From Verrucomicrobiota bacterium (GTDB lineage Bacteria > Verrucomicrobiota > Verrucomicrobiia > Limisphaerales > UBA1096), in assembly GCA_030747605.1 (NCBI GenBank), contig JASLKL010000004.1, forward strand, positions 1-41,409: a DNA stretch of 41,409 bases, read 5' to 3'. A program made the position numbers and the translations under genes. The notes under the pieces are model-generated. The model worked only from the letters and a program-made list of their open reading frames with translations, had not been told where the DNA came from and did no database searches. Within the stretch, counting starts at the first letter, position 1. Each line of letters starts with the position of its first letter. This document shows positions 1 to 41,409 of the stretch, one piece after another.

Positions 1-297
1 ACAGTCTCAAATTCTCCAGCACAACCGTTGATCATGTTGAATAATCCCTTTGTGCATAAACAGGCTTCGATTTGGGCTGATTCTCTTTTGGAATCTGATG
101 TGACTAATACGAGTGATTTGGTTGACCTTGCATATAAGCAGGCATTTGGTCGTGAGCCTGAACCTTGGGAGTCCGCGGCCGCAGTGAAATTTATCAATTC
201 GGAAAAAGAAGTAGGTGGTGTAAGCTCGATTCGAGAGTCTTTAAAGGAATTTTGTCATACACTATTTAATGTAAAAGAGTTCGTTTTTTTATACTAA
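1..297 (+). CDS. C-terminal fragment of a DUF1553 (PSD1-type) secreted protein
   Basis: The reading frame is open from base 1, so the gene begins upstream of the window and only the last 98 residues are visible. The stretch SNSPAQPLIMLNNPFVHKQA matches the C-terminal signature of DUF1553 proteins, where a conserved Q-x-L-x-x-LN-(N/D)-P-F/Q segment precedes the final helices; the later LAYKQAFGREPEPWE is the usual 'YLxxLGRxPxxxE' motif of the same family. Such proteins normally carry an N-terminal cytochrome-like domain, DUF1549 and DUF1553, and are secreted. The DUF1501 gene follows after 16 bp, the standard gene order for this pair in Planctomycetes and Verrucomicrobia. The molecular function of the pair is not established; a role in polysaccharide breakdown is proposed from context only. 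The in-frame TTG at 28 is not considered a real start. Confidence 0.85.
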   Translation, partial: TVSNSPAQPLIMLNNPFVHKQASIWADSLLESDVTNTSDLVDLAYKQAFGREPEPWESAAAVKFINSEKEVGGVSSIRESLKEFCHTLFNVKEFVFLY

Positions 298-313
298 ATT
301 CAATTTTTTTAAA

Positions 314-1750
314 ATGAAACCAATGAACATGGCATGCAATAACTTTATGTCGAGTCCGCTGACTCGGCGTGAAATGTTGGGCCGCTGTGCTGGTGGGTTT
401 GGAGCTGTAGCCTTAAGTAGTCTTTTGTCTGATCCAGTCTACGGCAAGGCTAAATCTCCGTTTGCACCACGAAATACACATCACGAACCAAAGGCCAAGA
501 GTATTATTTTTCTCTATATGGATGGCGGTGTATCACAGGTCGATTCTTTCGACTACAAACCAAGGTTGGAGAAAGATCACGGCAAACCGTTTTCGGCTAA
601 AATTAATCCGACACAGTTCGATAACATCGGCAAGACGCTTAAGTCGCCTTGGAATTTCAAACAATATGGTCAGTGTGGATTAAATGTAAGTGATCTTTTT
701 CCCTATGTGGGTGAGATGGCGGATGATTTGTGCGTTGTTCGCTCGATGACATCGAAGTTTTCAGAGCATAATAGCGCGAATTTTTTTCTTCATACTGGAT
801 TTGGAGTGCAAGGGCGTCCGAGCATGGGAGCCTGGATGAGTTATGGACTTGGTGCTGAGGCGACCGATCTGCCTGGTTTTGTCGTGCTCAATGGGGGGCT
901 TATCCCTTCTGGTGGTTGGGATAATTTTGGTAATGGTTTTTTGCCGGCTAGTCATCAAGCGACGGTGTTTAAGACCGGTAAGGAGCCGTTAGCGGATATT
1001 CGTCCTCGTGAGAGTCGTGAGGGCGTGCAGAAGGCCAAACTTGGTTTGCTTAACAAACTGGATCAAGGAGTTCTTGAGAGGCTGGGACGTGTGGATGAAA
1101 TTGAGTCGGCTATCGCTAATTACGAGATGGCTTACCGAATGCAGGCGGCTGTACCTGAATTGATTAACATAAAAGGTGAAACCGATGGGACACAAAAGCT
1201 TTATGGGCTCGATTCAAAATATGAGCCAACTCGCACATTTGGAATGCAGTGTCTTATTGCGCGTCGATTAGTGGAAAAGGGTGTGCGATTCATTGAACTG
1301 ACTTGTCCAAGAATTAGCGGCAATGACAGATGGGATGCGCATGGTGGTCTTAAGAAGAATCACGGTGATAACTCTCGAGCAATAGATCAACCGATAGCAG
1401 GTTTACTGCGAGATCTTAAATCTAGAGGCATGCTAAAGGATACATTGGTTGTTTGGTCTGGCGAGTTTGGCCGAACTCCATTTGCTCAGGGCAGTAATGG
1501 CCGAGATCATAATCCGTTTGGCTTCACCATCTGGATGGCGGGCGGAGGTGTAAAAGAAGGGTTTACTTATGGCGCCACTGATGAGTTTGGTTACCGGGCA
1601 GTGGAGAATAAATTAGAAATACACGACATGCATGCCACTATGCTGCATTTGCTAGGAATGGATCATAAAAAAATGACATATTTCTTTGACGGTCGTGACA
1701 TGCGATTAACCGATGTGCATGGTCACGTCGCCCGTGATTTGATTGCCTGA
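314..1750 (+). CDS. DUF1501 family protein, Tat-exported
   Basis: A 478-residue protein of the DUF1501 family, which shares the alkaline phosphatase/sulfatase-like fold. The N-terminus has a twin-arginine signal (LTRREMLGR followed by a glycine/alanine-rich hydrophobic stretch), so it is probably exported folded, perhaps with a bound metal. The early IIFLYMDGGVSQVDSFD segment (about residues 64-80) is the family's first metal-site-like motif, and GEFGRTP and GRDHNP near residues 390-405 are its C-terminal hallmark. It directly follows a DUF1553 gene and precedes ispD by 10 bp, so the three are probably cotranscribed. The start is uncertain: ATG at 314, 323, 329 or 347 are all in frame, and 347 would place the Tat motif nearer the N-terminus. 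No Shine-Dalgarno sequence helps to decide. Substrate unknown. Confidence 0.88.
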   Translation: MKPMNMACNNFMSSPLTRREMLGRCAGGFGAVALSSLLSDPVYGKAKSPFAPRNTHHEPKAKSIIFLYMDGGVSQVDSFDYKPRLEKDHGKPFSAKINPTQFDNIGKTLKSPWNFKQYGQCGLNVSDLFPYVGEMADDLCVVRSMTSKFSEHNSANFFLHTGFGVQGRPSMGAWMSYGLGAEATDLPGFVVLNGGLIPSGGWDNFGNGFLPASHQATVFKTGKEPLADIRPRESREGVQKAKLGLLNKLDQGVLERLGRVDEIESAIANYEMAYRMQAAVPELINIKGETDGTQKLYGLDSKYEPTRTFGMQCLIARRLVEKGVRFIELTCPRISGNDRWDAHGGLKKNHGDNSRAIDQPIAGLLRDLKSRGMLKDTLVVWSGEFGRTPFAQGSNGRDHNPFGFTIWMAGGGVKEGFTYGATDEFGYRAVENKLEIHDMHATMLHLLGMDHKKMTYFFDGRDMRLTDVHGHVARDLIA

Positions 1751-1760
1751 AACCGGGTTC

Positions 1761-2444
1761 ATGCCGAAAGTGTCCATAGTTATTGTTGCAGCTGGCCTCG
1801 GTACGCGGATGGGGCAGGAGGATAAGCTTTTTTTCGAAGTGGCAGGCCTTCCTTTGGTTGGGCATACGTGGCGCCGATTTGATCGTTTTGTTGACGCCAG
1901 TGAAGTGGTAGTGGTGGCCCGTAAGGAATCGCACTCGTTATTTAATCAGCTTGCAAAGAATATTGAGCTTACGAAGCCTTGGTCTCTTGTCGATGGTGGA
2001 TTAGAGCGGCAGGATTCTGTATGGAATGGTGTGAATAAGAGTGACCCATCTGCGGATATTGTGGCAATTCAGGATGGGGCGAGACCTTGTTCCCCTCTCG
2101 ATGTGGTTAGCCAGGCTATTGTTGCAGCTGATGAGATGGGTGCAGCGGTATTGGCAAAGCGAGTGACTGACTCACTTAAGCGAGGAGGCGAGCAATCGCA
2201 AATTCTCGGAACAGTAATTCGTGAAAATCTATGGTCTGTTCAGACTCCGCAGATTTTTCGACGCGATGTGATTTTGGCTGCGTTGAAAAAAGTGCGTGAT
2301 CAAGGGATTGTTGTCACTGACGATACGGCTGCATGCGAAGCTATAGGGCAGCCAGTCAAGTTGATTGAATGCTACCAGCCCAATCCTAAAGCAACAACGC
2401 CCGATGATTTGCCGTTTATAGAATCCTTGTTATGTAGGTGTTGA
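1761..2444 (+). CDS. ispD: 2-C-methyl-D-erythritol 4-phosphate cytidylyltransferase (IspD)
   Basis: IspD transfers CMP from CTP to methylerythritol phosphate in the MEP isoprenoid pathway in the cytosol. The 227-residue protein has the usual family length. It shows the nucleotide-binding glycine-rich loop AAGLGTRMG with downstream DK (residues 10-22), VAIQDGARP in the middle, the VTDSLKR segment, TPQIFRRD, and VVTDDTAACEAIG with the C-terminal NPKATTPDDL. The start is taken at ATG 1761, because the upstream in-frame TTG at 1743 lies inside the DUF1501 stop region and adds six non-conserved residues. It follows the DUF1501 gene by 10 bp and converges on the next gene with a 14-bp gap. A housekeeping isoprenoid gene at the end of a DUF1553/DUF1501 unit is unexpected but the assignment itself is firm. 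Confidence 0.95.
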   Translation: MPKVSIVIVAAGLGTRMGQEDKLFFEVAGLPLVGHTWRRFDRFVDASEVVVVARKESHSLFNQLAKNIELTKPWSLVDGGLERQDSVWNGVNKSDPSADIVAIQDGARPCSPLDVVSQAIVAADEMGAAVLAKRVTDSLKRGGEQSQILGTVIRENLWSVQTPQIFRRDVILAALKKVRDQGIVVTDDTAACEAIGQPVKLIECYQPNPKATTPDDLPFIESLLCRC

Positions 2445-2458
2445 CTCCTGATATTTGA

Positions 2459-4474
2459 TTAACTTCCTGCGCCAATCAATTTAATTAAAGCAGCATCTTT
2501 TTCAGGGCCAGATTGAAAATCTAATGCACGAATATATCGTGATTTTTCAGCCTCTTTAGTTTTCTTGTTGAGAAGAATTTCAACGAGCAGATTTGAGGTC
2601 TTACTTGATCGAGACCGCCAAATGATATCGCGCCCTCCTGGGGTGTCCCAGTTACTGCCAACGGCATCCAGCCACGCTCCAAAAAATTTGTCCTGTTGTT
2701 TGTCAAGTGCAAGGCCAAGTGCTTCTAGATACCAGCGATCTTGGCCATTGTGTTGTTTTGCGAGTTGGGCCCAAAGGGTTGGAGCTTGTGGTGATTTGTT
2801 GTGGCGTAGAGCAATGGCGCATTCCCGACGAACGCCTGAATCCTTATCGTTAACCATTTTCTTTATAAATGGAATCATGTCTAGGCCGCGTTCTCGTGCG
2901 ATGCGGAGACCAGTTATCCTAATATCAGGGTTATTATCGTTGAGCGCTTTGTTAATGTATTTATTTTCAGCGCCCTCTATGCGAGCTAGAAGGTGGATTG
3001 CTCTTGCGCGAATGCGCTGATCGTCGCTTCCCCATGTTTTTAATAGTGTTTCTTCGGCTTGTGAACCAACCTTATGAAACTGTTGCCAGGCAATATAGCG
3101 TTCGGACATGTTCGGTGACGAAAGCATTGAGCTTGCAGTACGATTTTTCGCTATCTTGTAAGCTTTGGATTTTCCTTTTGGTGTAAGGCGGTAAATGCGC
3201 CCAGTCATTTGACCCGGCTTATGATCGGTCATGTGGTGTCCACCGACGTGGCCATCATGCCAATCTGAAATGAATACTGATCCGTCAGGTGCTGTGCAGA
3301 CATCAGAAGGGCGATACCAAGGGTCTTTACTTTGCAACATGTTAACTGTTTCTCCAGTATAACCAGCACCGCTGCGTTTGACCGGATAGGCGCGAACTAT
3401 GCGAGGTCCAGCATCACAATGCATTATTTGGCCTTGGAAAATATTAGGCAGTAATTTTCCTTCATAGATAGCGATTCCAGTTGGAGAACCTTGGCCGGTT
3501 TGTAGTAGGTTCGGTATTACTCCAGGATCGTTTTGATGCCAATGTCGGGATGGTACGTCTTTTTCTTGATTGGTTCTCTTGGTTCGCCAGCCCCGACCAG
3601 TGAGTTCGTCAGTGTAACCGAAATTACCGAATTCCATGACGTAGTTTATGCGAACACCACGGTTGCCGTCATCATCATTGTCAGATTGCCAGATAGTGCC
3701 AAAAGAATCGACGGTTACTTCATAGTTATTGCGGAAGTTGAAGCCAAGAGTTTCAACTTCACTGCTATCAAGATTGCAACGGAATACGAGTCCTTGTCGA
3801 TAAGGTTTACCGCGTCCGTCCACTTCATTGCCTGCCTTGTCCACAATAAATTTTTTTCCGTCTGGAGTTTTTAGGCGTCGTCCGTCATTGCCAATATTGA
3901 AATATAATTTTCCGTCAGGTCCGAATACAAAGGCATGAGCGCCATGGTCATGGTCAACGCCTCCTATGCCGTTGAATAATATCTTTGGCGGTCCGTCTGC
4001 TTTGTCGTCTCCGTTCTCATCCGTGAAGAGCAGGATTTTAGGCGAGCAGGAGACTATGATTTTCGTTCCAAGTACGCATATGCCAAGTGCAGCGTTGACG
4101 TCGTTGCCTTGGTAAAATGTTTTTGCGACATCTGCTTTTCCGTCTCCATCAGTATCCTCTAGTATGCGAATACGGTCGCCCTTGGGTTGTATTCTACCCC
4201 AAGGTTTAAATTGCCGATAGTTCACTCCTTCGGTGACCCATACGCGGCCTTCTGCGTCAATGTCCATATTGGCGGGATTCACCAACATAGGCTCGGATGC
4301 GAATAGGGTGGCCTCTAGTTCGGGGTGAGGGATGAGTAATTTGGCCTGTTTTTTTGCTGCTTCTACTCCGTGTCTTTTTTCGGCAGCGTTAAGAGATATT
4401 GTTGCCATGAGTATTGCTGCACCAATACTTAGGGCTGATTGTAACTGATTTAGTTTCATGTTGGAAAGTTTCAT
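2459..4474 (-). CDS. PVC-type membrane-bound dehydrogenase, short form without haem domain
   Basis: A secreted beta-propeller protein of the PVC-type dehydrogenase group (the TIGR02604 type). A signal peptide is followed by the propeller opening 'LIPHPELEATLFASEPMLVNP' region, DIDAEGRVWVTEG, a calcium-binding-like DTDGDGKAD repeat, DHDHGAHAFVFGPDGKLYF and PSDVCTAPDGSVFISDWHDG. About 130 residues of HEAT-like helical repeats close the protein. It ends there, without the C-terminal CxxCH cytochrome domain of the full-length paralogue at 6169. Two ATG starts are possible, 4474 and 4459; the in-frame TTG at 4504 merely lengthens the N-terminus. It is divergent from mqo and convergent with ispD. 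Function presumably oxidation or binding of a sugar-like substrate outside the cytoplasm; electron acceptor unknown since no haem site is encoded. Confidence 0.85.
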   Translation of the reverse strand: MKLSNMKLNQLQSALSIGAAILMATISLNAAEKRHGVEAAKKQAKLLIPHPELEATLFASEPMLVNPANMDIDAEGRVWVTEGVNYRQFKPWGRIQPKGDRIRILEDTDGDGKADVAKTFYQGNDVNAALGICVLGTKIIVSCSPKILLFTDENGDDKADGPPKILFNGIGGVDHDHGAHAFVFGPDGKLYFNIGNDGRRLKTPDGKKFIVDKAGNEVDGRGKPYRQGLVFRCNLDSSEVETLGFNFRNNYEVTVDSFGTIWQSDNDDDGNRGVRINYVMEFGNFGYTDELTGRGWRTKRTNQEKDVPSRHWHQNDPGVIPNLLQTGQGSPTGIAIYEGKLLPNIFQGQIMHCDAGPRIVRAYPVKRSGAGYTGETVNMLQSKDPWYRPSDVCTAPDGSVFISDWHDGHVGGHHMTDHKPGQMTGRIYRLTPKGKSKAYKIAKNRTASSMLSSPNMSERYIAWQQFHKVGSQAEETLLKTWGSDDQRIRARAIHLLARIEGAENKYINKALNDNNPDIRITGLRIARERGLDMIPFIKKMVNDKDSGVRRECAIALRHNKSPQAPTLWAQLAKQHNGQDRWYLEALGLALDKQQDKFFGAWLDAVGSNWDTPGGRDIIWRSRSSKTSNLLVEILLNKKTKEAEKSRYIRALDFQSGPEKDAALIKLIGAGS

Positions 4475-4587
4475 TAAAAGGCTAGAAAGAAGATAAAGCC
4501 ACAAATTTGGATGGCTTTCAACTCATCGATGGTTATTGGGTTGCGCTTGGATTAATATATTTTTTTAAGCATTCTCTCTGCCCCTTT

Positions 4588-6090
4588 ATGAGTAGCGCTC
4601 AACATATTGAAAATCCTGATATTGTTCTTATTGGCAGTGGTATTATGAGCGCTACGCTTGGTGCCATATTAAAGAGCCTCGAGCCCAGCCTGAAGATTCA
4701 GCTTTACGAGGTGACCGAGGATCTGGCGCAGGAAAGTTCCAATGGCTGGAATAACGCCGGAACTGGGCATGCGGGAATCTGTGAACTCAGTTATACGCCA
4801 AATCGAGGTGTAAATGGTGAAGTTGATGTCTCAAAAGCAATTGAAATTTTCGAGCAGTTCGAGCAGTCGAAATATTTTTGGGCATATGCTGTTCGTCATG
4901 GCCTCATTGACGATCCTAAAAAGTTTGTTAATCCAGTTCCTCATATTTCTTTCGTGTACGGCCAGAAACAAGTCGACTTTTTGCGTTCACGCTACAAGGG
5001 AATGAGTGCTCATCATTTTTTTAGTAGCATGCAGTACACGGAAGACCGTGAAACTATCCTTCAGTGGGCTCCTCTTTTAGTTTCCGGTCGTGATAATTTA
5101 CCGATAGCTGCCACCAAGGTGGATCGCGGAACAGATGTTAATTTCGGATCTCTGTCTTCGTCGCTTATAGAATGGTTAGGGAACCAAAATGGTTGTAGTT
5201 ATGCAACGCAACATCGTGTGATAGGACTTAATCGCATGGCTAAAAGCGGTTGGTCAGTAAAGGTTAAGGATCTAAATAACAGTCGGATATTTCGTACTAA
5301 TTCAAAATTTGTTTTTATTGGTGCAGGCGGTGGCAGTTTGCCGTTACTCCAAAATTCGGGAATAGAAGAAAGTAAGGGATACGGAGGTTTTCCGATAGGT
5401 GGTCAATGGCTGGTTTGTCATAAACCAGAGATTGTCGAACAACATGAGGCCAAGGTCTATGGCTTGTCGCCTGGTGCAGCTCCCACTATGGCAGTGCCTC
5501 ATTTGGATACTCGAATCATCAACGGTAAGAAGGCTCTTTTGTTTGGCCCTTACGCGGCGTGGACTACTAAGTTTTTGCATAAAGGTGGTAGTTTTTTTGA
5601 TCTTCCTGGTTCCATACGCTGGGATAACATAGCATCTCTGATCAAGGTTGGGGTTCATAACATCCCACTCGTGAAATATCTAATGCAGCAGGGAACTCAA
5701 AGTATGAATACCCGTATGAAAGAGTTGCGTAATTTTTATCCTGACGCAAAGGATGCCGATTGGGAATTGATTGATGCTGGTATTCGAGTGCAGGCGATTA
5801 AGAAAGAAGACGGCGATGCTGGGATAGTCCATTTTGGGACTGAAGTATTATCTAGTTCGGATAAGTCCATATCTGCTCTATTAGGAGCATCACCGGGAGC
5901 CTCGGTTTCTGTGAATATCATTCTTCAAATAATACGAGAAAATTTTGGGCATTTACTTCAAACAAAGGATGGGCGCGATCGTATGGCGAATATGATTCCT
6001 TCCTACGACGAAAAACTCGCCGATGCTTCTATGTCGGAACGACAAGCTTTTCTGAGCAAGGAGGCTGAGCAGTTGTTGCAGCTTCTTTAG
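4588..6090 (+). CDS. mqo: malate:quinone oxidoreductase
   Basis: Mqo is an FAD enzyme at the inner face of the cytoplasmic membrane that oxidises malate to oxaloacetate and passes electrons to quinone, replacing or supplementing soluble malate dehydrogenase. The 500-residue product has the family length. The N-terminal DIVLIGSGIMSATLG (residues 11-25) is the FAD Rossmann motif, followed by SSNGWNNAGTGHAGICELSYTP, a stretch highly typical of Mqo, and a C-terminal LLGASPGASVSVNIILQII. The start is ATG 4588; an upstream in-frame codon at 4507 would add 27 residues and lies in the divergent promoter region. Upstream of the start is a pyrimidine-rich run (4572-4587) and no Shine-Dalgarno motif. 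A TATATT box at 4556-4561 could be a -10 element. It sits between two paralogous PVC dehydrogenase genes. Confidence 0.95.
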   Translation: MSSAQHIENPDIVLIGSGIMSATLGAILKSLEPSLKIQLYEVTEDLAQESSNGWNNAGTGHAGICELSYTPNRGVNGEVDVSKAIEIFEQFEQSKYFWAYAVRHGLIDDPKKFVNPVPHISFVYGQKQVDFLRSRYKGMSAHHFFSSMQYTEDRETILQWAPLLVSGRDNLPIAATKVDRGTDVNFGSLSSSLIEWLGNQNGCSYATQHRVIGLNRMAKSGWSVKVKDLNNSRIFRTNSKFVFIGAGGGSLPLLQNSGIEESKGYGGFPIGGQWLVCHKPEIVEQHEAKVYGLSPGAAPTMAVPHLDTRIINGKKALLFGPYAAWTTKFLHKGGSFFDLPGSIRWDNIASLIKVGVHNIPLVKYLMQQGTQSMNTRMKELRNFYPDAKDADWELIDAGIRVQAIKKEDGDAGIVHFGTEVLSSSDKSISALLGASPGASVSVNIILQIIRENFGHLLQTKDGRDRMANMIPSYDEKLADASMSERQAFLSKEAEQLLQLL

Positions 6091-6168
6091 TTGTAGCTTG
6101 CTTTTGTTTGAGCTGTCTGGCTTTACCCGGCTCCACTAGTTGTTTACCATTTTGCATTGCTGCCTTTA

Positions 6169-9114
6169 ATGAAAACACTATTTTTATTTGGCGCTTGTAT
6201 TGTTGGTTTTTTCCAAGTCTTTGCAGCCCCATTATTACCTGAGGAATCCCTTCAGAAATTCGAAATTTTTGAAGATCTTCAGGTAGATCAACTTTTGACT
6301 GAGCCGCTTGTGAAGCAGCCAGTTTTTTTAAATTTTGATGAACGAGGCCGTATGTGGGTCGTGCAATATCGACAGTATCCGCATCCGGCAGGTCTCAAGA
6401 TGACTAGCCGTGATAATTATTGGCGAGCGGTTTATGACAAAATCCCGTTGCCGCCACCCAATCATGTTCGAGGGCGTGACAAAATTACCATTCATGAGGA
6501 CTCCGATGGTGATGGGCTTTATGATAGTCATAAAACTTTTATAGATGGGCTAAATATTGCTACTTCGTTGGCTCATGGTCGTGGTGGGGTGTGGGTGTTG
6601 AATCCGCCTTACCTTCTGTTCTATCCGGATGAGAATCGCGATGATATTCCAGATGGAGATCCAGTTGTTCATTTATCCGGATTTGGTTTGGAAGATACAC
6701 ATTCTGTAGTCAATAGTTTGAGATGGGGCCCAGATGGTTGGTTGTACGCTGCGCAAGGTAGTACTGTAACAGCAAAGGTGCGGCGGCCTGGCTTTGACGA
6801 GAAAGAGATTTATTCCATGGGGCAGAACATATGGCGATACCATCCAGAGACTCGTCGATATGAGATTTTTGCAGAGGGCGGCGGAAATGCCTTTGGCGTA
6901 GAGATAGATTCGAAGGGACGTATTTTTTCTGGTCATAATGGTGGAGATACCCGTGGCTTCCACTATGTGCAAGGTGGCTATTTACGAAAGGGCTTTAGTA
7001 AGCATGGGCCGCTTAGTAATCCATATGCTTTTGGTTACTTCGACGCCATGCCTCATAACAAAGTTCCGCGTTTCACTCATAACTTTATTGTCTATGAAGG
7101 TAGCGGGTTGCCGAGTAAATACCTTACAAAAATCATGGGTGTTGAGCCTATTCAAGGACGTGTTGTTTTAAGTGATCGAACTTTGATCGGGTCTTCCTTC
7201 AAAACTCAGGATACTGGACACCCAATGAAGACCAGTGATCGATGGTTTCGTCCGGTTGATATCAAGGCTGGGCCCGACGGCGGGGTTTATATATGCGATT
7301 GGTATGATGATCAGGTGAATCATTATCGAAATCATGAAGGCCGAATCGATCCGGAAAACGGTCGGATATACCGGTTGCGAGCTAAGGGAGTGTCGAACTT
7401 AGAGTTATTTGATCTGGCTAAGTATTCAACTCGGGAGTTGGTTGAATTACTTGGAAGTAATGACAAATGGCACCGTCAAACTGCACTTAGGTTGTTAGGG
7501 GACCGAAAGGACATATCGATTTTGCCATACTTAAAAAAGATCATCTCAGAGGAAAGAGGGCAGATAGCCCTTGAGGCTCTTTGGGCGGTAAATTTGTGTG
7601 GAGGATTTAATCCGAAATATGCTTCTGAAACACTGAATCATGCTAACCCTTATGTGCGGCTTTGGACTATTCGATTGCTTGGTGATGAGAAGGTTATGCC
7701 AGAGGAAACGGCAAGCCTGCTAAGCAGATTGGCCAGAAGCGAATCTAATGTTGAAGTGCGTGGTCAGCTTGCCGCAACAGCCAAGCGTTTGCCGAATGAC
7801 CAAGCACTTCCTATTGTCTATTCTTTGATGTGGCATGACGCTGACGCAGAGGATATCTATCAACCACTTATGGTTTGGTGGGCACTTGAATCTAAAGTGG
7901 ATTCGCATTCTGATGAGGTTCTCAGTTTGTTTGAGGATAAAGTGCTTTGGGGGAAGTCGCTGGTTCGGCAGCACCTGCTTAATCGATTAATCCGAAGATT
8001 TGCGAAGTCTGGTACGCGTCAGGATTTATTGAACAGCGCGCAATTGTTTGAACTTGCTCCACATGCTGATGCGTCAAAGATTTTGATGGATGGTTTCGAA
8101 CAAGCTTACAAGGGGCGATCGATGGCCGCCTTGCCGGAGCGACTGATGGCTGCGATGGCTCGACATGGAGGTAGATCTGTTGCTTTGGGGCTGCGGCGAG
8201 GGGAGGTTGAGGCGGTTGAAGTGGCATTAGGAGTGATAGCTGACGTAAAAGCTGAGAAACTAATTCGTCTTCAGTATACAGAGATACTTGGGGAAGCTCC
8301 AAACCCGAAGGCTATTCCAGTGCTATTGAATATCTTGAAAAGCGAGCCGGGGAGCGACTTGAAAAGGGCGGCCCTCGGTGCCCTTAAACCGTATAGTGAG
8401 GCGCAAATTGCAATTGAAATATTGGATGTCTACGTAAGTCTGCCTATTGAGGTTAGGCAGGTAGCAGGGGCATTGTTGGCAGGGAGGATAACTTTTGCTA
8501 GAGCTTTGCTTCAGTCCGTTGAAGATGGAGCTCTTCCGAGCGGGTTAGTTTCACCAGAGGTCGTCAACTTGATGAGATCTCATAAGGATGCCAGAGTATC
8601 TCTCTTAGTAGATAAACATTTTGCAAGTTTAGAAACTGATTCAGCCAAGTTAGAGGAGGAAATAAAGCGACTTTCCCTCTTGATAAAAGATAAGCCAGGC
8701 GACCCTTATGCTGGGAAAAAACTGTTTACAGCAAGTTGTGGTTCATGTCATAGGCTTTTTGAGCAGGGAGGATATATTGGGCCGGACCTTAGCGTTTACC
8801 AGCGTGATGATATTGACACTATGTTGCTAAGTATTATTAATCCCAGTGCGGAAATTCGAGAAGGCTATGAAAATTTCTTATTGATCACAGAAGACGGCCG
8901 GACAGTTGTGGGTTTTCTTGTGGAGCAAGATAGTCGAATTGTCGTTTTACGTGGTTTGGATGGGCAAGATATCACGGTGCAACGAAAGGAAATTAAGACG
9001 ATGAGGGCTCAGGGTGTTTCGCTCATGCCTAGCGGGCTTTTATCATCATATTCGAACGATCAAATTCGTGATTTATTAGCCTATTTGCGCAGTACCCAAC
9101 CTTTGAACAATTAG
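6169..9114 (+). CDS. PVC-type membrane-bound dehydrogenase with HEAT repeats and C-terminal cytochrome c domain
   Basis: A 981-residue exported protein. A short signal peptide ends near residue 19 (…VFA). The beta-propeller part carries NFDERGRMWVVQYRQYP, a DSDGDGLYD calcium-like loop, SVVNSLRWGPDGWLY and FRPVDIKAGPDGGVYICDWYDDQ. HEAT-like repeats occupy roughly residues 420-830. The C-terminal cytochrome domain has CGSCH with haem-attaching cysteines 857 and 860 and His861, then GGYIGPDL, and ends in the SLMPSGLLSSYSNDQIRDLLAYL motif typical of the family. It is likely a periplasmic electron-transferring dehydrogenase of sugars or alcohols; the substrate cannot be read from sequence. ATG 6169 is preferred over TTG 6157. 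It lies 78 bp after mqo, same strand, and may share electron-transport context with it. Confidence 0.9.
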   Translation: MKTLFLFGACIVGFFQVFAAPLLPEESLQKFEIFEDLQVDQLLTEPLVKQPVFLNFDERGRMWVVQYRQYPHPAGLKMTSRDNYWRAVYDKIPLPPPNHVRGRDKITIHEDSDGDGLYDSHKTFIDGLNIATSLAHGRGGVWVLNPPYLLFYPDENRDDIPDGDPVVHLSGFGLEDTHSVVNSLRWGPDGWLYAAQGSTVTAKVRRPGFDEKEIYSMGQNIWRYHPETRRYEIFAEGGGNAFGVEIDSKGRIFSGHNGGDTRGFHYVQGGYLRKGFSKHGPLSNPYAFGYFDAMPHNKVPRFTHNFIVYEGSGLPSKYLTKIMGVEPIQGRVVLSDRTLIGSSFKTQDTGHPMKTSDRWFRPVDIKAGPDGGVYICDWYDDQVNHYRNHEGRIDPENGRIYRLRAKGVSNLELFDLAKYSTRELVELLGSNDKWHRQTALRLLGDRKDISILPYLKKIISEERGQIALEALWAVNLCGGFNPKYASETLNHANPYVRLWTIRLLGDEKVMPEETASLLSRLARSESNVEVRGQLAATAKRLPNDQALPIVYSLMWHDADAEDIYQPLMVWWALESKVDSHSDEVLSLFEDKVLWGKSLVRQHLLNRLIRRFAKSGTRQDLLNSAQLFELAPHADASKILMDGFEQAYKGRSMAALPERLMAAMARHGGRSVALGLRRGEVEAVEVALGVIADVKAEKLIRLQYTEILGEAPNPKAIPVLLNILKSEPGSDLKRAALGALKPYSEAQIAIEILDVYVSLPIEVRQVAGALLAGRITFARALLQSVEDGALPSGLVSPEVVNLMRSHKDARVSLLVDKHFASLETDSAKLEEEIKRLSLLIKDKPGDPYAGKKLFTASCGSCHRLFEQGGYIGPDLSVYQRDDIDTMLLSIINPSAEIREGYENFLLITEDGRTVVGFLVEQDSRIVVLRGLDGQDITVQRKEIKTMRAQGVSLMPSGLLSSYSNDQIRDLLAYLRSTQPLNN

Positions 9115-9202
9115 AGTTTTTTCTTTGTTTTAAAATCATGGTCACAATTTTTATCCTAAGCGTTGGTTTGGAGTATTTGCTTCTTTTTAGTAGGTTCTCC
9201 CT

Positions 9203-11698
9203 GTGTCGGCGTTTGAGGATTCTATAGATTGCTTCTCTGCTTTGGATGAGGTTGTTGTTCCTGATCTTTGGCAGCAGGAAGCCGTGCAGCATCTTCGTGA
9301 TGGGAAGGATGTTGTAGTCCATGCTTCAACCGGTGCGGGCAAGACCTTCATCTTCGAATTGTGGTCAAAGCAGGGTCGAAACCCCGGTCAAGCCATCTAT
9401 ACTGTTCCGACTCGTGCATTAGCCAATGATAAACTCTCCGAGTGGCGAGCTAAGGGGTGGAATGTCGGTATTGCTACCGGTGATCTTTCGGAGAACCTCG
9501 ATGCTCCTGTCATAGTAGCCACACTTGAGACGCAAAAGACGAGATTAGTTAATGGTGATGGACCTAATTTATTGGTGATTGATGAATATCAGATGCTTGG
9601 AGACGCTGATAGAGGTTTGAATTATGAATTGGCTATAGCTATGGCACCACCGCAAACCCAATTGTTGATGTTAAGTGGTAGTGTGGCGAATCCTAAGCAT
9701 GTGGTTTCATGGCTGCAGCGTTTAGGTCGTGACGCTGAATGGATCTGGTACGATGAACGACCGGTGCCGCTTGAAGAAGTTTATGCCGGGATACTCAATT
9801 ACAATGTGCCGACTGAGATACGCGGCTATTGGCCTAGGTTTTTGGCTAAATCATTAGCAGAGGGACTTGGGCCTATACTGGTATTTGCACCACGTCGTCG
9901 TGCTGCAGAGAAATTGGCTTTAGATATTGCAAGAAATCTTCCTAATCCAAACCCGCTTCAACTTACAGCTGAGCAAAGAGAGTTGGTTGGGGAGCGATTG
10001 GCAAAGATGCTCCACTCGCGCGTTGCCTTTCATCACAGTGGCCTTAGCTACGGTGCTAGAGCTGGAGTAATAGAGCCTTTGGCTAAAGCCGGTCAATTAC
10101 GAGTAGTAGTAGCGACCATGGGATTGGCGGCTGGGATTAATTTTTCTTTACGAAGTGTAGCCATAGCGGCCGATTCTTATCGACGTGATCATCTTGAAAT
10201 TCCGCTTAAGGCTGATGAAATTCATCAGATGTTTGGCAGAGCAGGTCGGCGTGGGATTGATGAGGTTGGTTATGCGTTGGTTTCCCGAAACGAGATTCGT
10301 ATTCGAGATGGTTATCCCTGTTTTCTATCTCGTAATAGTATGGTTGATTGGGCATCACTACTCGGGCTGATGTACAGTGCGGCCGAACAAAATCGAAATC
10401 CGTATGTCGAGGCGGTTCGAGTGCAGGAGCGCCTATTTACCGCCCAGCCAATATTACTTGGAATGGAGTTCTCAATGCAGCATCCCGAAGCACCCTGTGG
10501 TTTAGGGACTGACTCGGAGAGAGCTCGAAAGTCGCGAAAGCTCATTCGTGAGATGTTGAATAGTTGTGGTGATTGGCAGTCTTGGCCCAGTGCTACACAG
10601 CAGCTACTAAAGAATGTATTTGTTGTAGATAGTGCATCCAGTGAACCGACGGGTGGTCAATCTCCGATATTACGTCCGGCATTGATGGATTCAGATGTTT
10701 TACCTCAGACTGGTTCTGGAAAATTGGTTTTGTTATCGGATGACCAAACATTTGGACGTGAGCAAAAAGTTGCAGATGAATTGAATAATCAGCTGCTCGA
10801 TTTAGCAAAGTGGGTAAGGAGGATGACTGGTTGGAATAAAAGGGTTGTACCAGTGAAGCTTTGGCAAAAAAGAATACAACCACTACTTGAGGATAAATTA
10901 TCAGAATTAAACACTCCTGTAGTTCGGTTTTACCGGTTTGAACACCGGTTGCTAGTGCAGGTTCGGTTAGATTTGCAGTCGGTTTTGGCGCATGTGGATT
11001 CGCATGGTGTTGCATTACTTAGACCGCATCAGCGCCAGGTTGTTAACAAGACGTGTGCGGGTTGCGGATTGCACGATGAATGCCGAGAGCTAAAACCGGC
11101 CACAGGTGTTGCTTTGCTTTGGAAGCGTCTTAAATTGGTGGATGCATCAGGTAAGCCAACACTTCGTGGTCGTGTAGTTAGTTTCTTTTCACAAAATTAC
11201 GGCTTGGGTATTGCTGCTGCTTTGGAAGATATATCTATTCCGATTAATGAGTTGGTTTATGAATTAGCCAATCTTGATGCAGGTTTTCGGTTTTCAAGTG
11301 AGGAGGATCGCTGGAAGGGTAGAATACCAATGGCTTGCCGCGAATGTTACGGTGACACAACTGTGGCTGGGTATCTAGAAACTGGGGTGCCGCCTCGTTA
11401 TGGTGCGGGAGCTGAAAGTGTTATTGCTGCATTACATTTCAACCCATCAGATAAAGGTAGTTGGATAACAGAATTTCTTGGATCAGGGGACATTGATCGG
11501 GCGGTTATCGAATGGCGAAGCCTAATGCGTCAGATTAAGCATGCGCCTGAGTTGGAATGGTCTAGATGGGAAGAGCTACAGAAACTGGCGGGAACAATCT
11601 TAGCTGAGACTCAATCACCTACACTAGGGGAGCTGCCATCACTAGAGTACAATCAAAGAGGAAGAGTGGATCATCAGTTGCGACTGAGATCGTATTGA
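9203..11698 (+). CDS. Ski2-like DExH-box superfamily 2 helicase with C-terminal cysteine cluster
   Basis: An 831-residue helicase. Motif I is ASTGAGKT (residues 41-48), motif Ia PTRALANDK (69-77), motif II DEYQ (127-130), motif III SGS (158-160), VAFHHSGL and VATMGLAAGINF as motifs IV-V, and QMFGRAGRRG (342-351) as motif VI. The HHSG and GRAGRRG forms are typical of the Ski2/Hel308/Mtr4 branch. The C-terminal half, residues 360-831, is not a known enzyme domain by eye; it holds Cys618, 621 and 627 and Cys712 and 715, a possible zinc site, and a GRVVSFF…GLGIAAALED segment resembling the DSHCT region of Ski2-like proteins. It probably unwinds structured RNA or DNA in the cytoplasm. The start is GTG 9203; no better codon lies nearby. 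Its stop abuts that of fur with no gap. Confidence 0.87.
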   Translation: MSAFEDSIDCFSALDEVVVPDLWQQEAVQHLRDGKDVVVHASTGAGKTFIFELWSKQGRNPGQAIYTVPTRALANDKLSEWRAKGWNVGIATGDLSENLDAPVIVATLETQKTRLVNGDGPNLLVIDEYQMLGDADRGLNYELAIAMAPPQTQLLMLSGSVANPKHVVSWLQRLGRDAEWIWYDERPVPLEEVYAGILNYNVPTEIRGYWPRFLAKSLAEGLGPILVFAPRRRAAEKLALDIARNLPNPNPLQLTAEQRELVGERLAKMLHSRVAFHHSGLSYGARAGVIEPLAKAGQLRVVVATMGLAAGINFSLRSVAIAADSYRRDHLEIPLKADEIHQMFGRAGRRGIDEVGYALVSRNEIRIRDGYPCFLSRNSMVDWASLLGLMYSAAEQNRNPYVEAVRVQERLFTAQPILLGMEFSMQHPEAPCGLGTDSERARKSRKLIREMLNSCGDWQSWPSATQQLLKNVFVVDSASSEPTGGQSPILRPALMDSDVLPQTGSGKLVLLSDDQTFGREQKVADELNNQLLDLAKWVRRMTGWNKRVVPVKLWQKRIQPLLEDKLSELNTPVVRFYRFEHRLLVQVRLDLQSVLAHVDSHGVALLRPHQRQVVNKTCAGCGLHDECRELKPATGVALLWKRLKLVDASGKPTLRGRVVSFFSQNYGLGIAAALEDISIPINELVYELANLDAGFRFSSEEDRWKGRIPMACRECYGDTTVAGYLETGVPPRYGAGAESVIAALHFNPSDKGSWITEFLGSGDIDRAVIEWRSLMRQIKHAPELEWSRWEELQKLAGTILAETQSPTLGELPSLEYNQRGRVDHQLRLRSY

Positions 11699-12175
11699 TT
11701 AGCTGCAAGATTTTTTGTCACATGTTCCCTTGCGTTTAAGTGTATCGCAAGAGGCTGTAAGCTGGAGGTTTTGAGATTTAACTGTGAATCCTAGTTTGTC
11801 CCCAATTTCGTTTTCAATTGCTTCAATTTTTTCACTATCAAATTCAACAATTTTCTCACAGTCTTCACATATGAGATGGTTGTGATTTGGGCTTTCAGAA
11901 TAGTTGGGATCGTAAAATTTATAAGGCTTACCAAAGTCCATTTCGTGGACGAGATTGCTTTCGGTTAATAGGGGTAGTGTTCGATATACAGTTGCTCTCG
12001 AGACTGAGCTGTCCTTTTCGCGTGCCCATTCTAGAAGTTGTTCTGCTGTAAAATGCTCATCGGTAGAAAAGACAGTATCAATGATTACTCGCCTTTGATT
12101 AGTGATGCGAAAATCTTTTTTTTCGAGAAACTCGATAAATTTACGCTTAACTTCCTCTCTGGCTTCCTTTTCCAC
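11699..12175 (-). CDS. fur: Fur family transcriptional regulator
   Basis: A 158-residue ferric-uptake-type repressor. The N-terminal winged helix contains FRITNQRRVIID and the recognition segment VSRATVYRTLPLL (residues 58-70). The dimerisation domain has the metal-binding HNHLICEDC run (98-106) with the Cys103/Cys106 structural-zinc pair, and a C-terminal group of Cys143, Cys152 and Cys157. The protein could equally be a Zur or PerR relative; the H-x-H-x-x-C-x-x-C layout fits Fur best. The start is GTG 12175, because no ATG occurs in frame upstream or near. A TTGACA box and a Fur-box-like palindrome lie just upstream, so autoregulation is likely. The gene faces the helicase and is divergent from the glycosyltransferase operon. 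Confidence 0.9.
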   Translation of the reverse strand: MEKEAREEVKRKFIEFLEKKDFRITNQRRVIIDTVFSTDEHFTAEQLLEWAREKDSSVSRATVYRTLPLLTESNLVHEMDFGKPYKFYDPNYSESPNHNHLICEDCEKIVEFDSEKIEAIENEIGDKLGFTVKSQNLQLTASCDTLKRKGTCDKKSCS

Positions 12176-12183
12176 TGGCGGTA

Positions 12184-12213
12184 ATTCTTGCTGTAAAATT
12201 ATCTTTATGTCAA
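12184..12213 (-). promoter_or_regulatory. candidate fur promoter with very short leader
   Basis: On the minus strand, TTGACA (12213-12208, six of six to the sigma-70 -35 consensus) is followed after 18 bp by AAGAAT (12189-12184, four of six to TATAAT). Only 8 nt separate this -10-like box from the GTG start of fur, so the transcript would be leaderless or nearly so. Seen in sequence; not tested. Confidence 0.4.
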
Positions 12214-12226
12214 TCAGGTGTTACTA

Positions 12227-12245
12227 GTAGATGACAATCATTGTT
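12227..12245. promoter_or_regulatory. candidate Fur box
   Basis: GTAGATGACAATCATTGTT matches the 19-bp Fur consensus (GATAATGATAATCATTATC) at 13 of 19 positions and has a perfect core dyad ACAAT-C-ATTGT. It lies 52 bp before the fur start and 59 bp before the glycosyltransferase start, so bound Fur could act on both divergent units. It sits just upstream of the fur -35 box rather than over it, which leaves the mode of action open. Confidence 0.5.
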
Positions 12246-12303
12246 GGTTGTCGCTTTAGTTTGTTTGAGGCATCTTTCTCCCGAAATATTTCTTAATGAA
12301 ACC

Positions 12304-13485
12304 ATGTCTCAACAAAGACTGTCTAAACCTATAGAAGTGTCCGTTGTAATGCCTTGCCTTAATGAGGCAGAAACACTGCAGGTATGTATCAGTAAGGCGC
12401 TTTGTTGTCTGAAAGAGAATGATGTTTCTGGTGAGGTAATAGTCGCAGACAACGGTAGTAAGGATGGCTCTCTCAAGATTGCTGAGTCAGCAGGCGCTCG
12501 GGTGGTTTTAGTTGAGTCAAAGGGCTACGGAAATGCATTGATGGAGGGTATAGGTGCGGCCCGAGGGAGATTTGTTATCATGGGGGATGCTGATGATAGC
12601 TACGATTTCTCTTCGCTGATGCTGTTTATAGAGAAACTCAGAGAGGGCAGTGATCTAGTGATGGGAAATCGCTTTCGTGGGGGTATTGCGCCTGGTGCAA
12701 TGCCCCCATTGCACCGTTACTTTGGTAACCCTGTGTTAAGTGGATTAGGGCGATTATTTTTCCGATGTTCGGTGGGTGATTTTCATTGTGGGCTTCGTGG
12801 CTTAACTTATGAAGCCTTTCAAAGAATGAAATTGCAGACGACAGGCATGGAGTTTGCTAGTGAAATGGTGGTAAAGGCGGTAATGACAGGTATGGAGATA
12901 AGTGAGGTGCCCACTACCCTTTCGCCGGATGGGCGGACTCGACCGCCACATTTGCGTAGTTGGCGTGATGGTTGGCGCCACTTACGATTTATGTTGCTGT
13001 TTAGTCCGAATTGGTTGTTTTTTTATCCAGGGTTGTTGCTGATGTTGATTGGTTTAGGGGTTGGTGGTTGGCTTTTGCCGGAAGCTCGTAAATTAGGTCA
13101 AGCAACGTTGGATTTAAATACGCTAGCTTATTCCGCACTTGCAGTTCTTCTTGGCTTTCAGTCGGTATTATTTGCCCTATTTACTCGGACTTTTGCCAGT
13201 ACGCAAGGGCTTGGACGGGAAAGTAAACTGCTAAATAGATTGTATCGATATGTTAAACTGGAGACAGGTTTAATTTTTGGGGGTCTATTGGTCTTTTTGG
13301 GGTTGGGAGGATCTATTCTGGTAACTTTGAGTTGGAGCGAGATAGGGTATGGCGAATTGAATCCATCAGAAGTTTTACGTCAGGTAATTCCATCTATTCT
13401 AGCCATTGCTCTTGGTTTTCAAATTGTGTTGGGGAGTTTCTTTCTCAGCGTGTTGGGGTTGAAGCGCAAAGGAGGAGGAGGGTGA
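12304..13485 (+). CDS. family 2 glycosyltransferase, polyprenyl-phosphate type, with C-terminal membrane segments
   Basis: A 393-residue GT2 enzyme similar to dolichyl/undecaprenyl-phosphate sugar transferases. VSVVMPCLNEAETL (residues 12-25) begins the GT-A fold, VADNGSKDGS (48-57) is the nucleotide-sugar loop, and MGDADDSYDF includes the DxD metal site (95-97). RTRPPHLRSWRDGWRHLRFMLLFSPNW follows, then about four transmembrane segments (near 245-275, 290-315, 335-355 and 365-388). It probably charges a polyprenyl phosphate with a sugar at the inner leaflet. ATG 12304 is chosen; the upstream in-frame stretch is not conserved in type. The gene overlaps the methyltransferase start by 4 bp (GTGA), and a membrane glycosyltransferase follows, so all three form an operon making a lipid-linked or surface glycan. 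Confidence 0.88.
   Translation: MSQQRLSKPIEVSVVMPCLNEAETLQVCISKALCCLKENDVSGEVIVADNGSKDGSLKIAESAGARVVLVESKGYGNALMEGIGAARGRFVIMGDADDSYDFSSLMLFIEKLREGSDLVMGNRFRGGIAPGAMPPLHRYFGNPVLSGLGRLFFRCSVGDFHCGLRGLTYEAFQRMKLQTTGMEFASEMVVKAVMTGMEISEVPTTLSPDGRTRPPHLRSWRDGWRHLRFMLLFSPNWLFFYPGLLLMLIGLGVGGWLLPEARKLGQATLDLNTLAYSALAVLLGFQSVLFALFTRTFASTQGLGRESKLLNRLYRYVKLETGLIFGGLLVFLGLGGSILVTLSWSEIGYGELNPSEVLRQVIPSILAIALGFQIVLGSFFLSVLGLKRKGGGG
13470..13475 (+). promoter_or_regulatory. strong Shine-Dalgarno sequence deciding the start at 13482
   Basis: AGGAGG lies six bases before the GTG at 13482, inside a run of repeated GGA that also encodes the end of the upstream protein. It is the clearest ribosome binding site in the window and supports translation restart at the GTGA overlap rather than the longer upstream reading frame, which would lack conserved sequence. 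Confidence 0.75.
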
Positions 13486-14027
13486 AGTGGCTCGATTGCG
13501 TCATTCGTGATTGGCGGATAAGGAAGACGCTTCCACACCTTGCTAAGGCCAAAGTAATTCTGGATATAGGATGTGGTGATGGAGAGTTGTGCCGGATTTT
13601 AGCTAAGCGTGGAATTATAGGGGTGGGGATTGACACTTGCGTCAATGAAGTTTTTGAACCTGTGGGATTCGAATTTTATTCAGGGACATTTCCTGATGCA
13701 TTGCCAAATGAAAAATCGTTTGATGCTATTTCGATGCTGGCTGTATTAGAACATATACCCGAAGGCAAAAAGTTTGTTTTCATTAAAGCTTGTTACGAGC
13801 GGCTTTTGACTGACGGGGTCATAGTGTTGACGGTGCCTTCACCGAAAGTGGACGTGTTGTTAACTGTTTTGAGATTTTTGCGATTGGTTGATGGGATAGC
13901 TTTTGAAGAACATCATGGTTTCGATCCTGCTGAAGTTGAACCATTGTTTGAATCAGTTGGATTTAAGTTGTTTGCTCATAAAACATTTCAATTTGGTTTA
14001 AATAATTTATTCATTTTTAAAAAATAG
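13482..14027 (+). CDS. class I SAM-dependent methyltransferase
   Basis: A 181-residue methyltransferase of the UbiE/COQ5-like type 11 group. VILDIGCGDGELCRIL (about residues 25-40) is the SAM-binding motif I, VGIDTC the acidic end of strand 2, FDAISMLAVLEHIPEG the motif IV/post region, and LLTDGVIVLTVPSP the strand 5 region. It is cytosolic. The start is the GTG overlapping the stop of the preceding glycosyltransferase (GTGA), backed by a strong Shine-Dalgarno motif. The next gene begins 6 bp later. In this operon it probably methylates a sugar, a lipid-linked intermediate or another small acceptor; the substrate is not visible in the sequence. Confidence 0.85.
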   Translation: MKWLDCVIRDWRIRKTLPHLAKAKVILDIGCGDGELCRILAKRGIIGVGIDTCVNEVFEPVGFEFYSGTFPDALPNEKSFDAISMLAVLEHIPEGKKFVFIKACYERLLTDGVIVLTVPSPKVDVLLTVLRFLRLVDGIAFEEHHGFDPAEVEPLFESVGFKLFAHKTFQFGLNNLFIFKK

Positions 14028-14033
14028 TCTGAT

Positions 14034-15683
14034 TTGAGTACGAAAAACACCGATCAAGACATTCGGACTACCGATTCTAAATTGCATTTTTGGATTCGAT
14101 TAGTGTGGTTGGTCGCATACTCGCTGATGATAGTGTCTATGCTCAACAACTTGACTCGTTTGAACACCGATGCAATTGCATACATGAGAGTTGCTGAGTA
14201 TTGGTCGACTGGAAATTTAGAGTTTGCAATTAATGGTTATTGGGGGCCTCTGTTAAGCTTGTTAATGGTTCCGTTTTTATGGCTGGGTATCGAGCCTTTA
14301 ATTGCTGCTAAATTGACGATGTTGATTTCTGGCCTTGTATTCTTTCATGGCAGTCAGTTTTTAACTCGCTCAGCAGGGTTTCGTTTGTTGGATGAATTAA
14401 TTGTTGCTGTCGTACTAGCACTAGTCTTGCCAGGATGGATGACGCAACAAGTGACACCGGACTTGCTGGTTTCTGGGCTAGCAATCTATGCAATTGGTTT
14501 TGGGATTTCACCCGAATGGTTGAGTTGTCGACGTCGGGCAATTGGTTCAGGTTTGTTTTGGGGGTTAGCTTATTTGGCTAAAGCGGTGGCATTGCCTTTT
14601 GGTATACTTGCTAGTCTTTTGCTGGCATTTTGCTGGCGTTTTACTTCACTCAAATGCAGGTTGTTAGCTTGGAGGCAATTGGCTGTCTCGTTTGGGGTGT
14701 TTATTGCTGTGTCGTTGCCTTTGATTGGCACTCTTTCCGTCAAGTATGGTTATGTAACTTTTTCAACTTCTGGGGCAATTGCGCATGCGATTGTCGGCCC
14801 AGGTAATGATCAGCCCGCTCCACATCCCTTTGGGAACACCGTATATCGACCGGAATCGGGTCGTGTGACTGCTTGGGAGGATCCGAGTAAAATGGAATAT
14901 GAATATTGGTCTCCATTTGAAAGTTATGAAAAACTTACTCACCAATGCACTCTAGTTGGTAAAAATGCTAAGACGGTTTTTAAGTTCTTTTCATCTTTTG
15001 ATGGGGTCGGTTTATTTTTGAGCTGGTTTGGGATAGGTGTGTTAGTTTTGGGGTTAGCTTGTTTTACCAAAAGACCACGGGTTAAGAATTGGTTTAATGA
15101 ACGATGGAGATGGTTGGTTGTTCCAGTTATCTGTCTTAGTTTTATTTATCTTCCGGTTTATGTTCTATCATCTGATCAACGTTATTTTTATCTGATCGTG
15201 CCACTTTTGTTGATTCTATCAATTGGTTTATGTTCTAAATATTATCAGAATTATACCGCAATCAAAATTGTGGTGGCGACGTTATTTGTGGTGCCGGCAT
15301 TTTTGGAACGACGCTCTGCAGATGTTGCAGGCCCTTTAGCTATGGAGTTAGCTTTACGAATGGAAAAGGCTGGTCTTGAGTCACCAATTGTTGGGTCAAC
15401 ATTTTTTTCGGATGAAGGCCATCGATTGGGATTGTATGTAGCTTGGCATCTTGGCCAGCCTTGGCATGGTGATATTTGGAGTCCAGCTCGGTCAAATGGA
15501 TTAAGTGTGTTGGCGAAAAACAAGGCAAGGGCCGATGCCTATCGGAAATCCGGAGCTAAGTATACAATTGCGAACAATAAATCGAAATGGGCTAAACATT
15601 TGGAGTCAGAGCCTGGGTTCAAAAACGTGACTGTTGCGTTGGGTAATCAAAATTGGTTCCAAGTATTCGAGATTATAAAGTAG
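14034..15683 (+). CDS. membrane glycosyltransferase of the GT39/ArnT-like (GT-C) type
   Basis: A 549-residue polytopic membrane protein. After a first transmembrane segment (about residues 20-40) comes LTRLNTDAIAYMRVAEYW, which has the acidic residue of the first periplasmic loop typical of GT-C enzymes that use polyprenyl-phosphate sugars (N-x-D-x-x-x-Y). About ten further hydrophobic helices follow, and a soluble C-terminal part near residues 440-549. It should transfer a sugar from a lipid carrier on the outer face of the cytoplasmic membrane, which fits the GT2 enzyme at the start of the operon as maker of that carrier. The start is TTG 14034, 6 bp after the methyltransferase stop; an ATG about 90 bp further in would cut into the first helix. 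No exact subfamily is claimed. Confidence 0.8.
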   Translation: MSTKNTDQDIRTTDSKLHFWIRLVWLVAYSLMIVSMLNNLTRLNTDAIAYMRVAEYWSTGNLEFAINGYWGPLLSLLMVPFLWLGIEPLIAAKLTMLISGLVFFHGSQFLTRSAGFRLLDELIVAVVLALVLPGWMTQQVTPDLLVSGLAIYAIGFGISPEWLSCRRRAIGSGLFWGLAYLAKAVALPFGILASLLLAFCWRFTSLKCRLLAWRQLAVSFGVFIAVSLPLIGTLSVKYGYVTFSTSGAIAHAIVGPGNDQPAPHPFGNTVYRPESGRVTAWEDPSKMEYEYWSPFESYEKLTHQCTLVGKNAKTVFKFFSSFDGVGLFLSWFGIGVLVLGLACFTKRPRVKNWFNERWRWLVVPVICLSFIYLPVYVLSSDQRYFYLIVPLLLILSIGLCSKYYQNYTAIKIVVATLFVVPAFLERRSADVAGPLAMELALRMEKAGLESPIVGSTFFSDEGHRLGLYVAWHLGQPWHGDIWSPARSNGLSVLAKNKARADAYRKSGAKYTIANNKSKWAKHLESEPGFKNVTVALGNQNWFQVFEIIK

Positions 15684-15740
15684 CTGCATTAGCTCATTTT
15701 TCTTCCACACAATGGGTAACACTTTTATGTTCTTTCTGCC

Positions 15741-18197
15741 GTGAATGTAGTTTTCCGAAAAATTCTTGCGTTTGTTAGCTTTTTTTTAATTTTCCCAGGC
15801 GTGGTCCAAGCTAATTTGAGTGAGGAGCAAAAGGGAAAATTGCCGCCGCCCCTCAAGCGCAAGGTTAGTTTTTCAAAGGAGATTTATCCGTTACTAGAGA
15901 AGAGTTGCACCAAGTGTCACGGCAAAGGGAAGGCGAAGGGGGGGTTTAGTCTTGAGACTCGTGAAAAGTTATTAGCCGGGGGTGATTCTGGTCATTCAGT
16001 AGTTCTTGGTAAAAGTGCCGAGAGTTATTTGGTTGAATTAATTTCTGGTCTAGATCCTGACAATGTAATGCCGCAAAAGGGATCGAAATTTACTGCTGAA
16101 GAGGTCGGGTTGGTTCGTGCATGGATCGATCAAGGGATTGTTTGGGAAAATGATGTGACGTTTGCTAAGGCCCCTGTCTTAAATCTCAAACCACGCCGTC
16201 CGAAATTGTTAGGACCAAAAAATGGCCATAAGATTGATCGTGTTCTTAAGCCGTATTTTGCAAAGCATGATGTTGATACTAGTAAATTAGTTTCGGACCG
16301 AATTTTTGCTAGGCGTGTTTATCTTGATACGATTGGATTACTCCCAACTATTGACGAACTGGAGGATTTTATAGCTAGTAAGGTTGAAGGTAAGCGCCGA
16401 ATATTGGTTCGAAGGCTTTTGGCAGACCGGAAATCTTATGCTGAGCATTGGTTGGCATTTTGGAATGATCTTCTTCGTAATGACTATGCTGGTACCGGCT
16501 ATATAGACGGTGGTCGTAAGCAAATTACTGGATGGCTGTACGGATCATTATATAATAATAAACCCTATGACAGTTTTGTTTATGAACTAGTTAATCCGAC
16601 AGAGCATTCAGAGGGATTTACCAAGGGAATTGTTTGGAGAGGGGTCGTGAATGCAAGCCAGAAACCTCACATGCAAGCTGCTCAGCATATCTCTCAAGTA
16701 TTTATGGGAGTTAATCTGAAATGTGCATCATGCCATGATAGTTTTATTAATGACTGGTCGCTGGCGGATGCTTATGCCTTGGCAAGTGTTTATGCTGATA
16801 AGCCACTGGAGATGATTCAGTGCGACAAGCCGACTGGCAAAATATCAGATATTAGGTTTATTCATCCTGAATTGGGAAAAATTGATCCCAATGCCGATAA
16901 GGGTACTCGAATCAAACAATTGGCTGATGCAGTTACTAGTTCAAAAAATGGCCGCCTTAGTCGGACGGTTGTTAACAGGATTTGGGCACGTTTCCTTGGC
17001 CGAGGATTAGTGGAACCAGTTGATGAAATGGAAAATCAATCCTGGAATACTGATCTAATCGATTTGCTTGCCAGCGATTTAGTGGAGAATGGTTACGACC
17101 TTAAATTTACGATGGAGCAGATAATGACTTCACGTGCATATCAACTGCCGGCAGTGAATGGCTCCGAACAAGAGAAAAAAGATTTTGTCTTTCGTGGTCC
17201 GCTAGTACGGCGGATGTCTGCTGAGCAGTTTGTTGATTCGATTGCCGCGTTGACTGGAAACTGGAAGAAATCACCTGCAAAAAAAATCAAATTTGATGGA
17301 GCAAATCTGGAGAAGAAAAAACAGACTGATGTGCCAGAAGCTAAATGGATATGGAGTTCGAGTAATGCAGCTAAGAGTGCCAAGCCGGGCACCTCTTATT
17401 TTCGTAAAACTTTTGAATTGAGTAGTAAGCCTAAAACAGCAGACGTGATTGTGACCGCTGATAATTCTTTCGTTTTATTGGTGAATCAGCGTAACGGAAT
17501 TGCAGGTAATAATTGGGAGGAACCGAAATTCCGTAATCTATCGGATCTATTTAATGTAGGGGAAAATTTAATTACCGTTTTGGTGACTAACGGCGATGCA
17601 GGTAACAATCCGGCTGGTCTTTGGTTGGGTGTAAGGTTGCAATTTGAAGATGGAAGTACTCGTGATATTATTTCCGACAAATCTTGGAAAGTTAGTACTG
17701 ATAATATTAAGGACTGGAGTCAGCGTGGATTTGACGATGCTAAATGGAAGAACGCTTCAGAGCTTGGTGATATTAATATGAGGCCTTGGGATTTAGGGAA
17801 GAAGTTGAAGGTAAGTGGTTCTGATCTTGCTTTTGGAGGTAGATTTCGTGAGGCGCTTCAAAACAAGACGGGGCTGACAACAGCTCTCGGACGACCGAAT
17901 CGTGAGCAGGTGAGTACTGTTCGTCCCTCGGTAGCTACTACTCTCCAGGCGTTGGCGTTGACCAATGGTGAGGTGCTTTCCAGGTTAATTAAGGAGGGTG
18001 CAATTACCTTGGCTAACGATGAAGCTGAAAAGCAAATTTTAGCTAATCGAATCTTTCAATTTGCACTAGGGCGAAAGCCTAGTAATTCTGAAGTTTTGAT
18101 GATCAAAGAATTGGTTGAAGGTGAAAATGCTGCTAATTCAGTTGAAGACGTTCTTTGGGCGCTTATTATGCTGCCAGAATTTCAGTTGATTTACTGA
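15741..18197 (+). CDS. DUF1549/DUF1553 secreted cytochrome-like protein with inserted jelly-roll-like domain
   Basis: An 818-residue protein. A signal peptide covers residues 1-24. A planctomycete-type cytochrome segment has CTKCH (56-60) and KGGFSLETREKLLAGG. DUF1549 follows (about 165-360) with LDTIGLLPTIDELE, YAEHWLAFWNDLLRNDY and a second haem-like CASCH (328-332). DUF1553 runs from about 390 to 818 with RTVVNRIWARFLGRGLVEPVDE, MSAEQFVDSIAALTG and the terminal FQFALGRKPSNSE. Within DUF1553, residues about 533-690 form an extra block (AKWIWSS…SYFRKTFEL, LLVNQRNG, GLWLGVRL, DKSWKVS, FDDAKWKNA) resembling the N-terminal sugar-binding jelly roll of alpha-L-rhamnosidases. GTG 15741 is the start. 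No DUF1501 partner follows here, unlike at the window's left end. Confidence 0.88.
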   Translation: MNVVFRKILAFVSFFLIFPGVVQANLSEEQKGKLPPPLKRKVSFSKEIYPLLEKSCTKCHGKGKAKGGFSLETREKLLAGGDSGHSVVLGKSAESYLVELISGLDPDNVMPQKGSKFTAEEVGLVRAWIDQGIVWENDVTFAKAPVLNLKPRRPKLLGPKNGHKIDRVLKPYFAKHDVDTSKLVSDRIFARRVYLDTIGLLPTIDELEDFIASKVEGKRRILVRRLLADRKSYAEHWLAFWNDLLRNDYAGTGYIDGGRKQITGWLYGSLYNNKPYDSFVYELVNPTEHSEGFTKGIVWRGVVNASQKPHMQAAQHISQVFMGVNLKCASCHDSFINDWSLADAYALASVYADKPLEMIQCDKPTGKISDIRFIHPELGKIDPNADKGTRIKQLADAVTSSKNGRLSRTVVNRIWARFLGRGLVEPVDEMENQSWNTDLIDLLASDLVENGYDLKFTMEQIMTSRAYQLPAVNGSEQEKKDFVFRGPLVRRMSAEQFVDSIAALTGNWKKSPAKKIKFDGANLEKKKQTDVPEAKWIWSSSNAAKSAKPGTSYFRKTFELSSKPKTADVIVTADNSFVLLVNQRNGIAGNNWEEPKFRNLSDLFNVGENLITVLVTNGDAGNNPAGLWLGVRLQFEDGSTRDIISDKSWKVSTDNIKDWSQRGFDDAKWKNASELGDINMRPWDLGKKLKVSGSDLAFGGRFREALQNKTGLTTALGRPNREQVSTVRPSVATTLQALALTNGEVLSRLIKEGAITLANDEAEKQILANRIFQFALGRKPSNSEVLMIKELVEGENAANSVEDVLWALIMLPEFQLIY

Positions 18198-18208
18198 TTG
18201 TATTAGTG

Positions 18209-18691
18209 ATGAAAATACAGGTTGGAATAATTTCAGTTTCTGATCGTGCCACAAAAGGTATTTATGATGATGCAGGTGGCCCGGCGCTGAAGGATGCTGC
18301 TGGTAATTATGGGTGGATTGTCATTGCGGAGTCAGTAGTGCCAGATGAAATCGTTGATATTCAACGCGCTTTGCGTGAGTTAGTTAATAAGGGGTGTCAC
18401 ATGATTCTTACCACAGGCGGTACCGGTGTAGCAGAACGAGATGTTACGCCGGAAGCTGTTCGCGAAATGGCAATTAGAGAGTTGCCTGGTTTCGGAGAGG
18501 TGATGCGGATTGAGTCGATGAAAATTACACCCAACGCAATCCTCTCTAGAAACATGGCTGCTGTGATAGATTCAACGCTAGTAATCTGTTTGCCTGGCAA
18601 ACCAAAGGGTGCAGTAGAATGCCTCAGTTTTGTTGAAGGGGCCATCCCTCATTGTGTCAAAGTATTGCAGGAAGTGCCAACTAGCTGTTGA
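18209..18691 (+). CDS. mogA: MogA/MoaB family molybdopterin adenylyltransferase
   Basis: A 160-residue cytosolic protein of the MoCF-biosynthesis fold that adenylylates molybdopterin before metal insertion. VGIISVSDRATKGIYDDAGGPAL opens the domain, ILTTGGTGVAERDVTPEA is the molybdopterin-binding signature, and PGFGEVMRIESMKITPNAILSR followed by LPGKPKGAVECL completes the family pattern, closest to MogA. ATG 18209 is chosen; the adjacent in-frame GTG at 18206 is an alternative. It starts 11 bp after the DUF1549/DUF1553 stop, in the same direction, and converges on the amidohydrolase with a 6-bp gap. No other molybdenum cofactor gene is near, so a distant molybdoenzyme is implied. Confidence 0.9.
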   Translation: MKIQVGIISVSDRATKGIYDDAGGPALKDAAGNYGWIVIAESVVPDEIVDIQRALRELVNKGCHMILTTGGTGVAERDVTPEAVREMAIRELPGFGEVMRIESMKITPNAILSRNMAAVIDSTLVICLPGKPKGAVECLSFVEGAIPHCVKVLQEVPTSC

Positions 18692-18697
18692 TAAGCT

Positions 18698-19612
18698 TTA
18701 TTTTGGGAATCGAATAATTCGTCGGGCATTTTTGCTGAAAATTTTGTCTTGGATGGTTCGATCGGAGATTAGGCGGCGAATAATTTCAATTGTTCTAGCT
18801 CCGATGCAACTAGGTCCGCGGCCAATAAGGTCGTTGCAGTCGCTACCGTAGATTAACTTGTCTTGATTTCGCTTAATAAAATCGATGGCATGCGGCTCAT
18901 CACGGATGAGGGCATTTTGCCCTGAGTTTGCCGATAAATCTCCATACATGTTCGGATAGTCTTGTAGTAAACGATCACTGATGCCTGATGGCATCACTTT
19001 TCCTTTGGGATACATAACTGTTTGCTGATGGTCTTTGTCGATATTGCCCCACCAAGTTTGAGCATGTCCGATAAAGTTTACTTTAGGAAACTTCTCCAGG
19101 ATTTTATGAAATCGTTCTATTCCTGTATTGTAATTTCCATGCTCAAAATGCATCAATACTGGCACGTCATATTCCTGTGCCAGTTCAGAAATGCTCTCAA
19201 TATGTTTTGAGTCGCAGTTAACCCGAAATTTTTGTTCACCAATTCCAAGCGCTCCTTTTTTGAGATATGTCTCAATGGTTTCTATACACTCAGGGTGATC
19301 GGAAATTTCGTTGGCAAAATGAACATAGTTTTTTGGGTTTTTAACGACTATTTTTCGTACAGACTTATTGCCCCCGCAGATGGCTCCCAAACCGTATTTT
19401 CGGCCTGCTGGTAATAGCACCGTCCATTTGACGCCGAGTGCCTGTTGGTGGCGTAGTAAACGCATATCATTACGGCCGCTGTAATTCGTATGCTGGTGTA
19501 GGTCTATGATCTCCTGTTTATCTTTTCGGCCAAGTGCTTTAACTGATAGGGAAGAGGCTCCGATGGTTGCGCCAGTAGTTATTAAGAATTCTCTACGATT
19601 AAGCTTATTCAT
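18698..19612 (-). CDS. exported metal-dependent amidohydrolase (TIM-barrel)
   Basis: A 304-residue protein of the amidohydrolase-2 type. The N-terminus LNRREFLITTGATIG is a twin-arginine signal. The metal-binding HxH is IIDLHQHT (His39 and His41). Further barrel ligands are suggested by VLMHFEHG, VNFIGHAQ, NMYGDLSANSG and LIYGSDCND, the last holding the conserved Asp. Enzymes of this family hydrolyse or decarboxylate small cyclic or aromatic compounds, or lactones; the specific substrate cannot be told. Export through Tat suggests folding around metal in the cytoplasm before secretion. It converges with mogA and is divergent from the NtrC-type regulator, 132 bp away. Confidence 0.82.
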   Translation of the reverse strand: MNKLNRREFLITTGATIGASSLSVKALGRKDKQEIIDLHQHTNYSGRNDMRLLRHQQALGVKWTVLLPAGRKYGLGAICGGNKSVRKIVVKNPKNYVHFANEISDHPECIETIETYLKKGALGIGEQKFRVNCDSKHIESISELAQEYDVPVLMHFEHGNYNTGIERFHKILEKFPKVNFIGHAQTWWGNIDKDHQQTVMYPKGKVMPSGISDRLLQDYPNMYGDLSANSGQNALIRDEPHAIDFIKRNQDKLIYGSDCNDLIGRGPSCIGARTIEIIRRLISDRTIQDKIFSKNARRIIRFPK

Positions 19613-19688
19613 AATAGCGATCTTTGATGTCTAGTGTTGTTATCAGCCTAAGGCTTATACTTGTTAAAGCGCAATCTTTTCTGGTGGG

Positions 19689-19717
19689 TTGTGGAAATAC
19701 TAGAGAATAAGTATAAT
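19689..19717 (+). promoter_or_regulatory. sigma-70-like promoter of the NtrC-type regulator
   Basis: TTGTGG (19689-19694) and a perfect TATAAT (19712-19717) are 17 bp apart, and the ATG at 19745 lies 27 bp downstream. This placement argues against the longer reading frame starting near 19661, which would begin upstream of the promoter. Confidence 0.6.
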
Positions 19718-19744
19718 GATCAGGCCTGTTTAGACTGGCCTACA

Positions 19745-21205
19745 ATGGATAAATTACTTCTAATTGATGATGAGGATGATGTTCGCTATTCATTTAAGCG
19801 AATTTTTAGTTCTCCGGATTTGGTTTTGGAGACGGCTGCCAGTGGTGAAGAGGGAATTGAAGTTATAAAGACTTTTAAGCCAGATTTGGTGCTTATGGAT
19901 GTCCGTATGGGGGGTATCAGTGGCCTGGAGACACTACGCATAATTCGTGAGGATGATGCCAAATTGCCTATAATTATGATGACAGCATTTGGTACTACAC
20001 AGACTGCAATCGAGGCAATGAAACTTGGTGCCTACGATTACTTGCTGAAACCTTTCGATGTCCCAAAGCTTAAGCAGATCGTTAATGATGCGCTCAAGGC
20101 TGCGCGTGACATGAAACAAGTAGTTGCTTGTGAACCTTTGTTAGAATCAGAGGATTATGATATGGGCATAGTCGGTCGTAGCCAATCAATGCAGGAGGTG
20201 TTTAAAACGATTGGTCAGTTGGCAGGCTCTGATGCTACAGCCTTAATCACTGGAGAAAGTGGCACCGGTAAGGAATTGGTGGCTAGAGCGATCTATCATA
20301 ATAGTCAGCGAAACAGCCAGTCCTACCTTCCAATCAACTGTGCCGCTATTCCTGAGAACTTACTTGAAAGTGAATTATTTGGTCATGAAAAGGGGGCCTT
20401 CACTGGTGCGACCTCGCAAAGGATTGGTAAGTTTGAACAATGTCATCAAGGTACTCTTTTTCTTGATGAAATTGGTGATATGACACTTGCGACACAGGCT
20501 AAAATATTAAGGGTTTTGCAGAATGGTACTATTGAGCGTGTGGGTGGTAATAAGTCTATTAACGTTGATGTTCGTATTATTGCTGCCACCAATAAAAAGC
20601 TTGAGGAAGCAGTTGCAGAAAATGAATTTCGAGAGGATCTTTTTTATCGACTTAATGTTGTTAGAGTAAGCCTTCCTCCACTTCGGAAACGCAGTGAGGA
20701 TATTCCATTGTTAATAGATTACTTTCTTAAAGTTATCGCTGAATCTGAAGGGAGCAAAGTTAAGTCTATTCTTGAGACGGCGCAGACGGCTCTTCTAAAT
20801 TACTCATGGCCGGGCAATGTTCGCGAATTGGAAAATGTAATCCGCAGAACCATTGTAATGGCTAAGGGCGATGCTATTCGTTTAGATGATTTACCCGCAA
20901 ATGTGTATTCTAAGGATGGGATTGTCAGTTCGATTGAAAATAAAACGTTTAATCAGTCGGAACCGCCGGTATCACCTGTAGCCTCAAATGATATCAGTTC
21001 ACTTGCGGCTACTTTGTTCCAATGGGCCAAGTCTCAACCTGATTTAGCAATTTTACCTGCAGTTGAACGGGAGTTAGTTGCGCATGCTCTTCGTGAAACC
21101 AATGGAAATCAGGTGCAGGCATCAAAACTTCTTGGGATAACCCGTGCCACTCTCCGAAATCGAATCGATAAATTTGGGATCAAGCAGGCTGTTTCTGTTC
21201 AGTAA
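19745..21205 (+). CDS. NtrC-family sigma-54-dependent response regulator
   Basis: A 486-residue three-domain regulator. The receiver domain has DDEDD (8-12), the phosphoacceptor Asp52 in LVLMDVRMGG and Lys102 in LLKPFDV. The AAA+ domain has Walker A GESGTGKE (170-177), the sigma-54-contacting GAFTGA loop (217-222) and Walker B LFLDEIG (238-243), then the arginine-rich FREDLFYRLNVV and SWPGNVRELENV. The C-terminal Fis-type helix-turn-helix is GNQVQASKLLGITRATLRNRI. It should activate sigma-54 promoters when phosphorylated. No histidine kinase gene lies next to it, so the partner is elsewhere. The start at 19745 fits the receiver domain and the upstream promoter. It converges on the DUF4149 gene with a 21-bp gap. 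Confidence 0.93.
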   Translation: MDKLLLIDDEDDVRYSFKRIFSSPDLVLETAASGEEGIEVIKTFKPDLVLMDVRMGGISGLETLRIIREDDAKLPIIMMTAFGTTQTAIEAMKLGAYDYLLKPFDVPKLKQIVNDALKAARDMKQVVACEPLLESEDYDMGIVGRSQSMQEVFKTIGQLAGSDATALITGESGTGKELVARAIYHNSQRNSQSYLPINCAAIPENLLESELFGHEKGAFTGATSQRIGKFEQCHQGTLFLDEIGDMTLATQAKILRVLQNGTIERVGGNKSINVDVRIIAATNKKLEEAVAENEFREDLFYRLNVVRVSLPPLRKRSEDIPLLIDYFLKVIAESEGSKVKSILETAQTALLNYSWPGNVRELENVIRRTIVMAKGDAIRLDDLPANVYSKDGIVSSIENKTFNQSEPPVSPVASNDISSLAATLFQWAKSQPDLAILPAVERELVAHALRETNGNQVQASKLLGITRATLRNRIDKFGIKQAVSVQ

Positions 21206-21226
21206 AGAACTGAAGAAGCTTGTCAG

Positions 21227-21808
21227 CTATTGGGAAAAAAGATTTCGTTTCTTTTGCGAGTAAGTTTGCAAGTGGCTAGAGTTAGAAGGATAAATCAATT
21301 TCCAAAAATGATAAGTCAACATGATGAGCATAATTAGATTTACGGTTTGAGAGATGCCGTGCCATATGCTGAATTTCAGTTTTGCATTCTGCCTTATCTC
21401 CTTTGAGTAAGGTTTGGATTCAATCATTGGAGGATCACCTTCAGTCTTGATTTGGAACTGGTACTTTTGCTGATGCCAAACATTTAGATTAGGGCTAATC
21501 AATTTCCCGCCGAGTAATGCCAACAATAGCAGGATTCCAATATAACTAACCGGTCTTTTAGGGAAGGCGTCTTGCTTAATGAACCATTCAAGTAAGAGAT
21601 GTGATATAGCGAGGATTCCGCAAATATAGTGAAGCAGAAAAAAACGCTCTAACATTGCTTGGGCGATAAGGCCGTTGTATGGAGGTGGTGTAAATTGTGT
21701 TACTTCAGGGCTAAAAAAAACCTTTCCAGCCAGAAATGAAAAGAAAACGGATCCGCCCGTCCATACAGCAATATTGAAAATACCTATGAATCGGATAAAT
21801 CCCGCCAC
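21227..21808 (-). CDS. DUF4149 family integral membrane protein
   Basis: A 193-residue membrane protein with four hydrophobic segments (about residues 5-28, 55-75, 86-104 and 148-168). FIRFIGIFNIAVWTGGSVFFSF with a following AQAMLERFFLLHY resembles the DUF4149/TMEM205-like pattern (W-x-G and a mid-protein F-x-x-(Y/L)-H/Y motif). The function of that family is unknown. The start is GTG 21808; an in-frame stop lies a few codons upstream, and no ATG is available. It converges with the NtrC-type gene and is divergent from the DUF6807 gene. Confidence 0.65.
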   Translation of the reverse strand: MAGFIRFIGIFNIAVWTGGSVFFSFLAGKVFFSPEVTQFTPPPYNGLIAQAMLERFFLLHYICGILAISHLLLEWFIKQDAFPKRPVSYIGILLLLALLGGKLISPNLNVWHQQKYQFQIKTEGDPPMIESKPYSKEIRQNAKLKFSIWHGISQTVNLIMLIMLTYHFWKLIYPSNSSHLQTYSQKKRNLFSQ

Positions 21809-21883
21809 ACGCCGATTTAACGAGACTAGTCCTCATATGCCAAGCGTGGTTTCTCTTCATTTTGCGAAGTTGTGGGTTTTCCG

Positions 21884-21912
21884 TTGACCCAGAGCATTGG
21901 CAATTCTAACTT
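21884..21912 (+). promoter_or_regulatory. candidate promoter of the DUF6807 gene
   Basis: TTGACC (five of six to the -35 consensus) and TAACTT (three of six to -10) are 17 bp apart. The ATG at 21921 follows the -10-like box by 8 nt, so the mRNA would be leaderless or carry only a few leader bases. Confidence 0.35.
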
Positions 21913-21920
21913 TCTCAGTG

Positions 21921-22916
21921 ATGAAATCACGTTTCTTATTGTCTGTTTTTGCAGGATTGGTGGTATTTGGTCAGTTGAAGTTGAATGCGCAGGAGGGGGC
22001 GTTTGAAGTCAAGAAGGACGGTGACAAATATCGTATTGAGATCGATGGGAAACTATTCACTGAGTATATTACCAAAGGATACAACAAGCCGGTGCTTTAT
22101 CCTGTTATAGGCCCGCATGGTGTCAGTATGACTCGGAATTATCCTTTTAAGACAGTAAAAGGTGAGGCGACTGATCATGTTCATCATGCCTCACTTTGGT
22201 TTACTCACGGTGAGGTGAATGGGATCAGTTTTTGGCATAACGGAGAAAAGACTGGTAAAATTATTCCTACCGAAGTGGTTCGAGCCAAGGGTGGTCGTTT
22301 TGCTTCAATTGTTACAAAAAATAATTGGAATGGACCCGATGGAAAGACTATATGCACCGATCGCACTTCCATCAGTTTTTTTAAGACGGCTAAAGGGACT
22401 ATGATCTCCTATGGCGTGACTGTTCATGCTTCAGAAGGAGACGTTAAATTTGGTGATACAAAGGAAGGCTCAATGGGGATTCGTACTCATCCCAATCTTC
22501 GATTGAGCAATGGCAAGGGAGTGACTACTGCCAACGGAAAAGCTTTGAACAGTGCTGGGCATAAGGATAAGCAACTGTGGGGCAAAAGAGCTAAGTGGGT
22601 AGATTATTGGGGCAAGATTGACGATCATACTGTTGGTGTGGCGATTTTTGATCATCCAAACAACCCGCGTCATCCTACTTGGTGGCACGCCAGAGACTAT
22701 GGATTAATAGCTGCCAACCCGTTTGGTATACATAACTTCGAGGGTAAGAAAAAAGGGGTTGGCGATATGACAATCAAGAAGGGTGAAAAACTGTCGTTTC
22801 TCTATGCTTTTCTTTTTCATGAAGGAGATGCGGAGTCTGCCGGTATTGCTGAGACCTACGATCGTTGGGTGGAGGCCGTAGCCAATATGAGGGCTCGTGC
22901 TGGAGGTAATAATTAG
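21921..22916 (+). CDS. DUF6807 (PmoA-like) family secreted protein
   Basis: A 331-residue protein with an N-terminal signal peptide (about residues 1-22). It fits the DUF6807 family, often annotated 'PmoA family' although it is not a methane monooxygenase subunit. Recognisable parts are TKGYNKPVLYPVIGPHGVSMTRNYP, DHVHHASLWFTHGEVNG with its histidine pair, DRTSISFF, SMGIRTHPNLRL, and VAIFDHPNNPRHPTWWHARDYGLIAANPFG. The conserved histidines suggest a metal or sugar site. These proteins occur with sugar-degrading genes in Planctomycetes, Verrucomicrobia and Bacteroidetes, but the activity is unknown to me. ATG 21921 is preferred over TTG 21897 because it begins the signal peptide directly. Confidence 0.82.
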   Translation: MKSRFLLSVFAGLVVFGQLKLNAQEGAFEVKKDGDKYRIEIDGKLFTEYITKGYNKPVLYPVIGPHGVSMTRNYPFKTVKGEATDHVHHASLWFTHGEVNGISFWHNGEKTGKIIPTEVVRAKGGRFASIVTKNNWNGPDGKTICTDRTSISFFKTAKGTMISYGVTVHASEGDVKFGDTKEGSMGIRTHPNLRLSNGKGVTTANGKALNSAGHKDKQLWGKRAKWVDYWGKIDDHTVGVAIFDHPNNPRHPTWWHARDYGLIAANPFGIHNFEGKKKGVGDMTIKKGEKLSFLYAFLFHEGDAESAGIAETYDRWVEAVANMRARAGGNN

Positions 22917-23021
22917 AGCAAAAACATTGATCTTATTTCGTGTAGTTAAATTCATTTAGATTTTCTTCAAGTGAATAACTTGGTCTGTTATTCTGTTTGA
23001 TATTGTCCTATTTTTTGTCGA

Positions 23022-23882
23022 ATGTCTGGTGCTTATAGCCAACTTCTTGAGGCCACTATTGGTTACCTTGAGTCCCTAAAGCAGAAAGGGGTTCGTTATG
23101 TGGATGTTTCACCGGAATCAGTCAATGCTCTGATTGAGCCGGTTTTACGGGAAGTGGGTTCTTCAGAAGGTGGAACACAGATCACATCGCAGGCAGTTAT
23201 TCAATCGAGTCGGGCAGATGGACCAAGTGTTTATGATTCTCAGAGACTTTCATCCGCGGATAAGGTTTCAGCAATGGATCAATTACGGGACGAGATATCG
23301 TCTTTAAAAAAGAGCCCTGAATTATTGGCTTCTGGTGCAAAATTGGTCTTTGGGGTAGGGACTGTTGATGCTGACCTAATGTTTGTGGGTGAGGCTCCAG
23401 GAGAGGATGAGGATCGTGAAGGAGAGCCATTTGTTGGGAAGGCCGGTCAGCTGTTGATGAAAATCATTCAAGCTACAGGTCTCGATCGTGAAAAGGTTTA
23501 TATTGCCAATGTGCTAAAATATAGACCTGACACTCCAGGTAAATCTTTTGGTAATCGCAAGCCTCGACCAGATGAAATCGAAAGTTGGTTTCCTTTTTTG
23601 ATGCGACAGATTGAAATCATTCAACCAAAAATAATAGTTGGGTTGGGGGCGACAGCTGTAGAGGGTTTGCTTGGCCATATGTCAACTGGCATCACTCGGC
23701 TCCGTGGTAACTGGCAGTCTTATCGGAGTGTGCCTGTAATGCCTACATTTCATCCTTCCTATCTTTTACGAAATCAATCCTGGGCTGTAAAACGTCAGGT
23801 TTGGGAGGACATGATGCAGGTTATGGAGCGACTTAATATGCCTATTAGTCAGAAACAAAGGGGATTCTTTCTTCGAAGATAG
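23022..23882 (+). CDS. uracil-DNA glycosylase, family 4-like, without iron-sulfur cysteines
   Basis: A 286-residue protein of the uracil-DNA glycosylase superfamily. Motif A is GEAPGEDEDREGEPFVGKAG (residues 123-142), exactly the family 4 pattern, and motif B is HPSYLLR (244-250). It should remove uracil from DNA at the start of base excision repair. Family 4 enzymes bind a 4Fe-4S cluster through four cysteines, but this protein contains no cysteine at all: the usual K-C-R-P-P is KYRPD (Tyr167) and the later cysteine position is Trp189. An extra N-terminal region of about 100 residues (1-105), helical and polar, replaces the short CxxC-bearing N-terminus. The fold call is sure; catalytic activity is inferred. 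Confidence 0.88.
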   Translation: MSGAYSQLLEATIGYLESLKQKGVRYVDVSPESVNALIEPVLREVGSSEGGTQITSQAVIQSSRADGPSVYDSQRLSSADKVSAMDQLRDEISSLKKSPELLASGAKLVFGVGTVDADLMFVGEAPGEDEDREGEPFVGKAGQLLMKIIQATGLDREKVYIANVLKYRPDTPGKSFGNRKPRPDEIESWFPFLMRQIEIIQPKIIVGLGATAVEGLLGHMSTGITRLRGNWQSYRSVPVMPTFHPSYLLRNQSWAVKRQVWEDMMQVMERLNMPISQKQRGFFLRR

Positions 23883-23897
23883 AATATCATAAACAAA

Positions 23898-23930
23898 CGC
23901 AGCCGGCGTCCTAAGGAGCAACCGGCTGCG
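23898..23930 (+). terminator. hairpin terminator after the uracil-DNA glycosylase gene
   Basis: CGCAGCCGG (23898-23906) and CCGGCTGCG (23922-23930) form a perfect 9-bp GC-rich stem with a 15-nt loop, starting 15 bp after the stop codon. The downstream bases are only moderately T-rich (GTTCTATTTATGTTTT), so termination may be partial. The dyad would also act on minus-strand transcripts. Confidence 0.5.
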
Positions 23931-23957
23931 AGTCAGTTCTATTTATGTTTTCCAAAC

Positions 23958-23971
23958 CGGGCCTTCGCCCG
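23958..23971 (-). terminator. hairpin after the 86-residue gene
   Basis: CGGGC-CTTC-GCCCG is a perfect 5-bp stem with a tetraloop, 3 bp beyond the stop codon of the minus-strand gene at 23975. The following minus-strand bases GTTTGGAAAAC are not a good U-tract, so it may be a stabilising 3' hairpin rather than a terminator. Confidence 0.35.
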
Positions 23972-23974
23972 TGC

Positions 23975-24235
23975 TTACAAGGAGAGAGTCTCCTCGTTGA
24001 TTCGATTATACGAATCGAGTTGTGGCGCGGATGCGCCTGCCTGATCGGCATTCGATAGATCCAGAATGCTATTCAGATCTTCACGTACCGTCACTCGACC
24101 CCATCGGGTCTGGATAACGGATGTGTCACCTACCGGTTCAACGGAGATGACCGTGTCGAGGTTGAAAAGCACCTTTGAATCTTCTTCAGCATAACCGTTG
24201 GGCGATGCCTGAGTTAGTTTTACGAAGTGTGCCAT
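23975..24235 (-). CDS. small conserved-looking protein, FlbD-like pattern, function unknown
   Basis: An 86-residue protein that I do not recognise with confidence. Residues 1-58 alternate hydrophobic and polar positions like a small beta domain: HFVKLTQ, KVLFNLDTVISVEPVGD, TSVIQTRWGRVTVREDLNSIL. The order (strand, 'FNLDTVISVE', 'T-x-I-x-T', 'GRVTVRE') recalls the FlbD family, but no flagellar gene is nearby and the similarity is weak. The last 25 residues are polar and probably disordered. The ATG at 24235 has no Shine-Dalgarno motif and a 167-bp upstream gap of its own, so it probably has its own promoter. Its coding sequence is unusually rich in perfect hairpins and more GC-rich than its surroundings. 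Gene reality is supported by the regular amino-acid pattern. Confidence 0.65.
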   Translation of the reverse strand: MAHFVKLTQASPNGYAEEDSKVLFNLDTVISVEPVGDTSVIQTRWGRVTVREDLNSILDLSNADQAGASAPQLDSYNRINEETLSL

Positions 24236-24333
24236 TTCTGTTTATTTCGTTAAGTCAGTTGTACTTACAACCGACCACAATCTAATTAATGCACAAGACG
24301 GCGAGTTTTACAATGATTTTTTCTGTGACGAAT

Positions 24334-24348
24334 TTGTGACACTCACAA
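24334..24348. promoter_or_regulatory. perfect palindrome upstream of the 86-residue gene, possible operator
   Basis: TTGTGA-CAC-TCACAA is an exact 6-bp dyad 99 bp before the start of the small minus-strand gene and 54 bp after the stop of the methyltransferase gene. The half-site resembles TGTGA of Crp/Fnr-type sites, but the 3-bp spacing is not the usual 6. A second dyad, GTTGT-actt-ACAAC (24258-24271), sits in the leader 23 bp before the start codon. Either could be an operator or an mRNA hairpin; nothing more is supported. Confidence 0.35.
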
Positions 24349-24402
24349 GGAGTATGAAAATCCATCCAGATTCGTAATCTTTAGTAATTTTACTTCGGGC
24401 GA

Positions 24403-25215
24403 TTAAGGAATCCTCGGCTCGTTAGTATTTGTCTTGGCGGTCGATTGAGGCCCAGTCTTTTTGAAGATAATGATGTGTTGTCGAGGAAGTACAGAAATCG
24501 TCTCAACCCATTCAAGTGGGTGAGGTGATGCTTCCTTGAGTACCTGTAACTGGGACATTTTGTGTAACAATTTTATCGGTACTTTGGGGTCCTCCATACG
24601 GTATTCGACAAAGGCGATTCTTCCACCAGTCTTGAGGGCATTACATATATTCTGCATCATTTCATATGGATGCGAAAACTCGTGGTATACATCAACCATC
24701 AAGGCTAAATCGATTGTATTAGCTGGGAGATTAGGATTTGAAATTGTTCCAAGCACTCCTTCAACGTTTTTTATTCCAGCATTTTTCAGGTTGCGCGCGA
24801 GTAGATCGAGCATTTCCTGCTGAATGTCGACTCCGTAAACGGTTCCCTTTGGTCCTATTATGCGGGAGATTCGTCGGGCAAAATAACCGGTGCCTACTCC
24901 GATATCGGCCACCTTGTCACCGGCCCTGAGCTTGAGTGCCTTGATTAGGGTTTGTGGTCGCTCCTCGACTTCGCGTGAAGAACGTTCAAGCCAGCCAGCG
25001 CCTAGATGGCCCATTACATGTGCTATTTCGCGTCCCATGTAGAACTTCCCGATGCCATCTCGACTATGTTGTAGGCGATAGGAGTAACGCGAATTATCAG
25101 GATCAACACGGTCACCTTTTGCTTTTGTTCGCGTATTTTGACTAAGTGCCGTTGATTTCTGGCCAAGCGCGATAAGCGTTGTTGCCAAGGTTAAGAGTAA
25201 TAACTTGCGGTTCAT
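24403..25215 (-). CDS. class I SAM methyltransferase with N-terminal signal peptide
   Basis: A 270-residue protein. Residues 1-24 form a signal peptide: basic MNRK, then a leucine/threonine hydrophobic stretch ending near ALSQ. A conserved-looking segment GKFYMGREIAHVMGHLGAGWLER precedes the methyltransferase fold, which has motif I KVADIGVGTGYFARRI (101-116), VYGVDIQQEML, LALMVDVYHEFSHPYEMM and LKTGGRIAFVEYR. SAM is normally cytosolic, so export of this enzyme is puzzling, though similar exported methyltransferase-like proteins are frequent in Planctomycetes. It may bind SAM only weakly, act at the membrane while anchored, or use an unusual ligand. It is divergent from the glyoxalase gene and 167 bp before the small gene on the same strand. 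Confidence 0.82.
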   Translation of the reverse strand: MNRKLLLLTLATTLIALGQKSTALSQNTRTKAKGDRVDPDNSRYSYRLQHSRDGIGKFYMGREIAHVMGHLGAGWLERSSREVEERPQTLIKALKLRAGDKVADIGVGTGYFARRISRIIGPKGTVYGVDIQQEMLDLLARNLKNAGIKNVEGVLGTISNPNLPANTIDLALMVDVYHEFSHPYEMMQNICNALKTGGRIAFVEYRMEDPKVPIKLLHKMSQLQVLKEASPHPLEWVETISVLPRQHIIIFKKTGPQSTAKTNTNEPRIP

Positions 25216-25260
25216 GTGTGCAAACTACTCTTGGTTAGGCATGAATACAAGATGCTGCGC

Positions 25261-25289
25261 TTGGCGCGGCAAAGCCCTCTTGGTATTGT
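25261..25289 (+). promoter_or_regulatory. candidate promoter of the glyoxalase gene
   Basis: TTGGCG and TATTGT (four of six to TATAAT) are exactly 17 bp apart. Eight pyrimidine-rich bases (CTTTGCCT) separate the -10-like box from the ATG at 25298, again predicting a leaderless or very short-leader mRNA. Confidence 0.4.
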
Positions 25290-25297
25290 CTTTGCCT

Positions 25298-25684
25298 ATG
25301 GCACTGGCAAAAAAACTATTACACACTAGATACCGTGTTAATGATTTGGAGAAAACCATTGGTTTTTATAAGAACGTTTTGGGTTTGGAAGAAGTACGTC
25401 GACACAAATCACCGCGAGGTTCCGAGTTGGTTTTTTTGAAGGCGCCAGAAAGTGAGGAAACTGTTGAGATCTGCCATTTTCCAAATAGTGGTCCGGTGGA
25501 AGTGCAGGAGGACTTAACTCACTTGGCTTTTGAGGTCGACAGTCTTGAGGAATTTGGGCGACACCTTACCTCCTTAGGCATTGAGTACTCTGACGGACCA
25601 ACCATGAAGGAAGCAGGAGGTGGGTTTGCCTTTGTTGATGCTCCAGAGGGATACGAAATCGAACTAATTGAGATGGCCAAATAA
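25298..25684 (+). CDS. gloA: lactoylglutathione lyase (glyoxalase I)
   Basis: Glyoxalase I isomerises the hemithioacetal of methylglyoxal and a thiol such as glutathione to the S-lactoyl form. The 128-residue vicinal-oxygen-chelate protein has the four metal ligands at the expected places: His9 in LLHTRYRV, Glu57 in ETVEICHF, His75 in LTHLAFEV and Glu122 in YEIELIE, the spacing of E. coli GloA. DLEKTIGFYKNVLGL is the first beta-alpha-beta motif. ATG 25298 is chosen because it starts directly before the fold; the longer frame from 25205 overlaps the divergent gene. The EI24 gene begins 16 bp after it. Methylglyoxal can come from threonine-derived aminoacetone, so a link to the nearby tdh/kbl pair is possible but only inferred. 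Confidence 0.93.
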   Translation: MALAKKLLHTRYRVNDLEKTIGFYKNVLGLEEVRRHKSPRGSELVFLKAPESEETVEICHFPNSGPVEVQEDLTHLAFEVDSLEEFGRHLTSLGIEYSDGPTMKEAGGGFAFVDAPEGYEIELIEMAK

Positions 25685-25700
25685 TTATGAATTTAAGAGA

Positions 25701-26450
25701 ATGAATGCAATTAAGGTCACACTTTCGGCCTATAGCGATGCTCATAAGTTCATCTGGAAAGAGGGCATAATCAAATTAATCAAGGTGCCGTTACTTCTGA
25801 CTTTGGCTTATTTTCCATTCATGTTTTTGACGGCTTATTTCTTGGCGGGATACATCGTTAGTTTTTTTCAGGATCTCCTTGGAACTTTTGTTTCTGAGGG
25901 TGGTGGGATAGAGTCTTTCCTGAAAATTATCGTGTTTTTTTTATTCGCTGTATTGAGTTTCATCACATATCGAAGTGTTGTCCTCTTTTTTTACTCATTT
26001 TCGATCGATAAAATCACTGATCGGGTTGAAATTTCTGTTATTGGGAAAAAGGTTGAATGTGAACGAACCCCCAAAGAATTAATCATGCGAATGATCGTCA
26101 TGGCCTTCATCACCATACTAGGAACCATCACGTTGCTGTTGTTTGAGTTTTTCGCTAATTTCATTCCATTGATTGGTGGATTATTGGCCCTTATATTCGT
26201 GATCCCATGCCAGATTTATTTGACCGGAATCGGATTTATCGATCCTTACCTTGATCGAGTAGGCCTTAGTGGTGCGGAGAGTTTTCGTGTGATGCGAAAA
26301 CACTTTTTTACTATTATGTTATTTTCATTGTTTGGCGGCTTAATCCTGCTAATTCCAATTATTGGTTGGTTACTCGGTCCTACCTACTCCATTGTCGCAG
26401 GCATCATAATTGCCCTAGGAATCGATAACGAAAGTAAAGTTGTTTCATAG
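25701..26450 (+). CDS. EI24/CysZ-like integral membrane protein
   Basis: A 249-residue membrane protein with about six hydrophobic segments (near 28-58, 75-98, 128-150, 155-180, 205-228 and 228-245). The sequence IPLIGGLLALIFVIP followed by GFIDPYLDRVGLSGAESFRVMRKHFF and a final IPIIGWLLGPTYSIVAG is the EI24 (PF07264) pattern, whose bacterial members include the sulfate permease CysZ and uncharacterised relatives. No sulfur-assimilation gene is adjacent, so transport of sulfate is not assigned. The start is ATG 25701; an ATG at 25687 opens only a five-codon frame. It lies 16 bp after gloA and is probably cotranscribed. Confidence 0.75.
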   Translation: MNAIKVTLSAYSDAHKFIWKEGIIKLIKVPLLLTLAYFPFMFLTAYFLAGYIVSFFQDLLGTFVSEGGGIESFLKIIVFFLFAVLSFITYRSVVLFFYSFSIDKITDRVEISVIGKKVECERTPKELIMRMIVMAFITILGTITLLLFEFFANFIPLIGGLLALIFVIPCQIYLTGIGFIDPYLDRVGLSGAESFRVMRKHFFTIMLFSLFGGLILLIPIIGWLLGPTYSIVAGIIIALGIDNESKVVS

Positions 26451-26497
26451 TTAAATAATTCTTAGTTAATTTCTAATATAACTTCGCTTTAACAATA

Positions 26498-26516
26498 CTT
26501 GACTAAATTGGTCGAG
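26498..26516. promoter_or_regulatory. candidate Rrf2 operator overlapping the -35 box
   Basis: CTTGACTAAATTGGTCGAG is an imperfect 19-bp palindrome with seven of nine base pairs, centred 29 bp before the rrf2-type start codon. It contains the -35-like TTGACT (26499-26504). A poor -10 (TAATTT or AATTTT near 26521-26527) would place the transcript start at or just before the ATG. The overlap suits autorepression by the encoded Rrf2 protein. Confidence 0.45.
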
Positions 26517-26535
26517 ATTCTAATTTTCGTGTGGC

Positions 26536-27000
26536 ATGAAATTATCGCAGAGAGGTGAGTATGCGATACAGGCACTTTTGGTTCTGGGTATGTACCATGG
26601 GCCTGAAGTCATTCGTATCAAGGATATTGCAAAGCGGCAAAATATTCCCAGACGTTTCCTTGAGCAGATTTTGAATGATTTGAAATCAGGGGGGTTCGTG
26701 CAGAGTCGTCGAGGCGTGGCAGGGGGGTATAGACTGGAGCGTACGCCGGAAGAGATTTCGTTGTCGGAGATTATTCGACATATCGAGGGGCCGCTTGAGT
26801 CAAGTCATTCGCTGAGCCTGGGCGACAAGAAGCATAATCTTCATTCTGATGAGGCTGCTAAATGTGCAATAAACTTTGTTATGCAGGATGTGCGATCAGC
26901 TATAGTTGAAGTACTTGAAGCAGTTACTCTTTCAGATCTATGCAGAAGAGTTCGTGAAATTCAGGGGCCAATGGAAAACCCGCCTGACTACATTATTTAG
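26536..27000 (+). CDS. Rrf2 family transcriptional regulator
   Basis: A 154-residue winged-helix regulator. MKLSQRGEYAIQALLVL opens the protein, RIKDIAKRQNIPRRFLEQILNDLKSGGFVQSRRGVAGGYRL is the DNA-binding domain, and ISLSEIIRHIEGPL the dimer region. IscR and NsrR bind an iron-sulfur cluster with three clustered cysteines, but only Cys110 and Cys136 are present here, so the protein is closer to cluster-free members such as CymR, or binds something else. Its targets are unknown; the palindrome upstream suggests autoregulation. The start at ATG 26536 agrees with the conserved MKLS N-terminus. It converges on kbl with 3 bp between stops. Confidence 0.9.
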   Translation: MKLSQRGEYAIQALLVLGMYHGPEVIRIKDIAKRQNIPRRFLEQILNDLKSGGFVQSRRGVAGGYRLERTPEEISLSEIIRHIEGPLESSHSLSLGDKKHNLHSDEAAKCAINFVMQDVRSAIVEVLEAVTLSDLCRRVREIQGPMENPPDYII

Positions 27001-27003
27001 TCT

Positions 27004-28188
27004 TTAGATTCCCATCATGAGTTTCACCTCTTTGAATTTTTTTATGGCGAACTCCAAATCCTGTTGAGTATGAGCTGCGGAGATTTGCGTACGAATGCGG
27101 GCCTTGTCCTTGGGTACAACAGGATAGGAAAAGCCAACGACATACACTCCTTCATCAAGCATGGCTTCAGCGAAGCTGCTAGCTAATGAGGCATTGCCGA
27201 GAATGATTGGAGTGATTGGATGTGTGCCCTCGAGAATTTCAAAGCCGCTATTTGCCATTTGATCCCGGAAAAATCTCGTGTTGGACTCGAGGCGGTCACG
27301 CAGTTCGGTGGATTGTGTAAGTAAATCGATCGCTTTGATGGAGGCAGCCACGATGCTTGGTGCTACGGTATTGGAAAATAGATACGGACGTGAGCGTTGA
27401 CGGAGTGTTTCGATGATTTCAGCACGGCCACTGGTATATCCGCCGCTGGCGCCGCCTAGGGCTTTACCAAGTGTTCCGGTTAGAATGTCGATTCGGTCCA
27501 TCACGTCATAGTGTTCGTGTGTCCCGCGGCCACGTGTTCCCATGAATCCGACCGCGTGTGAATCGTCGACCATAACCAGTGCGCTATGCTCGTCGGCAAG
27601 GTCACAGATTGCAGGCAGGTTTGCCAAGTAACCGTCCATCGAGAAGACTCCATCAGTGACAATAATAATACGGCGTGAGCCTTTAGCAGCTTCTAGTTGG
27701 GTAGCCAAGTCTGCCATGTTACTGTTCTTGAATCGAAACCGTTTTGCCTTGCAGAGGCGTACTCCATCGATAATGGATGCATGGTTCAGTTCATCGGAAA
27801 TAACAGCATCTTCAGGCCCGAGCAGGGCCTCGAATAAGCCGCCATTTGCGTCGAAACACGACGTGTAAAGAATCGTATCCTCCGTTTCAAGAAACTCGGT
27901 GAGTTTGGCCTCGAGTTGTTTGTGAATTTTCTGCGTGCCGCAAATGAACCGCACGCTTGCAAGGCCGTATCCCCATTCGTCGAGCGCATTGCGTGCTGCT
28001 GTAATAACCTCGGGATGGTTTGCCAGCCCTAGATAATTGTTGGCGCACATGTTAAGTGCCGGTATCTCATTGCCCACTCTCACGTATGTGGACTGCGGTG
28101 TGCCGATTACGCGTTCAGTCTTGTAAAGTCCAGCTGAGCGAATCTCCTCTAGTTCGGTTTGTAGTTGTTGTTTAAGTTCGCTGTGCAT
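27004..28188 (-). CDS. kbl: glycine C-acetyltransferase (2-amino-3-ketobutyrate CoA ligase)
   Basis: Kbl is a PLP enzyme that splits 2-amino-3-ketobutyrate with CoA into glycine and acetyl-CoA, the second step of threonine catabolism. The 394-residue protein has the family length. [31 protein letters not shown], the [13 protein letters not shown] aspartate-histidine pair, the PLP lysine in TLGKALGG (Lys242) and [21 protein letters not shown] are all present. It is the second gene of a two-gene unit: tdh precedes it by 6 bp on the minus strand. Converges on the rrf2-type gene. Confidence 0.96.
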
Positions 28189-28194
28189 TGGTGC

Positions 28195-29217
28195 TTACCA
28201 ATTCAAAATCACCTTGCCGCTTTTGCCGCTCAAAGCTTTCTCAAATCCTTTTTCATAATCTTCATAATCGAACCGATGGGTTATCACCGGTGTGATATCC
28301 AGCCCGCTTTCAAGCATGACTGTCATCTTATACCAAGTCTCGTACATTTCGCGTCCGTAGATGCCCTTGATGGTTAACATATTGAACACGACCATGTTCC
28401 AGTCTATAGCCATATCGTGTTTGGGGATTCCAAGCATGGCGATTTTGCCGCCATGGCACATATTTACGAGCATATCGTTGAATGCGTCTGGGTTACCGCT
28501 CATCTCAAGGCCAACATCAAACCCTTCTTCCATGCCAAGTTCCTGTTGTACGTGGGCAAGCTTCTCCTTCTTGGTATTGACTGCGCACGTTACACCCATC
28601 TTTTTTGCTAGATCAAGTCGGTATTGGTTTACGTCTGTGATCACTACATGTCGGGCACCAGCGTGTCGTACGATGGCAGCTGCCATGATACCGATGGGCC
28701 CAGCCCCGGTAATGAGCACATCTTCGCCCAAGACAGGAAAACTTAGTGCCGAGTGTGTGGCATTACCGAAGGGATCGAAGATTGATGCCACGTTGCGGTC
28801 GATTTTCGGCTTGTGTGCCCACACATTGGTTTGAGGCAGGGCAATGTATTCGGCAAACGCTCCTGGCCGAGTGACTCCAATGCCGGCTGTGTCATTACAC
28901 AAATGCCGGCGACCGGCCATACAGTTACGGCAGTGACCACAAACTACGTGGCCTTCTCCACTGACAATTTCGCCGATGTGAAAGTCTTGGACATTTTCGC
29001 CAACTTGCACAATCTCTCCGACAAATTCATGACCGATGACCATTGGAGTAGGGATGGTTTTACTGGCCCAGTCGTCCCATTTGTATATATGAAGATCGGT
29101 GCCGCAAATACCGGTGCGATCCACCTTGATGAGTACATCACGCGACCCAACTTCAGGTTTTGGTGTGTCCTCCAGCCAAAGACCTTCTCCTGATTGTTTC
29201 TTGATGAGAGCTTTCAT
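28195..29217 (-). CDS. tdh: L-threonine 3-dehydrogenase
   Basis: Tdh oxidises L-threonine with NAD+ to 2-amino-3-ketobutyrate, which Kbl then cleaves; the pair yields glycine and acetyl-CoA. The 340-residue zinc-containing alcohol dehydrogenase shows the catalytic zinc and proton-relay residues Cys38, Thr40 and His43 (GICGTDLH), His63-Glu64 (GHEF), the structural zinc cysteines 93, 96, 99 and 107, and the NAD Rossmann motif [26 protein letters not shown] and [14 protein letters not shown] are typical of Tdh rather than other dehydrogenases. It starts the tdh-kbl operon. A small ATCC-GAAA-GGAT hairpin (29223-29234) lies directly before the start and could affect initiation. Confidence 0.96.
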
Positions 29218-29334
29218 CTGTCATCCGAAAGGATTTGTACTTAATGAGCCTATAGTTCTCGGGTTGAAAGCCTAAAGTTTAATGTGGCCTTGACTTGGCG
29301 CGATTAAATAATACCAATGGCTTGGAAATTAATC

Positions 29335-30603
29335 ATGAAAACAACACGCCGTCATTTCCTTGGATCAGTTTCAATTGCAGCGGTAACAGCGCCTAACATC
29401 ATCTCCTCCCGGGTGTGGGCTGATAAACCAAGTGATAAAGTCAACCTTGGATTCATTGGCTTTGGTCGGATGAATCAGAGCCATTTAAATTTCTTTCTTG
29501 GCCAATCGGATTGTCGTGTGGTTGGTGTCGCCGAAATTGCTAAAATTCGATTGGATGAAGCTATGAAGCGAGTGGTGAGTAGGTACGGCGTAAACCACGG
29601 GTGCAAGGCTCATAATGATTTTCGTGAGATTATTTCTGACAAGTCGGTGGATGCAGTAGTCATAGGTACACCTGATCACTGGCACGCAATGCCGGCCATC
29701 ATGGCGGCGGATGCCAAGAAGGATATCTATTGTGAGAAGCCATTAACGGTCACGGTGCGTGCTGCTTTGGAAACGTTAAAGGCAGCACGTCGTAACAACA
29801 TCGTTTTTCAGGTGGGTAGCCAGCAGCGCACCGAGTTTAGCGGACGCTTTCGTCAGGCAGTTGAATGTGTTCGTAATGGTCGTATTGGTGAGGTTAAAAA
29901 AGTAAAGATTGGTGTTGGGAATCCGGCGGTGCCATGTGATCTGCCTACAGAACCGAAACCGGATGGCATTGACTGGGAGCTTTGGCAAGGGCCGGCACCT
30001 AGTCGCGGATTCAGCAAGACTCTTTGTCCTATCGATGTTCATCGACACTTTCCGCAATGGCGTCGCTATAGTGAATATGCCGGTGGGGGATTGAGTGATA
30101 TGGGAGCGCACCACTTTGATATTGCCAAGTGGGCAATGAATCTTGATGAGACTATTCCGGTGAAGGTAGTGCCTCCCAAGGAAGGCAACAGTGGGCTGGC
30201 CATGGTTTATGAGAATGGGGTTGAGTTTGTTCATGAAACTACTGGTGACCGTTTTAATGACTGTGTTTTTTATGGTAGTGAAGGAACTCTTTATGTTGAT
30301 CGAGGTGGTATCGACGCTAACCCAAAGTCGGCCATAAGTTCTCCGTTTGGCAAGGATGCATGGAGACTCCAAGAAATTGGAGGAAGTCACCGGAGAAACT
30401 GGATCGATTGTATTCGCTCTCGTAAAAAACCAGTGGCCGATGTTGCCCGTGGAGCACACACCTCAATTGTATGCAGTATGGCTAATATTGGTTACCAAAC
30501 TCGTCAAGAAGTTCGATGGGACCCAAAGTCCTACGGCTGTAACAGTAAGCTTGGCAGTAAAATCGCAAATCGGCTTGGTCGCGGTGAGTGGAAATTCACC
30601 TGA
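29335..30603 (+). CDS. Gfo/Idh/MocA family oxidoreductase, Tat-exported
   Basis: A 422-residue oxidoreductase. TTRRHFLGSVSIAAVTAP at the N-terminus is a twin-arginine signal. VNLGFIGFGRMNQ (about 37-47) is the NAD(P)-binding Rossmann motif and YCEKPLTV (133-138) the catalytic EKP signature with Lys135. The C-terminal region has GGGLSDMGAHHFDIAKWAM and HRRNWIDCIRSRKKPVADVARGAHTS, typical of Verrucomicrobia and Planctomycetes members. It probably acts on a sugar or cyclitol outside the cytoplasm, keeping NAD(P) tightly bound as in glucose-fructose oxidoreductase. ATG 29335 starts right before the twin arginines; ATG 29317 is an alternative. Its stop is 1 bp from that of the facing FAD oxidoreductase. 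Confidence 0.9.
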   Translation: MKTTRRHFLGSVSIAAVTAPNIISSRVWADKPSDKVNLGFIGFGRMNQSHLNFFLGQSDCRVVGVAEIAKIRLDEAMKRVVSRYGVNHGCKAHNDFREIISDKSVDAVVIGTPDHWHAMPAIMAADAKKDIYCEKPLTVTVRAALETLKAARRNNIVFQVGSQQRTEFSGRFRQAVECVRNGRIGEVKKVKIGVGNPAVPCDLPTEPKPDGIDWELWQGPAPSRGFSKTLCPIDVHRHFPQWRRYSEYAGGGLSDMGAHHFDIAKWAMNLDETIPVKVVPPKEGNSGLAMVYENGVEFVHETTGDRFNDCVFYGSEGTLYVDRGGIDANPKSAISSPFGKDAWRLQEIGGSHRRNWIDCIRSRKKPVADVARGAHTSIVCSMANIGYQTRQEVRWDPKSYGCNSKLGSKIANRLGRGEWKFT

Positions 30604-30604
30604 C

Positions 30605-32326
30605 CTAATTCTGCAGTTGGCTCCAGTGGATTTCGACTCCGGCTTTTTGGATTTTGTTTTGAAATGAAATTAAGCTATTTCTAGTTTCCCTGATTGCAAT
30701 AGGTGATTCTGATTTACCTATTGCCTCTGCTGCTAGGAACCCTGCGACTTCACCGATATTCCATTCTACAGGATGGAGACGATAGCATCCGTTTGTGATA
30801 TGAGTAGTTCCAATGTTTTTATTCGCAGCAATTAGATTGTTTAATCTTCTTGGAATAAGTGAGCCTAATGGCAATTCAAAAGGTAAGGCAGCAAAATCAA
30901 TGTAATTATCTCCCTCGGATGTTGGGTGAAGATCAATTTGATAATGCCCTATACCAACTGAGTCGTGATAGTTTTTCCCCTTAGTTGCTTGCTTGTTGTT
31001 TCCGAGTACTAGCTTTCTATTTTCAACACCGCAATCTTGTTCAATAATGGTTGTTAGAGCTTTGATTCTTCTGGATTCCCGGACATAGGGAAATTTGGCC
31101 ATTCCATCGCGTGTTCCCATGATGTCTTTCCTTAATCTTAGGCCAGGCCAGCCTGTGCCACCATCGTCTCTAGGAGCTTCTGTTTGTAGCCAGTAAAGAA
31201 GTGAAAGGCTTAATTGCTTTGCTTTGGTTATGTGCCTTTGTTTTTCCTCAAGGGATACACCTGTAAGATTCCCTTCGAGATAATCATTCTGTGGCCAGTT
31301 TATAAGGCTGACATCCGATAGTTTGCTTGATGGTAAAAAATTGTCCTTTGATAGTATGCGTCGATAGGTCCAAAGATTAATGATACCGTATTTATGAGGG
31401 GCGGTAGGATTGAATCCCAATCGTTTAGCTTTTCCTGATGATGGATGTGTGTAGGTAAAGTCGATTAATTTACCTGGCCACGCTGGGATTATGTTAGGAA
31501 TGTACTCCTTCCAATAATCAAATGTAACAGGCTTGTCTATTACATGTTCCTCGTTTTCCTTGTGGTCAATGGCAAAGCACACAGTGAATGCTTGTTGATT
31601 ACTGGGAGAGGCTTTCTTTGGCATGTGAAGTTCACCTGTTTGATTTTTTCCTTCAGTACCCATTACGTGTTCACATCCTGTAATTGGGAGAAGATCTCCT
31701 AATTCGGTTGCATCGGCATAAATTTTACCTACTAATATCTTCGAATTGTTACTCTCAAGATCGAGCACTTGTATTGCCTTAATATTATCCCCAAAAACAT
31801 CAGCAGATATGGGTATTACCCTCCTGAGGAGTTTTAATTTTCCTTCAATCAGGTAGGGTTCAAAAAGGGATTCAATACATTTTAACGCTACCTTGGGTTC
31901 GTGACAGATTCGGGAAACTGTTCCGTTTCCTGGATTTAAATGAGTTGACTGTCTGGCTTTTGAGGTAAGTGGATAGTTGTCTTTGTAATATTTTCTAATT
32001 GCCTCTCTCAGTCTTCTGTAACTTTGAGTGCAACCAAAAGATTCTATCCACTTATGTTCATCTGGTGGCACACCTTGAGATGTGAGTTGGCCTCCAATCC
32101 AATCCGTTTCTTCGGTCAGGATAACTGTTAATCCGGATTGCAATGCGCTTAGAGCTGCTGCACACCCTCCTAGTCCTCCCCCTATAACAACAAGATCGGC
32201 TTCAAGTTCCTTGTTATTATGTTTTCTGTTTTTAAATAGTGTGCCACATCCAGTGAGAGTGGATATTCCGGCCAAACCAGATGTTAATCGATTCAGGCTT
32301 TTTCGTCGGTTGATATTGGATTTCAT
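30605..32326 (-). CDS. FAD-dependent oxidoreductase, predicted lipoprotein
   Basis: A 573-residue flavoprotein of the FAD_oxidored (PF12831) group common in PVC bacteria. The N-terminus has a signal with an LTGC lipobox (Cys27), so it is probably membrane-anchored outside the cytoplasm. DLVVIGGGLGGCAAALSA (44-61) is the FAD-binding dinucleotide motif, followed by TEETDWIGGQLTSQG. KIYADATELGDLLPITG and the C-terminal NNLIAANKNIGTTHITNGCYRLHPVEWNIGEVAGFLAAEAI are family landmarks. The substrate is unknown; sugar oxidation is plausible in this setting. It follows the SGNH hydrolase gene by 10 bp in the same direction and is richer in Lys, Asn and Ile than neighbouring proteins. Confidence 0.88.
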   Translation of the reverse strand: MKSNINRRKSLNRLTSGLAGISTLTGCGTLFKNRKHNNKELEADLVVIGGGLGGCAAALSALQSGLTVILTEETDWIGGQLTSQGVPPDEHKWIESFGCTQSYRRLREAIRKYYKDNYPLTSKARQSTHLNPGNGTVSRICHEPKVALKCIESLFEPYLIEGKLKLLRRVIPISADVFGDNIKAIQVLDLESNNSKILVGKIYADATELGDLLPITGCEHVMGTEGKNQTGELHMPKKASPSNQQAFTVCFAIDHKENEEHVIDKPVTFDYWKEYIPNIIPAWPGKLIDFTYTHPSSGKAKRLGFNPTAPHKYGIINLWTYRRILSKDNFLPSSKLSDVSLINWPQNDYLEGNLTGVSLEEKQRHITKAKQLSLSLLYWLQTEAPRDDGGTGWPGLRLRKDIMGTRDGMAKFPYVRESRRIKALTTIIEQDCGVENRKLVLGNNKQATKGKNYHDSVGIGHYQIDLHPTSEGDNYIDFAALPFELPLGSLIPRRLNNLIAANKNIGTTHITNGCYRLHPVEWNIGEVAGFLAAEAIGKSESPIAIRETRNSLISFQNKIQKAGVEIHWSQLQN

Positions 32327-32336
32327 AGACGAACGA

Positions 32337-33167
32337 TTAATAGCCTTGTTTGGGGTCTTGAATTCTTTTTATCGTCTGGATTGAATTCACTTTTTCATTT
32401 TTTAGTAATTTCAGGATAGTAGGGCTTACTGCCTTTGCCCATGCTTCAGCTCCGGCTAGGCTGGGGTGTAGTAGGTCCCACATCAGATTGGTATTAATCT
32501 TGCCGTCAGGTAATAAAAAAATCTCATTTATATCTAGCCAGAAGACTTGTTTCCCATCAGCAAGCTCCTTGGTCATTTCGCCAGCTTTTTGGCAGGTTTC
32601 TATGCACTTTCTTGAAGAGTTGAAGTCGGGTGCGCTTATGCCTTTTTGATTGTCGCCTCCTCGGGGGAATAATCTTAATACCAATATTTTTGTTGCAGGA
32701 TGGCGAGTTTTTATTAATTCAACGATTGCCTTGGTGCCCAGGAATATTTCTTTTGCAGTATGTGTCTTTTTGTAGTTTCGATCGTCGCTGTTATTGGTTC
32801 CAATTAAGATCATCGCAACTTTAGGTGATGCTTTGAAGTCGAGTTCTCCGTTCTGGAGATTCCAGAGGATCTGTTCAGTCCGATAACCATTGTAACCTAG
32901 ATTGATTGCATTATGAGGAGCGTAATATTTCTCCCAGACGGACTTAAACGGTTTATATTTTCCGCCTAACTCTCCGATGGTATGTGTGATCGAATCCCCA
33001 ATTAGTACTAGGTCGTAGTGTTTATTTTTGACTGCTAAAACTTTGGCATTATGACGTGCGTTTGGAGTTGGACTGGGGAAATTGGCGTCACCCGGTTTAG
33101 GTTTAGTTTCACTGAAAGGTGAAACAGAAGAGGCAAGGATTAATAATGCAGTGAATATTCTAATCAT
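32337..33167 (-). CDS. secreted SGNH/GDSL-type esterase
   Basis: A 276-residue hydrolase resembling the platelet-activating-factor acetylhydrolase IB type of the SGNH family. A signal peptide covers about residues 1-19. The catalytic serine is in LVLIGDSITH (Ser59); block II Gly is in NLGYNGYRTEQILW, block III Asn in LIGTNNSDD, and the Asp-His pair in WDLLHPSLAGAEAW. It probably removes acetyl or other acyl groups from carbohydrate outside the cell. It is the first gene of a two-gene unit with the FAD oxidoreductase. The tRNA-Ser gene ends 21 bp upstream of its start on the same strand. Confidence 0.88.
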   Translation of the reverse strand: MIRIFTALLILASSVSPFSETKPKPGDANFPSPTPNARHNAKVLAVKNKHYDLVLIGDSITHTIGELGGKYKPFKSVWEKYYAPHNAINLGYNGYRTEQILWNLQNGELDFKASPKVAMILIGTNNSDDRNYKKTHTAKEIFLGTKAIVELIKTRHPATKILVLRLFPRGGDNQKGISAPDFNSSRKCIETCQKAGEMTKELADGKQVFWLDINEIFLLPDGKINTNLMWDLLHPSLAGAEAWAKAVSPTILKLLKNEKVNSIQTIKRIQDPKQGY

Positions 33168-33188
33168 TTTGAAGTGTTAAAGAATGAT

Positions 33189-33276
33189 TGGCGGTTGGGG
33201 AGGGATTCGAACCCCCGGAAGTTTACACTTCAACGCTTTTCGAGAGCGCCCCGTTCGACCACTCCGGCACCCAACC
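33189..33276 (-). tRNA. tRNA-Ser (anticodon CGA)
   Basis: An 88-nt tRNA on the minus strand with CCA encoded. The acceptor stem pairs GGTTGGG with CCCAACC, the discriminator is G, and the T arm is GGGGGTTCGAATCCCTCC. The anticodon loop is CTCGAAA on the stem GCGCT/AGCGT (one G-U pair), giving anticodon CGA, which reads UCG serine codons. A long variable arm (GAAGTGTAAACTTC) marks a class II tRNA, as expected for serine. It lies between the SGNH hydrolase and lactonase genes, both on the same strand. Confidence 0.96.
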
Positions 33277-33311
33277 TGTTGGCGCATATCTAGGGCGAAT
33301 TGGTTGTTGGT

Positions 33312-34280
33312 TCAAGTCAATTGATAAAAGCTGATTGCGTTGTCATGAAATAGTTTATGCTGTTGTTGAGTCGAACGGTTCGAGACAACTTCTTTAAGTG
33401 CGTATACCCATTGATCATAATGTGCGCCAAGAAGACAAACCGGCCAATCACCCCCGAACATGACTCGATCTGGGCCGAACCGGTCAAGGCAGTGATTAAT
33501 GATCGGAGCTAGTTGTGCTGCAGACCAGTTTTTGGTGGTGTGAGCGACAATGCCCGATATTTTGCAAACAGTATTTGGTTGGTCGGCTAGGTGTGACATC
33601 GCTTCCTCCCATGGTTTGGCTTCGTGCATTGGTGTAGCTCCTTCGCGTTGAGTCTCTGAAAGGTATGCCTTGGGGTCGGCTGTTCCACAGTGATCAATGA
33701 CAAATTTTGTGTCCGGACAACGCTTTACAAGTTCCAGTGCATCCTTTAATTGGGTCGGCTGGATTGTAATCTCAAAATGTTTCCCCATTTTTCCTAGTAG
33801 TTGTAAGGACTTGATGAATCTCGGTTGAAGACAGAAGCCATTTGGTGTTGTTTCCATAAGGCGTCGCAGACCCTTGATATGCGAATTATCTTTGTAAGTG
33901 GCAATATAATCGGCGAAGCCGTCGTTTTCCGGTCGTCCAGAAATGATGCCGCCTTCAGTTGGATATTTTGGATCCTTAGAAATTTCCGTGATGAACTTTG
34001 CCTCTTCAATTTGTTGTTCAGGAACCACATCTACTTCTAGATATACAGCTTTCACGATATTCAATCCCTTGGTTGCTGCAAGGTAGTCATTCAATCGAAA
34101 ACTACGTTTGAGTACCTGTGGGGCCTCATTAAGCCAAGCAAGTTTAAAGCGGTCGAGGTTCCACAGGTGTTGATGAGTGTCGACGATGGGTGCCGCCTTT
34201 ATTGTTCTCTGGGTTAACGACGAACAGCCAGCTGAGGCAACGGCAGCTGATGTTGTGGCGATGAATTTTCGGCGATTCAT
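33312..34280 (-). CDS. exported amidohydrolase, L-fuconolactonase-like sugar lactonase
   Basis: A 322-residue amidohydrolase-2 protein. The N-terminus MNRRKFIATTSAAVASAGC combines twin arginines with a lipobox-like ASAGC (Cys19), suggesting a Tat-exported lipoprotein. APIVDTHQHLWNLDRFKLAWL has the metal HxH (His36 and His38) and is very close to L-fucono/rhamnono-lactonases. FVIDHCGTADP, VCKISGIVAHT and DRVMFGGDWPVCLLG, the last with the conserved Asp, complete the barrel. It should hydrolyse a sugar 1,5- or 1,4-lactone to the aldonate. It is the third gene of a minus-strand operon with a Na+ symporter (17 bp upstream) and a sugar-acid dehydratase, forming a catabolic set for a deoxy sugar. 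Confidence 0.88.
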   Translation of the reverse strand: MNRRKFIATTSAAVASAGCSSLTQRTIKAAPIVDTHQHLWNLDRFKLAWLNEAPQVLKRSFRLNDYLAATKGLNIVKAVYLEVDVVPEQQIEEAKFITEISKDPKYPTEGGIISGRPENDGFADYIATYKDNSHIKGLRRLMETTPNGFCLQPRFIKSLQLLGKMGKHFEITIQPTQLKDALELVKRCPDTKFVIDHCGTADPKAYLSETQREGATPMHEAKPWEEAMSHLADQPNTVCKISGIVAHTTKNWSAAQLAPIINHCLDRFGPDRVMFGGDWPVCLLGAHYDQWVYALKEVVSNRSTQQQHKLFHDNAISFYQLT

Positions 34281-34297
34281 GGTTTGTTTATTGTTGA

Positions 34298-36007
34298 TTA
34301 AATGAGAATGACGAATCCAAGGAATAGGCCAAATCCCAATACAGCTAGTCCAAGCACGAGAGGCATGAGGCCGGTTGATTCAGCTTTTGCAATAGAATCT
34401 GTATCTTGCCAAAAGAGCGGACTCGATTCGCGTCCACAGATTATTGTCGTTATGCCCATGGCCAAGGCTGTGATGAATAAAGTAATCGGCCCGGTTGTGT
34501 CTCCATTCATTAGGGCTGGAGGTAGCAATGCTATGCCTTGAGATGTGGCAAGTGATTTGGCGATAAATGCATAAACACCAAAGCCCACTCCAGCCGCTAG
34601 GCCAATCAGTGCGGAACTGCGGTGTGCACGAGTAAATGAGCCAAATAGATAAACCACGAGAAGGGGGACCACGAAACTTCCAACTACTTTGAGGTAGAAA
34701 TCAATCATCCCTCCTGAGCGCAGTGCGGGTATATAAAGGAATGAGCCAAAGATGATCACTGGTGTCATCCAGCGACCAATCGCGAGATAGTGTTGGTCGG
34801 TGCGGTCTGGTGAGATTAGTCGGCGATAAACATCGCGCGTAATTAATGCAGACAAAGTAGATCCAATTGAGTCGTAGGTGGAAAAGGCGGCTGCCATTAC
34901 GCCGGCAACGATTAACCCTTTAAATCCAGCTGAGGTTAAGTCGCGGACCATTACCGGGAAAATAGCATCTTTTGATCGGACGGATTCTTCCACTGGCAAC
35001 TCAGAAATTTCCGGGAAGAGTGCACGACCGAAGAGGCCAAGTCCCTGTGCGAGGAATGTTGCGCCGATCAATATCAACCCAGCAAAAACAACAGACTGTT
35101 TGAGATGGCTTTCGCTTCGGGCTCCGAGTAGGCGCATTGACTGAGTGTGATTGACAATCGAGTAGGCCAAGCCGGCTATGATAAGACTTAAGCATGCGAG
35201 CCAAGCAGGGCTTCGGTTGACTATTTGATTTGCAGAATCGTCGTATGTTCCTCCCAATAATAGTTTCTTTGCTATTTCTGATTGGTCTAGTGATGATGTG
35301 TCCGTTCGGCTAATTACATCATTACCGGTGTGCATTATTTGCTGTTCAAGTTCGGTCGATTGAGATGACAGTTTGCTGGTCAATCCATCCCAGCCGCCAA
35401 CTTCTTTGGAGACAATTAAGAATAAAACCACGGTTGCGATGATCATAACGATTGATTGAAGGGCATCAGTAATCGCCACCATCTTGAGTCCGCCAGCCAT
35501 GGTGTAAAATGTTGCCAACAACGCGATCAAGGTTACTACCGACCATGCCGTGACATCGCCCCATCCACACACTATCTTTAGAGTGAGAAAATTTGTAGTA
35601 CTGATCATCCCTAGAATAACTGTCCGATATAAAACCTGTACGAGAACGCTAATAATTCGCGCAGACAATCCGAAACGTGATTCGAGATACTCGGCATTGG
35701 TGTACATGCCTGATCGATACATTGGGAGAATAATGCCGTGCGCAAGAAGCAACCAACCTCCAATGCATCCTATCCAGTTGATTAGATAAAATTTTACGCC
35801 ACCGGCGTAGGTTGCACCTGAGTCCACGACTAGATCTGTGGAGTCAACTAGTGTTGCATATAGTGAAAGACCGACAATCCACCAAGGTAATGTGCGACCA
35901 GCAAGGAACCAATCTTTACTATCTTTTGTTCCGCCGCTTTTAAGTAGGGCAAACAGGATGACCGGCCCGTTGAGGGCTAACACGATGATCCAGTCGATGG
36001 TACTCAT
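34298..36007 (-). CDS. sodium:solute symporter (SSS family)
   Basis: A 569-residue transporter with about 13 transmembrane segments. DSKDWFLAGRTLPWWIVGLSLYATLVDSTDLVVDSG near the start is the SSS signature, with GGLKMVAITDALQSIVM in the middle and AGVMAAAFSTYDSIGSTLSALITRDVYRR at TM8, the part that holds the sodium site. The loop around residues 210-260 is unusually long and polar and should face the periplasm or cytoplasm between helices 6 and 7. Substrates of the family range from sugars to carboxylates; placed between a lactonase and a sugar-acid dehydratase it most likely imports a sugar or aldonate. It follows the dehydratase gene by 23 bp. Confidence 0.92.
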   Translation of the reverse strand: MSTIDWIIVLALNGPVILFALLKSGGTKDSKDWFLAGRTLPWWIVGLSLYATLVDSTDLVVDSGATYAGGVKFYLINWIGCIGGWLLLAHGIILPMYRSGMYTNAEYLESRFGLSARIISVLVQVLYRTVILGMISTTNFLTLKIVCGWGDVTAWSVVTLIALLATFYTMAGGLKMVAITDALQSIVMIIATVVLFLIVSKEVGGWDGLTSKLSSQSTELEQQIMHTGNDVISRTDTSSLDQSEIAKKLLLGGTYDDSANQIVNRSPAWLACLSLIIAGLAYSIVNHTQSMRLLGARSESHLKQSVVFAGLILIGATFLAQGLGLFGRALFPEISELPVEESVRSKDAIFPVMVRDLTSAGFKGLIVAGVMAAAFSTYDSIGSTLSALITRDVYRRLISPDRTDQHYLAIGRWMTPVIIFGSFLYIPALRSGGMIDFYLKVVGSFVVPLLVVYLFGSFTRAHRSSALIGLAAGVGFGVYAFIAKSLATSQGIALLPPALMNGDTTGPITLFITALAMGITTIICGRESSPLFWQDTDSIAKAESTGLMPLVLGLAVLGFGLFLGFVILI

Positions 36008-36030
36008 GGTTTAATGGTGATTAGCAGATG

Positions 36031-37200
36031 TCAGTCGCTGAAAATTTTTTCATTTATAGTGACGCCGAGTCCTGGTTTCTCGGTTGCATTGACACGCCCA
36101 TTTACCGGTTGAGGTTCATCATAGAAAATTGGTACGACTTCCGCTTCAGGTAGTGAATCCCAGCAAGGAAGCGGGAAGTATTCAATCATTGGTATGACTG
36201 TTTCAGCGAGTGCGAAGTGAATATGTGAAGGTCCATACGCGTGGGGTATTACGGTGACACCGGCAGCCAGTGCAAGAGAACAAATACGACGCCCTTCCGA
36301 CAATCCTCCACAACGACGAAGATCCGGCTGGATGATATCCATCGCCTGTTTTTCAATAATCTGCTCGTACCCGAAGCGTGTATATTCATGTTCTCCTCCA
36401 GAGACTGGAATTGAGGTTTCCTGTCTTAACTTGGCGTAGCTATTAAGATCGTCCGGAAGAAACGCTTCTTCAATCCATGCAAGTCGGTAAGGTTCAAGTC
36501 GTTTCACCATTTTTTTTGCATAGAGAAAATCCCAGCCCATGTAGGCGTCAGCCATGATTTCGATATCGTCACCGACGGCATTTCGAACGTTGGCAATATG
36601 TTCTTCATTAGCTCGCATTCCTTTAATACCGTGACCAGGGCCAAATGGAAAACGCATCTTCATAGCTTTGTAGCCCTCGGCGACGTAAGCCTTGGCTTCT
36701 GCTTTTACCTTTTCAGCTCCAACGGGATGTAAGGCTGAAGCATAAACTGGGATGTCGGGTTGTACTGGGCCACCAAGTAATTGATATACTGGCTTGTTGT
36801 GGGCCTTGCCGGCCAAGTCCCACAAAGCGAGGTCAATTGCACTCAGTGCCTGAAGTGCGACACCCTTACGACCGTAGGGAAGAGTGGCGCGAAACAGGCG
36901 ATCCCAAAGACCTTCGATTTCCCGGGCGTTTTGACCTAGTAATAGACGGCTCATGTGGTTTTCGATGATAAGGGGTATGGCACTGCAACCATCCTCACAC
37001 CAGCCTGTACCGATCAGACCGTCCTCGGTCTCAATTTCGACCACGGCCATACCTGAGTCCCAAAACCATGAACCTCGAGTTTCCTTAAACTGAGGGTAAA
37101 TATCCAGGGGTGTCACGAGTGGAAGCGTTTTTTCGCGCTCGGCCAAGTGCCCCCAGATAGAGCGGTTGGCATGACGTGTCCTGACAGAGGTGATTTTCAC
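36031..37200 (-). CDS. enolase-superfamily sugar-acid dehydratase, L-rhamnonate dehydratase-like
   Basis: A 389-residue member of the mandelate racemase/enolase superfamily. The capping domain ends near residue 125; the barrel has YKAMKMRFPFG (Lys179/181 region), metal ligands Asp218 in IMADAYMGW, Glu244 in WIEEAF and Glu270 in SGGEHEY, and the general base His320 in VIPHAYG. The C-terminal EPQPVNGRVNATEKPGLGV is the tail typical of rhamnonate and related dehydratases. The product should be a 2-keto-3-deoxy acid in the cytoplasm. L-fuconate or another aldonate is an equal candidate. The start is GTG 37200; the overlapping ATG at 37202 is out of frame. It leads the operon with symporter and lactonase. 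Confidence 0.85.
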   Translation of the reverse strand: MKITSVRTRHANRSIWGHLAEREKTLPLVTPLDIYPQFKETRGSWFWDSGMAVVEIETEDGLIGTGWCEDGCSAIPLIIENHMSRLLLGQNAREIEGLWDRLFRATLPYGRKGVALQALSAIDLALWDLAGKAHNKPVYQLLGGPVQPDIPVYASALHPVGAEKVKAEAKAYVAEGYKAMKMRFPFGPGHGIKGMRANEEHIANVRNAVGDDIEIMADAYMGWDFLYAKKMVKRLEPYRLAWIEEAFLPDDLNSYAKLRQETSIPVSGGEHEYTRFGYEQIIEKQAMDIIQPDLRRCGGLSEGRRICSLALAAGVTVIPHAYGPSHIHFALAETVIPMIEYFPLPCWDSLPEAEVVPIFYDEPQPVNGRVNATEKPGLGVTINEKIFSD

Positions 37201-37305
37201 ATGGCGAAGTTACTGGAAAGTTCTCGGAATCCCAGCAAGTTTTCCTCTGAAATGTTTATATAAAAAATGATTGGCCGTTCTGCTTGTTCGAGCGACCCTA
37301 CGCAT

Positions 37306-37749
37306 ATGGAGGTTCGTTCTCCAAATAATGATATAGAATTTGAAGCTTATTATGAGTTGCGTTGGCGTGTATTGCGCAAGCCATGGGGAGAGGCTCGAGG
37401 TACGGAGTATGATGAGCATGACGAGAAAGCGATCCATATCGCGGCTTTCAACGATTCAAAAAATCTGGTTGGTGTAGGTCGGTTACAGTTAGTAGAGAAA
37501 AAATTAGGTCAGGTGCGTTACATGGCAGTGGAACCGGATTTTCGGAAACAGGGTGTTGGTCAGTCGATACTTTTGCAGTTGGAGAAACAGGCTAGAGAGC
37601 AGGGGATGACAGCAATTGTTCTCGATGCTCGAGAGCACGCTGTTGGCTTTTATATTAGGAATGGTTATAAGATTACTGGCGGTAGTTATCTTTTGTTTGG
37701 CGAAATTCCGCACAGTAAAATGGAGAAACAACTTGAAGGTCCAGCTTGA
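37306..37749 (+). CDS. GNAT family N-acetyltransferase
   Basis: A 147-residue cytosolic acetyltransferase. IEFEAYYELRWRVLRKPWG at the N-terminus and HIAAFNDSKNLVGVGRLQL lead to the acetyl-CoA loop YMAVEPDFRKQGVGQSILLQLEKQA and the closing VLDAREHAVGFYIRNGYKI. This form, with the LRWRVLR start, occurs in a widespread but poorly studied GNAT subgroup. The target is unknown. ATG 37306 is chosen because related proteins begin just before the IRSP-like strand; ATG 37267 would add 13 residues. It is divergent from the dehydratase operon and 38 bp before the next gene. Confidence 0.85.
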   Translation: MEVRSPNNDIEFEAYYELRWRVLRKPWGEARGTEYDEHDEKAIHIAAFNDSKNLVGVGRLQLVEKKLGQVRYMAVEPDFRKQGVGQSILLQLEKQAREQGMTAIVLDAREHAVGFYIRNGYKITGGSYLLFGEIPHSKMEKQLEGPA

Positions 37750-37787
37750 TTTTTTCTGTTTCTCGGTTTTGATTTCATCCCCATTAG

Positions 37788-38900
37788 ATGTCTGACTTGA
37801 ATTCAAAAGTTAAAAATGCACTGGTAAAATTGGCCGGGACTCTGGTTGATCAGGCTAAGGCTAAGGTCTTGGTTGAGCCTCAGCAGAATGCTGATGGTTT
37901 TTGGTTTGGTTCGGGTAATATTATTGAAACTGAGCCAGGCAGTTATTTATTATGCGGTCGATATCGTAACCATGGTGATTCACGGACCGGTACAGGTTTA
38001 GGAACGCGCGGGTTGGAGTTTTCTATTTTCAAAGCAACATCACCTTTAGGGCCATTCAGTAAAATCCGTTCTTTTTCCAAACAAGATTTATCCAAGCCTG
38101 AAGCTTCCGTAGTTTCAATCGAAGGGGGGAAGCTTTTTCTTGGATCAAAAGGTTTGGAGATGATTATCTCAACAGAGAAGGCGGTAGAGTATCCTAAAGA
38201 GTTAGTGGGCTTTCAAAAACCAGGCACCGGTGTATGGTCAATTGATCGGATTGCGGCAGAAACTGTTAATGAGCTGGATAGTTCAACATTGGAGGAGATC
38301 CAATCTTCTCAGGAGGGGGCGACATTGCACATAAAGGATCCGGTGGTATTTAGGTCGCCAAATCATGGGACAGCTCTTGCTTTTTGTAGTCATCCTTTTA
38401 GTTGGTCGAGTTCCAATACAGGATTGGCGATGCGTGCCGAGGGATCAGATGTATTCGAATTATATACTCAGGCTATTCTTGAGCGAGGTGCGACATGGGA
38501 TGTTGCATGTACACGTGTCACTGATCGCTTGCCAATGCCTCAGGTTGGTTGCCTTGCAGATTTACCGGCGTTGTCTCTCTATTTTTATGATGGTGCTGAG
38601 TGTTTACGTTCGCTTGGTGAAAACGCAACGGCGGTCAGCCGACCGCGTGGTTTCTCCTGTGAAGAACTAGGCGGCTTGGCTTGGGGTTGGGATTCTGAAT
38701 TTCCCAAAATACAACGTCTATCGGTTGATTTTCCGTTGTTTGTTTCACCTAGTGGGACAGGTTGTAGTCGTTATGTTTCCACGTTGGTTACTCAGGGAGG
38801 CATTATGGCAAGTTGGCAGCAATCACAGTCGGACTTGTCTCAACCGTTAGTTGGTAATTTCTTGGATGAGCAACTTTATAAAGGAATATTAACAATATAA
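37788..38900 (+). CDS. unrecognised protein resembling a glycosidase-type beta-propeller
   Basis: A 370-residue protein without signal peptide or membrane segment. I do not assign a family. FWFGSGNIIETEPGSYLLCGRYRNHGDSRTGTG followed by EFSIFKATSPLGPFSKI looks like the first blade of a five-bladed propeller as in GH43/GH32/GH130-type proteins ('Y-L-L/Y-x-G-x-R', 'A-x-S-x-x-P-F'); IKDPVVFRSPNHGTALAFCSHPFSWSSSNTGLAM and LPALSLYFYDGAECLRSL could be later blades. The early acidic catalytic pair of those families is not clear. Leading residues 1-33 are helical. It sits 38 bp after the GNAT gene and 48 bp before the acyltransferase gene, same strand. A cytosolic sugar-processing role is possible but unproven. 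Confidence 0.6.
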   Translation: MSDLNSKVKNALVKLAGTLVDQAKAKVLVEPQQNADGFWFGSGNIIETEPGSYLLCGRYRNHGDSRTGTGLGTRGLEFSIFKATSPLGPFSKIRSFSKQDLSKPEASVVSIEGGKLFLGSKGLEMIISTEKAVEYPKELVGFQKPGTGVWSIDRIAAETVNELDSSTLEEIQSSQEGATLHIKDPVVFRSPNHGTALAFCSHPFSWSSSNTGLAMRAEGSDVFELYTQAILERGATWDVACTRVTDRLPMPQVGCLADLPALSLYFYDGAECLRSLGENATAVSRPRGFSCEELGGLAWGWDSEFPKIQRLSVDFPLFVSPSGTGCSRYVSTLVTQGGIMASWQQSQSDLSQPLVGNFLDEQLYKGILTI

Positions 38901-38910
38901 TATTATTTTA

Positions 38911-38939
38911 TTCAGAAATCTGTTTCATTTGATTAAATT
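38911..38939 (+). promoter_or_regulatory. candidate promoter of the acyltransferase gene
   Basis: TTCAGA (four of six to TTGACA) and TAAATT (four of six to TATAAT) are 17 bp apart, and the TTG start at 38949 follows after 9 nt. Weak on its own; it repeats the short -10-to-start spacing seen at other genes here. Confidence 0.3.
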
Positions 38940-38948
38940 TTACCAGCT

Positions 38949-40322
38949 TTGTCAGATCAAACTTCATTCTTAGGGATGCTACTGCGGAAAATTGTACGTC
39001 GTTTTATTCGTATATATTATCCAGTCATTCATATAAGCCATCCTGAGCGGCTTCCGAAAGAAGGTGCTACTCTTTACATTGCTAACCATTCAAACTCTCT
39101 GATTGATCCAGTTGTTATTGGTATTACGTCTAATCGACCAGTTCGTTTTCTAGCCAAGGCTCCACTATTTAAAACTCCAGTGCTAGGCCATGTGATGAAG
39201 GCGATAGGGATGATCCCTGCGTATAGAGGTCAAGATGACAAGTCATCTTCTTCGGTCAGGCGCAATGTAGAGTCCCTTAACATTGCTGGAGAAAATTTAG
39301 CCAGAGGTTTGCCTATGGGGATTTTTCCAGAAGGAAAAAGTCATGATTTGGTTCACATGGAACAGGTGAAAACTGGAGCTGCTCGGATTGCCCAGCGTGC
39401 TGTTGAATTAAGTGATGGGGCTGTGCCAGTTTGGATTGTGCCTTTAGGTTTGAATTTTGAAGACAAGTCTCTTTTTCGAAGTCGCCTTTGGGTTTCGGTC
39501 GCGGAACCAGTTGATGCAGCGGTTTGGTTTAAAGAACACGAAGGAAATGAAAAGCAGGCAATGCGAGAACTTACGAACATGCTCGATGAACGACTTAAGT
39601 CAGTGATGGTTCATTTGGATGATGCGCGTTGGGAGCCATTGCTTAATAGCCTTGAATGGCTTGCGCCTGCTTATAAAGATAAAGAAAAGGTTGCTATTGT
39701 TTCCCGAGTTCAGCGACGCAAGAATATCGCGGATGCCATTAATTATTTTGAGTCCAAAGACCCCACCCGAGCAGAGACAATAACCGCTAGAGTGGCAGAG
39801 CATCATAAGGCGCTTGAACAAGAGGGGATTCGGATCAAATCACCTTTGCTGAGACATTCGGGTATGGTTTTGGTTTTTCACCAGATCCTTAAAACATTGC
39901 ATGTGTTTTTCGGGTTTCCAGCTCTTGTTGGAACCTTACTGCATTTGATTCCTTTTTTCTTGGTGCGTATGATTAGTCCTAAATTTCAACTCCCAGGCAA
40001 GGCGACCATTTCATTTTACCGGTTGATTTTTGGTTTACCGTTTTACGGTTGCTGGTATGTGGTGGTTTGGTTCCTTTTGAAGCATTATTATGACTATAAG
40101 ATAGCCATGGTAGTTGCCGTGCTGCCATTTCTGGGCATTTATTCATTTCATTATTGGTTGAACGCGACTGAGGCTTTTCAGTCCCTAAGGGAGGAAATAA
40201 AACTTATTTTTAATGTTAAACGCTTGAACCAACTTCGTGATGAAAACAGAGAGGTTAAAAAGGAAATCCAGAAGTTGGGGGATGAATATCGCGCTGCTTT
40301 TCCTGATAAGTTTACTCTTTAA
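38949..40322 (+). CDS. PlsC-type glycerophospholipid acyltransferase with C-terminal membrane region
   Basis: A 457-residue protein. The acyltransferase domain has block I NHSNSLIDP (residues 46-54), block II around FLAKAPLFKTPVLG, block III FPEGKSH (126-132) and block IV VPVWIVPLGL. It transfers an acyl chain to glycerol 3-phosphate, lysophosphatidate or a similar acceptor at the inner membrane face. Unlike minimal PlsC (about 240 residues), it adds a helical region and three or four transmembrane segments (about 310-345 and 355-405), and a charged helical tail (410-457). This longer type is common in Bacteroidetes and Verrucomicrobia. TTG 38949 is the start; it gives a regular MSDQTS N-terminus before the amphipathic helix. 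Its stop overlaps the facing sulfatase stop by 4 bp. Confidence 0.87.
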   Translation: MSDQTSFLGMLLRKIVRRFIRIYYPVIHISHPERLPKEGATLYIANHSNSLIDPVVIGITSNRPVRFLAKAPLFKTPVLGHVMKAIGMIPAYRGQDDKSSSSVRRNVESLNIAGENLARGLPMGIFPEGKSHDLVHMEQVKTGAARIAQRAVELSDGAVPVWIVPLGLNFEDKSLFRSRLWVSVAEPVDAAVWFKEHEGNEKQAMRELTNMLDERLKSVMVHLDDARWEPLLNSLEWLAPAYKDKEKVAIVSRVQRRKNIADAINYFESKDPTRAETITARVAEHHKALEQEGIRIKSPLLRHSGMVLVFHQILKTLHVFFGFPALVGTLLHLIPFFLVRMISPKFQLPGKATISFYRLIFGLPFYGCWYVVVWFLLKHYYDYKIAMVVAVLPFLGIYSFHYWLNATEAFQSLREEIKLIFNVKRLNQLRDENREVKKEIQKLGDEYRAAFPDKFTL

Positions 40323-41409
40323 TCTATGGGAGTGCTTCGTCCCTCGCTTTTATATTTCTCTAAAAGTGAGGTTAACCGCTTAACCACTTTTGGGTACTTG
40401 GCGTAGAGGTTGTTTCTTTCGCCAATATCATTTTTCAGATTGTATAACTGCCCTTTAATTCCATCTTTTTTCGGCTTCAAAGTAGATGGTTTTGAAAACC
40501 CGCCACTACCTAGCCCTGGGATGAGTTTCCATTGGCCCTGTCGAATAGCTAGATAACGACGTGACGATTGATGGACGGTTGCTTCTCGAATAGGTTTGGA
40601 TTTTTTGCCGAGAAGCGCGGGTAATAAGTTATGACTGTCTTCACCGGCGTTGGCAGGAAGTTTCTGTCCGGTTATGGCGGCAACAGTGGCAATCATATCG
40701 GTATGGCAGATAATTTGTGCTGAATCACTGCCAGCGGGTATATTCCCTGGCCAGCGTGCGATAAATGGCATGCGATGCCCTCCTTCCCAAGCATCTCCTT
40801 TCATTCCTCGAAGTGGGCCAACACTGCTGTGTCTGTATTTTTCTACATCTTGCGGATACCAGACCGGACCATTATCGCTGGTGAATATAAAAAGTGTATT
40901 ATTGGCGCTTTTAGTTTTATCAAGTGCAGCTAGTAAGCTTCCAACGACATCATCGACCATTAGGACAAAGTCTCCGTAATCCTTAACCGATGATTTTCCT
41001 TCGAAACGTTTGGTTGGAAGCCAAGGTGTGTGCGGTGCTGGCAGGGCTGTATATAGGAAGAATGGTTTATCCGATTTTGAGGCGGTCTGTATGAATTCTA
41101 CTGATTTATCTCGAATGATTGGAAGTACATCGATGTGTTTGTACCCGGGTGCAATACCGCCCCCCCGCCAAAAAGCTCCCTGAATCCGGGTCCAGCCCGG
41201 CGTATTATTATCACCAATTTTTTTGCTTGGAGGGGAGACAGGGCGATCATTTTTGATCCAATAGTATGGAGGAATGTCAAGCGAAGCAGGGATACCATAA
41301 AAGAAGTCGAACCCATGATCGAAAGGCCCACCGCCGAGTTGTTGATCTGATGCCGGATTTTTCTCATTTTCCAACCCAAGGTGCCATTTGCCGATCATTG
41401 CTGTTTCAT
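40319..41409 (-). CDS. sulfatase, C-terminal part (gene continues beyond the window)
   Basis: The frame is open to the last base, where the residues before MIGKWHLG read ETA, so the start lies outside the window. The visible 360 or so residues are the C-terminal three quarters of a type I arylsulfatase. GKWHLG carries the substrate-sulfate lysine and histidine, PFFLYTALPAPHTPWLPT the second conserved histidine, and LFIFTSDNGP the metal-binding Asp-Asn; GPLRGMKGDAWEGGHRMPFIARWPG is a typical family landmark. The active-site formylglycine motif (C/S-x-P-x-R) would be upstream and cannot be seen. The family removes sulfate esters from polysaccharides, usually in the periplasm. The stop shares a TTAA with the stop of the facing acyltransferase. 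Confidence 0.92.
   Translation of the reverse strand, partial: ETAMIGKWHLGLENEKNPASDQQLGGGPFDHGFDFFYGIPASLDIPPYYWIKNDRPVSPPSKKIGDNNTPGWTRIQGAFWRGGGIAPGYKHIDVLPIIRDKSVEFIQTASKSDKPFFLYTALPAPHTPWLPTKRFEGKSSVKDYGDFVLMVDDVVGSLLAALDKTKSANNTLFIFTSDNGPVWYPQDVEKYRHSSVGPLRGMKGDAWEGGHRMPFIARWPGNIPAGSDSAQIICHTDMIATVAAITGQKLPANAGEDSHNLLPALLGKKSKPIREATVHQSSRRYLAIRQGQWKLIPGLGSGGFSKPSTLKPKKDGIKGQLYNLKNDIGERNNLYAKYPKVVKRLTSLLEKYKSEGRSTPID

Follow-up and report, generated by a model that had tools for sequence, protein, structure and literature searches.

Can a uracil-DNA glycosylase (UDG) of family 4 do without the 4Fe-4S cluster of its family? The question is raised by a gene in the 41,409-nt stretch of DNA analysed here (the window), whose open reading frame starts with ATG and encodes 286 residues with no cysteine at all (Table 1). 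An earlier note, made from the sequence alone, had pointed out both the lack of cysteine and the textbook family 4 motifs, and both were borne out: the translation contains zero Cys, and GEAPG and HPSYLLR were found at residues 123-127 and 244-250, respectively. The window comes from a 2.5-Mb assembly that is 74% complete and divided into 294 contigs. The relatives that bear names are metagenome assemblies assigned to Verrucomicrobiota, and in many cases the sample name is a marine one; the nearest of them is Limisphaerales MED-G186 (L032; 82% identity).

Table 1. Features of the UDG locus (nucleotide positions in the window; residues numbered in the window protein)
Feature	Position	Strand	Basis
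CDS, clusterless family-4-type uracil-DNA glycosylase, 286 aa, no Cys	23022..23882	+	PF03167 128 bits; TIGR00758 167.6 bits, cut-off 125.3
N-terminal helices, residues 1-40, also in 4-Cys relatives	23022..23141	+	alignment; model helices 2-21 and 31-38
Variable low-confidence linker, residues 41-77	23142..23252	+	pLDDT blocks 52 and 55 for residues 41-60; gap-rich alignment
Catalytic UDG domain, residues 84-274	23271..23843	+	1ui1 aligned over 84-274, Z 26.1, rmsd 1.7
Former cluster ligand 1, Leu95 (TTA)	23304..23306	+	family alignment; codon reading
Former cluster ligand 2, Ser98 (AGC)	23313..23315	+	family alignment; codon reading
Motif A GEAPG, residues 123-127	23388..23402	+	sequence; E124 invariant across 68 rows
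Asn163	23508..23510	+	invariant across 68 rows
Former cluster ligand 3, Tyr167 (TAT)	23520..23522	+	1ui0 and family alignments; codon reading
Former cluster ligand 4, Trp189 (TGG)	23586..23588	+	1ui0 and family alignments; codon reading
Motif B HPSYLLR, residues 244-250	23751..23771	+	sequence; 68-row conservation
Conserved C-terminal tail QKQRGFF, residues 277-283	23850..23870	+	tail pattern in 139/155 rows
Upstream neighbour, DUF6807 protein, gene order conserved	21897..22916	+	Pfam PF14100; same order in L003/L032, L013, L016
Downstream neighbour, conserved 86-aa protein without Pfam match	23975..24235	-	gene-order comparison; Pfam search

The window protein is a clusterless variant of family 4

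We compared the protein with the profiles, motifs and solved structures of the UDG superfamily. It matched the Pfam UDG profile (PF03167) and scored above the curated cut-off of the NCBIfam profile UDG_fam4 (TIGR00758), and its best solved relative by sequence was the Thermus UDG 1ui0 (E 7e-44). By the motif definitions for family 4, UdgX, family 5 and SMUG1 given in an excerpt of PMC10359453, its motif A corresponds to the family 4 pattern GE(A/G)PG. Its motif B is of the HPxxxLR type with the catalytic histidine. Across 68 aligned rows, Glu124, Pro126 and Asn163 were invariant and His244 was nearly so. An AlphaFold2 model (pLDDT 89.4, with middling values of 80-81 at residues 91-110) predicted a pair of helices at the N-terminus, then a linker of low confidence and, starting at about residue 84, the catalytic domain. 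A structure comparison matched this predicted fold to the solved family 4 enzymes (Z 27), with Z 27.3 to 1vk2, 26.1 to 1ui1, and Z 25-27 at rmsd 1.7-2.2 for family 4 overall; the model gave Z 19 with family 5 and 13-14 with MUG, SMUG1 and TDG (13.9 for MUG and 13.2 for SMUG1).

Membership in a known cluster-free family was rejected by the NCBIfam profiles, the tree and the fold comparison. UdgX, whose fold is related to that of the model (Z 23-25), carries GEQPG and an R-loop with His109 according to the same excerpt of PMC10359453, whereas the window protein has GEAPG, lacks the R-loop KRRIH and scored 148.6 bits with TIGR03914, below the cut-off of 189.95. The motifs GLAPA and HPSPLN of family 5 (UdgB) and GMNPG and HPSPRN of SMUG1 (family 3; fold Z ~13) were not present, and a profile search alone gave no NCBIfam match to the cluster-free families 1 and 6. 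The solved family 4 enzymes (UDGa; Thermus 1ui0/1ui1, Thermotoga 1vk2 and Sulfolobus tokodaii 4zbx) share with the window protein motifs A and B, the fold and 40-46% sequence identity, but the latter lacks all four cluster cysteines, with Leu95, Ser98, Tyr167 and Trp189 in their place, and has an N-terminal extension and a C-terminal tail. Because it agrees with family 4 in motif, profile and fold but not in the four cysteines that bind 4Fe-4S, we file it as a clusterless variant of the family and not as a plain member.

The C-terminal tail reads KQRGFF in the window and (S)EKQR-x-YF in most relatives, the pattern being present in 139 of 155 rows and missing from the other-class and Binatia rows inspected. 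We take this segment (23850-23870) to resemble a sliding-clamp binding motif.

All four cluster ligands are replaced

We take the four cysteines in question to be the cluster ligands, as established from the Thermus structure. Two cysteines of 1ui0 aligned onto Tyr167 and Trp189, in keeping with the two ligand sites named in the earlier note, and in the family alignment the CxxC cysteines fell exactly onto Leu95 and Ser98. Four coordinating cysteines are described for families 4 and 5 in an excerpt of PMC5295032. A Cys-free protein is by itself weak evidence, as zero Cys in 286 residues has a chance of ~0.045 at the window's Cys frequency of 1.08%. Unlike this bare lack, the absence at four otherwise fixed positions is beyond chance: all four positions were Cys in 12/12 genus relatives and in 51/51 further rows of the four-Cys type, and none was in the window protein.

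The N-terminus did not behave as first supposed. About 100 extra residues had been thought to replace the CxxC, but an extension of ~80-100 residues was also found in 4-Cys relatives, and its first ~40 residues and the linker were common to cluster-bearing relatives across the order in the alignment; therefore it was not gained in exchange for CxxC. Within the catalytic domain, 18 non-ligand diagnostic differences were counted. A distance of at most 4 residues separates 9 of them from a ligand (p 6e-5), and 14 are at most 10 residues away (p 2.7e-5); neighbouring sites are not independent in these p values. This concentration of substitutions around the ligand sites would fit a re-packed pocket.

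An error of sequencing or assembly, or a mis-binned contig, could in principle produce such a protein: the named genus members are metagenome-assembled, the window assembly is fragmented, and one related locus (L016) has a short N gap near the gene start. However, the same clusterless state was read in four genomes, the frame is open, and MED-G186 shares the gene order of the window with neighbours that are 75-98% identical. The four independent copies largely refute this explanation, whose probability we regard as close to negligible, and hidden cysteines, which the earlier note had named as a possible refutation, are very unlikely with the same state in L003/L032 (82% identical), L008 and L013.

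Clusterless and four-cysteine orthologues occur within one genus

Seventeen of the 21 genomes of the family carry the gene. All four ligand Cys are present in 13 of these and none in the other 4, and the four genomes lacking a match are 61-78% complete. The clusterless genomes (G000, G001, G015 and G020) all read Leu, Ser or Ile at the first ligand, followed by Ser, Tyr and Trp, and their proteins are 65-82% identical to each other. In a 70-row tree built after removal of the ligand columns, the clusterless clade (98/93) branched within the cluster-bearing genus (100/100) and outside every known cluster-free family, so that the alignment and tree proposed in the earlier note support its suggestion of a lineage that has lost the cluster. 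The clusterless genes also have in common non-ligand residues seldom or never seen in 4-Cys rows, namely Ile at 92, Glu at 100, Leu at 102, Ala at 106, Leu at 108 and Ile at 186.

The order DUF6807 gene, UDG gene, 86-aa gene was identical in the clusterless loci of the window, L003/L032 and L013 and in the 4-Cys locus L016. Between L013 (G015, clusterless) and L016 (G003, 4-Cys), the flanking proteins are 94-95% identical and the UDGs 61%. L016 was 4-Cys-like at 11/11 positions with fixed differences between the clusterless and the other 4-Cys genes of the genus, and its sole N run (2318-2327) falls on the beginning of the UDG gene, leaving the catalytic domain and the downstream flank contiguous. 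The simplest reading of this locus would be an apparent swap, in which one allele was replaced by the other.

In the RpoB tree, G015, G003 and G004 fell in one small clade (99/99), clusterless G020 fell in the other half of the genus, and the four clusterless genomes were not grouped. This discordance argues for exchange and against a simple single vertical loss, although metagenome binning could contribute. The clusterless state might instead have arisen more than once in the genus, as the position of G020 and of 4-Cys G003 beside clusterless G015 would allow; a weaker MutY tree, most forks of which are poorly supported, likewise paired G003 with G015 (98/93). We consider such multiple origins distinctly unlikely compared with one origin followed by allele exchange, as the four genes form one clade even when the ligand columns are left out and have the above rare non-ligand residues in common.

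Ligand loss extends to other orders of the phylum

We then surveyed a phylum sample of 387 genomes, with matches in 325, and read 29 new best loci, 60 loci mainly from the window's class and 20 from other classes. Three loci that were duplicates or fragments (L001, L052 and L053) and 20 UdgX, family 5, paralogue or unclassified loci were excluded from the row counts; seven rows (L018, L210, L212 and L173-L176) were left out of a quick tree, and the careful tree comprised 70 of the 155 rows. Sampling was by best match, not random, and the rows are related, so the following counts are not independent events. Among the 155 distinct aligned rows, 74 had four Cys, 79 missed at least one ligand and 2 were cut at the N-terminus but kept ligands 3 and 4. 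The altered rows had lost one ligand (17), two (30), three (23) or all four (9); Opitutales rows L046-L048 read C,C,W,C, and L049, a Verrucomicrobiales row, has G,A,Y,C. Of the rows from the phylum's other classes, 28/28 (8 + 20) had four Cys. Ligand losses at positions 1 and 2 in L082/L083 and at 1 in L205, taken from pairwise tblastn, were rejected, as the multiple alignment showed four Cys.

The rows of Opitutales and Verrucomicrobiales type formed a separate group (99/88) in the 70-row tree, a second and larger loss group that the earlier note had not foreseen. By parsimony, ligand 3 was lost at least 2 times, with five residue changes at that site. A single origin of all ligand losses was rejected, as forcing them into one clade gave a likelihood 72 lnL units worse (AU p 9.9e-5, a rough value in that the constrained group was defined by the trait itself). 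Ligand loss in family 4 thus happened at least twice among the sampled proteins. The third ligand was replaced by Trp, Tyr or Phe in 79/79 altered rows, a pattern that comprises few independent events. A single base change in a Cys codon suffices to give Tyr, Phe or Trp, so the genetic code may account for part of the pattern.

Opitutales-type rows (e.g. L069 and L103) frequently carry Asp, Asn or His at ligand 1, with Cys retained at 2 and 4 and Trp at 3; such an intermediate state may hold another metal, or none at all. On this model, the window protein could be proposed to bind a different metal, or an atypical cluster through ligands other than cysteine, but its clade varies at ligand 1 (Leu, Ser or Ile) and has Tyr and Trp at 3 and 4, leaving no conserved metal ligands, and we regard the proposal as very improbable.

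Two further kinds of protein were observed in the survey. A second, ligand-less UDG paralogue is present in family f41 (putatively Akkermansiaceae-like; L173-L176); in L173-L175 its motif A reads VTDAPG and its motif B NPSYLLR, and it is probably catalytically changed. UdgX-type proteins of the same class (L149, L153, L158, L160, L169 and L177) have His in the third ligand column, and those rows in which ligands 1 and 2 are covered read Cys, Cys, His, Cys.

The clusterless gene is under purifying selection

Catalytic-domain dN/dS was ~0.07 for the clusterless pairs L002-L003 and L008-L013, and 0.04-0.09 for the seven unsaturated 4-Cys pairs, 6 of the 15 pairs being saturated. The window gene is thus under purifying selection. 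Exactly one superfamily member above the Pfam cut-off was found in each of the 17 gene-bearing genomes, including the 4 clusterless ones, a sole-UDG status that is provisional as these four genomes are 74-84% complete.

These results bear on whether the protein is instead a catalytically dead or DNA-binding-only relative, either UdgX-like or a decaying paralogue, in which case the cluster loss would carry no functional message. Decayed clusterless copies do exist, as the altered motifs of the L173-L175 paralogue illustrate, but the window protein has GEAPG instead of the UdgX GEQPG, retains Glu124, Asn163 and His244 and evolves at the low dN/dS given above, and no other superfamily member was found in its genome. 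We consider a dead relative unlikely.

A genome-wide loss of iron-sulfur repair enzymes was rejected, as MutY and Nth keep the cluster motif C-x6-C-x2-C-x5-C in G000, G001, G015 and G020, and likewise in the 4-Cys genome G016. Because these two enzymes of the same genomes retain their motifs, the loss is specific to the UDG, and the cells presumably still make clusters. Separately, a recent phage origin at the DNA level was rejected, with no blastn match among phages; protein-level phage matches were all below 60% identity, the best-ranked at ~43%. An Rrf2-family regulator is encoded at 26536-27000. It has few cysteines, and the Cys in its middle part is missing from the relative L032, so that sensing of an iron-sulfur cluster by this regulator is improbable.

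Proposed explanation and relation to known systems

Given the motifs, the fold and the ancestry, together with purifying selection and the absence of every one of the four ligands, we favour, at a probability of roughly 80%, that the protein is an active uracil-DNA glycosylase that descended from 4Fe-4S family 4 enzymes and dropped the cluster. It would still excise uracil by the usual family 4 chemistry, as we infer from the cluster lying outside the active site. Aromatic and hydrophobic packing would now keep in place the loops once stapled by the cluster (residues 92-108 and 167-193): Tyr167 and Trp189 would occupy the space that the cluster has left, and residues close by would have been adjusted to them, so that the fold is presumably stabilised by other means. 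More tentatively, at somewhat less than even odds, Verrucomicrobiota may repeatedly discard the family 4 cluster, each time with an aromatic residue at the third ligand, and cluster-bearing and cluster-free versions may be swapped between close species (G003 and G015).

In the open-access literature, with most subscription papers outside the scope of the search, no account of a family 4 UDG that had lost its cluster in nature was found. Natural clusterless MutY homologues are in print (Trasvina-Arenas et al. 2016, FEBS J, as cited in an excerpt of PMC11078426), likewise a natural 4Fe-4S loss in a DNA glycosylase, but MutY has an unrelated helix-hairpin-helix fold and acts on a different lesion, and the window UDG has 4-Cys and clusterless orthologues within one genus. 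Family 4 UDGs from Pyrococcus furiosus and Archaeoglobus fulgidus with engineered Cys-to-Ser changes, which also lack the full ligand set, are reported in an excerpt of PMC5295032 to lose only ~40% of their activity and so to keep most of it; in a family 5 enzyme, cluster disruption lowers heat stability according to the same excerpt. Those UDGs are laboratory Ser mutants, whereas the window lineage is natural and has an aromatic residue at ligand 3 and co-changes nearby.

The role of the cluster in DNA glycosylases has been debated for two decades. A 2022 review gives, in the part available (PMC9266487), both views, structure and redox damage sensing along DNA, and includes a family 4 UDG in the redox-active group. 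Here, natural orthologues that have the cluster and others that lack it share a genus, a locus and a similar selection regime, and comparing such a pair isolates the role of the cluster with no engineered damage to the protein. The aromatic residue at the third ligand of all altered proteins offers a concrete, testable rule for cluster replacement, and a family 4 annotation is no guarantee of an iron-sulfur protein. If the cluster is indeed discarded repeatedly and swapped between close species, uracil repair in living cells would need neither the cluster nor any DNA charge transport passing through it.
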